From Myxococcales bacterium (GTDB lineage Bacteria > Myxococcota > UBA727 > GCA-2721815): a DNA stretch of 58,985 nucleotides. The number at the start of each line of letters is the position of its first letter. Within the stretch, counting starts at the first letter, position 1. Below are positions 1-58,985 of the stretch, one piece after another. The position numbers were made by a program, and so were the translations under genes. The stretch is from contig PBLQ01000022.1 in NCBI GenBank assembly GCA_002721815.1, positions 1 to 58,985 on the forward strand. The letters run 5' to 3'. The notes beneath the pieces were generated by a model that was given only the letters and a program-made list of their open reading frames with translations, ran no database searches and had not been told where the DNA came from.

Positions 1-1
1 C

Positions 2-3000
2 GCCACAGACCAAGGTGGCTTATCCGTGGATGATAGCTTTGAGCTCACCGTGATTGAATACAACGAGTTTGCTGAAACTGAAGAGCCGTCAGAACCCATC
101 CCCGATCAACAGGCCACCGAAGATGTACACTTTGAATATACGATTCCGAGTAGCACGTTCGCTAACGCCCAAAACCAGGCATGGCTTTCGTACAGTGCGG
201 AGCGCGTTAATGATGACAGTTCCACTTCTCCCATTCATTATACTTGGCTGAGCTTTGATCCAGGCCAGCAGAAATTCTCGGGCATACCCCAAAACGTCCA
301 TGTTGGGGATTGGACCATCCGGGTAACAGCTAGTGATTGTTCTGGAACTGAAATTGTTGACGAGTTTCTCATCAATGTGGCCAATGTAAACGATCCGCCA
401 ACCGTTGGCGGCGGCGGTGGTGGCAACAACACCAGCGGTCCACCTGTTTTGGCTGACCAGTATGCAGAAGCGTTAGAGGCGTACAGTTATAATGTGAGCA
501 ATGTATTCTCAGACCCTGATGCGGGGGACACACTCACTTTGAGCGCCAGTGCCGATGCAAGTAGCACATGGCCATCGTGGCTCTTGTTCAACCAAGAAAC
601 CCAAACTTTTAGCAGTGACGGATTGGTTCCTGAAGAGGATTTACACAGTACCTATCTGTTGATGGTGACAGCAGAGGACGCGGATGGGGAGACGGCATCA
701 GCCTCTTTCACGCTCACGGTCATCGTTCATAACGACCCGCCCTTTGTTCTGAATGCGATGGAAAATCAGACCGCCATTGAAGATGCCACATTCAGCTTAA
801 TCCTTCCTGCAGACGGTGATCCGGCAGCCATTTTCGGTGACCCAGATTTGGCAACCCAACCCCTAGAGGGGCTGACCTACCAAGTAGCGGCTTATCAGAA
901 CACGTATCCAGAAGGATGGAAACCACTTTCCGCTTATCCTGGTTGGTTAACCTTTGATCCATCAACCCGCACTTTTTCAGGCACCCCTGATAACAGCCAC
1001 GCCAATAAAACCTATAGCCTAAAAATTACAGCCAGAGATTTTCGCAACGAAACCGCAGAAGAAACATTTTCTCTATTTGTAGAAAACACCAATGACAGCC
1101 CGCAAGTGGGTGCGGACCTTCCCGATTTGTATACGGTGGAGGGCGATGATTTCACGTACGTATTGTCCGCCAGTACCTTTTCCGATCCAGATCCTGGTGA
1201 AAGTTTTCAAACGCTCGATATTTCGGCGGAAATGTTTAATGGCGATCCTTTGCCTTGGTGGTTGCGTTTTGAAGACCGTGCCTTCGAAATCACGGGTACA
1301 GACATGCAAGATGAGAACACCGTGGGCGTATGGCCCATTCGCATCACAGCCAAAGACGTGGAAGATGTGGAAGTCTTCACATTTGTGACTTTGTTTGTGA
1401 CCAGTGAAAATGATGCGCCTGAATTGGTGAACCCCATTCCTGACCAAGACGTGGATCAGGATAACACCATCACTTTCACGTTTGCGGCTGATACCTTTGC
1501 CCCTTACAACCCAGACCAAGATGTTCTGGTCTACGAGGCCAGCCTTTCAGACGGCACACCATTGCCGGACTGGTTAGCCTTTGATGGTGATGAACGGTCA
1601 TTTACAGGAACACCTGGCGCTTCGGATGTTGATATTTGGAACATCAAAGTCCGTGCAGAAGATGCTGGGGCTGACGGTGACTTGAGCACTGTTGAAGACA
1701 ACGGTGGTTTCGCTGAGGATTATTTTACCATCACCGTCAACAACATTAATGATGCGCCCGAAACTATTGGCGTGCTCGATGCGCAGGTGGTATTTGAAGA
1801 TCAAGATCCAGAATATCTTCTCGCCTTTGATGCAGATGAGCTGTTCTACGATATCGACGGTGACCTTCTGACACTTAGCATCGCACTGGCCGACGGGTCA
1901 GCTGCACCTTCCTGGCTTCAATACAACGACGCAACTTTGTGGGGAACCCCATCCAACAGTGATGTCGGTGAATTCAATCTTAGGATTACAGCCGAGGACC
2001 CCTTTGGAGAAACGACATTCTTGGATGTGGGTTTTGAGGTGGAAAACACCAATGATGCACCGGTGTTGTGGCCCATTGACGATGTAGTTTTGGCTGCAAG
2101 TGGCTCTTCCACACTTCCCGTTTCTTTTTCCGATGTGGACATCGGAGATACCCATGTTATCGAGGCATTTGTCTCAGGGGATGCAGGTGCTGGAGAAATA
2201 GAACTTGAAATGGTGCAGAACGGCAATGGCAGCTGGTCATTGAACCTCACAGCGTTGGATGGCTATTTGGGCGAGTTCAATGTAACGGTTCGGATTACCG
2301 ATGATGGCTTCCCTGTTATGCAAGATGAGGTTACTTTTAATGTAGCGGTGGAAGAAGAAAGTATCGATGGGCCAGATGCTGGAGAAGGTGATTCCGCTGC
2401 TGCACAGGACGCTGGGGCGAGCCAAGCGCACAACGAAAGCCAAGATGGTGGCAGTAGTGGTCAAGTTTCAGACAACGAAGATGCTGGGAACACCGGACAG
2501 CCCACCTTTTCTGAGGATGCTGGCAGCAGTTCGGCTTCGACAGACGATCAAGATGGTGGCAGTGACGAACAGCCTACATACACCGAAGATGCTGGCAGCG
2601 GTGAACAACCCGGGGACTTTGAGGATGCTGGTCAAAGTGGGCTATCCAGCGATGCCACCGATGCAGGTGATATGGAACCGATTGACGGTGAAGACGCGGG
2701 GACCTTGGTCTACGTGGATTGTTCTGGCCAAGAATGGGGCAGCGCTTATTTCGATGCCTGCGGTGATTGTGTGGGTGGCCAGACGGGCTTAGAGGCTTGT
2801 GTCTCGTCCGTGGACGCTGGCACCGAAAACGAATCAACCGCAGGGGATGCCGGCAGTGGTGAGCCTGCAACTGACAGTGGGGATGCGGGTGCAGACTCAC
2901 TGGTTGATGCTGAAGATGCTGGCCAAATACACGCCGCGGACGCTCACGATGCAGGCGTCGGAACGTCTGTGGAGCCCACCGATGCAGGCGTCGGGGCGTC

Positions 3001-3523
3001 TATAGAACCCACCGATGCCGGCGGTACTGTGACCGTTGAAGAGCCAGAGGATGCCGGCTTAGAGCCAGGTGTTTCGGGCGATGGTGGTATGACAAGTGAA
3101 GACCCCTGTGAGGACTACGAGTGTGAACCAGGTTACGAATGTATTGTCGAATGGTTTATCTGCGAAGGGGAAACGGTTGATGCTGGCGAGCAATGTTTGG
3201 AATACCAAGTGGTTTGCCTGGAGATCATGGATGGTGGTCCTCTAACGATAGATGCAGGTATGTCTGCGGGCGGGATTGACGCAGGCTCTTCCGAAGAAAT
3301 TGAAATGCCCGACAGTGGATCGACGGTTGACGCGCAAGCGCCCGATGCGGGGGACGGCATGCCAAGCGTGTCATTGCCGCCTGCCGAACCGAGCCTTCCA
3401 GGCCCGCCCAAAGAAGGATGCAGCTGTAAAGAAAGCAATGCTGATCCGAGCCTTTTGGCAGGGCTCCTGCTCTTCCTGATAGGTGGACGAGGCTTGCGGC
3501 GCCGGCGAAAGCCAAAGAGGTGA
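2..3523 (+). CDS. Large surface protein with cadherin/putative-Ig repeats, DAG-rich linker and MYXO-CTERM-like tail (5' partial)
   Basis: The reading frame is open from base 2, so the true start lies upstream; the first ATG (base 26) is inside a repeat domain. About 790 visible residues are tandem beta-sandwich repeats of the putative-Ig/dystroglycan type (pattern P-x-W-L-x-F-D...F-x-G-T-P...V-G-x-W-x-I...A-x-D), usually joined by NxNDAP linkers. A low-complexity region with 20 DAG motifs follows, interrupted by two Cys-rich patches (about bases 2716-2806 and 3100-3230). The C-terminus has GCSC, a hydrophobic helix and an Arg/Lys cluster, which is the layout of the MYXO-CTERM surface-sorting signal. 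The repeats are collinear with residues of about 2620-3300 of the giant protein that follows. The likely role is adhesion or matrix binding at the cell surface; ligand unknown. Confidence 0.9.
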   Translation, partial: ATDQGGLSVDDSFELTVIEYNEFAETEEPSEPIPDQQATEDVHFEYTIPSSTFANAQNQAWLSYSAERVNDDSSTSPIHYTWLSFDPGQQKFSGIPQNVHVGDWTIRVTASDCSGTEIVDEFLINVANVNDPPTVGGGGGGNNTSGPPVLADQYAEALEAYSYNVSNVFSDPDAGDTLTLSASADASSTWPSWLLFNQETQTFSSDGLVPEEDLHSTYLLMVTAEDADGETASASFTLTVIVHNDPPFVLNAMENQTAIEDATFSLILPADGDPAAIFGDPDLATQPLEGLTYQVAAYQNTYPEGWKPLSAYPGWLTFDPSTRTFSGTPDNSHANKTYSLKITARDFRNETAEETFSLFVENTNDSPQVGADLPDLYTVEGDDFTYVLSASTFSDPDPGESFQTLDISAEMFNGDPLPWWLRFEDRAFEITGTDMQDENTVGVWPIRITAKDVEDVEVFTFVTLFVTSENDAPELVNPIPDQDVDQDNTITFTFAADTFAPYNPDQDVLVYEASLSDGTPLPDWLAFDGDERSFTGTPGASDVDIWNIKVRAEDAGADGDLSTVEDNGGFAEDYFTITVNNINDAPETIGVLDAQVVFEDQDPEYLLAFDADELFYDIDGDLLTLSIALADGSAAPSWLQYNDATLWGTPSNSDVGEFNLRITAEDPFGETTFLDVGFEVENTNDAPVLWPIDDVVLAASGSSTLPVSFSDVDIGDTHVIEAFVSGDAGAGEIELEMVQNGNGSWSLNLTALDGYLGEFNVTVRITDDGFPVMQDEVTFNVAVEEESIDGPDAGEGDSAAAQDAGASQAHNESQDGGSSGQVSDNEDAGNTGQPTFSEDAGSSSASTDDQDGGSDEQPTYTEDAGSGEQPGDFEDAGQSGLSSDATDAGDMEPIDGEDAGTLVYVDCSGQEWGSAYFDACGDCVGGQTGLEACVSSVDAGTENESTAGDAGSGEPATDSGDAGADSLVDAEDAGQIHAADAHDAGVGTSVEPTDAGVGASIEPTDAGGTVTVEEPEDAGLEPGVSGDGGMTSEDPCEDYECEPGYECIVEWFICEGETVDAGEQCLEYQVVCLEIMDGGPLTIDAGMSAGGIDAGSSEEIEMPDSGSTVDAQAPDAGDGMPSVSLPPAEPSLPGPPKEGCSCKESNADPSLLAGLLLFLIGGRGLRRRRKPKR
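2365..3360 (+). repeat. DAG-rich low-complexity coding region
   Basis: This stretch encodes 20 Asp-Ala-Gly tripeptides and several Asp-Gly-Gly variants, spaced irregularly by acidic, Ser- and Gly-rich sequence. It lies between the folded repeats and the C-terminal sorting tail. DAG-rich linkers are common in surface proteins of myxobacteria and relatives. It probably acts as a flexible, acidic, possibly cation-binding stalk. Copies are not identical at DNA level, so this is not a recent microsatellite expansion. Confidence 0.8.
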
Positions 3524-3791
3524 TGAATTTGATTCCCTCATGGGGTATCTCAATGCCCTGCACAAGAATTGGGTGTCGCCCTAAGTCTCTGAAAAGAATG
3601 TTTTTTTAGGCTGGCAATGTGGGGCTGTGCGCCCCCTCACTATCTTGCGACGTAATATGTGACCCAGCTCATGGCCTTTGGTCCGGTCCAATTAGCGGCT
3701 GCGCTACGGCTTGTGCTAGAATTCTCAGGTTACAGAACCGCTCGCTCGGCATGAATTTGGGTTTCATCCGGGCAAGCTCCTGGAGGCTGCC

Positions 3792-6700
3792 ATGGGTTTT
3801 CGTCGGGTTGTATTGGCCTTTTTTCTGTTGTGTTTTGCCAGTGAACTGAGGGCCAACAACGCGCCCGTGGCATTGCCAGATGCTTACACGTATAACGAAG
3901 GTACGATCAATAATGAGGATGCCTCTACAGGCGTACTTAACAATGACACTGATGCCGATAATGATGGTCTGAGTGCATTACTCATTGATGATGTGATGAG
4001 TGGGACCTTAACCCTCAATGGGGATGGCTCATTTGAGTATGAGCATGACGGATCATTAACGCTCAGTGACAGCTTTTCTTATGTTGCCTTCGATGGGACA
4101 GACTCTTCCAGTATCGTAACCGTTACGATCACTATCGCCAACGCTGCACCCACCATTGATCAGCCCGTGATTACACCGAGTATCCCCACCCTGATAGATG
4201 ACCTATCGGCCACTGCAAATAATCTTGCCGATACCGATGGAGACCCGGTAACGGCCAACTACGATTGGCGCATTGCCGGCAATTCGGTGGCATTATTAAA
4301 CCTCAGCTTTGATACCTACGAAGATGCACTCGCCGCTGGCGCCGTACGCGATTATTCCACGAACTTGAACCATGGCACCTTGGGTGGCAAACACAATATT
4401 ACGGATGGTGCTTCGGATGAGGCGCCCTCTTGGATCGCCGATGGCATTTCGGGTGGGGCCTATGAATTCGATGGTGACCGTATCAATATCGAAAACGATC
4501 TGGGCGACCCGGACGCCATGACATTGGCTCTTTGGGTACGCGTGGACTCACTTACAGGCAGTACCCAAGAGGTTTTGGACGCCAGAAAAGGTGGCAATTG
4601 GTGGTTGAGACAAAATCATATCTCCGGGGTTTGTTCTGACACTAACGGTAACCTCTGTTTTAATAATTTGGTGCAAATTAACTCGGGGGCGATGGTTGCC
4701 GCGGCCGGAAATGGAACAGGCAGTAACACTTGGTTTCACGTGGTGGTAACGGCAAATTCAAGTGAAACACGAATTTATCTCAACGGGACTTTAGAGGATA
4801 CCGGAGATTCGTTTGATCCGGACATCGGTGAAAACCTTTCCATCGGTGCTCAATTTTTTACCGACGATTCCGCATTGACCGGTGCGATCGATGAGGTCAG
4901 AATTTACGGACGGACGCTTTCTGCTGGGCAAATTGTGGCCATGTATAACTCAGGGAACCCCACCCATCATCAGGTCCTGGCCTCTGAAACCGCTGATGGT
5001 GAAGAGTACACGGTGGCCGTGACGCCCAATGACCAAAAAGAAGATGGGACCACCCAGGTTTCTAACAGTGTTCTGGTCCAAAATGCACCGCCGTCTTGTT
5101 TGGACACCTTTGTGACCATCGATGAAGATGTCAGTTACGCTTTTGGTGTTGACGACTTCCCATACGAAGATGCCGAAGGGGAACCTTTGGTCAAGATTCA
5201 AATCACATCTTTAGAAACGGCGGGAAGGCTCACCAATGATGGTTCGGACATCGTGGCAAACGAAGAAGTATTGACTGCCAATTTACCGAATCTTCTTTTC
5301 GAGCCAGTGGCCAATGCCTTTGGAACACCCTACGCCACCTTTGCCTACAAAGTGAACGATGGCTCTGAATATTCAACGGCTGCTTGCACGGTGACCATCA
5401 ATGTGAACTCTGTCAATGATCTGCCAACTTCAGATGACCCTTTGCTGGTGACCAACCCGGTTACGGATTCCGCCACCACTGCAGACCTCATCGTGGTGTC
5501 CCAAAACTTAGGTGATGTGGATGGTGATACTGTAACATCCGTGATGGACTGGCGCGCCGATGGTACCTCATTGGCCATCCTGAACATGCCTTTTCAAAAT
5601 TTTTCTGGAACGGACGATGGCGCAGTCCACGATTATACGACCCTGAGCAATCATGGCTCTTTGATGGAAGGGGCCACTTGGACGGCCAACGGGAAAGTAG
5701 GTGGTGCGATTTCGTTTGATGGGGTGAACGATTACGTGAACATCGCAAACGATTTGGGGGACCCCACCGCATTGACCATTTCCATGTGGGCCAAAACATC
5801 CGATCTCACTGGCACCAGCCAATATCTTCTTGATGCGCGCACTGAAGGCAACTGGTGGTTCATTCAAGATATCGATACGACGCATTATTCTGAACCTGCG
5901 AACCGCTGCGATCATGTAGGTAATATTTGTTTCAATGGCTTGGTGCAAATCGATGCTTCGGATTTATCCACAGATACTTGGATGCATGTGGTGGTCACCG
6001 TGGATGGCACCCAATCAAAAATCTATCTCGATGGAAACCTAAAGGATGTTGGCGGGGGTAAATCTTTATACACGGGTGCAGGACTCCGTATTGGTGCGCG
6101 GTTTGAAGGGGTGCTTAGGGCTTGGGACGGCCTCATTGACGAGGTATTAATTTTTGACACCGTACTTTCAAGTGCCCAAGTAGGTGCACTCTATAATTCG
6201 GGTAACTCCAGTTATGCAATCATCGAGTCCGACGAAACTTCCAAGAACGTTACTTATACGGCGGCGGTGACCCCGACCGACGGATATGAGAACGGAACCA
6301 CGCGCAGCGCGCAAATTACCATTGAGAACACGTTGCCCGTGTGTGCATCGGCCAGTGTTGAAATCACCGAAGACTTTTCTTATATCTTGTCCGCCACCGA
6401 GCTCGGTTATGCCGACGGTGATGCCGACGATTTAGGGAAATTTGTACTGATCACCGCCCCTACATCCGGAAGTGTGAAAGTGGGTGGAACCACGCTTGAG
6501 GAGAATGATGAGATCACTGGCGACGATTCAAATAACCTAATTTTTCAGCCAGGCGCTAATGAATTTGGCAGTCCTTACGCCTCATTTGAATTCAAGGTTG
6601 GCGATGGTCAAAATGAATCAGAAACGTCTTGTACGATCTCGTTTGACGTAACCCCGGTCAATGATTTGCCGAGCATCACCGTCACCCAAGATCCTTTTGA

Positions 6701-9700
6701 ATTTGATGAAGACACCATTTTGTCGAACGAAGTGGTGGTTGTGGATGATGATGCTGATGTATTAACCTTTACCCTCCAAACGGATGGCACCAAGGGAAGC
6801 GTCAATCTGGATGCTTCCACAGGCGATTTTACCTACACCCCCCAAGAACATGCCAATGGAAATGACAGCTTTACCGTTTCGGTGTCTGATGGTGTGGGGG
6901 CGCCGGTTATTCAAACCTACAATATCTTCATGACGCCCGTGAATGATGTCCCAGTCATTACGCCAGCAACCGCCCCCTACGAAACCTTGGAAGACGAATC
7001 TTTTGAGGGTGAAGTGGTGGCCAGTGACGCTGATGGCCAAACGTTGACCTATTCTGTTCATACGGCCGGTGAAAAAGGAATGGTTGTGTTTGCAGACCCT
7101 CATGCAGGCGGTTTTACTTATTCGCCCACGGCGCATGCATTTGGGGCTGACGTTTTTACCATAGCGGTCAGTGATGGAGAGGCAGAGCCGGTATTACAAG
7201 AATACCAAGTGAATATTGCCGAAGTGAACGATGCGCCTGAATTAGACAACGAACCCCCTCATTATGAAGTCAACGAAGATAATACTTTGTCTGGCATCAT
7301 CAACGCCGTTGATGTGGACATGGATGACTTAACCTTCACCGTTATCACCGACACAACAGAAGGGCAGTTGACGATTACCAATGCATCGCAAGGGACGTTT
7401 CTTTATGAACCCGCGGAGAACTTTTTTGGGTTTGACGCCTTTGAAATTTCAGTGACTGATGGGCGAGGCGGCGAGGATACGGGTATCTTTGCAATCACGG
7501 TACAGTCCGTCAATGATGACCCCGTTTTTGCGCCAGCGCCTTCTGCGGAGAACCCACACGTCTTTTTAGAAGACAACTCTTTTTCGGGCCAGGTGGTCGC
7601 CACCGACTTGCCCAATGAAAACCAAACCTTGACTTACGGGGTGGCTTCCCATGGCTCGAAAGGGACCGTCACCGAAATTAATTCTGAAACGGGTGCTTTC
7701 ACTTTTGTACCGCATCAACATCACAACCATTACAACCAAGCCCCCACGCCCATTGTGCTTTCTGTGACTGATGGTGCAGCGACGGTGACCACCAACTACT
7801 TTATTTCGATTACACCGGTGAATGATGTGCCTGAGCCCGAGCATGTGACCACCACAGGCCCTGAAGGCTGCACCCCTGGTCAATGCAGCTACATTACATT
7901 TACGATGGTGGCCTACGATGTGGAACCCATTTTTGATTGGGATACCATCACCACGGACAATTTTACCTTTACCCTATTGAGTACGCCGGTGGGGCTCACG
8001 ATGGATGATCTGGACATTCTCCCTGTGACCTACAGCAGTGGGAAGTTCAGACAACAAGTGGGCTACTGGCACGACGGCAATGAAACTCGCACCGATACGC
8101 TGACCTATACGGCAGATGATGGTGAGGATGTATCAGAGCCAGCGACCATTACCATCAATATCACCGATATTAACGACCCTCCTTATATTGCTGATGAGAG
8201 TGTGAACGTTTCGATTCACGAAGATAACGGGGAACAAAACCTGGTTAACCCAGACACTGGGGCACAAGACCCTGCCCCTATGGCTTTCGCCCTGACGCTC
8301 ACAGTCACAGACGTGGACACTGAAAACATGGAATGGACCATTTTGTCCAATGGGCAAAACGGTACCGCAAGTATTGCTAATTCGGCGGGTGTGGGGAATC
8401 CACTGGCAGAAGGGAATCAGGTAGAAATCAACTATGTACCCAACGCCGATTTTCCTTACGCGGATGACAGTGGGAGTGATTCTTTTGTGGTTCAAGTGGA
8501 AGATAAAAACGCACCAGAAGAAGGTGTGACCGATCGAACCGATACCATTCAGGTCAATGTTGCCGTCCAACAAATCGATGACCGACCACGCATAACCCCC
8601 TCTTTAGTAACAGTTGACGAAGACGATGTTTTTGACGGCCAAGTGGATGCTCTGGATGTAGAGAATGAAGAGTTCGAATATTCTGTGGCTACCGAGGCCT
8701 CGAAAGGGCAAGTTCACGTACATTCGATAACAGGGGAACTCATTTATACCCCAGATCCAGACGTAAATGGTGAAGATTCATTCGATATCAAAGTAAAAGA
8801 AACCAGTGGCAACGAATTGGCAACCATTGAAACCTTTATTGTGGCCATCACGCCCATCAATGATGCACCAGTTGCGGTGGATTTAGAGGAATCAGGGCAG
8901 GGCGAAGAAGGGGGGACCGTTACGGTCACCCTAACGGGTACCGACTTAGAAAATGATGCTGATGATGTGGCGGGTACCACTTTTACCATTGATACAGGTC
9001 CCTCTTTGGCCGTAGGTTCGGTGTCCATTGGGGACACCAGTTATGATGAGGCAACAGGCCGGTTCCAAGCCACCGCATCCTACACCCACAATGGTGAAGA
9101 GTTATTTGTAGACAGTTTGACCTATCGTATTTTCGATGGCGAGTTGACCTCTGAAAACACCGTGACGGTGCCCATCGATATCGCCACAATGAATGATGCC
9201 CCTGCGGTGGCAAGCATTGCAGATCAAGAAGTCGTTGAAGAAATACCCTTCACCATTGAGGTACAAATCAGTGACGTGGACCTGGCTGATAGCCATAATA
9301 TTGAGATCACAGCGTCTAGCAGTCCGGAAGGGTGGGTGTACGAGGGTGATGGCTTGGTTGCGCAGCGTGATGGACAGACGTACACAGTGCCTGTCACCAT
9401 TACCTCTGCCCCAGATATTTTGGGCGAAGTGATCCTCACGGTGCGTGTGACGGATAATGTTTCTTCGTCTGGCGGAGACCCTGCGGAGGCCACCACAGAT
9501 TTTCTTGTGACCATCGATAACACCAATGATGCCCCGGTGTTAACGGCCGCTGCACCTGAATTGGATGAAATATCCGAAGATGATGTGGACAATGAGGGCA
9601 TCAACATTGCAACCTTGTTGGGTACTAATTTTTATGATGTGGATCCGCTCTCATCACCGGGTATTGCCATTTACGGCACATCTGCCTCTGCGACCGGTGC

Positions 9701-12700
9701 CTCATGGCAATATCGGGTTTCTGCAGAATCAGCGTGGGCAGCCATAGGTACGGTGAGTGAATCGCAAGCGCTGCTGTTGCCGGCCACGTACGATATTCGT
9801 TATTTGCCCAATGAACAGGTTGGCGAAAGCCCTTCGGCTTCATTCAGTTTTTATGGTTGGGACCAAAATGAAGGCACCGCAGGTGCGAAACAGTCAGTGG
9901 CAACCCGCGGTGAAGGGAGCCCCTTCAGTTTGGCCAGCGATACGGCGCGTGTTTCGGTCACAGACATTAATGATGCCCCCGTAAGCAATGCCGTCGGGGC
10001 AACCGCCGATGAAGGTGGAACGGTGACCGTTACCTTATCTGCTTCTGATGTGGATGTGGGTGATGCCAGTTCTTATTCGTTCACCCTTGAAACAGCGCCC
10101 ACAAACCTAGAACTCAGCGATGTGAGTTTGGGAGAGGTAACCGTCAATGGAACGACCGTTGAAACGGTCGCTACTTACACACATCATGGTGGCGAACAAA
10201 CCGCTGATGTCTTTACCTTCAGTGTTTCTGATGGAGAACTTAGTTCAGAGACAGGCACTGCAACTGTGACCATCATCGGCATTAATGACCCACCTGTTTT
10301 GGTCCAAAACAGTGCTTCGGTTGAAATGCACGAAGACAGTGGAGAGGACAACCCAATCAATGAGAGCACTGGCGAGCCAGAGCCCACACCAGTCCCCTTT
10401 GCTTTGACACTCGCGGTGAAAGATCCAGACAGCAGCACTGTGACCTGGACCATTAGCAGTGCTGCTTCAAACGGAATCGCCAGTATCGCCTCACCGGGTG
10501 GGAGTGGCAACCCCATGGACGAAGAAACGGGCAACCAGGTAGAAATTGCTTACGAGCCTGCAGAGAATTACCCGGGCGCCATGCTCTCTGGACCGGACAG
10601 CTTTGTGGTGACCGTGAGTGATGGTGAATACGAAGAAAGCTTGACCGTTGACGTGACCGTAAACCAAATCAACGACCTGCCAACGCTTGAAAATGAACTG
10701 GCCAACCATGAGATTTTTGCCAACGTGGCATTCAATTTCACCGTTTTGCAAGTGCCTTATCAGTCCGGATTGAATGCACCCATTTTTCAAGATGAGGAAG
10801 ATGGTTTGTATCTGTCGCTCAGTGCTGCTCAGACTGACGGATCTGCACTTCCTGAATGGTTGTCTTTCGATTCAGACAGTCAAACCTTTTCAGGGACACC
10901 CTCCAATGCCGATCGCGGTGTGTACGATATTCGCGTGACGGGTACAGACAGTTTTGGGGATACCATTACCGATGATTTTAGCATTCAGGTATTACTGTCC
11001 AACGACCCACCCGAAATCCAAAACCCGATCTCTACCAAATACGGCACCCAGGACACTGCATTTGAATTGCGTTTAACCGGGAACAAACTCCCTGTTTTTG
11101 TGGATGATACAAACGAAGATGGCACTGAGAATACGGTAAGTGTGACTTGCCCCGCCTGGCTCAATTGTGATTTGCAAGCGGATGAATATGCCTTCACCGG
11201 GACGCCCGGCAATGCACAGGTGGGCACGCACACGGTGACCTTGTTGGCGACCGATCCCCATCCTGATGCTGCTACCTTGGCCAACCCCGACGCCTACGTG
11301 GAAGAAACGGCCCATGCATTCACCATCAATATTGCAAACGTGAACGACCCGCCGCAAGTGAATGGTTCGGGCCTCAGGAACCAATGCATTATGCCCCAAG
11401 GCCATGATGCGGGCTTGAACGCTTTTGAAGTTCAAATCGCGGTTGCGGGTTCGGGAACGCCTTTTATCGATGTTGATTTAAATGTAGACGCTGATGAATC
11501 AGTCACCGTGGCATTTAAGCCGGACGAAGATCGACCTGACTGGTTGGCTTTTGATTCGAGTACCAACACGCTTACAGGAAGCATCGGAGAAGATGAGCCT
11601 TTGGGCACCCACACCATTTGGATGACGGCCACTGATGCGGCGGGTGAAACGGTTGAAGACTCTTTTGAACTTACTGTGATTGAGTACAATCCTGATGCTC
11701 AAGAACTCGAAGTGGCTGCGCCCGTTGAGGACCAAACCGTGGTAGAAGATACCGCTTTTTCACTGGTGGTACCTGAATCAACCTTTGCCAACGCGTCTCG
11801 ACCGGACTGGCTGAACTATACGGCAGTTGGCGTTGATGAAAATGGCGACGATGGTGAGTTACCACAGTGGCTGTCGTTTGATGGTCGCTCCCTGACCTTT
11901 GCGGGGACGCCTGGCAACGCCCATGTGGGCGAGTACACCATACGATTGCGTGGCGGCGATTGCTCAGCCATCAGTTACGTCGACGAGTTTTTGATCACGG
12001 TGGAAAATGTAAACGATGAACCCGTGGTGGATGAACCTGAACCCGATCCAGATGCACCGCCCAATACGCCACCCGAGCCTGCCATCGCCAGTCAGTTCGC
12101 GGAGATATTCGAATCGTTTGAATTCGCTGTTCCCGAAGGCACATTCACAGATCCGGACGGCAATGACAGCTTAACGTTAAGCGCTCGCAGCTTTAACGAT
12201 GGGCCTTGGCCATCTTGGTTGCAATTCGATACCAACACCGAGACCTTTACCAGTGTGGCGCTTGTTCCAGAACACGAGCTGCACAACGCCTACATCGTTG
12301 AAGTGGTGGCCGAAGACGAAGAAGGGCTGACCGCTTCCACAGAGTTCACCATCACGGTGATTGAAACCAACGAGCCGCCCGAGGTTTTGAATGAAATGGG
12401 CACCCTCAACGCGGTAGAGGATGAATCATTTAGTTACGTTATTCCTACAGAGGGGGATGAAGCCATTTTCACGGATCCAGACTTCGAGACCCAACCCCTC
12501 GAAGAGCTGGATTACGAGGCGTTTGTTTCAAGCTCGGGAAGCTACGTGGCACTGGCAGAAGGCTCTGATTGGCTAACGTTCAACCGGTATACCAAGACGT
12601 TTCAGGGCAAGCCCAACAACGATCATGTGGTGGCCGGTGCGGTTCAGCTAAAATTAGTGGCCACGGACATGCGTAATGAAACGGCAGAAAGCACCTTCAG

Positions 12701-15700
12701 CTTATTAATTGAGAACACCAATGACGCCCCTTATTTGAACCAAGCCATCCCAAATCAATACACATTTGAAGACATTGATTTCAGTTACACCATTCCTTCG
12801 AATGTGTTTGCAGACCCCGATCCCGGCGATACCTTGATCTATGGTGAGCCTGTTTTGGCCAATGGCAGACTTTTACCAGACTGGCTGACCTTTGATTCAG
12901 GCACCGGTACATTTGAAGTGATTGGCGATATTATGGGTGATGATGCTCTGGGGGTTTGGCCCATTCTGATATCGGCATACGACAGGGAAGAGGTTGTGGT
13001 GTTCACCTTCTTTAGTTTGTTCGTCCTGAATGGAAACGATGCCCCATCATTGTCACAACCACTGGCTGATCAAAATGCAGAGCAAAATTTTGCTTTTGAA
13101 TTCACCGTTCCTGAGAACACTTTTGTTCCCTACGATGAGGCCAACGATATTCTTGTTCTGTCCGCTACTGAAGTCAATGAAACAGCATTGCCTGCATGGC
13201 TGAACTTTGACACCGCCTCTCGTACTTTCTCAGGGACCCCGGGCGCTCAAGATGTTGGCGTCTGGAACATCAAAGTACGTGCCGATGATGCTGGAAGCGA
13301 TGGGGATTTGTACACCACGGTAGATAATGGTGGTTTCGCCTACGACTATTTCACGATCACCGTCACCAACTTAAACGACGCCCCTGCGGTGGCCATCGTT
13401 GTGCCGAGCCAAGAAGTTCAAGAGGACCAAGAGAACTATGAATACGTTTTGCCCGACGGTGTTTTTGTGGACGTGGACAACGATCCTTTGTCCCTCACGG
13501 CTTTAGATCCAGATGGCTCATCTATCCCCGCCTGGTTACAATTTGATGCAGCCACCGGCACTTTTTCTGGGGTGCCCCAAAACGCCGATGTGGGGGCCTT
13601 TGTTGTTCGGTTGACCGCCACCGACCCCACTGATTTGACAGCATTTCAAGACATTGCTTTTGAAGTCATGAACACCAATGATGCACCAGAGCTATGGACG
13701 GTTGGCATGCAAGCGTCTGGCGTTGGTGAGCCCATCACAGTGGCAGTTAAATATACCGACCCTGATGCCCTGGACCAACACGTACTTCGGATCGCTTTTG
13801 AACCTGAAGGTGAAGGTGCCACAGATCAAATTAGTGACGAGCGTGTGACCGTTCAAATCCAAACCAACGCCAGTACCGGACAACCCGAATTGAATCTGAT
13901 GCCTGCTGCGGACTATGAAGGCGAAATTCAGTTGGCCCTGACCGTAACTGATAATGGGTCACCCGCGCTCAGTGCTCAAGACGTCTTCAGCTTTGTGGTG
14001 ACCAGCTCCAACCATGCCCCTGTTCTGAACCCAATTGCGCCTCAACGGCTTGGCGAAGGCACCCCTGCCGAAATTGCCATCTTTTTCTATGACGAAGACC
14101 TCCCAGATACGCACACCTTATTGGTAACCAGCCATTCCGAACATTTGTTGGTGGAAGGTGAAGATCAGGGCAGCGGTAGCGTTTTCACCATGACGCCTGC
14201 CGCCGGATTTCTTGGGGATGCGTTGGTGGATGTCAAAGTGACCGATGATGGTAACCCAACCCTGTCTTCCACTGAGACTTTTTTGGTGACGGTCGAAAAT
14301 GTCAACGAAGCTCCCGTGCTGACAGCGATCGCCGATCAACAAATTGTCGAGGGTGAAAACGTATCTCTCAACGTCTATTTTAGTGACCCAGACCTTGAAG
14401 ACACCCATGCAATTTCATTTACGGTGAATGAAGAAGAGGTCTCAGTTGTGGGCGAGGGGCACACCTCGGGCAGCCTGTATACTTTTATTCCGGTGGCGAA
14501 CTTTGCTGGGTCCACTTCCATCGGCGTGACAGTGGAAGAAGAGGGCATTGAGGGCTTATCAGACACCATTACCTTCGACCTCACAGTGACCACTCAAAAC
14601 GACCCACCAGTTTTGGCGCATTTGGGTGACCATGGCACCCCAGTGGGTCAGCCTATCGACTTGGAAGTATTTTTTGATGATCCTGACGAGCAAGACACCC
14701 ACACCATCCAAGTCATCTCGAGTATGGGTTTTAATATTGTGGTGAACGAAGATGACACTGAAACCCTGGAGCCGATTCCAGACAATCGTGTTCAAATCAC
14801 AGGAGATGGCAACACGTCGGGCAGTGTTTTTACGCTCAGCCCCATAGATGGTTTTGAAGGGGAAGTCCTCATTGCGGTGACCGTGACCGATGACGGGGAA
14901 GGGGACCTTTTTGATACAGAAACATTTAAGCTGTGGGTCACCAACGATAACCATGCCCCCAGCGTACAAGCAATCGGGGACCAATCCATCTTAGAGGACG
15001 AGACGCTTGCGGTAGAAATTCTATTTGACGATGCCGACGAAGAAGATGCCCATACCGTCATTGTCCGAACCGATAATGATGCTGTGAGCGTGAGTGGCAA
15101 CGGTGATGAAAGTCCAGCGCAGCGACTGTTAACCCCTCAAGCTGATTATGCCGGGGAGACGGAAGTGACCGTCACGGTGAAAGACAGCAAGGGTTTTACA
15201 GGCAAAACCACTTTTGTTTTGACGGTAGAAGAGATTAACGATCCGCCCACTGCATTGGATGTGTCTGCTGATATTTACGAAGACACACCCTTGGCCGATT
15301 TCTTAACGGGTGAAGATTCAGATGGGCAAGTGACACTGTATGCCATTACTGATAATCCCTCCCATGGTGATCTAACCTTGGACGATAGTGGCACGGGACA
15401 GTTTACCTATGTGCCCAACGAAAACTATTTTGGTGAAGACAGTTTTACATTTACGGTTACCGATGATGATGGCGATGAATCAGAGCCGGGTACCGTTTTC
15501 ATTTCTATACACGGTCAGAACGACGCACCGGTTGCCACAGGGTCTGCTTTAAATACCGAAGAAGACACCGGAGCCACGGGCAGTTTGTCGGCCTCCGATA
15601 TCGATGGCGAGGTTACTTTTTACCAGCTTAAAACAGGCGCTTCAAATGGTACGGTCATTATGACCAACCCCATTTCCGGTGGTTTTACTTATGAACCGGC

Positions 15701-17129
15701 ACCGGATTACAATGGGCCAGAGGCCTTCACCTTTGTGGCCTATGATGATGAAGGGCAAGAAAGTGCACCCGCGGAGTTTCTGATTACAGTATCGCCAGTG
15801 AATGACGCGCCTGTCTTCACGGAGACAACTCCTTCGGAAAGCATCCGTATTCCAAGACATGGCGATGACCTTTCATTCGTTGTTGAGGCAACGGACGTTG
15901 ATGGCGATACACTGTCGTATTCCATTGCCAATATGCCAGCGGGAGCGACTTTCGATGCCAGCACGGCAACCTTTAATTACCCATCGATGTACCAAACGGT
16001 GGGGTCAAACATGTTGGCATTGAAAGCGGACGATGGGGAGTTGTCGGCCTTGCGGCCCATTTTGTTAGAAGTGTTCTGGGTGCTGATCGATGAAGACGGG
16101 GATACCCTTGATGACTACCTAGAGATGGAATTTGGGCTCGATCCTACCACGGTGGATTCTGATGGGGACGGTATTCACGATGCCACAGAGTTTGGCGATG
16201 GTGAAACACCAACTGATACCGATGGTGACGAAGTGGTGGACGCATTAGATACGGATTCGGATGGCGATGGTCTTAGCGATGCATTTGAAGCGGGTGATAA
16301 TAATGTTGATACCGATCCGGTTGATACAGATGAAGACGGGGTGCCCGATTGGATCGACTTGGATTCAGATGATGATACGGTAGGTGATGCCAACGATAAC
16401 TGCCATTTGATTGTGAACACCGATCAGCAAGATACCGATGACGATGGTCTCGGGGATTTGTGTGACGGGGACATGGATGGTGACGGGCTCTCCAATGAAA
16501 CCGAAGAAGAGGCGGGTACGGATCCGCTCGATGATGATTCAGACAATGATGGCATCCCAGATTCAGAGGAATGGGGTTGTGATGAAGAAGCGCTGGTGAA
16601 TGCCGATGCAGGAACCTGCGAGCCGCTGGACAGCGATAATGATGGGATCGTGGATGCGGCCGATGATGATTCGGACAATGATGGGGTCAGTGACCGTGAT
16701 GAGATTGGCGATGATCCAGACAATCCGACCGATACGGATCAAGACGGCATCCCAGATTACCAAGATGATGACTCCGATAACGATGGGGTGAGCGATCAAG
16801 AGGAAATCGGCGATGACCCAGACAACCCAATCGATACCGATGAAGATGGGATTCCAGATTATCAAGACGATGATTCAGACAATGATGGTATTTCCGACCA
16901 AGAAGAAATCGGCGATGATCCGGACAATCCAACCGATACCGATGGAGACGGCATCCCTGACTACATGGACGATGTAGATGACACCCCAGAGCCAGTCACC
17001 AATCCGCCGGCTGAAGAAGAAGAAGAAGGCTGTGGCTGTAATCAAGCAGACACGGGCTGGGAAGGCCTGCTGGGCTTATTCATTTTGGTGTTGGGTGTGC
17101 GACGAAGGAAAGTGCGCAATCCGGCATAA
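3792..17129 (+). CDS. Giant (4445 aa) secreted adhesin-like protein: LamG, cadherin-like repeats, thrombospondin type 3 stalk, MYXO-CTERM-like tail
   Basis: The start is supported by GGAGG five bases upstream and by an N-terminal signal peptide (MGFRRVVLAFFLLCF, cleavage near ELRA-N). Order of parts: a cadherin-like repeat with NDxDADNDG; two LamG/concanavalin-like domains (about residues 165-385 and 595-800), each closing with an LYNSG- or MYNSG-type end; many VCBS/cadherin-like repeats (EDxxFxGxVxAxDxD...FTYxPxxxxxGxDxFxxxVxDG); putative-Ig repeats (about 2300-3300); further cadherin-like repeats; thrombospondin type 3 repeats rich in DSDNDG (about 4100-4395); GCGC, a hydrophobic helix and RRRK. 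The layout predicts a long Ca2+-stiffened fibre anchored to the outer surface. Roles in adhesion, gliding or prey contact are guesses. No type I secretion genes or sorting protease lie in the window. Confidence 0.93.
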   Translation: MGFRRVVLAFFLLCFASELRANNAPVALPDAYTYNEGTINNEDASTGVLNNDTDADNDGLSALLIDDVMSGTLTLNGDGSFEYEHDGSLTLSDSFSYVAFDGTDSSSIVTVTITIANAAPTIDQPVITPSIPTLIDDLSATANNLADTDGDPVTANYDWRIAGNSVALLNLSFDTYEDALAAGAVRDYSTNLNHGTLGGKHNITDGASDEAPSWIADGISGGAYEFDGDRINIENDLGDPDAMTLALWVRVDSLTGSTQEVLDARKGGNWWLRQNHISGVCSDTNGNLCFNNLVQINSGAMVAAAGNGTGSNTWFHVVVTANSSETRIYLNGTLEDTGDSFDPDIGENLSIGAQFFTDDSALTGAIDEVRIYGRTLSAGQIVAMYNSGNPTHHQVLASETADGEEYTVAVTPNDQKEDGTTQVSNSVLVQNAPPSCLDTFVTIDEDVSYAFGVDDFPYEDAEGEPLVKIQITSLETAGRLTNDGSDIVANEEVLTANLPNLLFEPVANAFGTPYATFAYKVNDGSEYSTAACTVTINVNSVNDLPTSDDPLLVTNPVTDSATTADLIVVSQNLGDVDGDTVTSVMDWRADGTSLAILNMPFQNFSGTDDGAVHDYTTLSNHGSLMEGATWTANGKVGGAISFDGVNDYVNIANDLGDPTALTISMWAKTSDLTGTSQYLLDARTEGNWWFIQDIDTTHYSEPANRCDHVGNICFNGLVQIDASDLSTDTWMHVVVTVDGTQSKIYLDGNLKDVGGGKSLYTGAGLRIGARFEGVLRAWDGLIDEVLIFDTVLSSAQVGALYNSGNSSYAIIESDETSKNVTYTAAVTPTDGYENGTTRSAQITIENTLPVCASASVEITEDFSYILSATELGYADGDADDLGKFVLITAPTSGSVKVGGTTLEENDEITGDDSNNLIFQPGANEFGSPYASFEFKVGDGQNESETSCTISFDVTPVNDLPSITVTQDPFEFDEDTILSNEVVVVDDDADVLTFTLQTDGTKGSVNLDASTGDFTYTPQEHANGNDSFTVSVSDGVGAPVIQTYNIFMTPVNDVPVITPATAPYETLEDESFEGEVVASDADGQTLTYSVHTAGEKGMVVFADPHAGGFTYSPTAHAFGADVFTIAVSDGEAEPVLQEYQVNIAEVNDAPELDNEPPHYEVNEDNTLSGIINAVDVDMDDLTFTVITDTTEGQLTITNASQGTFLYEPAENFFGFDAFEISVTDGRGGEDTGIFAITVQSVNDDPVFAPAPSAENPHVFLEDNSFSGQVVATDLPNENQTLTYGVASHGSKGTVTEINSETGAFTFVPHQHHNHYNQAPTPIVLSVTDGAATVTTNYFISITPVNDVPEPEHVTTTGPEGCTPGQCSYITFTMVAYDVEPIFDWDTITTDNFTFTLLSTPVGLTMDDLDILPVTYSSGKFRQQVGYWHDGNETRTDTLTYTADDGEDVSEPATITINITDINDPPYIADESVNVSIHEDNGEQNLVNPDTGAQDPAPMAFALTLTVTDVDTENMEWTILSNGQNGTASIANSAGVGNPLAEGNQVEINYVPNADFPYADDSGSDSFVVQVEDKNAPEEGVTDRTDTIQVNVAVQQIDDRPRITPSLVTVDEDDVFDGQVDALDVENEEFEYSVATEASKGQVHVHSITGELIYTPDPDVNGEDSFDIKVKETSGNELATIETFIVAITPINDAPVAVDLEESGQGEEGGTVTVTLTGTDLENDADDVAGTTFTIDTGPSLAVGSVSIGDTSYDEATGRFQATASYTHNGEELFVDSLTYRIFDGELTSENTVTVPIDIATMNDAPAVASIADQEVVEEIPFTIEVQISDVDLADSHNIEITASSSPEGWVYEGDGLVAQRDGQTYTVPVTITSAPDILGEVILTVRVTDNVSSSGGDPAEATTDFLVTIDNTNDAPVLTAAAPELDEISEDDVDNEGINIATLLGTNFYDVDPLSSPGIAIYGTSASATGASWQYRVSAESAWAAIGTVSESQALLLPATYDIRYLPNEQVGESPSASFSFYGWDQNEGTAGAKQSVATRGEGSPFSLASDTARVSVTDINDAPVSNAVGATADEGGTVTVTLSASDVDVGDASSYSFTLETAPTNLELSDVSLGEVTVNGTTVETVATYTHHGGEQTADVFTFSVSDGELSSETGTATVTIIGINDPPVLVQNSASVEMHEDSGEDNPINESTGEPEPTPVPFALTLAVKDPDSSTVTWTISSAASNGIASIASPGGSGNPMDEETGNQVEIAYEPAENYPGAMLSGPDSFVVTVSDGEYEESLTVDVTVNQINDLPTLENELANHEIFANVAFNFTVLQVPYQSGLNAPIFQDEEDGLYLSLSAAQTDGSALPEWLSFDSDSQTFSGTPSNADRGVYDIRVTGTDSFGDTITDDFSIQVLLSNDPPEIQNPISTKYGTQDTAFELRLTGNKLPVFVDDTNEDGTENTVSVTCPAWLNCDLQADEYAFTGTPGNAQVGTHTVTLLATDPHPDAATLANPDAYVEETAHAFTINIANVNDPPQVNGSGLRNQCIMPQGHDAGLNAFEVQIAVAGSGTPFIDVDLNVDADESVTVAFKPDEDRPDWLAFDSSTNTLTGSIGEDEPLGTHTIWMTATDAAGETVEDSFELTVIEYNPDAQELEVAAPVEDQTVVEDTAFSLVVPESTFANASRPDWLNYTAVGVDENGDDGELPQWLSFDGRSLTFAGTPGNAHVGEYTIRLRGGDCSAISYVDEFLITVENVNDEPVVDEPEPDPDAPPNTPPEPAIASQFAEIFESFEFAVPEGTFTDPDGNDSLTLSARSFNDGPWPSWLQFDTNTETFTSVALVPEHELHNAYIVEVVAEDEEGLTASTEFTITVIETNEPPEVLNEMGTLNAVEDESFSYVIPTEGDEAIFTDPDFETQPLEELDYEAFVSSSGSYVALAEGSDWLTFNRYTKTFQGKPNNDHVVAGAVQLKLVATDMRNETAESTFSLLIENTNDAPYLNQAIPNQYTFEDIDFSYTIPSNVFADPDPGDTLIYGEPVLANGRLLPDWLTFDSGTGTFEVIGDIMGDDALGVWPILISAYDREEVVVFTFFSLFVLNGNDAPSLSQPLADQNAEQNFAFEFTVPENTFVPYDEANDILVLSATEVNETALPAWLNFDTASRTFSGTPGAQDVGVWNIKVRADDAGSDGDLYTTVDNGGFAYDYFTITVTNLNDAPAVAIVVPSQEVQEDQENYEYVLPDGVFVDVDNDPLSLTALDPDGSSIPAWLQFDAATGTFSGVPQNADVGAFVVRLTATDPTDLTAFQDIAFEVMNTNDAPELWTVGMQASGVGEPITVAVKYTDPDALDQHVLRIAFEPEGEGATDQISDERVTVQIQTNASTGQPELNLMPAADYEGEIQLALTVTDNGSPALSAQDVFSFVVTSSNHAPVLNPIAPQRLGEGTPAEIAIFFYDEDLPDTHTLLVTSHSEHLLVEGEDQGSGSVFTMTPAAGFLGDALVDVKVTDDGNPTLSSTETFLVTVENVNEAPVLTAIADQQIVEGENVSLNVYFSDPDLEDTHAISFTVNEEEVSVVGEGHTSGSLYTFIPVANFAGSTSIGVTVEEEGIEGLSDTITFDLTVTTQNDPPVLAHLGDHGTPVGQPIDLEVFFDDPDEQDTHTIQVISSMGFNIVVNEDDTETLEPIPDNRVQITGDGNTSGSVFTLSPIDGFEGEVLIAVTVTDDGEGDLFDTETFKLWVTNDNHAPSVQAIGDQSILEDETLAVEILFDDADEEDAHTVIVRTDNDAVSVSGNGDESPAQRLLTPQADYAGETEVTVTVKDSKGFTGKTTFVLTVEEINDPPTALDVSADIYEDTPLADFLTGEDSDGQVTLYAITDNPSHGDLTLDDSGTGQFTYVPNENYFGEDSFTFTVTDDDGDESEPGTVFISIHGQNDAPVATGSALNTEEDTGATGSLSASDIDGEVTFYQLKTGASNGTVIMTNPISGGFTYEPAPDYNGPEAFTFVAYDDEGQESAPAEFLITVSPVNDAPVFTETTPSESIRIPRHGDDLSFVVEATDVDGDTLSYSIANMPAGATFDASTATFNYPSMYQTVGSNMLALKADDGELSALRPILLEVFWVLIDEDGDTLDDYLEMEFGLDPTTVDSDGDGIHDATEFGDGETPTDTDGDEVVDALDTDSDGDGLSDAFEAGDNNVDTDPVDTDEDGVPDWIDLDSDDDTVGDANDNCHLIVNTDQQDTDDDGLGDLCDGDMDGDGLSNETEEEAGTDPLDDDSDNDGIPDSEEWGCDEEALVNADAGTCEPLDSDNDGIVDAADDDSDNDGVSDRDEIGDDPDNPTDTDQDGIPDYQDDDSDNDGVSDQEEIGDDPDNPIDTDEDGIPDYQDDDSDNDGISDQEEIGDDPDNPTDTDGDGIPDYMDDVDDTPEPVTNPPAEEEEEGCGCNQADTGWEGLLGLFILVLGVRRRKVRNPA
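11658..13690 (+). repeat. Segment paralogous to the preceding surface-protein gene (about 35-2065)
   Basis: The repeat domains encoded here follow those of the upstream gene in the same order, with a near-constant offset of about 11.62 kb. Examples are the shared DSFELTVIEYN start, the STFANA segment, the DCS...VDEFLI segment, the TQPLE segment and the NTNDAP end. Similarity is clear at protein level but diverged at DNA level, so this is an old segmental duplication or gene conversion between neighbours, not a recent copy. Judged by eye. Confidence 0.75.
16662..16967 (+). repeat. Three tandem 102-bp (34-residue) thrombospondin type 3-like units
   Basis: Three successive in-frame units of exactly 102 bp begin at 16662, 16764 and 16866. 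Each encodes DDDSDNDG(V/I)SD followed by (R/Q)(D/E)EIGDDPDNP and TDxDGIPDY-type sequence. They are nearly identical at protein level and very similar in DNA, so the array could expand or contract by recombination. The Asp-rich motifs are Ca2+-binding loops of the TSP3 type. The period is too long and the sequence too clearly coding to be CRISPR. Confidence 0.85.
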
Positions 17130-17392
17130 GGAGATCACACAATCACAAAAACCCATTGTCTCGACTTCTCAATGTCGCTCATCTTCATAGGAGGGTCTGC
17201 CCCTTTGACTGCTTTTTAAAAGTAGAATGAATACAGTGCTTTAAGCGTATTTTTCACTTCAACCCAACGGATGGTACAGTCAAGAGCACCAAAAATTCAT
17301 GGCATTTAAGGGCAAAAGATTGACCAAATGACTTTGAACCTGATTCAATTGCCCTCTGGGCAGATTTTGTCCCCTTCAGGAAGGCGAGCAGT

Positions 17393-17608
17393 ATGAAAAA
17401 ATTGAAATCCAATACCTTATTAGCTTTGGCGACCACTTTCTTATTCGCGCTGACTGCAGCCACGGGCGCTTGGGCTTCTACAGCCACGCCGGTTCATTGC
17501 GGGTCTTGCGGTGCAGGTGGTGGTGATGGCGATCACGAGCACAAAGATAAAAAGAAAGACGAAAAGAAAGAAGAGAAAAAGGAAGAGAAAAAGGAAGAGA
17601 AAAAATAA
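17393..17608 (+). CDS. Small secreted protein with Cys/His patch and Lys/Glu-repeat tail
   Basis: This 71-residue protein has AGGAAGG upstream of the ATG and a classical signal peptide (MKKLKSNTLLALATTF..., cleavage after GAWA). The mature part is very short: HCGSCGAGGG, then DGDHEHKDKK, then a tail of KKEE units to the end. The paired Cys and His residues could bind a metal; the charged tail could bind polyanions or form a coil. I do not recognise a family. A strong terminator follows at 17641-17686, so it is probably a single-gene transcript. Confidence 0.75.
   Translation: MKKLKSNTLLALATTFLFALTAATGAWASTATPVHCGSCGAGGGDGDHEHKDKKKDEKKEEKKEEKKEEKK
17567..17602 (+). repeat. Three 12-bp units encoding KEEK repeats
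   Basis: Units AAAGAAGAGAAA, AAGGAAGAGAAA and AAGGAAGAGAAA lie in frame at the 3' end of the small secreted protein gene. The last two are identical, so slippage would change tail length by four residues without a frameshift. Confidence 0.8.
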
Positions 17609-17640
17609 GAGGCAGGGGTTTGCCCTTGAATCGAAGTATC

Positions 17641-17686
17641 AAAAGCTCTTTACTTGTGAAGTGACAAGTAGAGGGCTTTTTATTTT
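17641..17686 (+). terminator. Rho-independent terminator
   Basis: A 17-bp imperfect stem (17641-17657 with 17664-17680, including G-U pairs) closes a 6-base loop GAAGTG and runs into TTTTATTTT. It lies 33 bases after the stop of the small secreted protein gene and before the next lipoprotein gene. Confidence 0.85.
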
Positions 17687-17716
17687 CAAAAAAACGAAAT
17701 GAGTAGGTAAAAAATA

Positions 17717-18313
17717 ATGTTGAACCAAGTCGGAATAAAAATTGTGTTGGTGTTCGGTGTATGTGCGCTCGTTGTGGGTTGTGAACAAAGCGAAGGGTCC
17801 AATGAAACGAAACCAGCGGTACAAACAGCAAAAGAGACGCAGCCTAAAAATACGAAAGAAGCGAAGGCGCCTGCGCCCGCTTCGGTCCCTTCAGCCAGCG
17901 AATTGGCCACAAACTATAAAGCACAATCAAAGGTGCTCATTGAAGGCATCAAAGCCAAAAAACCCGACAACGAGATTATTAACATGGCCATTGCCCTCAC
18001 CGAAACGGGGCGGCAATTTTTACCAGGGCTCATTAAAAAGTATCCGGCCTGTAAAGCTTACCTTGAGGCCGTGGACGCTGTGGCTTTGACCATGAAGGAT
18101 TTACCAGTGGAAGACATTGAGCGTGATTACCATCAAGATGGCAAGTTACCCAAAATGGCCGACGGCAATTGTTATCATGGCAAAGATTTGGTGGTGCATC
18201 CGGCCACCGTGGCGGCTTTGGCCAAAAATGGAATTGTCACCGATGAGCAGCGCAAGTCGGCCGAGAATGAAATTGCGGAAGTGTTGGCCCATTTGATGGC
18301 ACTTGAACACTAA
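17717..18313 (+). CDS. Putative lipoprotein of unknown function
   Basis: This 198-residue protein starts with a lipoprotein signal peptide ending in the lipobox LVVGC (Cys22). A low-complexity linker rich in Lys, Thr, Ala and Pro (about residues 25-60) follows, then a compact, mainly helical domain containing two Cys (PACKAY and NCYHG). It is expected to be anchored in the inner or outer membrane and face the periplasm. I do not recognise a family. It lies after a strong terminator and converges with the OPT transporter gene, so it appears to be monocistronic. Confidence 0.8.
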   Translation: MLNQVGIKIVLVFGVCALVVGCEQSEGSNETKPAVQTAKETQPKNTKEAKAPAPASVPSASELATNYKAQSKVLIEGIKAKKPDNEIINMAIALTETGRQFLPGLIKKYPACKAYLEAVDAVALTMKDLPVEDIERDYHQDGKLPKMADGNCYHGKDLVVHPATVAALAKNGIVTDEQRKSAENEIAEVLAHLMALEH

Positions 18314-18332
18314 GTAAGGCCTCGACACCACC

Positions 18333-20183
18333 TTAGCTCGCAATAATATCCCAAACCGCAATGCACACGCCGGTGAGGCTGTCTCCGGCCATGACACCGG
18401 CTGCCAAGACGATTAAAAATCTTGTGGTCCACTGTTTGTATTTGCGTGCCAACGCCCAGGCAATAACGCCGCCAAGCGCCATCGACACGGAGTAAAATGC
18501 AGGGATGACAAAAGCGATGCCCACGGCGGTTGGGCTCGGAACCCAGGCCGCTCCTTTTTTGGGCAAGACCTTTTCCAAAATGGCAGCAAACACGCCAAAC
18601 AAGCCGCCCCAAATCATGGCGGCAATGGCGCCTTGGGGTAAGTTACTGAGGCCGCCTTGAAAGAGTTCGGCCACCGCTTTCCATTGCACCACGGCGGGCA
18701 TGGCCCATTCCGGGTCATCCCAAAGCTTTTGCAGGTTGGCGGCATCTCCCACCAACACCAAATAGCCCAAACAACCAAAAACCGCTCCGGCCACCACACC
18801 TGCTAATTGTCCGTAGGTTTGTTGCCGGGGGCTCGCGCCGATAATTAAACCTGTTTTCATATCATGCAGCAAATCGGCGCATTGGCTTGCGGCCCCACCT
18901 GTGACGTTGGCGGCCATGAGGTTGGCACTCACATTGCCGCTTTCGATCACCCCGAAGGTCAGTTGGGTCACCTTACCCATGGCGCCAACTGGTGTGATGC
19001 CTGTTTCGCCGGAAACCCGAGCCGCCACAATGGCCAACAAAAAGGTGAGCAAAACACTGAAGGTGGCCAAGCCCCAGCCAATGCCAAAGAGGGTGAATTG
19101 CAAGACCACCGCAAGCAAAGAGAAGACAATGATGAGGTTCAAATGAACTTTGCGAGGGACGTCGTCAGTAATGACATCTGTTTGCGCCTGCGCTGCGCTG
19201 CTTTGTTTTATACCTTTTAAGGCGGCCAAAACCGAACGCCATGAAAAAGCAAATGCGGTGAGAGAAGCGGTGACCATCATGGCCACGCCAGGCCACAACA
19301 GCCATGTGACCAATTCTTTAAACCAACCAGCGTCACCTTTTTTCGCGAGCCATTGAGGGTCATTCAGAAGAAGGGTGATCTTTTCACCGTCCACCATTAA
19401 AGAGCCCGTGACCCAGCCGTTTTCAATGATCATGGGACCAAAGACGCACCAGGCAGCCACGGCACCCACCAGCATGGAGAGGCCCGCTCGCACCCCGATG
19501 AGGGCACCGATGGCCACAAACAACGGGCTTGGGCTCACCACGAAAGTGAGGTTTTTGAGGGATGTGGTGCCAATGACGCCGGGAAGCATCATGTTTTTGA
19601 TTTTGGCTAATTTGATGGTGAGTTTTGCGATGGTCCCAACGAGGCCGCCCAGCAAGAGCATTTTGACGCGGGCCATGGCTTCGGAGCCTTTGGCGTACAT
19701 CTCTTTAATGGTTTCGCCTGAAGCAATGCCGCCAGGAAACGGCAGCGCATCGGTAATAAGCATTTGTCGGCGCAAACCAATGGCCACCACAACACCTACC
19801 AATGATACCGAAAGGGTCCATAGGATGAGGTTGATGAGGGACAGTTCTTCGCCTGTGATTAGGGTCCATGCGGGAATGGGCGCCACAAGACCCGCTGAAG
19901 AAATGGAAGCCGCTGCTGATGCCGTGGTTTGATTGACATTATTTTCCAGCATGCCCCAGTTGCGGGTGCCCATGGCTTTTTCGGTCATTTGATAAAAGCC
20001 GTAACTCAACAGTGCAGCAGTGATGGACATGTTCAGGCCCCAACCGATTTTGAGTCCCAAATATACGTTGCACAGTGAGAGGGTGCCTCCAATGAGCATG
20101 CCCGTGATCACTGCGCGGAGGGTCAGTTGGGGAGATTCGAGATCCAAAGTCGGGTATTGAGCGGGTTCGGCAGATTCAGACAC
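18333..20183 (-). CDS. OPT-family oligopeptide transporter
   Basis: This 616-residue, very hydrophobic protein has about 14 predicted membrane segments. The N-terminal segment (LTLRAVITGMLIGGTLS followed by NVYLGLKIGW) and the later FPGG and GETGITP segments are typical of the OPT/YSL family, which imports oligopeptides or metal chelates by proton symport across the inner membrane. It begins at a GTG with AGGAG seven bases upstream; no in-frame ATG lies nearby. It is transcribed divergently from the 20398 lipoprotein gene. The substrate cannot be told from sequence. Length is normal for the shorter bacterial OPT branch. Confidence 0.92.
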   Translation of the reverse strand: MSESAEPAQYPTLDLESPQLTLRAVITGMLIGGTLSLCNVYLGLKIGWGLNMSITAALLSYGFYQMTEKAMGTRNWGMLENNVNQTTASAAASISSAGLVAPIPAWTLITGEELSLINLILWTLSVSLVGVVVAIGLRRQMLITDALPFPGGIASGETIKEMYAKGSEAMARVKMLLLGGLVGTIAKLTIKLAKIKNMMLPGVIGTTSLKNLTFVVSPSPLFVAIGALIGVRAGLSMLVGAVAAWCVFGPMIIENGWVTGSLMVDGEKITLLLNDPQWLAKKGDAGWFKELVTWLLWPGVAMMVTASLTAFAFSWRSVLAALKGIKQSSAAQAQTDVITDDVPRKVHLNLIIVFSLLAVVLQFTLFGIGWGLATFSVLLTFLLAIVAARVSGETGITPVGAMGKVTQLTFGVIESGNVSANLMAANVTGGAASQCADLLHDMKTGLIIGASPRQQTYGQLAGVVAGAVFGCLGYLVLVGDAANLQKLWDDPEWAMPAVVQWKAVAELFQGGLSNLPQGAIAAMIWGGLFGVFAAILEKVLPKKGAAWVPSPTAVGIAFVIPAFYSVSMALGGVIAWALARKYKQWTTRFLIVLAAGVMAGDSLTGVCIAVWDIIAS

Positions 20184-20397
20184 AGCAGGCTCCTAAATAA
20201 AGCATTTCAGGCTTCGTTTAGATCAATCCTATAGCCCTGACAAATACGGGTGCGTCCTTCTGCCGCTGAAATGTCCGTTTTGTCAGTTTGAGGGCGCTCA
20301 GGGCAGTTATCCGATTCATTGTGTTGTGCCCCATATCCCGGCGGATTGACCTCAGAGGATAATTCGGTCAAATTTGTACCAACCCCGCGGAGGCCCC

Positions 20398-21297
20398 ATG
20401 CGTTTCTTGCTCGTTCTCGTCCTGCCTTGGAGCTTGGGAGCCTGTTTACAGACACCCACTTCAGGTAACTCCTCTCATTCTTCATCCAACGGAGAGCAGG
20501 AGAGCGCCGATTTGCCCGCCACTGCAGTGGATTTTACCATCGTTCAAAACCCCAATGCTGATGAGCCGGGCATGGGGTTGCTGACCCAACACATTGAGGT
20601 CTTGGGTTTGGGCATTTACGCTGAGGCCGATGTTGAAGATGCCTATGTCTTGCATGCAGCTCACATCTTGGCCGAGCTGTTGGATAACGATGAAGATGGC
20701 GAAGTGGACGACCAAGCATTGTGGGCTGAACTGCTCGCGCAAAAAGCAATGGTTCCGATGTTTAACGGTGAGGGGTCACCGGCAGAAGAAGACTTTTTTG
20801 ATAATTACCGTGGTAACGGGGTGAGTGCCGTGCTGTATAACAATGAGATCGATCCTTCGCGTCCCGGTTATTGGGGGGCCGATGCCACCATTGAGGAGAT
20901 CATGCACACCATCAATGCCGTCGGGCACACGACGGTGTATCCAGATGCATTCGGGCTGGAGCCTAATTCTTCTTTGCTAACGGCGGCCATGGATGTGGCA
21001 AGGGGTGGGCAGTTTATCTCTCATCCCGGAACTTACCCGGATGGGTCCTGGTACCATTACGATGATACCACCTGTGATTACCAATGCATGGCCATTGAGT
21101 ATTTGTACTGGGCCCAGGTTTCGAACATGGAAATTCTCAACGACCCACAAACTTGTTCTGGCATTGCCAACGAATGGGAACCGTGTAGCCGCGAACTTTT
21201 AGAGTCCATGGACACGCTGGTTTTCGAATTGATCACCGACCCACAATACAAGCTGCCCCAGTTGGCACCGGATGGCACTTATGCGCCAAGCCCATAA
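20398..21297 (+). CDS. Putative lipoprotein of unknown function with EF-hand-like loop
   Basis: The chosen ATG at 20398 has GGAGG a few bases upstream and gives a lipoprotein signal peptide (MRFLLVLVLPWSLGAC); an earlier in-frame ATG at 20374 would bury it. The 299-residue product has a Ser-rich linker after the lipidated Cys and an acidic loop DNDEDGEVDDQ that resembles a Ca2+-binding EF-hand/dockerin loop. A conserved-looking core carries EEIMHTINAVGH and a Cys-containing C-terminal half. The EIMHT segment faintly recalls a metalloprotease helix but lacks a full HExxH, so no enzyme role is claimed. Confidence 0.8.
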   Translation: MRFLLVLVLPWSLGACLQTPTSGNSSHSSSNGEQESADLPATAVDFTIVQNPNADEPGMGLLTQHIEVLGLGIYAEADVEDAYVLHAAHILAELLDNDEDGEVDDQALWAELLAQKAMVPMFNGEGSPAEEDFFDNYRGNGVSAVLYNNEIDPSRPGYWGADATIEEIMHTINAVGHTTVYPDAFGLEPNSSLLTAAMDVARGGQFISHPGTYPDGSWYHYDDTTCDYQCMAIEYLYWAQVSNMEILNDPQTCSGIANEWEPCSRELLESMDTLVFELITDPQYKLPQLAPDGTYAPSP

Positions 21298-21301
21298 ATG
21301 C

Positions 21302-22117
21302 ATGCATTCATTCTGGCACTGTGTTTTATGGATGTGTTTGTCCACTGGTTGTTTCAACCACGCAACGCGTAGTGAGGTTATCTCCCCAAAGAGTATGCCA
21401 GCGACGGAGGATGTCTTGGTCCGCTTATCTCAAGCGCAGGGTGTTAATCTTGATGAAATACTCACGGAGAAGCTCTTGTTAGCGCCAAATGGCAAGCTCA
21501 AAAACCCTTATACCGCTTCTGATTTGCCATTGAATTTACCGGACAGTCAGGTCTGCGCCATGCGTTGGGATGATGGCACATTTTCCACCTATCATTTAAA
21601 AAACTTTGCGTCACACAACGAAGCACAAGCCAAAGGTTATCAACTGACGCATCATAAAGCGTGCGGGGCGTGTTCCGGGCTCCAGGACCTTTCGGTGTAT
21701 TTGTCGACGACGGATTTGACCACACCGGTGAGGCGTTGTGCCTCCAAATGGTTTTTTCCGGACACCCGGATTAAAGCGTGTTTGATGGAGGAAGTGGGGT
21801 TCACGGACCGATGTGCCGATGCATGGTTGTACAACATTCTTCATACACGAGACGTTTGTTTTGATATTTGTGTCGAGGAGTATGGATGGGGCAACTTGAT
21901 TCTGGGGCGTTTTCCTGAACAACACAATTTATCTTCGGGAGCGCTCACCCGATGTGTTCAATGTGATGAAGAGCGGTCAGGGCCAGGCTTCAAATATGCG
22001 GCGGGACGCACCCGAAGAAATTCAGGAATCGTTTCAGCGATTCAGCGTGGCACGCATGAGATTCAAGCGGTGGACCATACTCAATATTTCGCCCCCAACG
22101 CGCCTGTCAGACCCTAA
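21302..22117 (+). CDS. Putative Cys-rich lipoprotein of unknown function
   Basis: The open frame begins at 21272, overlapping the previous gene; ATGs at 21281 and 21302 are also possible. I chose 21302 because it gives a compact lipoprotein signal ending in the lipobox LSTGC. The roughly 270-residue product contains about a dozen Cys (for example KACGACSG, DVCFDICVEE and RCVQCDEE), which suggests disulfide bonds in the periplasm or at the surface. No family is recognised. It lies directly downstream of the 20398 lipoprotein gene and is probably co-transcribed. The exact start is uncertain. Confidence 0.65.
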   Translation: MHSFWHCVLWMCLSTGCFNHATRSEVISPKSMPATEDVLVRLSQAQGVNLDEILTEKLLLAPNGKLKNPYTASDLPLNLPDSQVCAMRWDDGTFSTYHLKNFASHNEAQAKGYQLTHHKACGACSGLQDLSVYLSTTDLTTPVRRCASKWFFPDTRIKACLMEEVGFTDRCADAWLYNILHTRDVCFDICVEEYGWGNLILGRFPEQHNLSSGALTRCVQCDEERSGPGFKYAAGRTRRNSGIVSAIQRGTHEIQAVDHTQYFAPNAPVRP

Positions 22118-22234
22118 GTTTGCGATCGGCGCGGGGGCCCTATTTGGTGTCAAAACCCATTCTAAGTCCCTTTTTTGGTGCTTTGAGGGGCCCAAAGTGG
22201 GGTTTTTGGCCCCAAAATTCGCCTAATTAAGCAA

Positions 22235-22274
22235 AAAAGTACTTTTAGGGCCCTTTTAAGGCCAATTTAAGGCC
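22235..22274. promoter_or_regulatory. Palindromes and phased direct repeat upstream of the histone-fold gene
   Basis: The 252-base gap 22118-22369 alternates A/T runs with GGCC/GGGCCC blocks. It contains the perfect 12-bp palindrome AAAAGTACTTTT (22235-22246), an adjoining AGGGCCCT palindrome and the direct repeat TTTAAGGCC (22255-22263 and 22266-22274, 11-bp period). These could be binding sites for a dimeric regulator or for the histone itself. No clear -35/-10 pair was found. Function is inferred only. Confidence 0.35.
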
Positions 22275-22369
22275 TTGAGCATTGCACCCATAGGCAAAGA
22301 CATGTTACCGACCTGCATGGATTTTTCTGCTGCCCGCTGAAATTGGGTGGCCTTAACAGGAGGTGCCGC

Positions 22370-22561
22370 ATGGCAAATGCAAGCGATCTTTGCGTAAAGA
22401 GCAAAATTAAAGAAGCAATCAAAACCCAAGAACTGAACTGTGCAGGGGACGTTTTTGATGCCTTGGATAGCGTGATTAACACTTGTTTGACCCAAGGTGC
22501 TGCTCGCGCCAAAGCAAACGGTCGCAAAACCGTTAAGGGACACGACATCTTTGCTTCATAA
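22370..22561 (+). CDS. Bacterial histone-fold protein (63 aa)
   Basis: AGGAGGT lies five bases before the ATG at 22370, which decides the start over an upstream in-frame ATG at 22343. The 63-residue product has helix 1 (KSKIKEAIKTQ), a long helix 2 (AGDVFDALDSVINTCLTQGAARAKANG) and the hallmark GRKTVKGHDI before a very short third helix. Archaeal histones such as HMfB have the matching GRKTIKAEDI at this place. Short bacterial histones such as Bdellovibrio Bd0055 share the truncated third helix. The expected role is DNA binding, bending or coating of the nucleoid as dimers. It is monocistronic, with a strong terminator just after the stop. Fold assignment is by motif reading, not by search. 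Confidence 0.82.
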   Translation: MANASDLCVKSKIKEAIKTQELNCAGDVFDALDSVINTCLTQGAARAKANGRKTVKGHDIFAS

Positions 22562-22589
22562 TTTGAGCAGTGATGTTTAAAACAAAAAG

Positions 22590-22619
22590 AGCCTACACTG
22601 ATGTGTGGGCTTTTTTTTT
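22590..22619 (+). terminator. Rho-independent terminator after histone-fold gene
   Basis: AGCCTACAC (22590-22598) pairs with GTGTGGGCT (22603-22611, one G-U) around a 4-base loop and leads into a run of nine T. It separates the histone-fold gene from the methyltransferase gene. Confidence 0.9.
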
Positions 22620-22634
22620 GGCAGGACATTGGCA

Positions 22635-23420
22635 TTGGCGACAAAAACCAACACGGAACATGAAAAAAATGATCAAGCGCTTTTTGAGCGGATCGCCCAC
22701 GAATATTGTCGCAAAGACCTGTTGGCGGCGTCACGCGCTGCAAGAAAATGCCGGCTAGAACAAACCATGCGGGTGATTCAACCGCAACCCCATTGGCGTT
22801 ATCTCGAAGTGGGTTGTGGCGCTGGCTTTTCAGCGGAGTATTTAGCGGGACATTATGGGGAATTTTGTGGGGTGGATTACTCTGACAATTTAATTTCCTT
22901 TGCTCAAAGACAGCACAACCGACCCAATGTTCAATTCGTGGCCTCGAACATTAAAGACTATCAACCCGAACTGCGTTTTGATGTGGTTTTCGCCATCGGA
23001 TTACTTCACCACCTCGATGATGTGGGGGAAGGATTGGGTCACATGTTTGATTTGCTCAAGCCCAATGGCTGGCTAATTGCCAACGAGCCCCAACCGGCCA
23101 ATCCCGCAATTTCATGGGCACGGCAAATTAGAAAACGTGTTGATGCCAACTATTCTGCTGACCAAACAGAATTGACCGGCACAGAATTACGTCAGGCTTT
23201 TGAAGAGGCGGGTTTGCATTCCATTCAAGTGGTGCCCCAAGGACTGCTTTCCACCCCCTTTGCGGAGGTCGCTTTGTCTCCTCAGTGGCTTCTGTCTCCC
23301 ATTTCAAATATGGCCTGCATGGCGGACAAAGTGTTGGAACGGGTGAGTGGCAAGGCGCTGTCGCCTTTAACATGGAACGTGATTGTGGCGGGCCAAAAAC
23401 CCCAGCAGGGTGCCTCCTAA
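22635..23420 (+). CDS. Class I SAM-dependent methyltransferase
   Basis: The frame is open from a GTG at 22605, but that codon lies inside the terminator stem of the previous gene. The TTG at 22635, with AGGA eight bases upstream, is a better start; no ATG occurs until about residue 43. The product has methyltransferase motif I (LEVGCGAGF), an acidic residue after strand 2 (VDYSD), and later FDVVFAIGLLHHLDD and LKPNGWLIANEP, a normal class I Rossmann fold. It precedes a GT2 and a GtrA-like gene, so the substrate may be a glycolipid or sugar carrier, but this is only context. Start uncertain; family secure. Confidence 0.82.
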   Translation: MATKTNTEHEKNDQALFERIAHEYCRKDLLAASRAARKCRLEQTMRVIQPQPHWRYLEVGCGAGFSAEYLAGHYGEFCGVDYSDNLISFAQRQHNRPNVQFVASNIKDYQPELRFDVVFAIGLLHHLDDVGEGLGHMFDLLKPNGWLIANEPQPANPAISWARQIRKRVDANYSADQTELTGTELRQAFEEAGLHSIQVVPQGLLSTPFAEVALSPQWLLSPISNMACMADKVLERVSGKALSPLTWNVIVAGQKPQQGAS

Positions 23421-23458
23421 AGGCGGCCCACTTTCTTTCAAGAGAAGCCAGTCATTTT

Positions 23459-23486
23459 TTGAATCGGCGCCGTTTTCAGGTATAGC
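23459..23486 (+). promoter_or_regulatory. Possible promoter giving a near-leaderless GT2 transcript
   Basis: TTGAAT (23459-23464), a 16-base spacer and TATAGC (23481-23486) resemble a sigma-70 promoter. A start about seven bases downstream would fall on the ATG of the GT2 gene at 23493, which lacks a clear ribosome binding site. Speculative. Confidence 0.3.
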
Positions 23487-23492
23487 TATGGG

Positions 23493-24368
23493 ATGAACAT
23501 CTCGGTCATCGTCCCCTGCTTTAATGAAGAACAAGCCATTGAACAAACGATTCAGGAGCTGCAGCAAGCCACTTCTGAGTTCGAGCAATGCGAAATCATA
23601 GTGATCAATGACGGCTCTCATGATGGAACGCCCGCGGTGTTGCAAAGGTTGTCTGAAATGACTTCTAACTTAATGGTGATGCATCATGCCGCCAACCGGG
23701 GGTATGGGGCGTCATTAAAAACGGGAATTCGCCGCGCGAAAGGTGATTGGATCGTCATTACCGACGCCGATGGCACTTACCCGAACCATAAAATCCCCGA
23801 TCTCATTCGACTCACCGAGCACAATGACATGGTGGTGGGGGCGCGCACGGGTACCGAAGTGAAATATCCTTTCATCCGTAAAATCCCCAAATGGTTTTTG
23901 TCGCGGTTTGTGGCGTGGATCGCGGCGCAGCCGGTTCCAGATATCAACTCGGGATTAAGGGTTTTTCGCAAAGATTTGGCGAAGCAATTCATGCACATGT
24001 TGCCCGATGGTTTTAGTTTTACCACCACCATCACCTTGGCCCTTCTCACCAATAATTATTTGGTCCATTATGAGCCCATCAATTATGAAATGCGCATTGG
24101 CACTTCAAAAATCCAACCCATTCGCGATACCCTCAGATTTATTCAACTCATTTTTCGCATGGGCATGTATTTTGCGCCCCTCAAGGTGTTTTCACCGCTG
24201 ATCGCGATTTGGTGTGTTGCCTTTATGCTGTCTACCGCCCACGATATTTACAATTTAGAAAACCTAACCGACAAAACGCTTATCTTTTTGATGCTGTTCC
24301 TGAATACGGGTTTATTCGCCTTGCTGGCAGACATGATCGATAAGCGAAGTCCCAGAGAGCACAAATGA
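23493..24368 (+). CDS. Glycosyltransferase family 2 (dolichol/undecaprenyl-phosphate sugar transferase type)
   Basis: This 291-residue protein starts with the GT-A fold signature ISVIVPCFNEE, has the nucleotide/metal motif DADGTYP around residue 90 and the NSGLRVF segment typical of DPM1/GtrB-like enzymes. Two C-terminal hydrophobic segments (about residues 220-285) would anchor it in the inner membrane. The family moves a sugar from a nucleotide donor to a polyprenyl phosphate. It lies directly before a GtrA-like gene, the usual partner that flips or positions the lipid-linked sugar. The sugar is unknown. Confidence 0.88.
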   Translation: MNISVIVPCFNEEQAIEQTIQELQQATSEFEQCEIIVINDGSHDGTPAVLQRLSEMTSNLMVMHHAANRGYGASLKTGIRRAKGDWIVITDADGTYPNHKIPDLIRLTEHNDMVVGARTGTEVKYPFIRKIPKWFLSRFVAWIAAQPVPDINSGLRVFRKDLAKQFMHMLPDGFSFTTTITLALLTNNYLVHYEPINYEMRIGTSKIQPIRDTLRFIQLIFRMGMYFAPLKVFSPLIAIWCVAFMLSTAHDIYNLENLTDKTLIFLMLFLNTGLFALLADMIDKRSPREHK

Positions 24369-24423
24369 TTTCGGGTTGGATGGGCGTACCAGAATTGAAT
24401 CATTAAAGGACGCACACAACAGA

Positions 24424-24831
24424 ATGGGATGGTTATCAACATTAACCAAATGGTGGCATCAAGAACGGGCACAACGCTTTTTTATTTGGTCCGGCATCAG
24501 CTTTGTGACTAATTTTTTGTTGTGTGTCCTTTTCGTTGAAGTTTTCTTGTTTCGAAAAGATTTGGCTTTCGCCTCTTCGGTGGTGATTGTTTTCTTCATC
24601 AACTTTGCCGCTTCTCGGTACTATATTTTCAACGACAGCAGCACCGCCATCGGGACCCAATTTTTAGGGTTCCTCGTGGGGAGCATCGGGTTTCGATTGG
24701 CAGAATACATCGTCTTTTATTGGCTGGTGAACCGTCTTGAACTCAATTATCAGGTGGTTTTTGTGGGGGTCACCGGGGTTTCAATGGTCTCGAAACAGCT
24801 CTTTTACCGGCTGAGTGTGTTTAAGCGATAG
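24424..24831 (+). CDS. GtrA-like membrane protein
   Basis: The product of about 135 residues has four membrane segments with the GtrA-family layout: FFIWSGISFVTNFLL, then FASSVVIVFFINFAASRYYIF, then two further helices, with the second helix rich in N, F and Y. GtrA-like proteins work with a polyprenyl-phosphate glycosyltransferase and are thought to flip lipid-linked sugars across the inner membrane. The ATG at 24424 (AAAGGA 13 bases upstream) is chosen; the frame extends upstream to a TTG at 24376. It follows the GT2 gene closely and is probably in the same transcript. Confidence 0.8.
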   Translation: MGWLSTLTKWWHQERAQRFFIWSGISFVTNFLLCVLFVEVFLFRKDLAFASSVVIVFFINFAASRYYIFNDSSTAIGTQFLGFLVGSIGFRLAEYIVFYWLVNRLELNYQVVFVGVTGVSMVSKQLFYRLSVFKR

Positions 24832-24850
24832 CTTGTAGAGACCAACAGAT

Positions 24851-24880
24851 AAAAAAAGAAGCGCCATGAAAGGCGCTTCT
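24851..24880 (-). terminator. Rho-independent terminator for the isocitrate dehydrogenase gene
   Basis: Read on the minus strand, AGAAGCGCC pairs perfectly with GGCGCTTCT around a 6-base loop and is followed by a run of T (A-run 24851-24857 on the plus strand). The stem may also stop plus-strand transcripts from the GtrA-like gene, although no T-run follows on that strand. Confidence 0.85.
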
Positions 24881-24910
24881 GGATCTCAAATCATTGAGTT
24901 ATTTTTGTGC

Positions 24911-27148
<2,238 letters not shown>

Positions 27149-27355
27149 TTAAAAATCATAAAAAACAAAGTCTTAGTGCATCCTGGCCCTGATTCAAAGG
27201 AAGGGACGGACGCAGATTTGACCCCCTCGGTGTACCCGAGACGGAAAAGTTGGGCAACTGGGTATCGAGAGAAAAGCGGCACTTCTTGGAAATAAATTCA
27301 GCGGTTTAAGGCTTATAGACACAGAAAGCCACCCATACTGCCCAAGGGGAGCCGG

Positions 27356-27382
27356 TTGACGTCATCCGCTGGTTCGGTACCC
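27356..27382 (+). promoter_or_regulatory. Possible folE operon promoter
   Basis: TTGACG (27356-27361), a 16-base spacer and TACCCT (27378-27383) lie about 35 bases upstream of the folE start. The -35 element is good and the -10 element weak. It would drive folE-rdgB-queD. Confidence 0.3.
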
Positions 27383-27416
27383 TAAAGGCCATGGATAATT
27401 GATGCAGGAGTCAGAT

Positions 27417-28058
27417 ATGAACTACCCCCAGACTGCCATGAAGCTCATTAAAACGTTCGAAGCAGAGCGACAAAAGGCTGCTGAGCGAAAGCCCACCCGA
27501 GAAGAAGCCGAGGCGGCAGTGAACACGCTCATCCGATGGGCGGGGGATGACCCCGAGCGTGAAGGCCTGGTGGGAACCCCAGATCGGGTGGTCCGCTCCT
27601 ATGAAGAATTTTTCGCGGGGTATCAAGAAGACCCAGTGGAGCTGTTGTCACGCACCTTTGAAGAAGCAGATGGATACGACGAAATGGTCACGCTCACTGA
27701 CATTCGAATGGAAAGCCATTGTGAGCACCACATGGTGCCCATCATCGGTAAAGTTCATATTGCCTATTTGCCGAACAAGCGGGTGGTGGGCATCAGTAAA
27801 CTGGCGCGCGTTATGGAAGTGTTTGCGAAGCGCTTGCAGATCCAAGAAAAACTCACGGCGCAAATCGCCAATACCATTCAAGACGTGTTAGAGCCCCAAG
27901 GTGTGGCCGTGGTGATTGAGGCTGCTCACCAATGTATGACCACCCGTGGCGTGAACAAGCCGGGCGTACGAATGATCACCAGTCACATGCTCGGCGTATT
28001 TCGGGAAAACAGCGAAACACGCGGTGAGTTTTTAGGACTGATAGGCCACAAGAGATAA
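27417..28058 (+). CDS. folE: GTP cyclohydrolase I
   Basis: The start at 27417 is set by AGGAG six bases upstream; the frame itself opens slightly earlier at a TTG. The 213-residue product carries the zinc-site residues Cys102, His105 (SHCEHHMVP) and Cys173 (HQCMTTRG), and the GISKLAR segment typical of FolE. It converts GTP to 7,8-dihydroneopterin triphosphate in the cytoplasm, the first step to folate and, through QueD, to queuosine. It heads an operon with rdgB (3-base gap) and queD (2-base gap), so its product can be used directly by the third gene. Confidence 0.95.
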
Positions 28059-28061
28059 GTC

Positions 28062-28727
28062 ATGGACCCGCATCCTCTGCCCCTTCAAGAACCTCTGGTC
28101 ATCGCCAGCCACAATCCGGGTAAATTGGTCGAGATCCAGGCCTTACTCCACGGCATTTCGCAAAAGAGCATGTCCGCACCAGCGTTACAGTTGTCTAGCC
28201 CCGCTGAAACGGAAGAAACCTTTGAAGGAAACGCCCACCTCAAAGCAATCAAGGCCAGTAACGCCACCCAAAAAGTAGCGCTGGCAGATGATTCTGGCCT
28301 TTGTGTCGACGCTCTCGCGGGGCAACCAGGAATTCATTCCGCGCGATGGGCGAGGGATGCTGGTGGTTGGGCCGAGGCACAAGAAAAATTGCAAAAGGCA
28401 TTGGACGAAAGTGGGCAAGGCGGATGCCCTGTCACCGCGAAGCTTCATTGTTCTTTGGCCATTGCATGGCCGAGCGGTCATACCCGGGTTTTTTCTGGGC
28501 AAGTCCAAGGGGAGTTGGTTTGGCCGCCCAGGGGCGAAAACGGTTCCGGTTTTGACGCTATGTTTGTGCCGGAGGGTTACAGCCAAACCTTTGCTGAAAT
28601 GTCGCCCACCGCTAAATCGAAAATCGACGCGCGGTCTGTGGCTTTTTCGAAATTAAAAGAAGAACTGGTAGATGCGGGGTTTTCTGAGGCTGCCATTTCT
28701 ACAGACGCAGCGAGTTCAGGCGTATAA
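28062..28727 (+). CDS. rdgB: Non-canonical purine NTP pyrophosphatase (RdgB/HAM1 family)
   Basis: This 221-residue protein has the family signature ASHNPGKLVEI at the N-terminus, LADDSGLCVDALAGQPGIHSA in the middle and GSGFDAMFVPEGY plus EMSPTAKSKIDAR (normally ...K-N-xISHR) towards the C-terminus. The family hydrolyses ITP, dITP and XTP to monophosphates and keeps deaminated purines out of nucleic acids. The normal SHR end motif is replaced by DARSVAF. It sits between folE and queD with gaps of 2-3 bases, so it is translated from the same mRNA. Linking nucleotide-pool cleaning with pterin synthesis may be incidental. Confidence 0.9.
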   Translation: MDPHPLPLQEPLVIASHNPGKLVEIQALLHGISQKSMSAPALQLSSPAETEETFEGNAHLKAIKASNATQKVALADDSGLCVDALAGQPGIHSARWARDAGGWAEAQEKLQKALDESGQGGCPVTAKLHCSLAIAWPSGHTRVFSGQVQGELVWPPRGENGSGFDAMFVPEGYSQTFAEMSPTAKSKIDARSVAFSKLKEELVDAGFSEAAISTDAASSGV

Positions 28728-28729
28728 CG

Positions 28730-29248
28730 ATGTACAAGATTTTAAAGAGTATCGATATCGATTTTGCCCACCACATTCGAGGGCATCAGGGGGCTTGCAT
28801 CAACATTCACGGTCATACGTGGAAGTTTGAAGTGGGCGTTCAAGCCAAAGAGCTGAATGAAGATGGCTTCGTGGTGGATTTTAGCAAGCTCAAAAAGTCT
28901 GTTTTGATGCCGTGTCATCAGCTCTTGGACCATGCTTTGGCCATCGGTGAAACATCCATTTCTGAAATTGGTGAGTTCCTGAGCCCGATGGGAGAGAAGT
29001 TGGTGGCCACCCGAGCCGACGCCAAACCTACGCCCGACAACTGGGAGTTTCATGGCGCTAAAGGGGTTTATCCCGGTGGCATGAAAGTCGCCGTTTTTCC
29101 ATTCAGTCCCACCAGTGAAAAACTGGCCCGATGGCTGTACGACGCTGCTTCGGCTGAATTGGCCGATGACAGAGTACAAATCAGTTTTGCCCGCATATAT
29201 GAAACCTTGCATCCCGTTCAGGCGGTGGCAGAATACTGGCCTGAATAA
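28730..29248 (+). CDS. queD: 6-carboxytetrahydropterin synthase / 6-pyruvoyl-tetrahydropterin synthase family
   Basis: The 172-residue product has the family zinc and catalytic motifs: IDFAHHIRGHQGAC (Cys23) followed by INIHGHTW (His27, His29), then VVDFSKLK and LLDHALA. These match QueD, which turns dihydroneopterin triphosphate into 6-carboxytetrahydropterin for queuosine/archaeosine-type tRNA modification. It is longer than the usual 120-140 residues, with an insertion (about residues 85-125) between the LDH motif and the C-terminal part. Its position two genes after folE fits substrate supply. No other que gene is in the window, so a pterin role other than queuosine stays possible. Confidence 0.88.
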   Translation: MYKILKSIDIDFAHHIRGHQGACINIHGHTWKFEVGVQAKELNEDGFVVDFSKLKKSVLMPCHQLLDHALAIGETSISEIGEFLSPMGEKLVATRADAKPTPDNWEFHGAKGVYPGGMKVAVFPFSPTSEKLARWLYDAASAELADDRVQISFARIYETLHPVQAVAEYWPE

Positions 29249-29270
29249 GAACTGTTTCATCGATTGTTAT

Positions 29271-29957
29271 ATGAAAATTTACGACCGGATTTCATGGATT
29301 GTTTTTTTGGTAGCCGCACTCATTGGGTGCGGCACGGACGAGGTACAGTCTAAACCCATCGAAGACACACCGGCTTGTGATTTGGACCTCCAGCACCATT
29401 GGTTTGCACAAGAGGTAGTCAGTTTCGAACCTGGGCCTGGTGCAGGTTTTGGGGAAGAGTCTTACCCGGATGTCGTCTTGGGCGCGCCGCAGGGCATTGG
29501 TTCTGGCGGCGGCAGCCTGGATGTCTTAAGCTTGGGCGCTGGCGGTGAAATTGTCCTGGGATTTGGTGACTTACAAATCGTCGATGGCGATGGCCCCGAC
29601 TTCATCGTTTTTGAAAATCCTTTTTGGCCCAATGGAAACCCGGCCAACGTCTGGGCCGATTTAGGTCAGGTCTCTGTGAGCAATGACGGTGAGAGTTGGT
29701 ATACTTTTCCCTGTGATAATACAGGCAATGGAGAAGGCCAATATATAGGCTGTGCAGGTCGGCAGCCCGTTGAATATTTCGTGGTGGATGCCTGTTTTGA
29801 ACTCGATCCTGAAACCGCCGGCGGTGATGCATTTGATTTGGCGGAGCTGGGCCTAGAAAGCGCACGTTATGTTCGCATTAAAGATTTAGCGACCGAGGGA
29901 CCGCCCCCCAGCGCAGGCTTTGATTTGGATGCGGTGGGCGTTGTTTATTTTGAATGA
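29271..29957 (+). CDS. Putative cell-surface lipoprotein
   Basis: The ATG at 29271 starts a lipoprotein signal peptide ending in LIGC (Cys20); the frame opens earlier but overlaps queD. The 228-residue product is rich in Gly, Asp and Glu and predicted to be beta-rich, with the segments DGDGPDFIVFENPFW and VSVSNDGESWYTFPC. Similar Gly/Asp patterns occur in uncharacterised surface proteins of myxobacteria. No enzyme motif is seen. Its stop directly abuts the stop of the convergent hemB gene with no gap. It may be co-transcribed with queD, 22 bases upstream. Confidence 0.75.
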   Translation: MKIYDRISWIVFLVAALIGCGTDEVQSKPIEDTPACDLDLQHHWFAQEVVSFEPGPGAGFGEESYPDVVLGAPQGIGSGGGSLDVLSLGAGGEIVLGFGDLQIVDGDGPDFIVFENPFWPNGNPANVWADLGQVSVSNDGESWYTFPCDNTGNGEGQYIGCAGRQPVEYFVVDACFELDPETAGGDAFDLAELGLESARYVRIKDLATEGPPPSAGFDLDAVGVVYFE

Positions 29958-30953
29958 TCAACCACAGTGAACGGTGCCGTCTTTCATCCAAGTGGCCATT
30001 TGTTTCGCGAAATAGGTGAGGATGATATCTGCCCCGGCCCGTCGGATGGCCATCAGAGATTCGGGCACCACTTTTTCTTCGCTCAACCAACCGTTTTGAC
30101 AGGCGGCTTTGAGCATCGCGTACTCCCCACTCACTTGATAAGCGGCCACAGGAAGGGCGGTATTTTCGCGCAACAATGAGATGACGTCGAGATAGGCCCC
30201 TGCAGGTTTCACCATGACCATGTCTGCCCCTTCTTCTTCGTCGAGTTGAAGTTCACGTAAGGCTTCCCGGGCGTTGGCGGGATCCATTTGGTAGGTTTTC
30301 TTATCCCCACTTTTGGGGGCAGAATCCAAAGCGTCTCTAAATGGACCATAAAAAGCCGAAGCGTATTTGGCGGTGTAGGAAAGAATGGAGACATTGGAGA
30401 AACCGGCCTCATCCAAGCTTTGCCGTATGGCACCGATGCGACCGTCCATCATGTCACTGGGGGCAATGATGTCTGCCCCGGCTTCGGCTTGCGACACGGC
30501 CTGTTTACAAAGCACGGCCACCGTCTCGTCATTGAGAATGGTGCCGTCGGGGGCAACAATACCGTCATGACCATCACTGGAGTAAGGGTCCAAAGCCACA
30601 TCGGTGACCAAAGTGGCTTCGGGAAAACGTTGTTTGACGCTCCTTAAGGTTTGTTGAACCAGTCCATTGGCGTTGAAACTTTCCTCGCCTTCAGAGGTTT
30701 TGAGCGCTTCGGGGGTGGCTGGAAAAAAAACAAAAGATTCAATGCCCACTTTTAGCGACGCTTCAATTTCTCGCAACACACTCTCGGGGCTTAAACGTTT
30801 GCATCCTGGCATGGAAACGATGTCTTCGTCTGTGGAAGCGTCATGGATAAAAAGGGGGGACATGAGATGCTGTGGGGACAGCCACGTCTCGCGATGAAAA
30901 CTGCGTACGGTTTCAGATTTTCGGTTGCGTCGGGGACGTTGGGATAGGGACAT
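29958..30953 (-). CDS. hemB: Delta-aminolevulinic acid dehydratase (porphobilinogen synthase)
   Basis: The product of about 331 residues shows HemB hallmarks: MSPLFIHDAS and SMPGCKRLS at the N-terminus, VTDVALDPYSSDGHDGI in the region that holds the metal-site Cys in Zn enzymes, and the two Schiff-base lysine segments SYTAKYASAFYGPF and MVKPAGAYLDVI. The metal region here has VALDPYS, not the Cys triad, which points to the Mg-dependent type. It joins two 5-aminolevulinate molecules in haem synthesis. The ATG at 30953 is preferred for its AGAAAGG upstream; an earlier ATG is at 30983. Haem supply fits the cytochromes found later in the window. Confidence 0.95.
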   Translation of the reverse strand: MSLSQRPRRNRKSETVRSFHRETWLSPQHLMSPLFIHDASTDEDIVSMPGCKRLSPESVLREIEASLKVGIESFVFFPATPEALKTSEGEESFNANGLVQQTLRSVKQRFPEATLVTDVALDPYSSDGHDGIVAPDGTILNDETVAVLCKQAVSQAEAGADIIAPSDMMDGRIGAIRQSLDEAGFSNVSILSYTAKYASAFYGPFRDALDSAPKSGDKKTYQMDPANAREALRELQLDEEEGADMVMVKPAGAYLDVISLLRENTALPVAAYQVSGEYAMLKAACQNGWLSEEKVVPESLMAIRRAGADIILTYFAKQMATWMKDGTVHCG

Positions 30954-31215
30954 GACCAAGCCTTTCTGTCTCAAATGAGCCATCTCTTTGTGTCATGGTT
31001 CAGTGAAAAAGACCAGTACGTCCCCCAGAGAAATATGGGTGATTTGTTTACTGAGCACTTCGACTTTTTCGTCCCATGACGTTCTTATTTTATAGATAAA
31101 TCCCCTAAAATTAAGGGAACCCTGTCGTTTTTTTGGGGATGCTCCGGCCGAAGCTTGTGTTCACCCTCTTGCTGGGGCTACCGTCTAAGGGTCCATTTTA
31201 CCCTGGGAGCGACAA

Positions 31216-32121
31216 GTGGCGAATGACGAAACATCCCGTGATTTGGTTGGTTATGGCGCTAACCCACCCCACCCACAATGGCCAAATAATGCGCGAGTGG
31301 CCGTGCAGTTTGTCATTAACTACGAAGAAGGTGGCGAGCATTGTATCTTAGATGGTGACGACCGTTCCGAATGGTTGCTCAGCGATATTATTGGTGCAGT
31401 GCCCTATGAAAATGCCCGTCACATGAACATGGAATCTTTGTATGAGTATGGTTCCCGGGCCGGTTTTTGGCGGTTGCATCGGTTGTTTCAAAAGCACCAA
31501 ATGCCGGCCACTGTTTTTGCTGTGGCATGGGCACTCAAGAAAAACCCCGAGGCGGCGCAGGCCATGGTGGATGCGGGCTGGGAGGTGGCCAGTCACGGGT
31601 TACGCTGGATCGACTACCAAAACATGTCTGAAGAAGAAGAGCGGCATCACATCGCAGAAGCTGTTCGCATTCACACCGAAGTGGTGGGCGAACGACCCTT
31701 AGGTTTGTATCAAGGAAAGCCCAGCCCCAACACCCGTAAGTTGCTCGTAGAGGAAGGCGGCTTTGCTTACGACGCTGACAGTTATGCCGACGATTTGCCC
31801 TATTGGGTACAAATGCAAAACAAGAAACATTTGGTGGTGCCCTATACCCTCGATGTGAATGACATGCGTTTTGTGACCGCGTCAGGTTTTGCCAACGGTG
31901 AACAGTTTTTCACCTACCTTAAGGATGCGTTTGACTGTTTGTATGAAGAGGGAAAAACCAGCCCTCGCATGATGTCGGTGGGACTGCATGGCCGAGTGGT
32001 AGGCCGACCCGGTCGCATTCAAGGATTAGATCGTTTCATGACCTACCTCAAAGGGCATCAAGAGGTTTGGGTGTGTCGACGAATCGATATTGCCAATCAT
32101 TGGCATGCGCATCACAGCTGA
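31216..32121 (+). CDS. puuE: Allantoinase, PuuE type (polysaccharide deacetylase fold)
   Basis: This 301-residue protein begins at GTG with GGGAG six bases upstream. It follows the PuuE pattern closely: RDLVGYGANPPHPQWP, AVQFVINYEEGGEHCILDGD, MESLYEYGSRAGFWRLH, ASHGLRWIDY, SYADDLPYW and VCRRIDIANHW. PuuE enzymes hydrolyse allantoin to allantoate in purine breakdown and use a NodB-type barrel, not the amidohydrolase fold. The usual LHCR motif near the C-terminus reads LHGR here. No other purine catabolism gene is present, but modABC lies immediately convergent; molybdenum cofactor is needed by xanthine dehydrogenase of the same pathway. Confidence 0.9.
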   Translation: MANDETSRDLVGYGANPPHPQWPNNARVAVQFVINYEEGGEHCILDGDDRSEWLLSDIIGAVPYENARHMNMESLYEYGSRAGFWRLHRLFQKHQMPATVFAVAWALKKNPEAAQAMVDAGWEVASHGLRWIDYQNMSEEEERHHIAEAVRIHTEVVGERPLGLYQGKPSPNTRKLLVEEGGFAYDADSYADDLPYWVQMQNKKHLVVPYTLDVNDMRFVTASGFANGEQFFTYLKDAFDCLYEEGKTSPRMMSVGLHGRVVGRPGRIQGLDRFMTYLKGHQEVWVCRRIDIANHWHAHHS

Positions 32122-32129
32122 GACCGACT

Positions 32130-32849
32130 TCAAATATTGAAAAATTCAGCGACGAAATCGTTGGCCGGTTCGGCTTTAACTTCTTCGATGGTGCCTTGTT
32201 GCACAATGCGGCCCGATTGCATGACATAAATGGACGCGTTGAGTGCTTGTATGTCTTTGGCATCTTGGGTGACGATCAGTGACGGGGTGGTATTGGTGAT
32301 GAGCATTTCCGACAAATACGAACGGAGCTGTCGCCTGACGGTGGCATCCAATGCCGATAAGGGTTCGTCCAGCAATAAAAAGTCTGGTTGCACCATGAGA
32401 GCGCGGGCCAATGCCACACGTTGTTTTTCCCCACCCGATAAGGCTTTGGGCCAACGGGAGGCCAAATGGTCACACTGGAGTTTTTTCAATAGGCTGAGCG
32501 CCGACTGCCTGCGTTGGTTGGAAGGGGTGTTTGGTTGTTGTGCCCGAAGCCCGAAAGACACATTGTCTAAAACATTCAAATGGGGAAAGAGCGCATAGCC
32601 TTGGGGCACGTATCCCATGCCCCGAATTTCTGGGGCCAGCCACACATCTTGTTCGCCGTCAAACAAAACGCGCTCCCCCAAGCGGATGTGTCCAGCGCTG
32701 GGTTTGTGGGCGCCCGCCAGTGCGCGCAAGACGGTGGTTTTTCCTGAGCCGTTGGGGCCAATGAGCGCGGTGGGTTTCTCGTCGCCCTGTAGGCTCACAT
32801 CTAATGAGAGCGAGCACAGTTGCATTTGGAGGACGGCTTGCCACTTCAT
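32130..32849 (-). CDS. modC: Molybdate ABC transporter ATP-binding protein
   Basis: The 239-residue ATPase has Walker A GPNGSGKT (residues 31-38), the Q-loop segment [14 protein letters not shown], the ABC signature [15 protein letters not shown], Walker [13 protein letters not shown] and a switch region. It is shorter than E. coli ModC and lacks the C-terminal MOP/TOBE molybdate-binding domain. It overlaps modB by four bases (ATGA), so the two are translationally coupled. It powers molybdate (or tungstate) import at the inner membrane. The assignment to molybdate rests on the modA-modB context. Confidence 0.9.
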
Positions 32850-33676
32850 GAGGACATTCCCCCTTCGTTCTCTGCGGTGGTCTGAGGGTTCACCGCAGGG
32901 AGGAGGCGCAAACCCAAGAGCAGCACAAAGGCCACGGCGACCAATACCAATGAGATGGCCACGGCGGCACGCACATCAGATTCCATCGCGGTGTAAATGG
33001 CCAGCGGCATGGTTTGGGTGGTTTCAGAGAGGTTACCTGCGAAAAGAAGGGTGGCCCCAAATTCACCCAAAGCGCGCGCCCAGGACAAGGCGGCGCCGCT
33101 GATCATGCCGGGAAGGGCCAAGGGCAACGCCACCTGTAAGAACGCGCCGGCAGGCTTTTGGCCCAAGGTGCGGGCCACCCACAAAAAGTCGGGGTTCACC
33201 CGCCGAAAAGCAGTGGTGGCAGACTGAATATAAAAGGGAGCAGCCACCACCACTTGGGCCAAAATGACCGCAGAGGTGGAAAAGGGAATTTGAATGCCAA
33301 GGCTCTGAAAGATGTCGCCCAAAAGCCCCTGTCGGCCAAAGGTTTGCAAGAGGGCAATCCCCAGAACCGCGGGGGGAATCACGATGGGCAAATCCACCAA
33401 CAGCGTAACCACTTTTCTTTGGTGCGGGGTGGCCGTGGCCATCCACCAAGCCAACGGAGTGCCAGCTAAAACAATAACCAACAAACTCACAAAACTGGTT
33501 TTTGCGCTAAGCCAAAGCGCCGGCATAAAAATGGGGTTTTGCATGCCCGTCCAAATATCACTGGGTGACGCAGATCCCATGAGTGCCACCAAGGGCACCA
33601 GCAGTAGCAGCAGCATGGGGCAGGCCCAAAGAGCCAAAGGCAAGGGCCCAAAGTGTTGGCGATGCGTTTGGCCCAT
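32846..33676 (-). CDS. modB: Molybdate ABC transporter permease
   Basis: The 276-residue membrane protein has six or so hydrophobic segments and the permease EAA-type loop ([23 protein letters not shown]) characteristic of ModB/CysT-type transporters. The [21 protein letters not shown] segment is also typical of ModB. It forms the inner-membrane channel with ModC and receives molybdate from ModA. Its start overlaps the modA stop by one base and its stop overlaps the modC start by four bases. Sulfate transport is the main alternative, made less likely by the neighbouring ModA. Confidence 0.92.
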
Positions 33677-34476
33677 CAGTTCACCGAAAACCCGTGTCGA
33701 ACCAAAATATCTTTTCCATCCTCAGAAAAAACAAATTGTTGCCAAGCAGCGGCTTGTTGTTGTTGTTGAGAACCGATCACGTTGGCCATGAGGTAATCGG
33801 CGCGGACATTCAACCCGGGTGGCACCGCAATGCGCCGTACTCTTTTCGAGGCAAAGGCGTCGGTGAGGTAAACCAAGGCTGCATCGGCTTCACCCATTTC
33901 AACTTTGGCCCGAACCAGCCGTGCATTGCTTTCCTGAGAGACAACGCGCTTCATGACTTTTTGCTCAAAATCCTTTCCATAGAATCGGTTGGCATGGGCC
34001 AAAGCCTGACGTGCATAAATGCCTACGGGGACTTGCTCTGTCCCAATAATGATCTTTGAAGCTTTGGCCAAGTCTTCAAAACTGAGAACCTGGCTGGGGT
34101 TGTCCAAGGGGGTGATGATGGCCAGTTTGTTTTGGGCGAAGGCTTGACTGGCCCCAACGCGCTTGGCTTCCATGAGTGCATTCAGATGTGCCAAGTTGGC
34201 AGAGGCAAACACATCAGCGGGCGCACCTTGCTCGATTTGTAGGCGCAACACTTGGCTGCCCGCGAAGGCCAGTTGGATGCGAATGTTTGGATGGGCTTTT
34301 TCGAAGGCGGTTTTCATTTCCCCGAAGGCTTCGGTGAGCGATGCCGCCGCAAATATTTTGAGGGCGTTAGAGGCGTCCTTGCTGGGCAGGCAACCGTGCA
34401 AAAGCAGAAGGCCGATGCACATCCAGCCGGCCAAAATGGGGCTGCGAATCGAGTTGGGGCGTGCCGCCTGTGACAT
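33676..34476 (-). CDS. modA: Molybdate ABC transporter substrate-binding lipoprotein
   Basis: The start at 34476 is chosen because AGGAGA lies five bases upstream and because it yields a lipoprotein signal (lipobox LLHGC); the frame opens earlier at 34614. The 266-residue product begins its mature domain with [16 protein letters not shown], the ModA hallmark that holds the oxyanion, and continues with [23 protein letters not shown] and [16 protein letters not shown]. As a lipid-anchored binding protein it captures molybdate in the periplasm. It is first in modABC. No ModE gene or obvious ModE site is present. Confidence 0.93.
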
Positions 34477-34547
34477 GAGATCTCCTGGGTGAGTTCTTTG
34501 ATTAGTATGGTAGGCCGGTGATGTAAATTTGTCTGGGCCACCACGAA

Positions 34548-35105
34548 CTATGGTGCACTGAATGGCCTTTCTTCCACAATTTGAAAGAGTTGGGATTGGC
34601 GGTCCTCGTGCCATGTGTACAGCGCCACCCGGTTAAGCTGAACTTGTGCTGAAACGGTATTTGACTGGTTCATCCACGTTTCGCCCAATCTTTTGGCGTC
34701 TTTTCTGGTCTTTCGTTTGGGACGGGCCACGGTGATGTGGGGCAGGGGTGGGCGTTCATCCAACCGTATTTGGAGTGCATCGCCGATGGCAGAACGCCAT
34801 TGCCCCATGATTTGGGCAGTGGTTTCGTGGCCTTGAGCGAGGGTGAGGGCATAGGCAGAAGGGTGTCGAGGATGGCCCATGGCTCGCAAAGGTCCCAACT
34901 GAATCTCAATGGGTGGATGGTTTTGGGCGACTAAAACATCCCAAGCGGTGTGGGCCTGTTCGGGACCGCATGCGCCCAAAAAGGCAATGGTGATGTGAAG
35001 GTCTGCGGGGTGAAATACACGAAAGCCTTCGGGCGTGTTTTGGGTAACGGCGGGGAGCCAATCCCCGGGCGTGACGGGGAATGCCACGAACCAATTCGGT
35101 TGCAT
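34548..35105 (-). CDS. thpR: RNA 2',3'-cyclic phosphodiesterase (2H/LigT family)
   Basis: The ATG at 35105 has GGAGG a few bases upstream; the frame extends further upstream without support. The 185-residue protein has the two HxT motifs of the 2H phosphoesterase family: LHIT (His37-Thr39) and PHIT (His123-Thr125). Family members hydrolyse 2',3'-cyclic phosphates at RNA ends and were first described as RNA ligases (LigT). The cellular substrate is unknown. Lys/Arg-rich sequence after the second motif (RPKRKTRKDAKR) could bind RNA. It precedes modA on the same strand with a 71-base gap. Confidence 0.88.
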   Translation of the reverse strand: MQPNWFVAFPVTPGDWLPAVTQNTPEGFRVFHPADLHITIAFLGACGPEQAHTAWDVLVAQNHPPIEIQLGPLRAMGHPRHPSAYALTLAQGHETTAQIMGQWRSAIGDALQIRLDERPPLPHITVARPKRKTRKDAKRLGETWMNQSNTVSAQVQLNRVALYTWHEDRQSQLFQIVEERPFSAP

Positions 35106-35221
35106 GAAACCTCCTTCGCGGAGCTTATACGAAAATGGTTCGGCTGCCAAAGTATCCTCGGAGGCTTTCACCATCCCTAGCGATGGTTTAGGTAAGGATG
35201 TTCGATTCGGAGGATGCGATC

Positions 35222-35596
35222 ATGAAAGTCTATTTGTGGATCTGTGTTTTCATTAATGCGGGAATTGGTGTGGGGTGTTGGCTGGACCCCTTGGGCGTTT
35301 TGGGGCCCACCGGCATTTCCGTTTTAGACCCCAATGGTTTGGTCGAATTACGGGCCATGTACGGTGGTTTAGAGGTTGGCTTGGCTTTATTTTTGGCATG
35401 GTGTGCCATGGATGACCGCCGTTTTCGCACCGGTGTGATGGCCATGACTTTGATGCTCGTGGGATTGTCTTTAAGTCGTTTGGCCACTTGGTTGGTGTTC
35501 ATGCCTGAAGGACAACTTCATCCCTTTTTGATCGTCATTGAGTTGGGTGGTGCCATCACTGGAGGCATGTTGTTGTGGCGCACGCGCTCAATTTAG
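35222..35596 (+). CDS. DUF4345-like small membrane protein
   Basis: The 124-residue product, starting at the ATG with GGAGG nine bases upstream, has four hydrophobic segments. The layout (N-terminal helix; LDPNGLVELRAMYGGLEVGLALFL; a third helix after DDRRFRTGV; a fourth before RTRSI) matches the DUF4345 family of bacterial inner-membrane proteins of unknown function. The central ELRAMYGG(L/V)E segment is the family mark. It is divergent from thpR. A hairpin ACCATC/GATGGT lies in the spacer without a T-run. Confidence 0.8.
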   Translation: MKVYLWICVFINAGIGVGCWLDPLGVLGPTGISVLDPNGLVELRAMYGGLEVGLALFLAWCAMDDRRFRTGVMAMTLMLVGLSLSRLATWLVFMPEGQLHPFLIVIELGGAITGGMLLWRTRSI

Positions 35597-35685
35597 GTTT
35601 TTTTTGATAATTCTGATCCAGCGGTTTATGGTCGCTCCACGCAGTCGGTTTCATTAAATAATTGTAGCCCACCCAAGGAAAAGCC

Positions 35686-35994
35686 ATGGCCCATCAGCCC
35701 AAATACAGCATTGGTGACATCGTACACCATGAACGGTTTGATTACCGTGGGGTGATTTATGATGTGGACCTTTGTTTCGAGGGAACGGATGCTTGGTACG
35801 AGCAAGAGGCCACCAGCCATCCGCCTAAAGATGAACCGTGGTACCACGTGATGGTGGACGGCTCGGTTCAAACCACTTACGTGGCGGAGCGCAACTTGAA
35901 ATTGCATTTTGACGGTTCACCGGTGAATCATCCCTTTATCACGCAACATTTCGATCATCACAAAGATGGTCGATATGGTCGTGTATTACATTAG
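35686..35994 (+). CDS. hspQ: HspQ-family heat shock protein / hemimethylated-DNA-binding domain protein
   Basis: AAGGAA lies six bases before the ATG. The 102-residue protein matches HspQ/YccV: KYSIGDIVHHERFDYRGVIYDVD at the N-terminus, then EPWYHVMVDGS and TTYVAERNL, followed by a His-rich tail (HHKDGRYGRVLH). HspQ in E. coli modulates Lon protease specificity and was first described as a hemimethylated DNA-binding protein. The product is expected to be cytoplasmic. It stands alone between unrelated genes. A heat-shock promoter was not found. Confidence 0.88.
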   Translation: MAHQPKYSIGDIVHHERFDYRGVIYDVDLCFEGTDAWYEQEATSHPPKDEPWYHVMVDGSVQTTYVAERNLKLHFDGSPVNHPFITQHFDHHKDGRYGRVLH

Positions 35995-36099
35995 CCCCGC
36001 TGAGCCACTATGACCGGGACATACACTCTAAAAAGTATTTGTGCTGACGGTGAAGACTTCACAAAGTCAGGTCGTAGAAAAGCCCCTCGGGGAAACTTG

Positions 36100-36387
36100 A
36101 TGCGATGGGTGGTTTTAATGCTGGTAGGACTTTCTGCTTGTTTTGGGGGTGAAGAGCCCGAGCCTGCGATGATTCCCGCAGATGCAGGACAAGCCCCGTC
36201 TATTTGCATGGCCTGGTACCACGAGTGTAACTGCAGTTACGTATGTACAGATGAAACCGCGTACAACGCGCGCCTCCAAAACGGTGAGGGAAATTGCGAC
36301 GTCCAGTGTGAAGATGCCAGCGAAGAAAATGTACCCACAGACCCATGCGAAGAAATAGATGGCATTTGTCAGTGGGTGACGGATTAA
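36100..36387 (+). CDS. Small Cys-rich lipoprotein
   Basis: The ATG at 36100 begins a lipoprotein signal peptide (MRWVVLMLVGLSAC); an upstream ATG at 36010 in the same frame would hide it. The 95-residue product contains a DAG motif and about ten Cys in the mature part (ICMAWYHECNCSYVC, CDVQCED, DPCEEIDGIC), so it is probably a disulfide-rich periplasmic or surface protein. Function unknown. GGGGA lies upstream of the start. The SDR gene follows 17 bases after its stop, but the products look unrelated. Confidence 0.7.
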   Translation: MRWVVLMLVGLSACFGGEEPEPAMIPADAGQAPSICMAWYHECNCSYVCTDETAYNARLQNGEGNCDVQCEDASEENVPTDPCEEIDGICQWVTD

Positions 36388-36404
36388 CTTTCAAGAGGCA
36401 TGAC

Positions 36405-37163
36405 ATGACAGATTTAACGCGATGGCAAGGCAAAGTGGCATTGGTGACCGGCGCTTCTTCGGGAATTGGGGCTGCAACCTTACAGCGCTTGTTTGATGAA
36501 GGCCTGTTTGTGGTGGGCGCAGCCCGTCGACAAGAACGCATCGCAGCGCTTCTCAAAGATAAAGATCCGGAAGGCAAACAACATATGGCTTTGGGGGTGG
36601 ACCTTCGCGATGTGAACGACATTCAGAAAATGTTTGAGACCGTTCGGCAACAAATGGGCGGGATTGATGTGTTAATCAATTGCGCCGGCTTAGGTCACGA
36701 TGCCCCTTTGTTATCGGGTGATGCCGAGCATTGGCGCGAAATGCTCGATGTGAATGTGTTGGCCTTATGTATTTGCACCCAAGAAGGCATCAAAGACATG
36801 CGGGAGCGTGGGGACAAGGGGCATGTCATTCACGTGTCCTCGATGTCGGGCCATCGGGTGCCGGGTTCCAGCGGTGTGTATTCAGCCACTAAATTTGCGG
36901 TGCGATCTCTTACCGAAGGGTTGCGCAATGAACTGCGCGCCGCCAACAGTCACATTCGCATCAGTGCCATTAGCCCGGCCTATGTGGAAACAGATTTTGT
37001 GTCGCACTACCATCGCTCTGAAGAGAAGGCCCAAGAGATTTTTGCCCGGTTTGAAGTGCTACAGCCCGAAGACATCGCTGACGCCATCGTTTACATGTTG
37101 TCTTGCCCACCCCACGTGCAGGTGCACGATTTACTGGTCCGGGCCACCGAGCAAACCTCTTAG
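36405..37163 (+). CDS. Short-chain dehydrogenase/reductase
   Basis: The ATG at 36405 has AGAGG seven bases upstream. The 252-residue protein has the NAD(P)-binding TGASSGIG (residues 15-22), an Arg pair after strand 2 (AARRQER) that favours NADP, NCAG, a catalytic Ser in VSSMSGH and YSATK. It resembles YdfG-type oxidoreductases for small hydroxy acids or serine, but SDR substrates cannot be read from sequence. It is the first gene of the region with GT2, phosphorylase-like, SDR and radical SAM genes, though a 41-base gap separates it from the coupled set. Confidence 0.9.
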   Translation: MTDLTRWQGKVALVTGASSGIGAATLQRLFDEGLFVVGAARRQERIAALLKDKDPEGKQHMALGVDLRDVNDIQKMFETVRQQMGGIDVLINCAGLGHDAPLLSGDAEHWREMLDVNVLALCICTQEGIKDMRERGDKGHVIHVSSMSGHRVPGSSGVYSATKFAVRSLTEGLRNELRAANSHIRISAISPAYVETDFVSHYHRSEEKAQEIFARFEVLQPEDIADAIVYMLSCPPHVQVHDLLVRATEQTS

Positions 37164-37204
37164 AACCCTATTGCTACCCTTTTTCAGTGGGTTACACCTT
37201 TCTT

Positions 37205-38032
37205 ATGGGTTTGCAGATCAGTGTGATAATTCCAACTTTTAATCGGCGCGAGGCGTTGGGCAGGGCTTTAAGCTCTATCCAATCGCAGACGGTGGCGGTG
37301 CACGAGACCATCGTGGTGGATGACGGTTCCAATGATGGCACGGCCGCCATGGTCGCCGAACGATTCCCCAAAATTAAAATCATCGTCCAGGAAAACCAGG
37401 GCGTGAGCGCCGCTCGCAACACAGGCATTCAAGCAGCCACCGGCGAATGGATCGCCTTACTCGATTCCGATGATGAGTGGTTGCCGCAAAAGTTAGAACG
37501 ACAAATCGACGCAATTGAGCAAGCCCCACAGATGCGTTTGTGTCACACGGACGAGATTTGGATTCGCAATGGCGTGCGCGTGAACCAAATGAAAAAGCAC
37601 GAAAAGCGTGGCGGGCATATTTTTGAACATTGCTTGCCTTTGTGTTGCATGTCACCGTCTTCTGCCTTGATTCGTTGCGACGTGTTTGATGAACTGGGCC
37701 TTTTTGACGAGGGGCTACCAGCCTGTGAGGATTATGATTTTTGGTTGCGTTTTTGTGCCAAGTACCCGGTGCTTTATGTGGATGAGCCGTTGCTAAAAAA
37801 ATACGGTGGTCACGAAGACCAACTGTCTCGCAAATATTGGGGCATGGACCGATTCCGTATTCGGGCTTTAGAAAAAGCATTGGCCAGTGGTGCGTTGAGC
37901 GAAACTCAAAAGGATTTGGCTGCTGGCATGTTGCACACCAAAGCCAGAATTTATGCACAAGGGGCTCGTAAAAGAGGGCGATTGGAAGAAGCGACCCAAT
38001 ACGAGCAAAAAATGGGGGAGGCCGTTCGATGA
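37205..38032 (+). CDS. Glycosyltransferase family 2
   Basis: The 275-residue product opens with ISVIIPTFNRREALGRAL, has VDDGSNDGT, NTGIQAATGEWIALLDSDDEW (the metal/nucleotide DxD region) and a C-terminal ED-containing segment (CEDYDFWLRF). This is a soluble GT-A fold transferase without membrane segments. The ATG at 37205 is used; no strong ribosome binding site is visible. Its stop overlaps the next start by four bases (ATGA at 38029), so it is coupled to the phosphorylase-like gene. Acceptor and donor are unknown. Confidence 0.88.
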   Translation: MGLQISVIIPTFNRREALGRALSSIQSQTVAVHETIVVDDGSNDGTAAMVAERFPKIKIIVQENQGVSAARNTGIQAATGEWIALLDSDDEWLPQKLERQIDAIEQAPQMRLCHTDEIWIRNGVRVNQMKKHEKRGGHIFEHCLPLCCMSPSSALIRCDVFDELGLFDEGLPACEDYDFWLRFCAKYPVLYVDEPLLKKYGGHEDQLSRKYWGMDRFRIRALEKALASGALSETQKDLAAGMLHTKARIYAQGARKRGRLEEATQYEQKMGEAVR

Positions 38033-38637
38033 AAAACCGAGTGAATGTGGTCATGGCGTTATTGCCCGAAGCCCAGCCGTTGATCGAGGCGTGGGGCTTA
38101 AAACCTGTTCTCACGGATGGGCCGTACCGATGCTTTGAGAATGATGAGGTGGTGCTGATCGTGAGTGGTTTGGGCGCCGATTTGGCCGCTGCCGCTTGTG
38201 GCTATCTGTACGGGGCGGTGGCGCAAAGGCCGGCCGGTTGGCTCAATGTGGGCATTGGGGGGCATGGACATTTGCCCCTGGGAAGCCTGCGAATGGCCGA
38301 TACGGTGGTAGATTTGCGGGGTGCCATTGAATTCCCCATGCGTTTGGGTGGCCTTCCTGAGCTACAAACATCTAAAATTACTGCCTATTTTAAGGCAGAG
38401 CCCCGTTACCCGGAAGGAACCATTTGCGATATGGAGTCGGCAGGCTTTGTGGCCGCTTGCCGCCGGCTTACCGGACCAGAGGGCATTGCGGTCTTAAAAG
38501 TGGTGTCCGATAATGCCGAACACCCAGCAGAGGACATCACGCCAAAACTGGCGTTTGACCTACTCAACGAAAAAGCGACGGAGATTCGATCGGTGGTAAC
38601 GGCTCTTTTACAGATGAATGCGACGGTTAAAGCATGA
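38029..38637 (+). CDS. Nucleoside phosphorylase/nucleosidase-like protein (MTAN/PNP superfamily)
   Basis: The 202-residue protein shows the superfamily order: N-terminal VVMALLPEAQPL, the Gly-rich VSGLGADLAAAACGYLYG, the NVGIGGHGHLPLG loop, and the substrate-binding CDMESAGFVAAC and VVSDNAEH (the Asp normally assists base cleavage). It is slightly shorter than usual MTAN enzymes. It resembles the phosphorylase-like HpnG group (adenosylhopane processing) in general form, but no hopanoid gene is near. It is coupled by ATGA overlaps to a GT2 upstream and an SDR downstream. The role is probably removal of a base or sugar in the cluster's pathway; this is inference. Confidence 0.78.
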   Translation: MKNRVNVVMALLPEAQPLIEAWGLKPVLTDGPYRCFENDEVVLIVSGLGADLAAAACGYLYGAVAQRPAGWLNVGIGGHGHLPLGSLRMADTVVDLRGAIEFPMRLGGLPELQTSKITAYFKAEPRYPEGTICDMESAGFVAACRRLTGPEGIAVLKVVSDNAEHPAEDITPKLAFDLLNEKATEIRSVVTALLQMNATVKA

Positions 38638-39356
38638 GCCAGCAGCGGTGCATTTTGATGACCGGTGCATCCAGTGGCATTGGCAAGTCCATTTGTGACC
38701 AATTGCTTCAGGGCGGCCACCAGGTCATTGGTTTGAGTCGGCATCCTGTACGCCAAGAGCCCCACGAAAACCACACCCCGGTCTCCTTTGATTTGCGTAA
38801 CCTGGCCGAATTGCCGGCCACCCTCAAAACCATTTTAGAGCAACACCCTCAGGTGGACGGTGTGATTTCAAATGCCGGTACACCGGCCATGGGTGGTTTA
38901 GAGCAATGGTCAGCCACCGCGCTCAACGATGCCATTCAAATGAACCTCACCAGTCACATGGCTTTGGCGCGGTACGTGATGCCCCATCTTCGGCAAAAAA
39001 ACACCAGTGATTTAATTTTTATGGCCTCAGAAGCCAGTCACGCCACCAGTAAGAATGGTGCCGTGTATTGCGCGGCGAAATTTGGTCTGAGGGGCTTTGC
39101 CCAAGTGTTGCGACAAGAAGGGGCGAGCAGCGGGGTTCGCGTTTCCACGGTGATGCCTGGGTTCGTGCGTACCCCGTTCTTTGATGATTTAAATTTTGAG
39201 CCTGGTGAAGAACGCGACAATGCCATCACACCTGAGAGCATTGCGGAAACGGTGTGTCACATCCTCTCTGCACCTGCGAATGTGGTATTTGACGAGGTTC
39301 GCGTATCTCCCCTCAAAAAAGTGTTGGTGCGTAAGAAACCGTCGGGGGATGCATGA
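38634..39356 (+). CDS. Short-chain dehydrogenase/reductase
   Basis: The 240-residue protein has TGASSGIGKS near residue 10, SRHP after strand 2, SNAG, a catalytic-type SEASH segment and YCAAK. It begins at an ATG overlapping the phosphorylase-like gene by four bases and its own stop overlaps the radical SAM gene by four bases. This is a second SDR in the same cluster and is only distantly like the one at 36405, so both may act on different steps. Substrate unknown; NADP preference is suggested by the Arg after strand 2. Confidence 0.88.
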   Translation: MSQQRCILMTGASSGIGKSICDQLLQGGHQVIGLSRHPVRQEPHENHTPVSFDLRNLAELPATLKTILEQHPQVDGVISNAGTPAMGGLEQWSATALNDAIQMNLTSHMALARYVMPHLRQKNTSDLIFMASEASHATSKNGAVYCAAKFGLRGFAQVLRQEGASSGVRVSTVMPGFVRTPFFDDLNFEPGEERDNAITPESIAETVCHILSAPANVVFDEVRVSPLKKVLVRKKPSGDA

Positions 39357-40648
39357 GCCAAGCGACAACACAAGGCGAAGGCCGTTTGGCCCAATTGGGC
39401 CAAAATAAATTGTTCCAAAGCCTGGCTGAGCCTTACCAGGCATTCATCAAAGACGTGGCCCAACAATATCCGTTGACGCATCAAGATTTGCATCAACTCA
39501 CAGAGATGTCTGTGGACTTGGCCATGTGGGGACAAATTACGCCGCCCGATTTGTGGGCCCAAGAAGAAAAGAAAGTCTTTGGGGCCAACGCCAAGCAGCA
39601 AAAGAAAAACCTGCTCAAAGGGTTTCGCGCGCAGTGGACGGCCTTAAAAGCCAAAGGTCCCTTATACCAGCGAGAGGGCAAGTTGGGGATAAAGCCGCCC
39701 AAGCGAAACTTAACGGTGCTCGAATCCGATCACACGGTTTTAGGTTGGTGTCCCGTGGCGTCGCCCAAAACAGTGTGTTGCAATTTGCGGACTTTAGATG
39801 CGGTACAAGGGTGCGGGATGGGATGCAGTTATTGCAGCATTCAAACTTTTTACGACGATCGTAAAGTGGGCGTGGATGGGCAGCTGGCAGAAAAGCTTGC
39901 AAAGCTCAATCTCGACCCTTCTCGTCGTTACCACATTGGTTCCGGACAAAGTTCGGACTCGCTTTTGTTGGGAGATCGGCAAGGCATTTTGTCCGCTCAG
40001 TTAGAGTTTGCACGCAACAACCCCAATATTGTGTACGAATTTAAAACCAAGTCCAAGAATGTAAGTGCGTTGCTAAGAGCTGATGTGCCAAAAAATTTAT
40101 TTGTCTCTTGGTCCATGAACACCCCCGCGGTGATTCATGCCGAAGAGCACGGCACGGCATCTTTAGATGATCGATTGGCCACTGCACGCAAGGTGGCTGA
40201 TCACGGCATCAAAGTGGGGTTTCATTTTCACCCCATGGTGCGTTACGATGGTTACCTCGAAGATTATCCCAAGCTTATCCAGCGTCTCATGACCGAATTT
40301 AAGCCCGAGGAAATCGCGTTTATTTCCATGGGGACGCTCACTTGGATTAAGCCCGCCATCAAAAGCTTGCGCATGCGGGGGATTGAAAGTGGTTTGCTGC
40401 AAATGGAAATGGACGACGCGGCTGGAAAAATGTCCTACCCCATGGAAATTAAAAAAGAGATGTTTGGGATGGCGTGGGAGCACTTCGCAGCTTGGCATGA
40501 ACAAGTTTTCTTTTATTTCTGCATGGAAGACCGAGAGCTGTGGCACGCGGTCATGGGGCGGTGTTACCCGGACAATGAAACCTTTGAGACCGATATGCTG
40601 AATGCTCTTTTTGGCAAACTCGGGCTGGAATGGGATACCCCCGTTTGA
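39353..40648 (+). CDS. Spore photoproduct lyase-like radical SAM protein
   Basis: The 431-residue protein has a C-x3-C-x2-C cluster motif (Cys154, Cys158, Cys161; GCGMGCSYCSIQTF) and an SPL-like second half: VSWSMN followed by EEHGTASLDDRL, then ADHGIKVGFHFHPM. In spore photoproduct lyase the cluster and SAM generate a radical that reverses a thymine dimer. By eye the position of the H-donor Cys (Cys141 in Bacillus) reads GSGQSSDSL, with no Cys, so a different reaction is likely. No spore genes are seen. It is coupled by ATGA to the SDR upstream. An N-terminal extension of about 110 residues precedes the barrel. Confidence 0.85.
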   Translation: MSQATTQGEGRLAQLGQNKLFQSLAEPYQAFIKDVAQQYPLTHQDLHQLTEMSVDLAMWGQITPPDLWAQEEKKVFGANAKQQKKNLLKGFRAQWTALKAKGPLYQREGKLGIKPPKRNLTVLESDHTVLGWCPVASPKTVCCNLRTLDAVQGCGMGCSYCSIQTFYDDRKVGVDGQLAEKLAKLNLDPSRRYHIGSGQSSDSLLLGDRQGILSAQLEFARNNPNIVYEFKTKSKNVSALLRADVPKNLFVSWSMNTPAVIHAEEHGTASLDDRLATARKVADHGIKVGFHFHPMVRYDGYLEDYPKLIQRLMTEFKPEEIAFISMGTLTWIKPAIKSLRMRGIESGLLQMEMDDAAGKMSYPMEIKKEMFGMAWEHFAAWHEQVFFYFCMEDRELWHAVMGRCYPDNETFETDMLNALFGKLGLEWDTPV

Positions 40649-40667
40649 AGGTGAGAAGAGGCGACAC

Positions 40668-41807
40668 GTGCGTATTTTAGTGGTGGGACCTGAGTTTGGT
40701 GTGAACGAATCTGGCGAGTACCGTCCGGGCGGTATTGCCCAGTTCTCGAGGTGCTTGGTGCGCGCAATTGCGCAATCGCCAAAAGTAACACGTGTGGGCA
40801 TCATGAGTCTGCTGGATTCAGATGCTGCCATGAAGAAAACCATGACCCGATACGCTCAGCAGGATGCAAGCCCGAACATTGAGATTCTGTCTCATGGCTT
40901 TCAGGGCAATAAGGCCGCTATGGCCCTAAGCTTGGTGACGCAACAATTTAAATATGATCACGTGATGTTTTTACACGTGGGGGTTGGTCTTTTGGCCAAT
41001 TTTATCATCAACAGAGAAACGTCTTTTTGGCTCGTTGGCATCGAGGTGCGACGGCGTTTGACCGCTATGGAACGACGCGCGTATCTGAGGGCGAACACGC
41101 GTTTGAGCATCTCTACTTATTCGTCGCAAGAAATGCAGCGTTACAACCCCGATTTGCCAGCTGCTCAAACCGTGCATCTTTGTGTGGAGCCCGACCAAGC
41201 TTGGGTGGAACCTGCCCAAGACGAAACAGAAGCGATGGCAGCCTATCACCCACAAGATCGAAAACCGGCCGTCCTCGTTGTGGCACGTATGTCGGCAAGC
41301 GAATGTTACAAAGGGCACGATCAATTGATCGAGGCTTGGCCTACGGTGGTTGCCGAAAAAAGTGATGCGGAACTTTGGATTGTGGGTGGCGGTGATGATG
41401 TAGAACGACTGCAGAAAAAAGCTGCGGCGCTTGCACCGGAAGTTACTTCAAAAGTTATCTTTCGCGGAAAAATCAGCCATGAAGACTTATTGACCTCCTA
41501 CCAAGAGGCCAGTGTGTTTGCCATGCCCAGCACCGGTGAAGGGTTTGGGTTGGTTTTTTGTGAAGCCATGCGTTTTGGCATGCCTTGCATTTGCAGTTTC
41601 GATTCTGCCGCTGAGATTGTTTTAAATGATGAAACAGGTTTTGTGGTTTCGCAAACCCCAGATGATATCGCGAAAGCCTGTGTGCGCTTGCTCAACGACC
41701 CTGATCTGGCTTCCTCCATGGCTCAAAAAGGGCAGGAGAGATTCGAAAGTGTTTTTACTTTCGCGGCTTATAAAAAGCGGCTATTACGAGCCATGAACAT
41801 CGATTAA
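40668..41807 (+). CDS. Glycosyltransferase family 4 (GT-B fold)
   Basis: GTG at 40668 with AAGAGG six bases upstream is preferred; the longer frame from 40602 would overlap the radical SAM gene by 47 bases. The 379-residue product has a GT-B fold: N-terminal VVGPEFGVN...GGIAQFSR, a C-terminal donor domain with VVARMSASECYKGHDQLIEAW, WIVGGGDDVERL and MPSTGEGFGLVFCEAMRFGMP (the E-x7-E type motif). It is a retaining transferase of the GT4 type. It lies in the same direction as gmd and may build the same surface sugar. Confidence 0.9.
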   Translation: MRILVVGPEFGVNESGEYRPGGIAQFSRCLVRAIAQSPKVTRVGIMSLLDSDAAMKKTMTRYAQQDASPNIEILSHGFQGNKAAMALSLVTQQFKYDHVMFLHVGVGLLANFIINRETSFWLVGIEVRRRLTAMERRAYLRANTRLSISTYSSQEMQRYNPDLPAAQTVHLCVEPDQAWVEPAQDETEAMAAYHPQDRKPAVLVVARMSASECYKGHDQLIEAWPTVVAEKSDAELWIVGGGDDVERLQKKAAALAPEVTSKVIFRGKISHEDLLTSYQEASVFAMPSTGEGFGLVFCEAMRFGMPCICSFDSAAEIVLNDETGFVVSQTPDDIAKACVRLLNDPDLASSMAQKGQERFESVFTFAAYKKRLLRAMNID

Positions 41808-41817
41808 GGGAACCAAC

Positions 41818-42786
41818 ATGCCTCGAGCGCTCATTTGTGGAATATCTGGCCAAGACGGCCCTTACTTGGCCAAGTTGCTTCTCGAAAAAGGTTATGAAGT
41901 TTGGGGGACAGCCCGAGACACCGACATGTCTTCTTTTCGCAACCTGGCGGCTTTGGGTATTTTGGACCAGGTTAACATTCGCTCCATGCTGCTCAGGGAC
42001 TTTCGAAGTGTCATTCAAGCCGTGGTCGAATCAGATCCTCACGAAATTTATAACCTCGCAGGCCAAAGTTCTGTGGGGCGCTCTTTTGCCCAGCCCGTGG
42101 AAACCCTAGAAAGCGTGGTGGTGGGCACCATGAACTTGCTGGAATGTATTCGCATTCTCAAAAAGCCCATTCGATTTTACAACGCTGGTTCCAGTGAATG
42201 TTTCGGTGATACCGGCCGGGTTGCTGCCGACGAGACGACCCCTTTCGCACCGCGAAGTCCTTACGGTGTGGCCAAGGCAGCAGCTTTTTGGGAAACCGCC
42301 AATTATCGCGAAGCCTATGACATTTACGCGTGCACCGGGATGCTCTTTAATCATGAGTCGCCTTTTCGACCGCGACGTTTTGTGACCCGAAAAATTGTCG
42401 AAGGTGCTTGTCACATTGCAGCCGGTAAAGCGGATGAGTTGCGTTTAGGCTCTTTAGAGATCAGTCGCGACTGGGGATGGGCGCCCGAATATGTGGATGC
42501 CATGTGGCGGATCCTACAAGCCGACGAGCCAGATGATTTTGTCATTGCCACGGGTGAATCCAATACCCTCCAGTTTTTCGTTGAATCGGTTTTTGCAGAA
42601 GTGGGCCTCAATTGGGCGGATCATGTAAAAACAGACGAATCTTTGCTCCGTCCCAGTGACATTTTGTTCAGCCAAGGTTGTGCGGATAAGGCGAAATCCA
42701 TTTTGGGGTGGGAAGCAAAAACCCACATGAAAGGCGTGATTTCCAAGCTGGTGACGGCAGAACGCGACCGCCCAGAGTACCAATAA
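41818..42786 (+). CDS. gmd: GDP-mannose 4,6-dehydratase-like sugar nucleotide dehydratase
   Basis: The 322-residue protein has the extended-SDR NAD(P) motif GISGQDGPYLAKLLLEKGY, IYNLAGQSSVG, the catalytic SSECFG and YGVAK, and NHESPFRP followed by FVTRKI, all hallmarks of Gmd. Gmd converts GDP-mannose to GDP-4-keto-6-deoxymannose, the precursor of fucose, rhamnose and perosamine. It is somewhat shorter than most Gmd proteins (about 340-370), so a related dehydratase or reductase (RmD/Gmer-like) is possible. It follows the GT4 gene by 10 bases, so its product may feed the neighbouring glycosyltransferases. Confidence 0.87.
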   Translation: MPRALICGISGQDGPYLAKLLLEKGYEVWGTARDTDMSSFRNLAALGILDQVNIRSMLLRDFRSVIQAVVESDPHEIYNLAGQSSVGRSFAQPVETLESVVVGTMNLLECIRILKKPIRFYNAGSSECFGDTGRVAADETTPFAPRSPYGVAKAAAFWETANYREAYDIYACTGMLFNHESPFRPRRFVTRKIVEGACHIAAGKADELRLGSLEISRDWGWAPEYVDAMWRILQADEPDDFVIATGESNTLQFFVESVFAEVGLNWADHVKTDESLLRPSDILFSQGCADKAKSILGWEAKTHMKGVISKLVTAERDRPEYQ

Positions 42787-42877
42787 AAACAAGTAGTTAG
42801 GCTCTTACCCCGCTTCAAACCGCCAATTTGGGCCGCTGGGGGATAAATAGAGCGAGGGTTTGCGTTTTGGGAGATCT

Positions 42878-44074
42878 ATGGAACTTATAACAATTAAGCC
42901 ATTTCGACCTGTGTTGTTTTTAAGTCTGGCCTCTGAAGGCATGGGCCATGCCACCCGTGCACGAACGCTGATTCAGCACCTGGCCGCCAACTACGACTTG
43001 CATGTGTTCTGCGGCGGCACGGTTTATCAGTATCTCAAAAATCACCATCATCAGGTCCATGAAATCCCTTACGTTAAACTCACCTATCGAAACAATCGAT
43101 TAAACTTGTGGGCCACCATTCGTTCCGAAGCACCTAAAGTCATCACTTTCATCCGTAAGATTTTTGGAATGGCCCGACTGACGCGCAAGATGAAGCCAGT
43201 GGCGCTCATTTCTGATTTTGAATTCATCAGTTCTTGGAGCGCCTTGTTGTCAGGGGTCAAAGTGATCTCTTTTGACAACATGCATTTGCACCCCTACGCC
43301 CAGCTCGAAAGAGTGGCGCCGGAAGATAAAAACGCCGCCAGAATGGTGAAACGCATTTGTCGCATCAATGTGCCCATGAAGCATAAAGTGTTGGTGAGCA
43401 GTTTCTTTAAACCACCATTGAAAGCCCGCGTGAAGGATGATTACTTTCGGTACATTCCCTGCTCGGTGCGTGATGAAGTGTTGTTACGTAAAAATAAGGT
43501 GTCCCAAAATGGTCCAGTTCTGGTGTATCAAACCAGCCAAAGCAACGACGATTTGCACGCGACCTTAGAAGAAGCCACCCAAGTAACGTCATTGAATTTT
43601 GCCGTTTATGGCAGCAGTGGTCGAGGTTCGGCGGCGGGAGGTCGCATTGAATACCGCGCCTTTAATGAGGATACCTTTTTAGATGATATGGCCGCCGCCC
43701 CTTTTGTGATGATCAATGGCGGGCACAGTGCCATTTGTGAAGCGCTCTCTTTGGGCAAGCCCGTTTTGGCCGAACCTATCCAAGCACAGTACGAGCAAAT
43801 ATTAAATGGTGTTTACCTCGAGAAATTAGGGGTCGGCATGGGCGTGCGAAAGCTCACCGCCAAGGACATTCAACATTTCGAAGAGTGCGCGCCATTAATG
43901 GGCCGGCGGGCCGCTCAGCTCGATGTGGTGGACACGGAAGGCATGATCCGGGAAATCCGCCAAGCCATTGATGAGGTGGGACCCACCGGGGTTTTATGGC
44001 CTGAAACCAACAAAAGTGCTCGTTCACGCAAACCTGTTCGATTGCGGGCTTTGAAGGGTTTGGCTCGGCGTTAA
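42878..44074 (+). CDS. GT-B glycosyltransferase, MurG/MJ1255-like
   Basis: The ATG at 42878 has GGGAG five bases upstream. The 398-residue product starts with LFLSLASEGMGHATRARTL, the Gly-rich loop of MurG-like and MJ1255/VC2487-type transferases, has VISFDNMHLHPYAQLERV and the C-terminal FVMINGGHSAICEALSLGKPVLAEP donor-binding signature. A basic tail (RSRKPVRLRALKGLARR) may contact membranes. It follows gmd after a 91-base gap and closes the sugar cluster. Its donor and acceptor are unknown. Confidence 0.85.
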   Translation: MELITIKPFRPVLFLSLASEGMGHATRARTLIQHLAANYDLHVFCGGTVYQYLKNHHHQVHEIPYVKLTYRNNRLNLWATIRSEAPKVITFIRKIFGMARLTRKMKPVALISDFEFISSWSALLSGVKVISFDNMHLHPYAQLERVAPEDKNAARMVKRICRINVPMKHKVLVSSFFKPPLKARVKDDYFRYIPCSVRDEVLLRKNKVSQNGPVLVYQTSQSNDDLHATLEEATQVTSLNFAVYGSSGRGSAAGGRIEYRAFNEDTFLDDMAAAPFVMINGGHSAICEALSLGKPVLAEPIQAQYEQILNGVYLEKLGVGMGVRKLTAKDIQHFEECAPLMGRRAAQLDVVDTEGMIREIRQAIDEVGPTGVLWPETNKSARSRKPVRLRALKGLARR

Positions 44075-44154
44075 GCACCAATGCCGCTTGATTGACTTGC
44101 TGTGGATTGGCGTCTTGGGTATGTTCTACCCTCTGCCCATCACAGGACACGCCC

Positions 44155-44748
44155 ATGGCCCATTTGGAATACCATTTCGATATTGTTTGCCCTTATGCTT
44201 ATTTGGGCTCCACCCAAATCACTTCCATTTGTGAAAAACACCAAGCATCTTTGAGTTGGCACCCTGTGCTTTTAGGTGGCATTTTAAAAAGTGTCGAAGT
44301 GGATCCCATGTTCACAACCAAGCTCTCGCCCGCCAAAGCCCAGCACAATGTTTTGGACATGTACCGACACGCTGACATGATGGGTGTGCCTTTTCAATTT
44401 AATCCCTTGCATCCCATTCGTACGGTCAAAGTTCAACGGGCCTTGGTGGTGGCTGAGGCCCCCCCTGTTTTAATTAAAAAGCTTTATGACGCTTATTGGG
44501 TCGACAGTTTGGATTTATCCCAAGAGAGCGAACTCAAAGCGGTGCTCGATGATGCCGGGTGCGATGGGCAGGCCATTTTAGAAGAGATTGAAAACCCTGC
44601 GGTGAAAGCCCAGCTCAGGCAGGCCACCGATGATGTGGTGGCCCGTGGCGCTTTTGGGGTGCCCGCCATGTTTGTGGGCAATGAGTTGGTTTGGGGCCAA
44701 GATCGTTTGCATTTTGTGGAGCGCTTACTCGAAGGAGGCCAGTTGTGA
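44155..44748 (+). CDS. DsbA-fold 2-hydroxychromene-2-carboxylate isomerase-like protein, first copy
   Basis: The ATG at 44155 with AGGA eight bases upstream gives 197 residues of the HCCA-isomerase/kappa-GST family: HLEYHFDIVCPYAYLGS, LSWHPVLLGGI, a helical insert and the C-terminal ARGAFGVPAMFVGNELVWGQDRL with cis-Pro. The position that is the catalytic Ser in HCCA isomerases, just before Pro13, is Cys12 here. Family members isomerise aromatic-degradation intermediates or transfer glutathione; no aromatic pathway is nearby. It is coupled by a 4-base GTGA overlap to a second copy. Confidence 0.85.
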   Translation: MAHLEYHFDIVCPYAYLGSTQITSICEKHQASLSWHPVLLGGILKSVEVDPMFTTKLSPAKAQHNVLDMYRHADMMGVPFQFNPLHPIRTVKVQRALVVAEAPPVLIKKLYDAYWVDSLDLSQESELKAVLDDAGCDGQAILEEIENPAVKAQLRQATDDVVARGAFGVPAMFVGNELVWGQDRLHFVERLLEGGQL

Positions 44749-45347
44749 GTCACGTGGATTTTTATTTCGACTTTTCAAGTCCCTTTGCTTACCTCGGTGC
44801 CACGCAGATCGAAGCCATTGCGGAGCGCGCAGGGGCCACTTTGTCTTGGAAACCCATGTTTTTGGGTGGGGTTTTCAAAGCGGTGGACACGCCCATGGTG
44901 CCCTTTTTTGAATTGAGCGAACAAAAGCGCCGCTACATCGCCACCGATATGCAGCGTTGGGCAAAATGGTGGGATGTCTCATTCAATTTTCCTTCGCAGT
45001 TTCCCATGATGACGGTGAAACCTTTGCGCATGTGTTTGACCTTAGATAACCCAGCGCCATTTATTCACCGGGTGTTCGCAGCTTATTGGTCCGAGGGCTT
45101 GGACATCTCTACCGACGATATTTTGGCGCAGTGCTGCAAAGAGGTGGATCTCGATCCTGCCTTGGTGCAAAAAGCCAGCGACCCTGAAGTGAAAGCAAAG
45201 CTTCAAGCGGCCACTTCCGAGGCCATTGAGAACGGCGTCTTTGGTGCGCCCACCAGCATTATCGATGGCCATGTGTTTTGGGGGCAAGACCGTATGGACA
45301 TGGTGGAAAAAGCCCTAGGTGGCTGGGTACCACCGGTTTTGGATTAA
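44745..45347 (+). CDS. DsbA-fold 2-hydroxychromene-2-carboxylate isomerase-like protein, second copy
   Basis: The start is GTG at 44745 overlapping the previous stop by four bases, with GAAGGAGG six bases upstream. The 200-residue product is a paralogue of the gene before it: SHVDFYFDFSSPFAYLGA, LSWKPMFLGGVFKA, and ENGVFGAPTSIIDGHVFWGQDRM. Here Ser12 occupies the usual catalytic position, unlike the first copy. The pair may act as a heterodimer or on successive steps. Its stop overlaps the convergent HAD gene by four bases. Confidence 0.87.
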   Translation: MSHVDFYFDFSSPFAYLGATQIEAIAERAGATLSWKPMFLGGVFKAVDTPMVPFFELSEQKRRYIATDMQRWAKWWDVSFNFPSQFPMMTVKPLRMCLTLDNPAPFIHRVFAAYWSEGLDISTDDILAQCCKEVDLDPALVQKASDPEVKAKLQAATSEAIENGVFGAPTSIIDGHVFWGQDRMDMVEKALGGWVPPVLD

Positions 45348-46039
45348 GCGGACCCAAATCGCTGACAAATATTTTCCCAGTTAAACTCAGTGACGGTTTC
45401 GATGACCCAATCCGCCATGTGTAAATCCGATGCGGGTTGTGATTGGGCCACGCCCACACAAGGCATGCCCGCAGCATGGGCGGCAGCAATACCGTGGGGC
45501 GCATCTTCAATCACCAAACATTCCGATGTCTGAAGGTCGCGCAACGCAGGCGATTGTTCTTTGAGCGCTTCGAAGGCTGCCAAGTACCCATCGGGCGCCG
45601 GCTTGCCGTTGCGAATTTCATCGGCACTGAACACGGTTTGAAAACAAGAGGTGAGTTCTGCCCATTTTAATGTGTTTTCAATTTCGTGTCTGCGCGCACC
45701 AGAGTTGATGGCCAATGTGACGTTTTGGGCCAGGTGTTGAATGCAGCTTTTTGCACCAGGGAAGAGGGGCATTTCGTTGGCGAGCAAGCGCAGGTAAATT
45801 TCGGATTTGGCTTCGACCCATTGGTCGATGGAGCGGCCCTTGGCATGGGTTGCGTTGTGGTCTTTGAGGAATGCTTCGAAAAAGCCCCAGTCGTTCAGGC
45901 CCAAATAGTGGGTCAGATACAAATCTTGGGTCAGTGTCAAATCCGCGTTGGCCAGACTTTCTTGAAAGGCTTCAAAATGCAGGTGCTCATCATCGAGGAT
46001 AACCCCGTTGAAGTCGAAGATGATGGCTCGGATACTCAT
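45344..46039 (-). CDS. HAD-superfamily hydrolase (beta-phosphoglucomutase-like)
   Basis: The 231-residue protein has HAD motif I as FDFNGVILDDE, motif II around INSGA, a Lys in NGKPAPDGY and motif IV ECLVIEDAPHGI; the cap lies between. Motif I normally reads DxDG; here the second Asp is Asn11, which would lower general acid/base catalysis unless the cap supplies it. The IEDAP segment is typical of sugar-phosphate phosphatases and phosphomutases. It starts three bases after the OPA transporter gene and is probably in its transcript. Imported organophosphate is a possible substrate by context. Confidence 0.85.
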   Translation of the reverse strand: MSIRAIIFDFNGVILDDEHLHFEAFQESLANADLTLTQDLYLTHYLGLNDWGFFEAFLKDHNATHAKGRSIDQWVEAKSEIYLRLLANEMPLFPGAKSCIQHLAQNVTLAINSGARRHEIENTLKWAELTSCFQTVFSADEIRNGKPAPDGYLAAFEALKEQSPALRDLQTSECLVIEDAPHGIAAAHAAGMPCVGVAQSQPASDLHMADWVIETVTEFNWENICQRFGSA

Positions 46040-46042
46040 GGT

Positions 46043-47380
46043 TTATGCCTTTGCGTTTTCTGTTTCGGGCGTGGTGTTCCACAGCGTGCTCATCAAGAGG
46101 GCCCCCACGATGCACAAGGGGGAGAAAATCATAAAGACCGATGACCAACCGTATAGCTCTGAAACGTAGCCCACCACCACGCCAGACAAAGCGCCACCAA
46201 TGGAGCCCAGGCCGTTGACAAAACCTGCTGCCAGGGCCGAGGCGCGTCCGTGTCCAAAATCCACTGCGGCCACCCCGCTGATCAGCGCGTCCGGACCGTA
46301 CAGCAGAAACCCGAGTACCGCGATGCTGATAAGGTTTTCGATTTTGCCCAACCCGCTCACTTCAGTGTACGCAAAGGTGGCCACGGCCAACAGCAGCATC
46401 ATGATCACTGCGGGTGGGGCGCGTCTGCTTTTAAACAAGCGATCTGAAATCAGCCCGGCTAAAATGACCCCGAGGACGCCCGCTACATCGAAAGCAATGG
46501 AGGTATACCCCGCCTCGCCCGTTTCATATTTGAGTTCTTGGGCCATGTAGAAGGGCAACCAAAACAACAGTGAGTACCGAATGAATTTAAGAACCACATA
46601 ACTCAAACCCAAAGTCCAAATGGGCCGACTTGTGAGAACCAAGCGCACATGTTGCCAGTTGTCGTCTTCTGCATCCTCTTCGTTGTCGGCGACCAGCATC
46701 TCGGTGTTGTGTTTGTGGGCGTGGTACACTTCCACATGGGGCAGGCCTTCGGTTTGTGGGGACCCGGGCATCTTCCATTTGAAAAGCAACGCAAAACCAA
46801 AGATGATCAAGGCGGGGCCGAACAGGGCACTTTGCCAACCGAAATGAACCAGTAAGGTGGTGGCCAAAAGCGTGGCGATGACTGGACCTGCTTGATAGCA
46901 GGTGAGCCAAAAGCCCATGGCGGATCCACGTTCGCCCCTGGCAAACCAGTCCGAGAAAGATTTGGTGCATCCGGGCCAGCCAGAGGATTGGGCAAAACCA
47001 TTGAGTACCCATGGCACCAAGAAAAATAAAAAGCCTTGGCCAAATCCAAAACACAGGTTCATGAGCGCGGTGAAAATCAACCCGATGCCCACCACTTTTT
47101 TACCGCCGAAGCGATCGCCCAAGGTCCCGCTGATAAACTGTCCGATGGCATAGGCGATGAGGTAACCGGTATCGATGGCCCCCAGTTGGGTGTTGGTGAG
47201 CGCGAAGGCTTCGGCCAAGGGGTCTTTGAGCACGCTGAGGTTTTTTCGGCAGAGGTAAAAGCCGGCATAGGCGCACCAAGTGAGTGCGAAGGCATGAATT
47301 CGGGCTTTGCGGTACCGAATTTCCCAATCTGAGGGCAAATGGGGGTCGATTCCTTGTGGGGTGGCGGTTGCAGTGCTCAA
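46043..47380 (-). CDS. MFS transporter, organophosphate:phosphate antiporter (OPA) family
   Basis: The 445-residue protein has about 12 membrane segments and the OPA-family start [29 protein letters not shown], followed by [25 protein letters not shown]; the C-terminal half carries [19 protein letters not shown]. The family exchanges phosphorylated sugars or glycerol-3-phosphate for phosphate at the inner membrane (GlpT, UhpT, PgtP). The start is TTG with AGGAGA five bases upstream. The HAD phosphatase-like gene follows by three bases. It is divergent from the aldehyde dehydrogenase gene across a 98-base spacer. Confidence 0.88.
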
Positions 47381-47478
47381 GCTTTCTCCTGGATGGTGTT
47401 CTCATACACCGCTTCGTGTTAAAAGCTAGGGGGCTCTCCTGCACAATCAGGTGGGCCAGCAGCGAAAAGAGGGCTTTT

Positions 47479-48957
47479 GTGTCACAAAACAGCGAATCCG
47501 TCCGCGAAGTGGGTCTTTATATCCACGGTGAGAGCACCCCAGCCAACTCTGGGGAAACCTTTGAGAGCATCAACCCGGCCACGGGCGAAGTCATTGCGAG
47601 GGTGCAAAATGCCCACGAAGCTGATGTGGATCGCGCCGTGGATTCGGCACATCAAGGTTTTGTTCAATGGTCGCAGATGCCCGGCGCTGACCGTGGACGG
47701 GTTTTAAATGAAGCGGCACGTATTCTTCGCAGTCGCAATAAAGACATCGCCGCTTTGGAGGTGAAAGACACTGGTAAACCCATTGCCGAAGCCATTGCGG
47801 TGGATGTGCTCTCAGGGGCAGACGCCATCGAATATTTTGCGGGCTTGGCCAGCACCCTTCATGGTTCCCATTTTGATTTACCGCCTACCGCGTTTGCCTA
47901 TACGCGGCGAGAGCCTTTAGGTGTTTGTGCTGGCATCGGTGCTTGGAATTATCCCATTCAAATTGCTTGTTGGAAATCTGCACCGGCTTTGGCGTGCGGA
48001 AATGCCATGGTGTTTAAGCCATCAGAACTCACGCCTTTAACGGCCATGGAGCTGGCGCGGGCTTATACCGATGCGGGCGTGCCACCGGGTGTATTCAATG
48101 TGGTGCAGGGGGACGGTCGCACGGGGCAGGCGCTATCGCGTCATCCACGCATTGCCAAAGTGTCGATCACTGGCGAGGTGGAAACGGGCAAGCGGGTCAT
48201 GGCGGATGCGGCTGGCACGCTCAAACACGTCACCATGGAGTTGGGCGGGAAATCACCCTTAATTATTTTTGCGGATGCTGATTTGGACAATGCGGTGTCG
48301 GGGGCCATGCTCGCTAACTTTTATACCCAGGGCGAGGTTTGCTCCAATGGCACGCGGGTGTTTGTTGAGTCCTCCATTCGAGAGGCATTTTTAGAAAAAC
48401 TGATTCCGCGGGTGAAAGCCATGAAGGTGGGGGACCCCATGGAGCCGGACACCCACATGGGTGCGTTGATCAGTGCGGCGCACATGGAAAAAGTGCTCGG
48501 TTATGTTGAGGCTGGCAAAGCGGCGGGTGCCCAGCTCTTAGCGGGCGGTGAACGTTTGCAAACGGGGGCTTTAGAAAAGGGCAACTTCATGACGCCTGCC
48601 GTTTTTGATGCGTGCCGTGATGACATGACCATCGTGCAAGAAGAGATTTTTGGGCCGGTGATGTGTGTGTTGGATTTTAAAACAGAAGAAGAAGTAATTC
48701 GCCGCGCCAACGACACTCGCTATGGTTTGTCGGCTGGCATCTTTACCCAGAACCTACCCCGGGCCCATCGGGTGGTGGCACAAATTCAAGCGGGCACCTG
48801 TTGGATCAACAACTATAACTTGGCGCCCATCGAAATTCCTTTTGGGGGCATGAAAGAATCGGGTTTGGGACGCGAAAACAGCTTTACCACCCTCGAGCAT
48901 TATACCCAGCTCAAAACTGTGTACGTTGAAATGGGAGATGTGGAGAGTCCCTACTGA
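47479..48957 (+). CDS. betB: Aldehyde dehydrogenase, betaine aldehyde dehydrogenase type
   Basis: The start is GTG at 47479 with AGAGGG five bases upstream; the frame is open further upstream but unsupported. The 492-residue product has the ALDH core: [27 protein letters not shown], catalytic Glu254 (MELGGKSPL) and nucleophile Cys288 (GEVCSNGTR), with EEIFGPV and the [19 protein letters not shown] end. [12 protein letters not shown] and [17 protein letters not shown] match BetB, which makes glycine betaine from betaine aldehyde with NAD(P). No betA, betT or betI is in the window, so related gamma-aminoaldehyde substrates stay possible. Confidence 0.88.
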
Positions 48958-48978
48958 ACGCCAACAGGGTTTATGGCC

Positions 48979-51900
48979 CTACTCGGCACAGCCCGCATTG
49001 TCTTCATACCCGATAACCACCCCTTCAGAGAGCGACTCGGTGTGATAGATGACGAAGGGTTCCCCGTCTTCGGTGGTGTCCTCGCGATTCGGATCTCCAA
49101 ATATCGGTTTATCACGGGTTACAGCGTGTCTGAAGGTTTTCGGGTTGGTCCCGTAGTTGTCGTGATCATAAATCATACGCGGGTTGTCGTTGTTGACCCA
49201 ACCCACTTTCTGGTATCCGCGATCAAACACGGCTGGATAAATACCGCTGCCAGCGCCATTGCCTAATAAACTACGTTCTACACTGGTGTTTTGGTGATCG
49301 TATCGATAAGCATAAGCATCGCCATCACCATTAATGAAAATAAAATTATTCGCACCGCTGTAACTCGAAGACTGGCTAAAGTGGAAGTTTTGCGCGGGGC
49401 TCACACTGGTGCCGTATGGCGAGAAATTGTTGCCATCACTGTTGGTGAATTGCGAATTGGGTATGGTCATGATGGTGCTGCTGCTCGTATCTTCACAGTA
49501 AGTCGTGTTGTAACACTGGTGATATATTTTCCAGCTACTGCTAGTGGTGAGTTTTTGTAACCAAGAGTAACCAAAGTTGTTGATGACGCTCAGCCCTCGC
49601 AGGTGGTTAAAATTCACGCCCAAGCTCCTTGTGATACCATCAATGAATGGGCTTGCCTCGGCGGTATAACCCGCCGACGAGGAATCACCCGTTAGGTGAT
49701 GCAAGCGATGGTAATAGGTTCCTGAATTCAGTCTTCTTGAGACCGTAATGAGGGCCGTGAACTCGTTGTTTGTTCCCCACTCCAAAGCGTCGATGGCGTT
49801 AATGGCCATGTAATAGCCATTTTGATTTTCAACTTCTGCCAGTTCAATGCTGGTTTGTTCAGTGGTGCCAAAAGGATCGGTGTACACCCAAAGTCGGGTG
49901 TTGGCTTCGTTATAGGTCTCGGTACCCATAGTGCTACAGCTGGGACCCAGTGCGGGGCTGGCGATTAACAACGCAGGTTCTTCATCTTTACCCGAACAGC
50001 TGGCATCTATAATTTGAGATTCGAAGATTTCCATATCTGTGGTATTGGCGCAAAGATCAAAGCTGGTGAGGACGGGACTCAAGGGCCGATATTCGTAGGT
50101 TCTTAAGTTGAGTAAGGCGTGTCGAGGAAACTGTACAAAGCGTACAAAACCGCTGGACACTTGCAGGTAGGCGGAATTCTTCACGCTCAAGTCTTTGAGA
50201 ATCGCGTATTCGCCACCATTACAGATTTGTTTGATTTCCAGATCGGTGGGGATGAAGAAACTCGAAATTTCTTCTGCGTACACTTGACTGCTCTCTCCGC
50301 GGTTGCCCGCTTTGTCCACGGCACGGATTTCAAGGATGTTATCACTGTCTTGCTCAAGATTGAATTCGATGGGGGCTTGGTTCACGGGAATATTGCTGCC
50401 ATTGGCATCGGTGGTTTTCCAATTACCACCGTTTTCTCGAACTTCCCATTTCCAAAAGTTGTCATCGAGCGAATTGGGATTGGTGCCGGGGGTGACCTCT
50501 GCGCATGAATGATTGGCGCCGATGATTTGTTCGTTGGTGACGCCAGGTTGCGCAGGCAGGGTTTGATCGAGTGTGATGGTGTCGCTCCGAACAGGGGACA
50601 CATTTCCCGCCTCATCCGTGAGGGCTACACAAAGCCTCTTTTGACCGTCGCCGTTGATGGCCAAAGTAAATCCTGAGGTGACCGCAATGGTATCGCTCAT
50701 TTGGGTGACGGAGCTGGGGCAAGTCAGGCTCCCAGGACTTGCCTTTAAAATATAATGGATCTCATGGGCCCCCTCAATATTCGTTATCTCTACGGTGACA
50801 ACGTTGGACTTGGTGTATTTGAGGTTACCACTGGCACTGTCATCTCCAGCTAGAAACGAGACCGAACCAATGGTGGGGCGAATGGTGTCTAAAATGACAA
50901 AAGCGCTCAAGGAGGCACTGGCATTGCCCGCACGATCCAAAACGCGGGCATACAAAGTTTTAAGGCCATCGAGGTCGCCGCCTTGATCGTAGCTGTTCAG
51001 AATGTAATTGCCCGCGGACGTAGCGCAACTGTAGGTTTGGGTTAGACTGGTATCGAACGCAGCGCTTTCAGATATTTCATAGGTGGTACACTCGCCGCGG
51101 CCTGTGTGCCCCAGCTGTACGAACGGCACGGTTGGCGAGTTGGTATGGATTTGGGTGGGGCCATTGGCATTGATTTGAAAACCGGTGAGTGTGAGAGGCT
51201 CGGTATCCACGCGAATTTCATCGGTGACGCAATCGGAGATGTTTCCTGCGTGATCTTTAAATATCACGGAAATAGATTGTGATTCATTGTCGGCGGGAGG
51301 CACCAGGATGCTGGTGTTCAAAATATTCGCTTCGGTGTCCCATATTTGCCAGGCGCCTCCGGTGCAGGCACTGTTGGTGCTGAGTTTAAACTCGGCGACG
51401 CCACTGGTGTTGTCTACAGCCGATACGGCCACATTTAGATTGGTGCGGTTTGTTTCTATGGCGTTGTTTTCAATGACAATGCTTGCCGAGGTGGGCGCTT
51501 GGTTGTCGACAGTGTAGCCAAGTTCATAGGGTGAGGATGTGTTTCCAGCGGGATCTTCACAAGTTATCTCCAAAGATGAAGCTCCTTCAGTGCTGGGAAG
51601 TAACACATTGAAAAGCGGGCTGTACGCACCATTGTACACCACATTATTAGCCGCATCGGTTACTTTGAGTTGGAGTTGATTGCCACCGGCCACCAGATCG
51701 TAACAAGTGGTCTCAATGGCCACCGCCGAGGTGTCTTGAATGTAACTGTTGCCAAAATTAATTTTGGCGCTGACAATGGTGGGGGGTGTCTCATCGAGGA
51801 TGGTCGAGACAGCCACACTGGCGCTGCGATTGCCTGCAATATCTGCGAATCGTACATAAATTGTGTAGGGACCTTCTTCGTTGCTTGGCATGGCGTAAAC

Positions 51901-53643
51901 GATTTCACTCTCAGAGGAATTGGTGATGAGTGCAGAAAAATCAGGTAGCCAACTGGCCTCCACCATATCTGCCGTATTGTTGTTGCTGAAAAGGACGGTG
52001 AGTTCGTCCGTATCGACAAATGCGGCCGCGGTGACAGCGGGGAGGGGTGGTGGCGTGCTATCGAGGGAGACGGACTGAACCAATTCTGTACTTTGGTTGC
52101 CGGCCAGATCTTTAAAACGGGCGTATATATTTTTTGAGCCATCGCCTTCAGGCAGGATGACGCTGGTGCTGGTGCTAAAGGTTTGCCAGGGGGCCTGTGG
52201 CAGACCGGCCGTGGTGCCCACTTTCATGAAATCAGCCCCCGTGGCGGCCAGTGTGACGGGCGCATTCAACGTATTGATCAGGCCAGAGCCATTCCCCACT
52301 GTTAAGGAAATGTTCTGAGGGCCTACGGTATCGATGATGGTGGCTCGGCCCCAAATGGCAGTCTCGTTACCGGCAAAGTCTCTCAGCTGAATTTGTAAGC
52401 CCACGCCCCCTTCGTTGGTGGGGAAAGTGATTGAAGAGTTGCTAACGAGAGGGGTCCATGGTTGAGAATCGATGTCGACATCACATTGGTATTCCTCTGG
52501 CTCTAAAACGCTGATGGCATCATTGGCATTGGGCACGGTGCAGAGGTTGGTGCGCATTTCGAGGGTTTCTGAATATTGATCTGAGGCCACGACTTGCAGC
52601 GATAAGGTATTGGATGTGCCATAAAGGTCACCTTGATTTAAAATAAGGGCTTCAAAGGCGGGTGGATCCGAGTCGCGAAGCAGGTGGAGCTGTTCCACTT
52701 TGGAGGTGTACCCGCATGCATCCTTGAACTGAAAAGAAATGGTGGTTTCACTGCTGGTGAGTTCTTCAGGTGCCAATGTGCGACTGCCGGAGAAAGCCGT
52801 GAAGATCGGACGGTCGCCTTCGGGCAGATCTCCAATCCAAGAGCGCATCTGGGTGGCATAACTGGCGACCATGTTGATGGTAAGGCTGTCATTTTGGAGG
52901 AACCAAGTGCGCCTTTGCGTGGGCTCGAACACTTGGCCAGTTCCCGGCAGAAAACTGACCTGCGTAGAGGCCAAATCAAAGGGGTCTAGGACAACAGTTT
53001 CCCTGCTTTCGTTCACCGACAGTGCACCGAGGCAACCACGCAAGCCTTCCCCCGAGACCACCGCTTCGTAGCGACCGATACCAACACTTTCAAGGGTGAA
53101 GGTACCGTCTGTGCGCACGAAAGCATCTTTGGCCACATTGTTGTAATTGACATTTTCTGCAGCGGCTTCACTGGTTTCGTTCGCGATGGGGACCAATTCA
53201 ATCAAAGTGCTGTCAGGAATGTTTGCGCCACCGGGGCGGTTCACTTGACCGCTCACGGTACCCTTGCCCACCACCAAAACAATTTCTGGAAGGTGAATGG
53301 AGCCTCCTTCGTTGGCTAAAATCCGGGTGCTGTAGGGTTCGTAGGCTGAGCCACTGGCATCGGAGGTGAGCCCGCCCACGTAGGTCACTTCAAGCTCGTA
53401 AACATCGGGCTCGAGGTCAGAGAGAGAGAATGATCCGTCTGCTTCAATGTTGGTGCCGCCTTCGCCTTTACCGATGTCAACGCGAACCCGGCTGGGATCG
53501 TTCAAGCCAGACACGGTACTGAGTATGACGCGGCCGGAGATGCTGGCGCGGGTGGTGGCACGGGTATCGTTTTGAGCAGAGGGGACGCCTAAGCTACAAG
53601 CAACCATGGATAAGATGGGTACCAATAAAAATGATCTCAACAC
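48979..53643 (-). CDS. Large (1554 aa) surface lipoprotein with tandem Ig-like repeats
   Basis: GTG at 53643 is preceded by AAGAAGGGGG six bases upstream and starts the signal MLRSFLLVPILSMVAC; the frame itself opens at a TTG 24 bases earlier. After the lipid Cys come two carboxypeptidase-regulatory-like beta domains (SGRVILS..., SGQVNRPG...), then a long series of bacterial Ig-like repeats with the recurring linker (L/I)D(T/S)T(P/R)P(T/P) and D(P/A)AGN segments (about residues 300-1150), and a C-terminal part of about 370 residues rich in Tyr, Asn, Ser and His with no repeat I recognise, possibly a propeller. An adhesin or cell-surface scaffold is likely. Confidence 0.87.
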   Translation of the reverse strand: MLRSFLLVPILSMVACSLGVPSAQNDTRATTRASISGRVILSTVSGLNDPSRVRVDIGKGEGGTNIEADGSFSLSDLEPDVYELEVTYVGGLTSDASGSAYEPYSTRILANEGGSIHLPEIVLVVGKGTVSGQVNRPGGANIPDSTLIELVPIANETSEAAAENVNYNNVAKDAFVRTDGTFTLESVGIGRYEAVVSGEGLRGCLGALSVNESRETVVLDPFDLASTQVSFLPGTGQVFEPTQRRTWFLQNDSLTINMVASYATQMRSWIGDLPEGDRPIFTAFSGSRTLAPEELTSSETTISFQFKDACGYTSKVEQLHLLRDSDPPAFEALILNQGDLYGTSNTLSLQVVASDQYSETLEMRTNLCTVPNANDAISVLEPEEYQCDVDIDSQPWTPLVSNSSITFPTNEGGVGLQIQLRDFAGNETAIWGRATIIDTVGPQNISLTVGNGSGLINTLNAPVTLAATGADFMKVGTTAGLPQAPWQTFSTSTSVILPEGDGSKNIYARFKDLAGNQSTELVQSVSLDSTPPPLPAVTAAAFVDTDELTVLFSNNNTADMVEASWLPDFSALITNSSESEIVYAMPSNEEGPYTIYVRFADIAGNRSASVAVSTILDETPPTIVSAKINFGNSYIQDTSAVAIETTCYDLVAGGNQLQLKVTDAANNVVYNGAYSPLFNVLLPSTEGASSLEITCEDPAGNTSSPYELGYTVDNQAPTSASIVIENNAIETNRTNLNVAVSAVDNTSGVAEFKLSTNSACTGGAWQIWDTEANILNTSILVPPADNESQSISVIFKDHAGNISDCVTDEIRVDTEPLTLTGFQINANGPTQIHTNSPTVPFVQLGHTGRGECTTYEISESAAFDTSLTQTYSCATSAGNYILNSYDQGGDLDGLKTLYARVLDRAGNASASLSAFVILDTIRPTIGSVSFLAGDDSASGNLKYTKSNVVTVEITNIEGAHEIHYILKASPGSLTCPSSVTQMSDTIAVTSGFTLAINGDGQKRLCVALTDEAGNVSPVRSDTITLDQTLPAQPGVTNEQIIGANHSCAEVTPGTNPNSLDDNFWKWEVRENGGNWKTTDANGSNIPVNQAPIEFNLEQDSDNILEIRAVDKAGNRGESSQVYAEEISSFFIPTDLEIKQICNGGEYAILKDLSVKNSAYLQVSSGFVRFVQFPRHALLNLRTYEYRPLSPVLTSFDLCANTTDMEIFESQIIDASCSGKDEEPALLIASPALGPSCSTMGTETYNEANTRLWVYTDPFGTTEQTSIELAEVENQNGYYMAINAIDALEWGTNNEFTALITVSRRLNSGTYYHRLHHLTGDSSSAGYTAEASPFIDGITRSLGVNFNHLRGLSVINNFGYSWLQKLTTSSSWKIYHQCYNTTYCEDTSSSTIMTIPNSQFTNSDGNNFSPYGTSVSPAQNFHFSQSSSYSGANNFIFINGDGDAYAYRYDHQNTSVERSLLGNGAGSGIYPAVFDRGYQKVGWVNNDNPRMIYDHDNYGTNPKTFRHAVTRDKPIFGDPNREDTTEDGEPFVIYHTESLSEGVVIGYEDNAGCAE

Positions 53644-53781
53644 CGGTGGCCCCCTTCTTTGAGTCAAAAGCTAAATTGGTGCCTCAGTAAAACAGTATCG
53701 CCCAAAAAATGGGTTTGGTCTTGTCTTACCTTCAAAAATGTAAGCTGGATCACACTGAAAGCGTCATTAAAAAATAATCAA

Positions 53782-55251
53782 CTAGCTCTTTGGTGAGGGC
53801 TTGCCGCCACCAGAACGTGGTTTTCGGCGATCAAAATGCCTTCTTTTCCCCCGCCGATTGCGTTGACTGGGGCGAGATTTGTCGTGTTGGGGGCGTTGTT
53901 TTGTCCAGGCAGGGGGTTTGCTGTCAGGCTTTTTGTTGAGTCGCATTTCTTTTTGCTCGGCAATGATGGCGATCGCGGCTGCCGCAATATCCATCTCGTC
54001 CAAATCCTGATTTTTGAGCATGGCGAAAAGCCACTTTTCTGCGTCATCAAACCCGGGCTTCGCCACGGCGTTGACCAGTTCTTCCCACAGTTCCTGGCGC
54101 TGCACCATGGCAATGTCACGGTCTGAGGGGATTTCCATTTTTTCAAACTCAACGCCCAGATCTTTTTGAACGTAGCGGAGTTTGCGTTGTTCATTGGGTT
54201 CCACCAGGGTGATGGCCGTACCTTCTCGGCCCGCACGCGCCGTACGTCCGATGCGGTGAACATAACTTTCGGTTTTGCCTGGGAGTTCCATGTTGATCAC
54301 ATGGTTGATGTGCACAACGTCAATGCCGCGGGCTGCCACGTCGGTGGCCACCACCAGTTGGAGATCGCCAGACTTCAGTCGGGCCAAGACGCGTTCGCGG
54401 GCCGGTTGGTCCATATCACCATGTAAGGGATGGGCGCGAAAGCCTTTGCGTACCAAGGTTTCCGCCACGTCGGCACAGTCCCTTCGGGTATTGGCAAAAA
54501 TAATGGTGGTGCCGATCAATTCTGTTTGTAAGATGCGCATGAGCGCATCCATCTTGTGTCGTCTCGGGGCTAAAGCATAGCGTTGTCGAATGTGCTCGGT
54601 GGTGAGGGCACTCTCTTCCACCTGGACCACCACGTGGTCTGGGATTTTTTTATCCACAATACGTTTGATGGGCTTGGGCATGGTGGCAGAGAACAGGGCC
54701 ACTTGGTTGTCATCGGGCATGCGTTCAAAAATACGCTCCACCTCTTCGATAAAACCCATGCGAAGCATTTCATCGGCTTCATCCAGCACGAACATTTCTA
54801 CGCCCGAAACATCGAGACTGCCACGTTCCATGTGGTCAATCACCCGGCCAGGGGTTCCAACCACGATGTCCACGCCCGCTTTCAAAGCTTTCAGTTGCGG
54901 GGGATAAGGCGAACCACCGTAGATGGATAGGATTTTGATAGGGCTTTTTTTATGGCAAAAGGAATTGAGCGCGTCGGAGACCTGAATGGCCAATTCCCGA
55001 GTGGGCGCCAAAATGAGAGCGCGCACCTTGCCGCCCCCTTCCATCACCTTTTGCAAAACAGGCAAGCCGAAGGCCGCTGTTTTTCCCGAGCCCGTTCGCG
55101 CTTTTCCGATAATGCTTTTCCCTTGGAGCAGCACTGGAATAGCGGCTGCTTGAATCGGGGTTGGCTCAGAAAAGCCTTGGGCGGTAATGGCTTTAAGGAG
55201 CCCGTTGTTAAGCTGAAAATGGTTAAACTGGGGCGTTTTGGTTTTAGGCAT
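53782..55251 (-). CDS. DEAD-box RNA helicase
   Basis: The product of about 489 residues (ATG at 55251; GTG at 55260 also possible) has all helicase motifs: Q motif FNHFQLNNGLL...PTPIQ, Walker A ARTGSGKT (50-57), PTRELAIQ, DEAD, SAT, TRRDCADVAETL, ATDVAARGID and HRIGRTARAGREG. A basic tail (RRGKRRHFDRRKPRSGGGKPSPKS-type, Arg/Lys-rich) binds RNA. It belongs to the DeaD/CshA-like group involved in ribosome assembly or mRNA turnover, often cold-induced. It is divergent from the selenoprotein operon. A 12-bp palindrome GGTTGCGCAACC (55363-55374) lies in the shared upstream region. Confidence 0.93.
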   Translation of the reverse strand: MPKTKTPQFNHFQLNNGLLKAITAQGFSEPTPIQAAAIPVLLQGKSIIGKARTGSGKTAAFGLPVLQKVMEGGGKVRALILAPTRELAIQVSDALNSFCHKKSPIKILSIYGGSPYPPQLKALKAGVDIVVGTPGRVIDHMERGSLDVSGVEMFVLDEADEMLRMGFIEEVERIFERMPDDNQVALFSATMPKPIKRIVDKKIPDHVVVQVEESALTTEHIRQRYALAPRRHKMDALMRILQTELIGTTIIFANTRRDCADVAETLVRKGFRAHPLHGDMDQPARERVLARLKSGDLQLVVATDVAARGIDVVHINHVINMELPGKTESYVHRIGRTARAGREGTAITLVEPNEQRKLRYVQKDLGVEFEKMEIPSDRDIAMVQRQELWEELVNAVAKPGFDDAEKWLFAMLKNQDLDEMDIAAAAIAIIAEQKEMRLNKKPDSKPPAWTKQRPQHDKSRPSQRNRRGKRRHFDRRKPRSGGGKPSPKS

Positions 55252-55362
55252 GGGTCTCACCAGTGGTTGCAGGGGCCGGGTATATGGTTGGTGCCCGGGA
55301 AATGTCTGCTGGAAGACCCAGGGGAAAATTAATGTATGAGGAACTCCTACCCGGTAAAATAA

Positions 55363-55374
55363 GGTTGCGCAACC
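55363..55374. promoter_or_regulatory. Perfect 12-bp palindrome between helicase and selenoprotein operon
   Basis: GGTTGCGCAACC is a perfect palindrome in the 278-base divergent spacer (55252-55529), about 112 bases from the helicase start and 155 from the selenoprotein start. It could be an operator for a dimeric regulator. A TTGACA (55387-55392) lies nearby without a clear -10. No other feature is seen in this spacer. Function is inferred only. Confidence 0.3.
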
Positions 55375-55529
55375 ACGGTCGTTTCATTGACAGTAACCCA
55401 AATTTTGGGCTTTCGGGCTGCATTTCGCTGATAAAACGCCTTTTATCGAATTTGGGGAATGGCAAAATACCAAGCGACAAAGGGAAATGAGCGTGTTAGG
55501 CTGTCCAAGCACCAACTCGCGGATTTTTT

Positions 55530-56306
55530 ATGCAACATCTACTCATCAGCTCTATCTGTTTCCTTTTGCTGGCCGCCTGCGGCCCGGTTGATGGCAGTGA
55601 TGCTGATCCCGAAGTGGACGTCAACGCCAACGCGGATGGCGATTGTATGACCGACCTTGAAGAAGAAGAGCTCGGAACAGACCCACAAAAAGAAGATACG
55701 GATGGCGATGGCTTTAGCGACTGCGATGAACTTGATGCCGTCAGTGATCCAAACGACGCAGATGAGGTGCCGTATGCTTGCGGCTGGGCTCACAATAACC
55801 CAGGCAACATCCAGCCTACCGGTGCAGCCATTGGTGATGTGATGTACGAAGCGTCGCTCCCAGATCAATGTGGCGATGAGGTCAATCTGTGGGATTTTTA
55901 CGGCAAGTATCACGTCATCTACATGACAGCGGCCTGGTGACAAGGCTGCATGACGGAGGTGGGTCGCCTCCCAAGCATCAAAGACGAGTTTAACCAAGAT
56001 TCAGGGCTGGAAACTGGTATCGTTTTCTCCTTGTATGAAGCCACCAGTGGTGCACCACCTACAGCGGTCGACAGCGCAGCATACGCCAACCAACTGCTCG
56101 AGCACGGCTGGGTTGAGACCAACGACTTGCCGGTCTTGGCCGACGGAACGCAAACCTTGGCGACCCTAACGCCCATGACTCAAAATGCACATCCTGAACT
56201 CTGTGCAGTAACGCCTGAGTTAATGATCATCAGTTGCTATAATGGCCATGGAACCATTTATACGGCCCTTGAAGACATTCGTGAGCACGCGGCCGCTTCG
56301 GAGTAA
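55530..56306 (+). CDS. Predicted selenoprotein: thioredoxin-fold lipoprotein with W-Sec-Q-G-C motif
   Basis: Two open frames (55530-55940 and 55941-56306) are in the same reading frame, separated only by TGA at 55938-55940. Read through, they give one 258-residue protein: lipoprotein signal (LLAAC, Cys17), a Ca2+-binding thrombospondin-type acidic segment (about 30-75), then a redoxin domain with GDVMYEASLPDQCGDE, LWDFYGKYHVIYMTAAW, TGA, QGC. In relatives this site reads WCxxC, so TGA replaces the reactive Cys (residue 137), with the resolving Cys at 140. A hairpin fitting a bacterial SECIS follows at once. Selenocysteine insertion is thus the best reading; a point mutation or sequencing error is the alternative. 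It leads an operon with two cytochromes. Confidence 0.85.
55941..55977 (+). promoter_or_regulatory. Candidate bacterial SECIS element
   Basis: Directly after the in-frame TGA, GGAGG (55955-55959) pairs with CCTCC (55967-55971) around loop TGGGTCG; a T-G pair can close it to loop GGGTC. A lower stem TGC (55947-55949) with GCA (55975-55977) extends it across an internal loop. The apical loop starts about 20 bases after the TGA and holds a G followed by a G-U pair, in line with the known E. coli fdhF element (G23-U24) and with general bacterial SECIS rules. Folding was done by eye. Confidence 0.72.
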
Positions 56307-56308
56307 AC

Positions 56309-57382
56309 TTGCTAAGGCGTGCATCGCTGCTTCTGGTCATTCTCTTTGTTTCTTCCTGTGTCATTGGCGACCCGTTATCTGAAGGCGAGTCAGAACATGA
56401 TCCGATTGCTCCCACAGAGGCTCACGAGTCCTCTCGGGTGGACCGTTGTACCAATAGCTATGGCGTGCTTACCGAGCTTCCTCAATTATTGTCTCAAACA
56501 GGTCTGTATGCGGACATCCAAAATAAAGAAGTTCACGATGCCCTATGGGCGTTCGTTCCCGAATTTCAATTGTGGTCTGACACCGCCGATAAACAGCGCT
56601 GGATTTACGTTCCCGAATGTGACCCCATCGACACCTCCAATATGGACGATTGGTCATTCCCCGTGGGGACGCGTTTTTTTAAGGAGTTTTCGGTAAATGG
56701 TCAACGCATCGAAACCCGGCTTATTTTAAGAACGGGCGAAGGCGCCTACGATTTCCTGTACGGGACTTACGAATGGAATGACGATGAATCGGAGGCCTCT
56801 TTAGCGCCTTCGGAAGGGGTCTTGGAGGCGAAGGGCACTTCCCATGATATTCCCAGCGAGGCTCAGTGTCGTCGATGTCACGGGTCGCATCCCGATAGGG
56901 GCGGTAGGCCATCTCGTGCGCTGGGTTTCTCGGCCCTGCAACTGAACCATGATGGGGCAGGTATTCGCCTCGATGATTTGGTGGCGCAAGGGCGCCTGTC
57001 CCACGCACCTGAAGGCGCGCTGACGTTTCCAGGCAATGATGTGGAACGACAGGCGTTGGGCCATTTACATGTGAACTGCGGGGTTTGTCACAATGCGACC
57101 CGCGATGGGGTCCCCCAAACCGACATGAATTTATGGGTCAATGTAAACCAAACCACCGTTGAAGGCACGTCGACCTATCTCACCGCGGTGGGAAAGGCCA
57201 ACGAGATTTTCAACGATCAAAACGTATCGGCCCGTATCCAGCCCGGCCAACCGGATGTCAGTTCTATCATTTATCGAATGAGTCACCGGGGAAACAATGC
57301 ACAGATGCCGCCTTTGGCCACCAAAGAAGTGGATGAGACTGGGGTGGAAGCGGTGAAGGCATGGATATTGAGTTTGCCATGA
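56309..57382 (+). CDS. Dihaem c-type cytochrome lipoprotein
   Basis: The start is TTG at 56309 with GGAG about five bases upstream, two bases after the selenoprotein stop. The 357-residue product has a lipoprotein signal ending in VSSC, then a domain with NSYGVLTELPQLL, FQLWSDTADKQRWIYVPE and FPVGTRFFKEF, followed by two haem sites CRRCH (Cys187) and CGVCH (Cys257). The first half resembles the SO2930/HNE_0200 family of cytochrome-linked proteins. It is exported and anchored by lipid, where it probably carries electrons at the outer membrane. It overlaps the next gene by four bases (ATGA). Confidence 0.88.
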   Translation: MLRRASLLLVILFVSSCVIGDPLSEGESEHDPIAPTEAHESSRVDRCTNSYGVLTELPQLLSQTGLYADIQNKEVHDALWAFVPEFQLWSDTADKQRWIYVPECDPIDTSNMDDWSFPVGTRFFKEFSVNGQRIETRLILRTGEGAYDFLYGTYEWNDDESEASLAPSEGVLEAKGTSHDIPSEAQCRRCHGSHPDRGGRPSRALGFSALQLNHDGAGIRLDDLVAQGRLSHAPEGALTFPGNDVERQALGHLHVNCGVCHNATRDGVPQTDMNLWVNVNQTTVEGTSTYLTAVGKANEIFNDQNVSARIQPGQPDVSSIIYRMSHRGNNAQMPPLATKEVDETGVEAVKAWILSLP

Positions 57383-58985
57383 ATCGTGTATTGCCTCCAT
57401 GGCCCCTGACAGGCGTCTTGATGTCTTTACTGGGTCTGTCGGGCGCCTGTCCGGCCGAAAATACCTCGGGATTCGATGCGGGACCCGCTATTGAGCTGCC
57501 TGCCGAACCGTTCGATGCTGGCACTGGCCCAACTCCCTTTCTAGAGGTCAGTGGGGTGGTGGTGGATCAAAACAATGCGCCCGTGGCGGGTGCATGGGTC
57601 ATGCAGGGGGGGCGTGCTGAAGAACGGATTCTCACCGAAGATGACGGCTCTTTTACCTTCGTGCTCGAGGATCCAGGGTGGGGGTTATCAGTCTTGGTGG
57701 CTGCCAAGCCCGGATACCGCGCCATTGGCATGGAGCACTTCATGCCTGGGATGCCGGTCACTTTAACCATTCATGAACTCGCTGCGCCGGACAATGAAGA
57801 ATATATCTATGAAGAGCTGGGAGATGGGTATGATATCGACAAAGAAGACTGCACCCATTGCCATGCAATCTTAGTGCGTGAATTCTTGGATTCAAAACAT
57901 GCCCAGTCTACACGATCACCACTCTTGCAAGACCTTTATGCAGGTGTGAACCGAACTTTTGAAACCCAAGCCAGTTGTGAAAATGCTGGGGGTGTTTGGC
58001 GTCAAGGATTGAGCCCCGGTACCGAGGATACGCCCCTAAACAAATGCTATATTGGGGGTGGTGTCTTGGGTGACCTGAATAACGGCTGTGGCGGCGAAAA
58101 CCAATCAGCCTGTGACGATCCTGTAATCAACCCAGAGGCGGCACCGACTGTTTTCGGCAGTTGTGCAGATTGCCATGCGCCTGGCATCAATGGGGTTGCC
58201 GGAGGGCGAAACCTTCATGAGGCAACAGGCTTGGCCTATGAAAAAGGCGTCCACTGCGACGTCTGTCACAAGGTAAAAGACATCGATATGAGTCAACCGC
58301 CTGGTGTGGGGCAGCGGCTGGTCATGGGACGCCCCGGAGAAGAAGGATTTAATGTATTTAAGTGGCGCCCAGTCTATTTCGGCCCATTGATCGATGTACC
58401 CATCGTGGCCATGGGGGGAAGTTACCAGCCCAAATTCAATGAAGCGGTGTTTTGTGCCGGTTGCCATCAACAAGAGCAGCCAGCGCTTTTGCCCAACGAG
58501 AGTTTGGACAACGAAAAATGGCCGAAGGGTCTGCCCATCCATGCAACTTATGAGGAGTGGTTGGATGGCCCGTACAACCAAGAAAGCACTGCATGTCAGT
58601 TTTGTCACATGCCCGAGCGTTACGGGCGAGCCAATGCGACGGATTTAGGGACCGTTGAGAACCAGAGCATCATGTTCGGTTTTGTGCGAGAACCAGAAGA
58701 TAACCGCCAGCACATTTTTCGCAGTCCCCTACACGGCGACCCACGGCTCATCGACAAGGCGTTGTACACCAGCATCAATCTAACCACTGAAGGGTCATCA
58801 TTGGGTGCCACCGTCAGTGTGTCAAATGTTGGCTGCGGTCACGCCATTCCCACGGGCGAACCCATGCGTTCTTTGATTATGGTGGTCGAAGCCACAACCG
58901 AGAACTGCGGGCAGTTGATTGCAACCGGTGGCATGACTTTATCAGACACTGCTGGCATGTTGGCGGAGGGTGTCGAGGGCGAACA
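57379..58985 (+). CDS. Multihaem c-type cytochrome (3' partial)
   Basis: The frame is open from the ATG at 57379 to the window end (535 complete codons), so the stop lies outside. An export signal ends near GLSGAC (probable lipoprotein). After a DAG-containing linker comes a carboxypeptidase-regulatory-like beta domain (LEVSGVVVDQNNAPVAGAWV), then five CxxCH haem sites at Cys158 (CTHCH), Cys262 (CADCH), Cys293 (CDVCH), Cys359 (CAGCH) and Cys406 (CQFCH), and a GCGHAIPTGEP segment of the kind seen in decahaem-type cytochromes. More haem sites may follow. It is coupled by ATGA to the dihaem gene. Expected role is electron transfer at the surface or periplasm. Confidence 0.87.
   Translation, partial: MNRVLPPWPLTGVLMSLLGLSGACPAENTSGFDAGPAIELPAEPFDAGTGPTPFLEVSGVVVDQNNAPVAGAWVMQGGRAEERILTEDDGSFTFVLEDPGWGLSVLVAAKPGYRAIGMEHFMPGMPVTLTIHELAAPDNEEYIYEELGDGYDIDKEDCTHCHAILVREFLDSKHAQSTRSPLLQDLYAGVNRTFETQASCENAGGVWRQGLSPGTEDTPLNKCYIGGGVLGDLNNGCGGENQSACDDPVINPEAAPTVFGSCADCHAPGINGVAGGRNLHEATGLAYEKGVHCDVCHKVKDIDMSQPPGVGQRLVMGRPGEEGFNVFKWRPVYFGPLIDVPIVAMGGSYQPKFNEAVFCAGCHQQEQPALLPNESLDNEKWPKGLPIHATYEEWLDGPYNQESTACQFCHMPERYGRANATDLGTVENQSIMFGFVREPEDNRQHIFRSPLHGDPRLIDKALYTSINLTTEGSSLGATVSVSNVGCGHAIPTGEPMRSLIMVVEATTENCGQLIATGGMTLSDTAGMLAEGVEGE

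Follow-up and report, generated by a model that had tools for sequence, protein, structure and literature searches.

The window, i.e., the whole stretch of 58,985 nucleotides that was analysed, belongs to contig C21, in a genome of 4.6 Mb that is 98% complete and assembled in 74 contigs. On its forward strand lies a gene read as one frame from the ATG at 55530 to the TAA at 56304-56306, with the TGA at 55938-55940 as the sole interruption, and followed by two genes of c-type cytochromes (Table 1). When the TGA is translated as selenocysteine (Sec, U), the region 55530-56306 gives a protein of 258 residues with the single UGA at residue 137, in the surrounding ...YMTAAW-U-QGCMTEVG..., so that the redox motif within W-U-Q-G-C opens with the TGA. 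Under translation table 11 the same frame falls apart into two ORFs, one of 136 aa at 55530-55940 and one of 118 aa at 55950-56306. The preliminary description, which had seen here two halves of one gene in the same frame with only a TGA between them, had placed this TGA at the reactive first Cys of a WCxxC motif and had expected two ORFs from an ordinary annotation, was exact on all these points. Because the gene would ordinarily be annotated as two fragments, both the protein and the cassette that it opens could be overlooked.

Table 1. Features of the TGA-containing gene and of the adjoining cytochrome genes (positions in the window)
Feature	Position	Strand	Basis
Predicted selenoprotein gene, Sec137 by TGA read-through, 258 aa	55530..56306	+	One frame; G187 orthologue shares the TGA codon
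Signal peptide and lipobox (LAAC; Cys17 = predicted lipidation site)	55530..55580	+	Direct sequence reading; LSSC at the equivalent place in the G187 orthologue
Acidic DxDxDG repeats, TSP3_bac (Ca2+-binding type) stalk	55629..55769	+	PF18884 31.1 bits, cut-off 25
Thioredoxin-fold (AhpC-TSA/TlpA/ResA-like) domain, spans the TGA	55830..56303	+	PF00578, AlphaFold2, Foldseek
Active site W-U-Q-G-C	55935..55949	+	TGA (predicted Sec137) 55938-55940; resolving Cys140 55947-55949
Predicted bSECIS upper stem-loop GGAGGUG-GGU-CGCCUCC	55955..55971	+	7 bp; bSECIS model, G187 orthologue
Diheme c-type cytochrome lipoprotein, 2 CxxCH, SO2930-like, second cassette gene	56309..57382	+	TIGR03806 153.5 bits; CxxCH count
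Five-CxxCH multiheme cytochrome, CarboxypepD_reg-like domain, third cassette gene	57361..58985	+	Continues to contig position 59580, past the window end

The lipid-anchor N-terminus and the acidic stalk of the Ca2+-binding type that had been proposed were both borne out, the former by the LAAC lipobox in the sequence and the latter by the TSP3_bac match above its cut-off; the protein is probably lipidated and held at the membrane outside the cytoplasm. The AhpC-TSA profile (PF00578) recognised only the read-through protein, with 30.3 bits against the Pfam cut-off of 26, and the profile search gave no redoxin-family match for either the 136-aa or the 118-aa half alone, therefore the domain spans the TGA. 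The AlphaFold2 model (nine family members; mean pLDDT 84.6) has a strand at 127-134, then U137 immediately before the helix 138-144, and this modelled placement is the usual active-site geometry of thioredoxins. Structures of B. subtilis ResA were the best Foldseek matches (E 1.5e-08, target TM 0.71) and also the best PDB matches of the family profile, with an identity to the window protein of only 14-20%, and peroxiredoxins were also among the strong Foldseek matches. The protein stays well below the curated cut-offs of both ResA (NF002854, 14.1 bits vs 170) and TlpA. No match to it was found in PHROGs, and as a query it hit nothing among the viral contigs and only look-alikes of the TSP3 stalk among the genome contigs.

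The hairpin noticed right after the TGA proved to have a 7-bp stem and the loop GGU, with a TGA-to-loop spacing of 21 nt, an energy of -13.5 kcal/mol, and weaker lower pairings that extend to about 55979. At the same place in the orthologue from G187, a genome of the same phylum and another family, lies the hairpin UCGAGGC-AGGUC-GUCUCGA (7 bp, 20 nt spacing, -13.7). Both fit the bSECIS model as it is given in PMC13188914, with a loop of 3-9 nt having G in the first two positions, a stem of at least 4 bp, a spacing of 16-37 nt and an MFE of -7.5 or lower. The model was passed by all six TGA genes described below and by the control, E. coli fdhF, but it is loose, with about 18% of ordinary in-frame positions passing it. 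Accordingly, the weight was laid on the synonymous-recoding test, on the conserved place and loop, and on a compensatory pair change. Thus, recodings of the same peptide that were equally strong made up 0.7% in the window (99.3% being weaker) and 0.3% in G187, and one outer stem pair differs between the genomes as a double compensatory change, from G-C to C-G. The SECIS families of Rfam did not match the window hairpin even at relaxed thresholds, while the fdhF control was matched; the SECIS call therefore rests on the generic model, the recoding test and the orthologue. In comparison with the E. coli fdhF SECIS (Rfam SECIS_2), the loop GGU(C) is shared, being 18 nt after the UGA in fdhF, 20 nt in G187 and 21 nt in the window, whereas the window hairpin is set apart by the missing Rfam match, and a counterpart of the bulged U17 was not recognised in it.

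The machinery for selenocysteine insertion is complete in the window's genome, where all of the genes selA, selB, selC and selD, named beforehand as those to search for, were found. The tRNA-Sec scored 71.7 bits vs the gathering score of 47 and has the anticodon tca (UCA), SelA 425.9 bits, SelD 418.9 bits, and SelB 270.4 bits at a cut-off of 242.25, the last also with the winged-helix domains PF09106 and PF09107. On contig C51 the tRNA-Sec gene forms a cluster with selA and selB, directly upstream of which there are genes that look by eye like those of a kynurenine 3-monooxygenase and a 3-hydroxyanthranilate dioxygenase (L024 3823-5713). The tRNA-Sec was detected in 138 of the 195 genomes searched in the phylum, including G187.

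A clear orthologue was present in one other genome among the 195 searched, G187, with 55% identity in the alignment, the TGA at the same codon and the same motif W-U-Q-G-C, so that the UGA-containing gene recurs in another organism. The redoxin-like similarity had been said to continue past the TGA, and it does, with 52% protein identity over 113 aligned codons, in which 75% of the third positions differ and 34% of the first and second, all gaps being whole codons; such a third-position bias, together with the whole-codon gaps, indicates purifying selection on the protein beyond the apparent stop. The orthologous group was found in only these two genomes, and a close Cys-containing orthologue was not found among the 195 searched; the expected alternation of Cys and Sec at residue 137 is seen at this column in the wider family. 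Thus, the genomes examined contain about 40 related redoxin domains, six of them with a TGA that is aligned in every case to the first Cys of CxxC (WUQGC and WUGSC twice each, WUGYC, WUPVC), and the remaining domains with a recognisable motif are paralogues with Cys at the same position (e.g., WCGPC), i.e., the in-frame UGA corresponds to the catalytic Cys of the homologues. Among the 17 redoxin-profile genes of the window's genome, two are interrupted, each by a single internal TGA, and the other 15 are open throughout. With six Sec candidates from two genomes, the exchange of Sec and Cys would seem to recur in this redoxin family within the phylum.

The second interrupted gene of the window's genome encodes another TSP3-redoxin lipoprotein (L026 1438-2157, contig C58), with the TGA at the same active-site position in the motif WUGSC. 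It is followed by the gene of a beta-barrel-like protein, and the WUGSC copy of G187 also has behind it a gene that by eye resembles this one (L041 7781-8923, L039 2335-3201). The gene with WUPVC (L082 3-1343, G187 contig C209) combines N-terminal repeats looking like a beta-propeller with a C-terminal redoxin domain, and its SECIS-like loop, AGGUCU, matches the loop region of fdhF.

Taken as one intact gene, the locus almost certainly has selenocysteine inserted at its UGA, in the active site of the product; from the sequence evidence, the insertion of Sec at residue 137 is predicted with very high confidence, and the joint statement that the product is a selenoprotein with a redox role of the thiol/disulfide type is made with hardly less. 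The simplest objection, that TGC or TGT was misread as TGA in sequencing or assembly or that a recent nonsense mutation has left a pseudogene, may appeal to an assembly fragmented into 74 contigs and to the single base change that would be enough; chance, however, is not reasonable, because the same codon is TGA in the orthologue from another family, an independent case that in practice refutes the objection. With this orthologue, the SECIS-type hairpins and the six active-site TGAs, such an error is very unlikely, and the paralogue whose TGA falls at the equivalent position, the codon-wise conservation downstream and the full sel machinery stand against it as well. The continuation of the frame past the TGA would also be expected if the codon were read as tryptophan or by generic stop-codon readthrough, but TGA is an ordinary stop in this genome, ending 18 of 53 sampled ORFs of at least 200 aa, the six TGAs are all aligned with the active-site Cys and not with Trp, and both the insertion machinery (tRNA-Sec, SelA, SelB) and a SECIS-like hairpin are at hand, which makes this reading extremely improbable. 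It is hardly credible, too, that two separate proteins are encoded, a short TSP3 lipoprotein and a C-terminal protein initiated independently, for the TGA would cut the thioredoxin fold between the central strand and the active-site helix of the AlphaFold2 model and neither half has a redoxin-family match; the ATG 10 nt past the TGA (55950) could serve such a start and a truncated product is expected under selenium shortage, but that Met is replaced in the G187 orthologue (QGCTVEAG).

The gene had been called a probable new selenoprotein, of which the word "selenoprotein" is supported and the word "new" stands in part. UxxC/UxxU Prx-like thiol:disulfide oxidoreductases with the PF00578 fold are listed among the predicted selenoprotein families in Table 1 of PMC13188914, and the window protein shares with them the PF00578 domain, above the cut-off when read through, the UxxC motif (U-Q-G-C) and the SECIS-like hairpin after the UGA. 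Since such proteins are already listed there, the case is one of a new subfamily or architecture and not of a new principle: UxxC selenoproteins of the thioredoxin fold are known, and what is new is the lipobox/TSP3 architecture with the cytochrome operon, a difference drawn from the description given there of the family, which has WP_010940744.1 as its reference protein. Other Sec-containing families of the thioredoxin fold are represented in NCBIfam by NF041054 (ResA-like WAxxUGC motif protein) and NF053656 (TUGYCR motif thioredoxin-fold (seleno)protein), but none of the NCBIfam selenoprotein models recognises the window protein at its cut-off; NF041054 gave no match to it and 34-40 bits to the paralogues L026 and L035 vs the cut-off of 300, and NF053656 gave 12.6 bits vs 100. 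In the open-access full-text literature, no description of a TSP3-lipoprotein selenoprotein or of the cytochrome cassette was found. A subfamily of TSP3-repeat lipoproteins is added to the bacterial selenoproteome, and its conserved gene context offers a testable link from selenium to c-type cytochromes.

The diheme cytochrome gene starts two nucleotides past the stop of the selenoprotein gene and is overlapped by the pentaheme gene. Its match to the SO2930 family model TIGR03806 is below the cut-off of 313.3, and by sequence the protein is classed as a relative and not as a member of that family. In G187 the same three genes follow in the same order (selenoprotein, diheme, pentaheme), with 2 and 5 CxxCH motifs. 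At 18 other loci of the diheme cytochrome no redoxin, with Cys or Sec, was present within about 1.5 kb; therefore, the cytochrome does not generally need a selenoprotein partner, and inference on the cytochromes is confined to two genomes. Both selenoprotein-bearing genomes share the cassette, which does not generally accompany the diheme cytochrome.

ResA acts on apocytochrome c by reducing its haem-binding disulfide, and CcdA recharges the enzyme (PMC3884852). With ResA, TlpA and CcmG the window protein has in common the fold, with ResA as the best Foldseek match, the profile similarity, the probable membrane-anchored extracytoplasmic location and the adjoining genes of c-type cytochromes; it differs from them by a Sec that replaces the first Cys, by a lipid anchor instead of a TM helix, and by the stalk of the Ca-binding type. 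As ResA acts on apocytochrome c and cytochrome genes adjoin, a cytochrome-linked reductase is suggested as the role of the protein, with a chance somewhat below even. In the proposed mechanism, SelB with Sec-tRNA(UCA) would recognise the hairpin 55955-55971 and insert selenocysteine at the UGA 55938, and the product would be exported and lipid-anchored on Cys17, the mature protein joining an acidic, calcium-binding stalk of the TSP3 type to a ResA/TlpA-like thioredoxin domain with the redox pair U137-Q-G-C140. The selenol would attack a substrate disulfide, the mixed selenenylsulfide would be resolved by Cys140, and the oxidised enzyme may be recharged by a membrane reductase of the DsbD/CcdA type; a transmembrane protein of this type was found in both genomes. 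The most likely clients would be the two c-type cytochromes encoded directly downstream, the CxxCH cysteines of which need reduction for the attachment of haem, both the clients and the redox direction being inferred. It is proposed more tentatively that a lipid-anchored, calcium-stalked selenoprotein of the ResA type is dedicated to the co-encoded diheme and pentaheme pair as a Sec-dependent module for cytochrome maturation or coupled to cytochromes; if so, an extracytoplasmic electron-transfer system would be controlled, in its assembly or in its use, by a selenium-dependent step.

The main functional rival is a peroxidase using cytochrome electrons, i.e., a real selenoprotein of the Prx-like kind fed by the neighbouring cytochromes or by the periplasmic thiol pool. 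The AhpC-TSA nature of the Pfam match and the peroxiredoxins among the strong Foldseek matches speak for it, and the adjoining cytochromes could donate the electrons; the synteny in two genomes fits both a cytochrome reductase and an enzyme that takes electrons from cytochromes, and cannot tell them apart. However, the protein resembles ResA/TlpA in its motif, UxxC, while the Sec peroxiredoxins listed in PMC13188914 have TxxU, and ResA is the best match by both fold and profile, which leaves the peroxidase the less probable reading, though one to be kept in mind beside the reductase. Elsewhere in the window, the minus strand at 48979-53667 encodes a putative surface lipoprotein of 1562 aa, with an N-terminal lipobox of the VACS type and many repeated domains.
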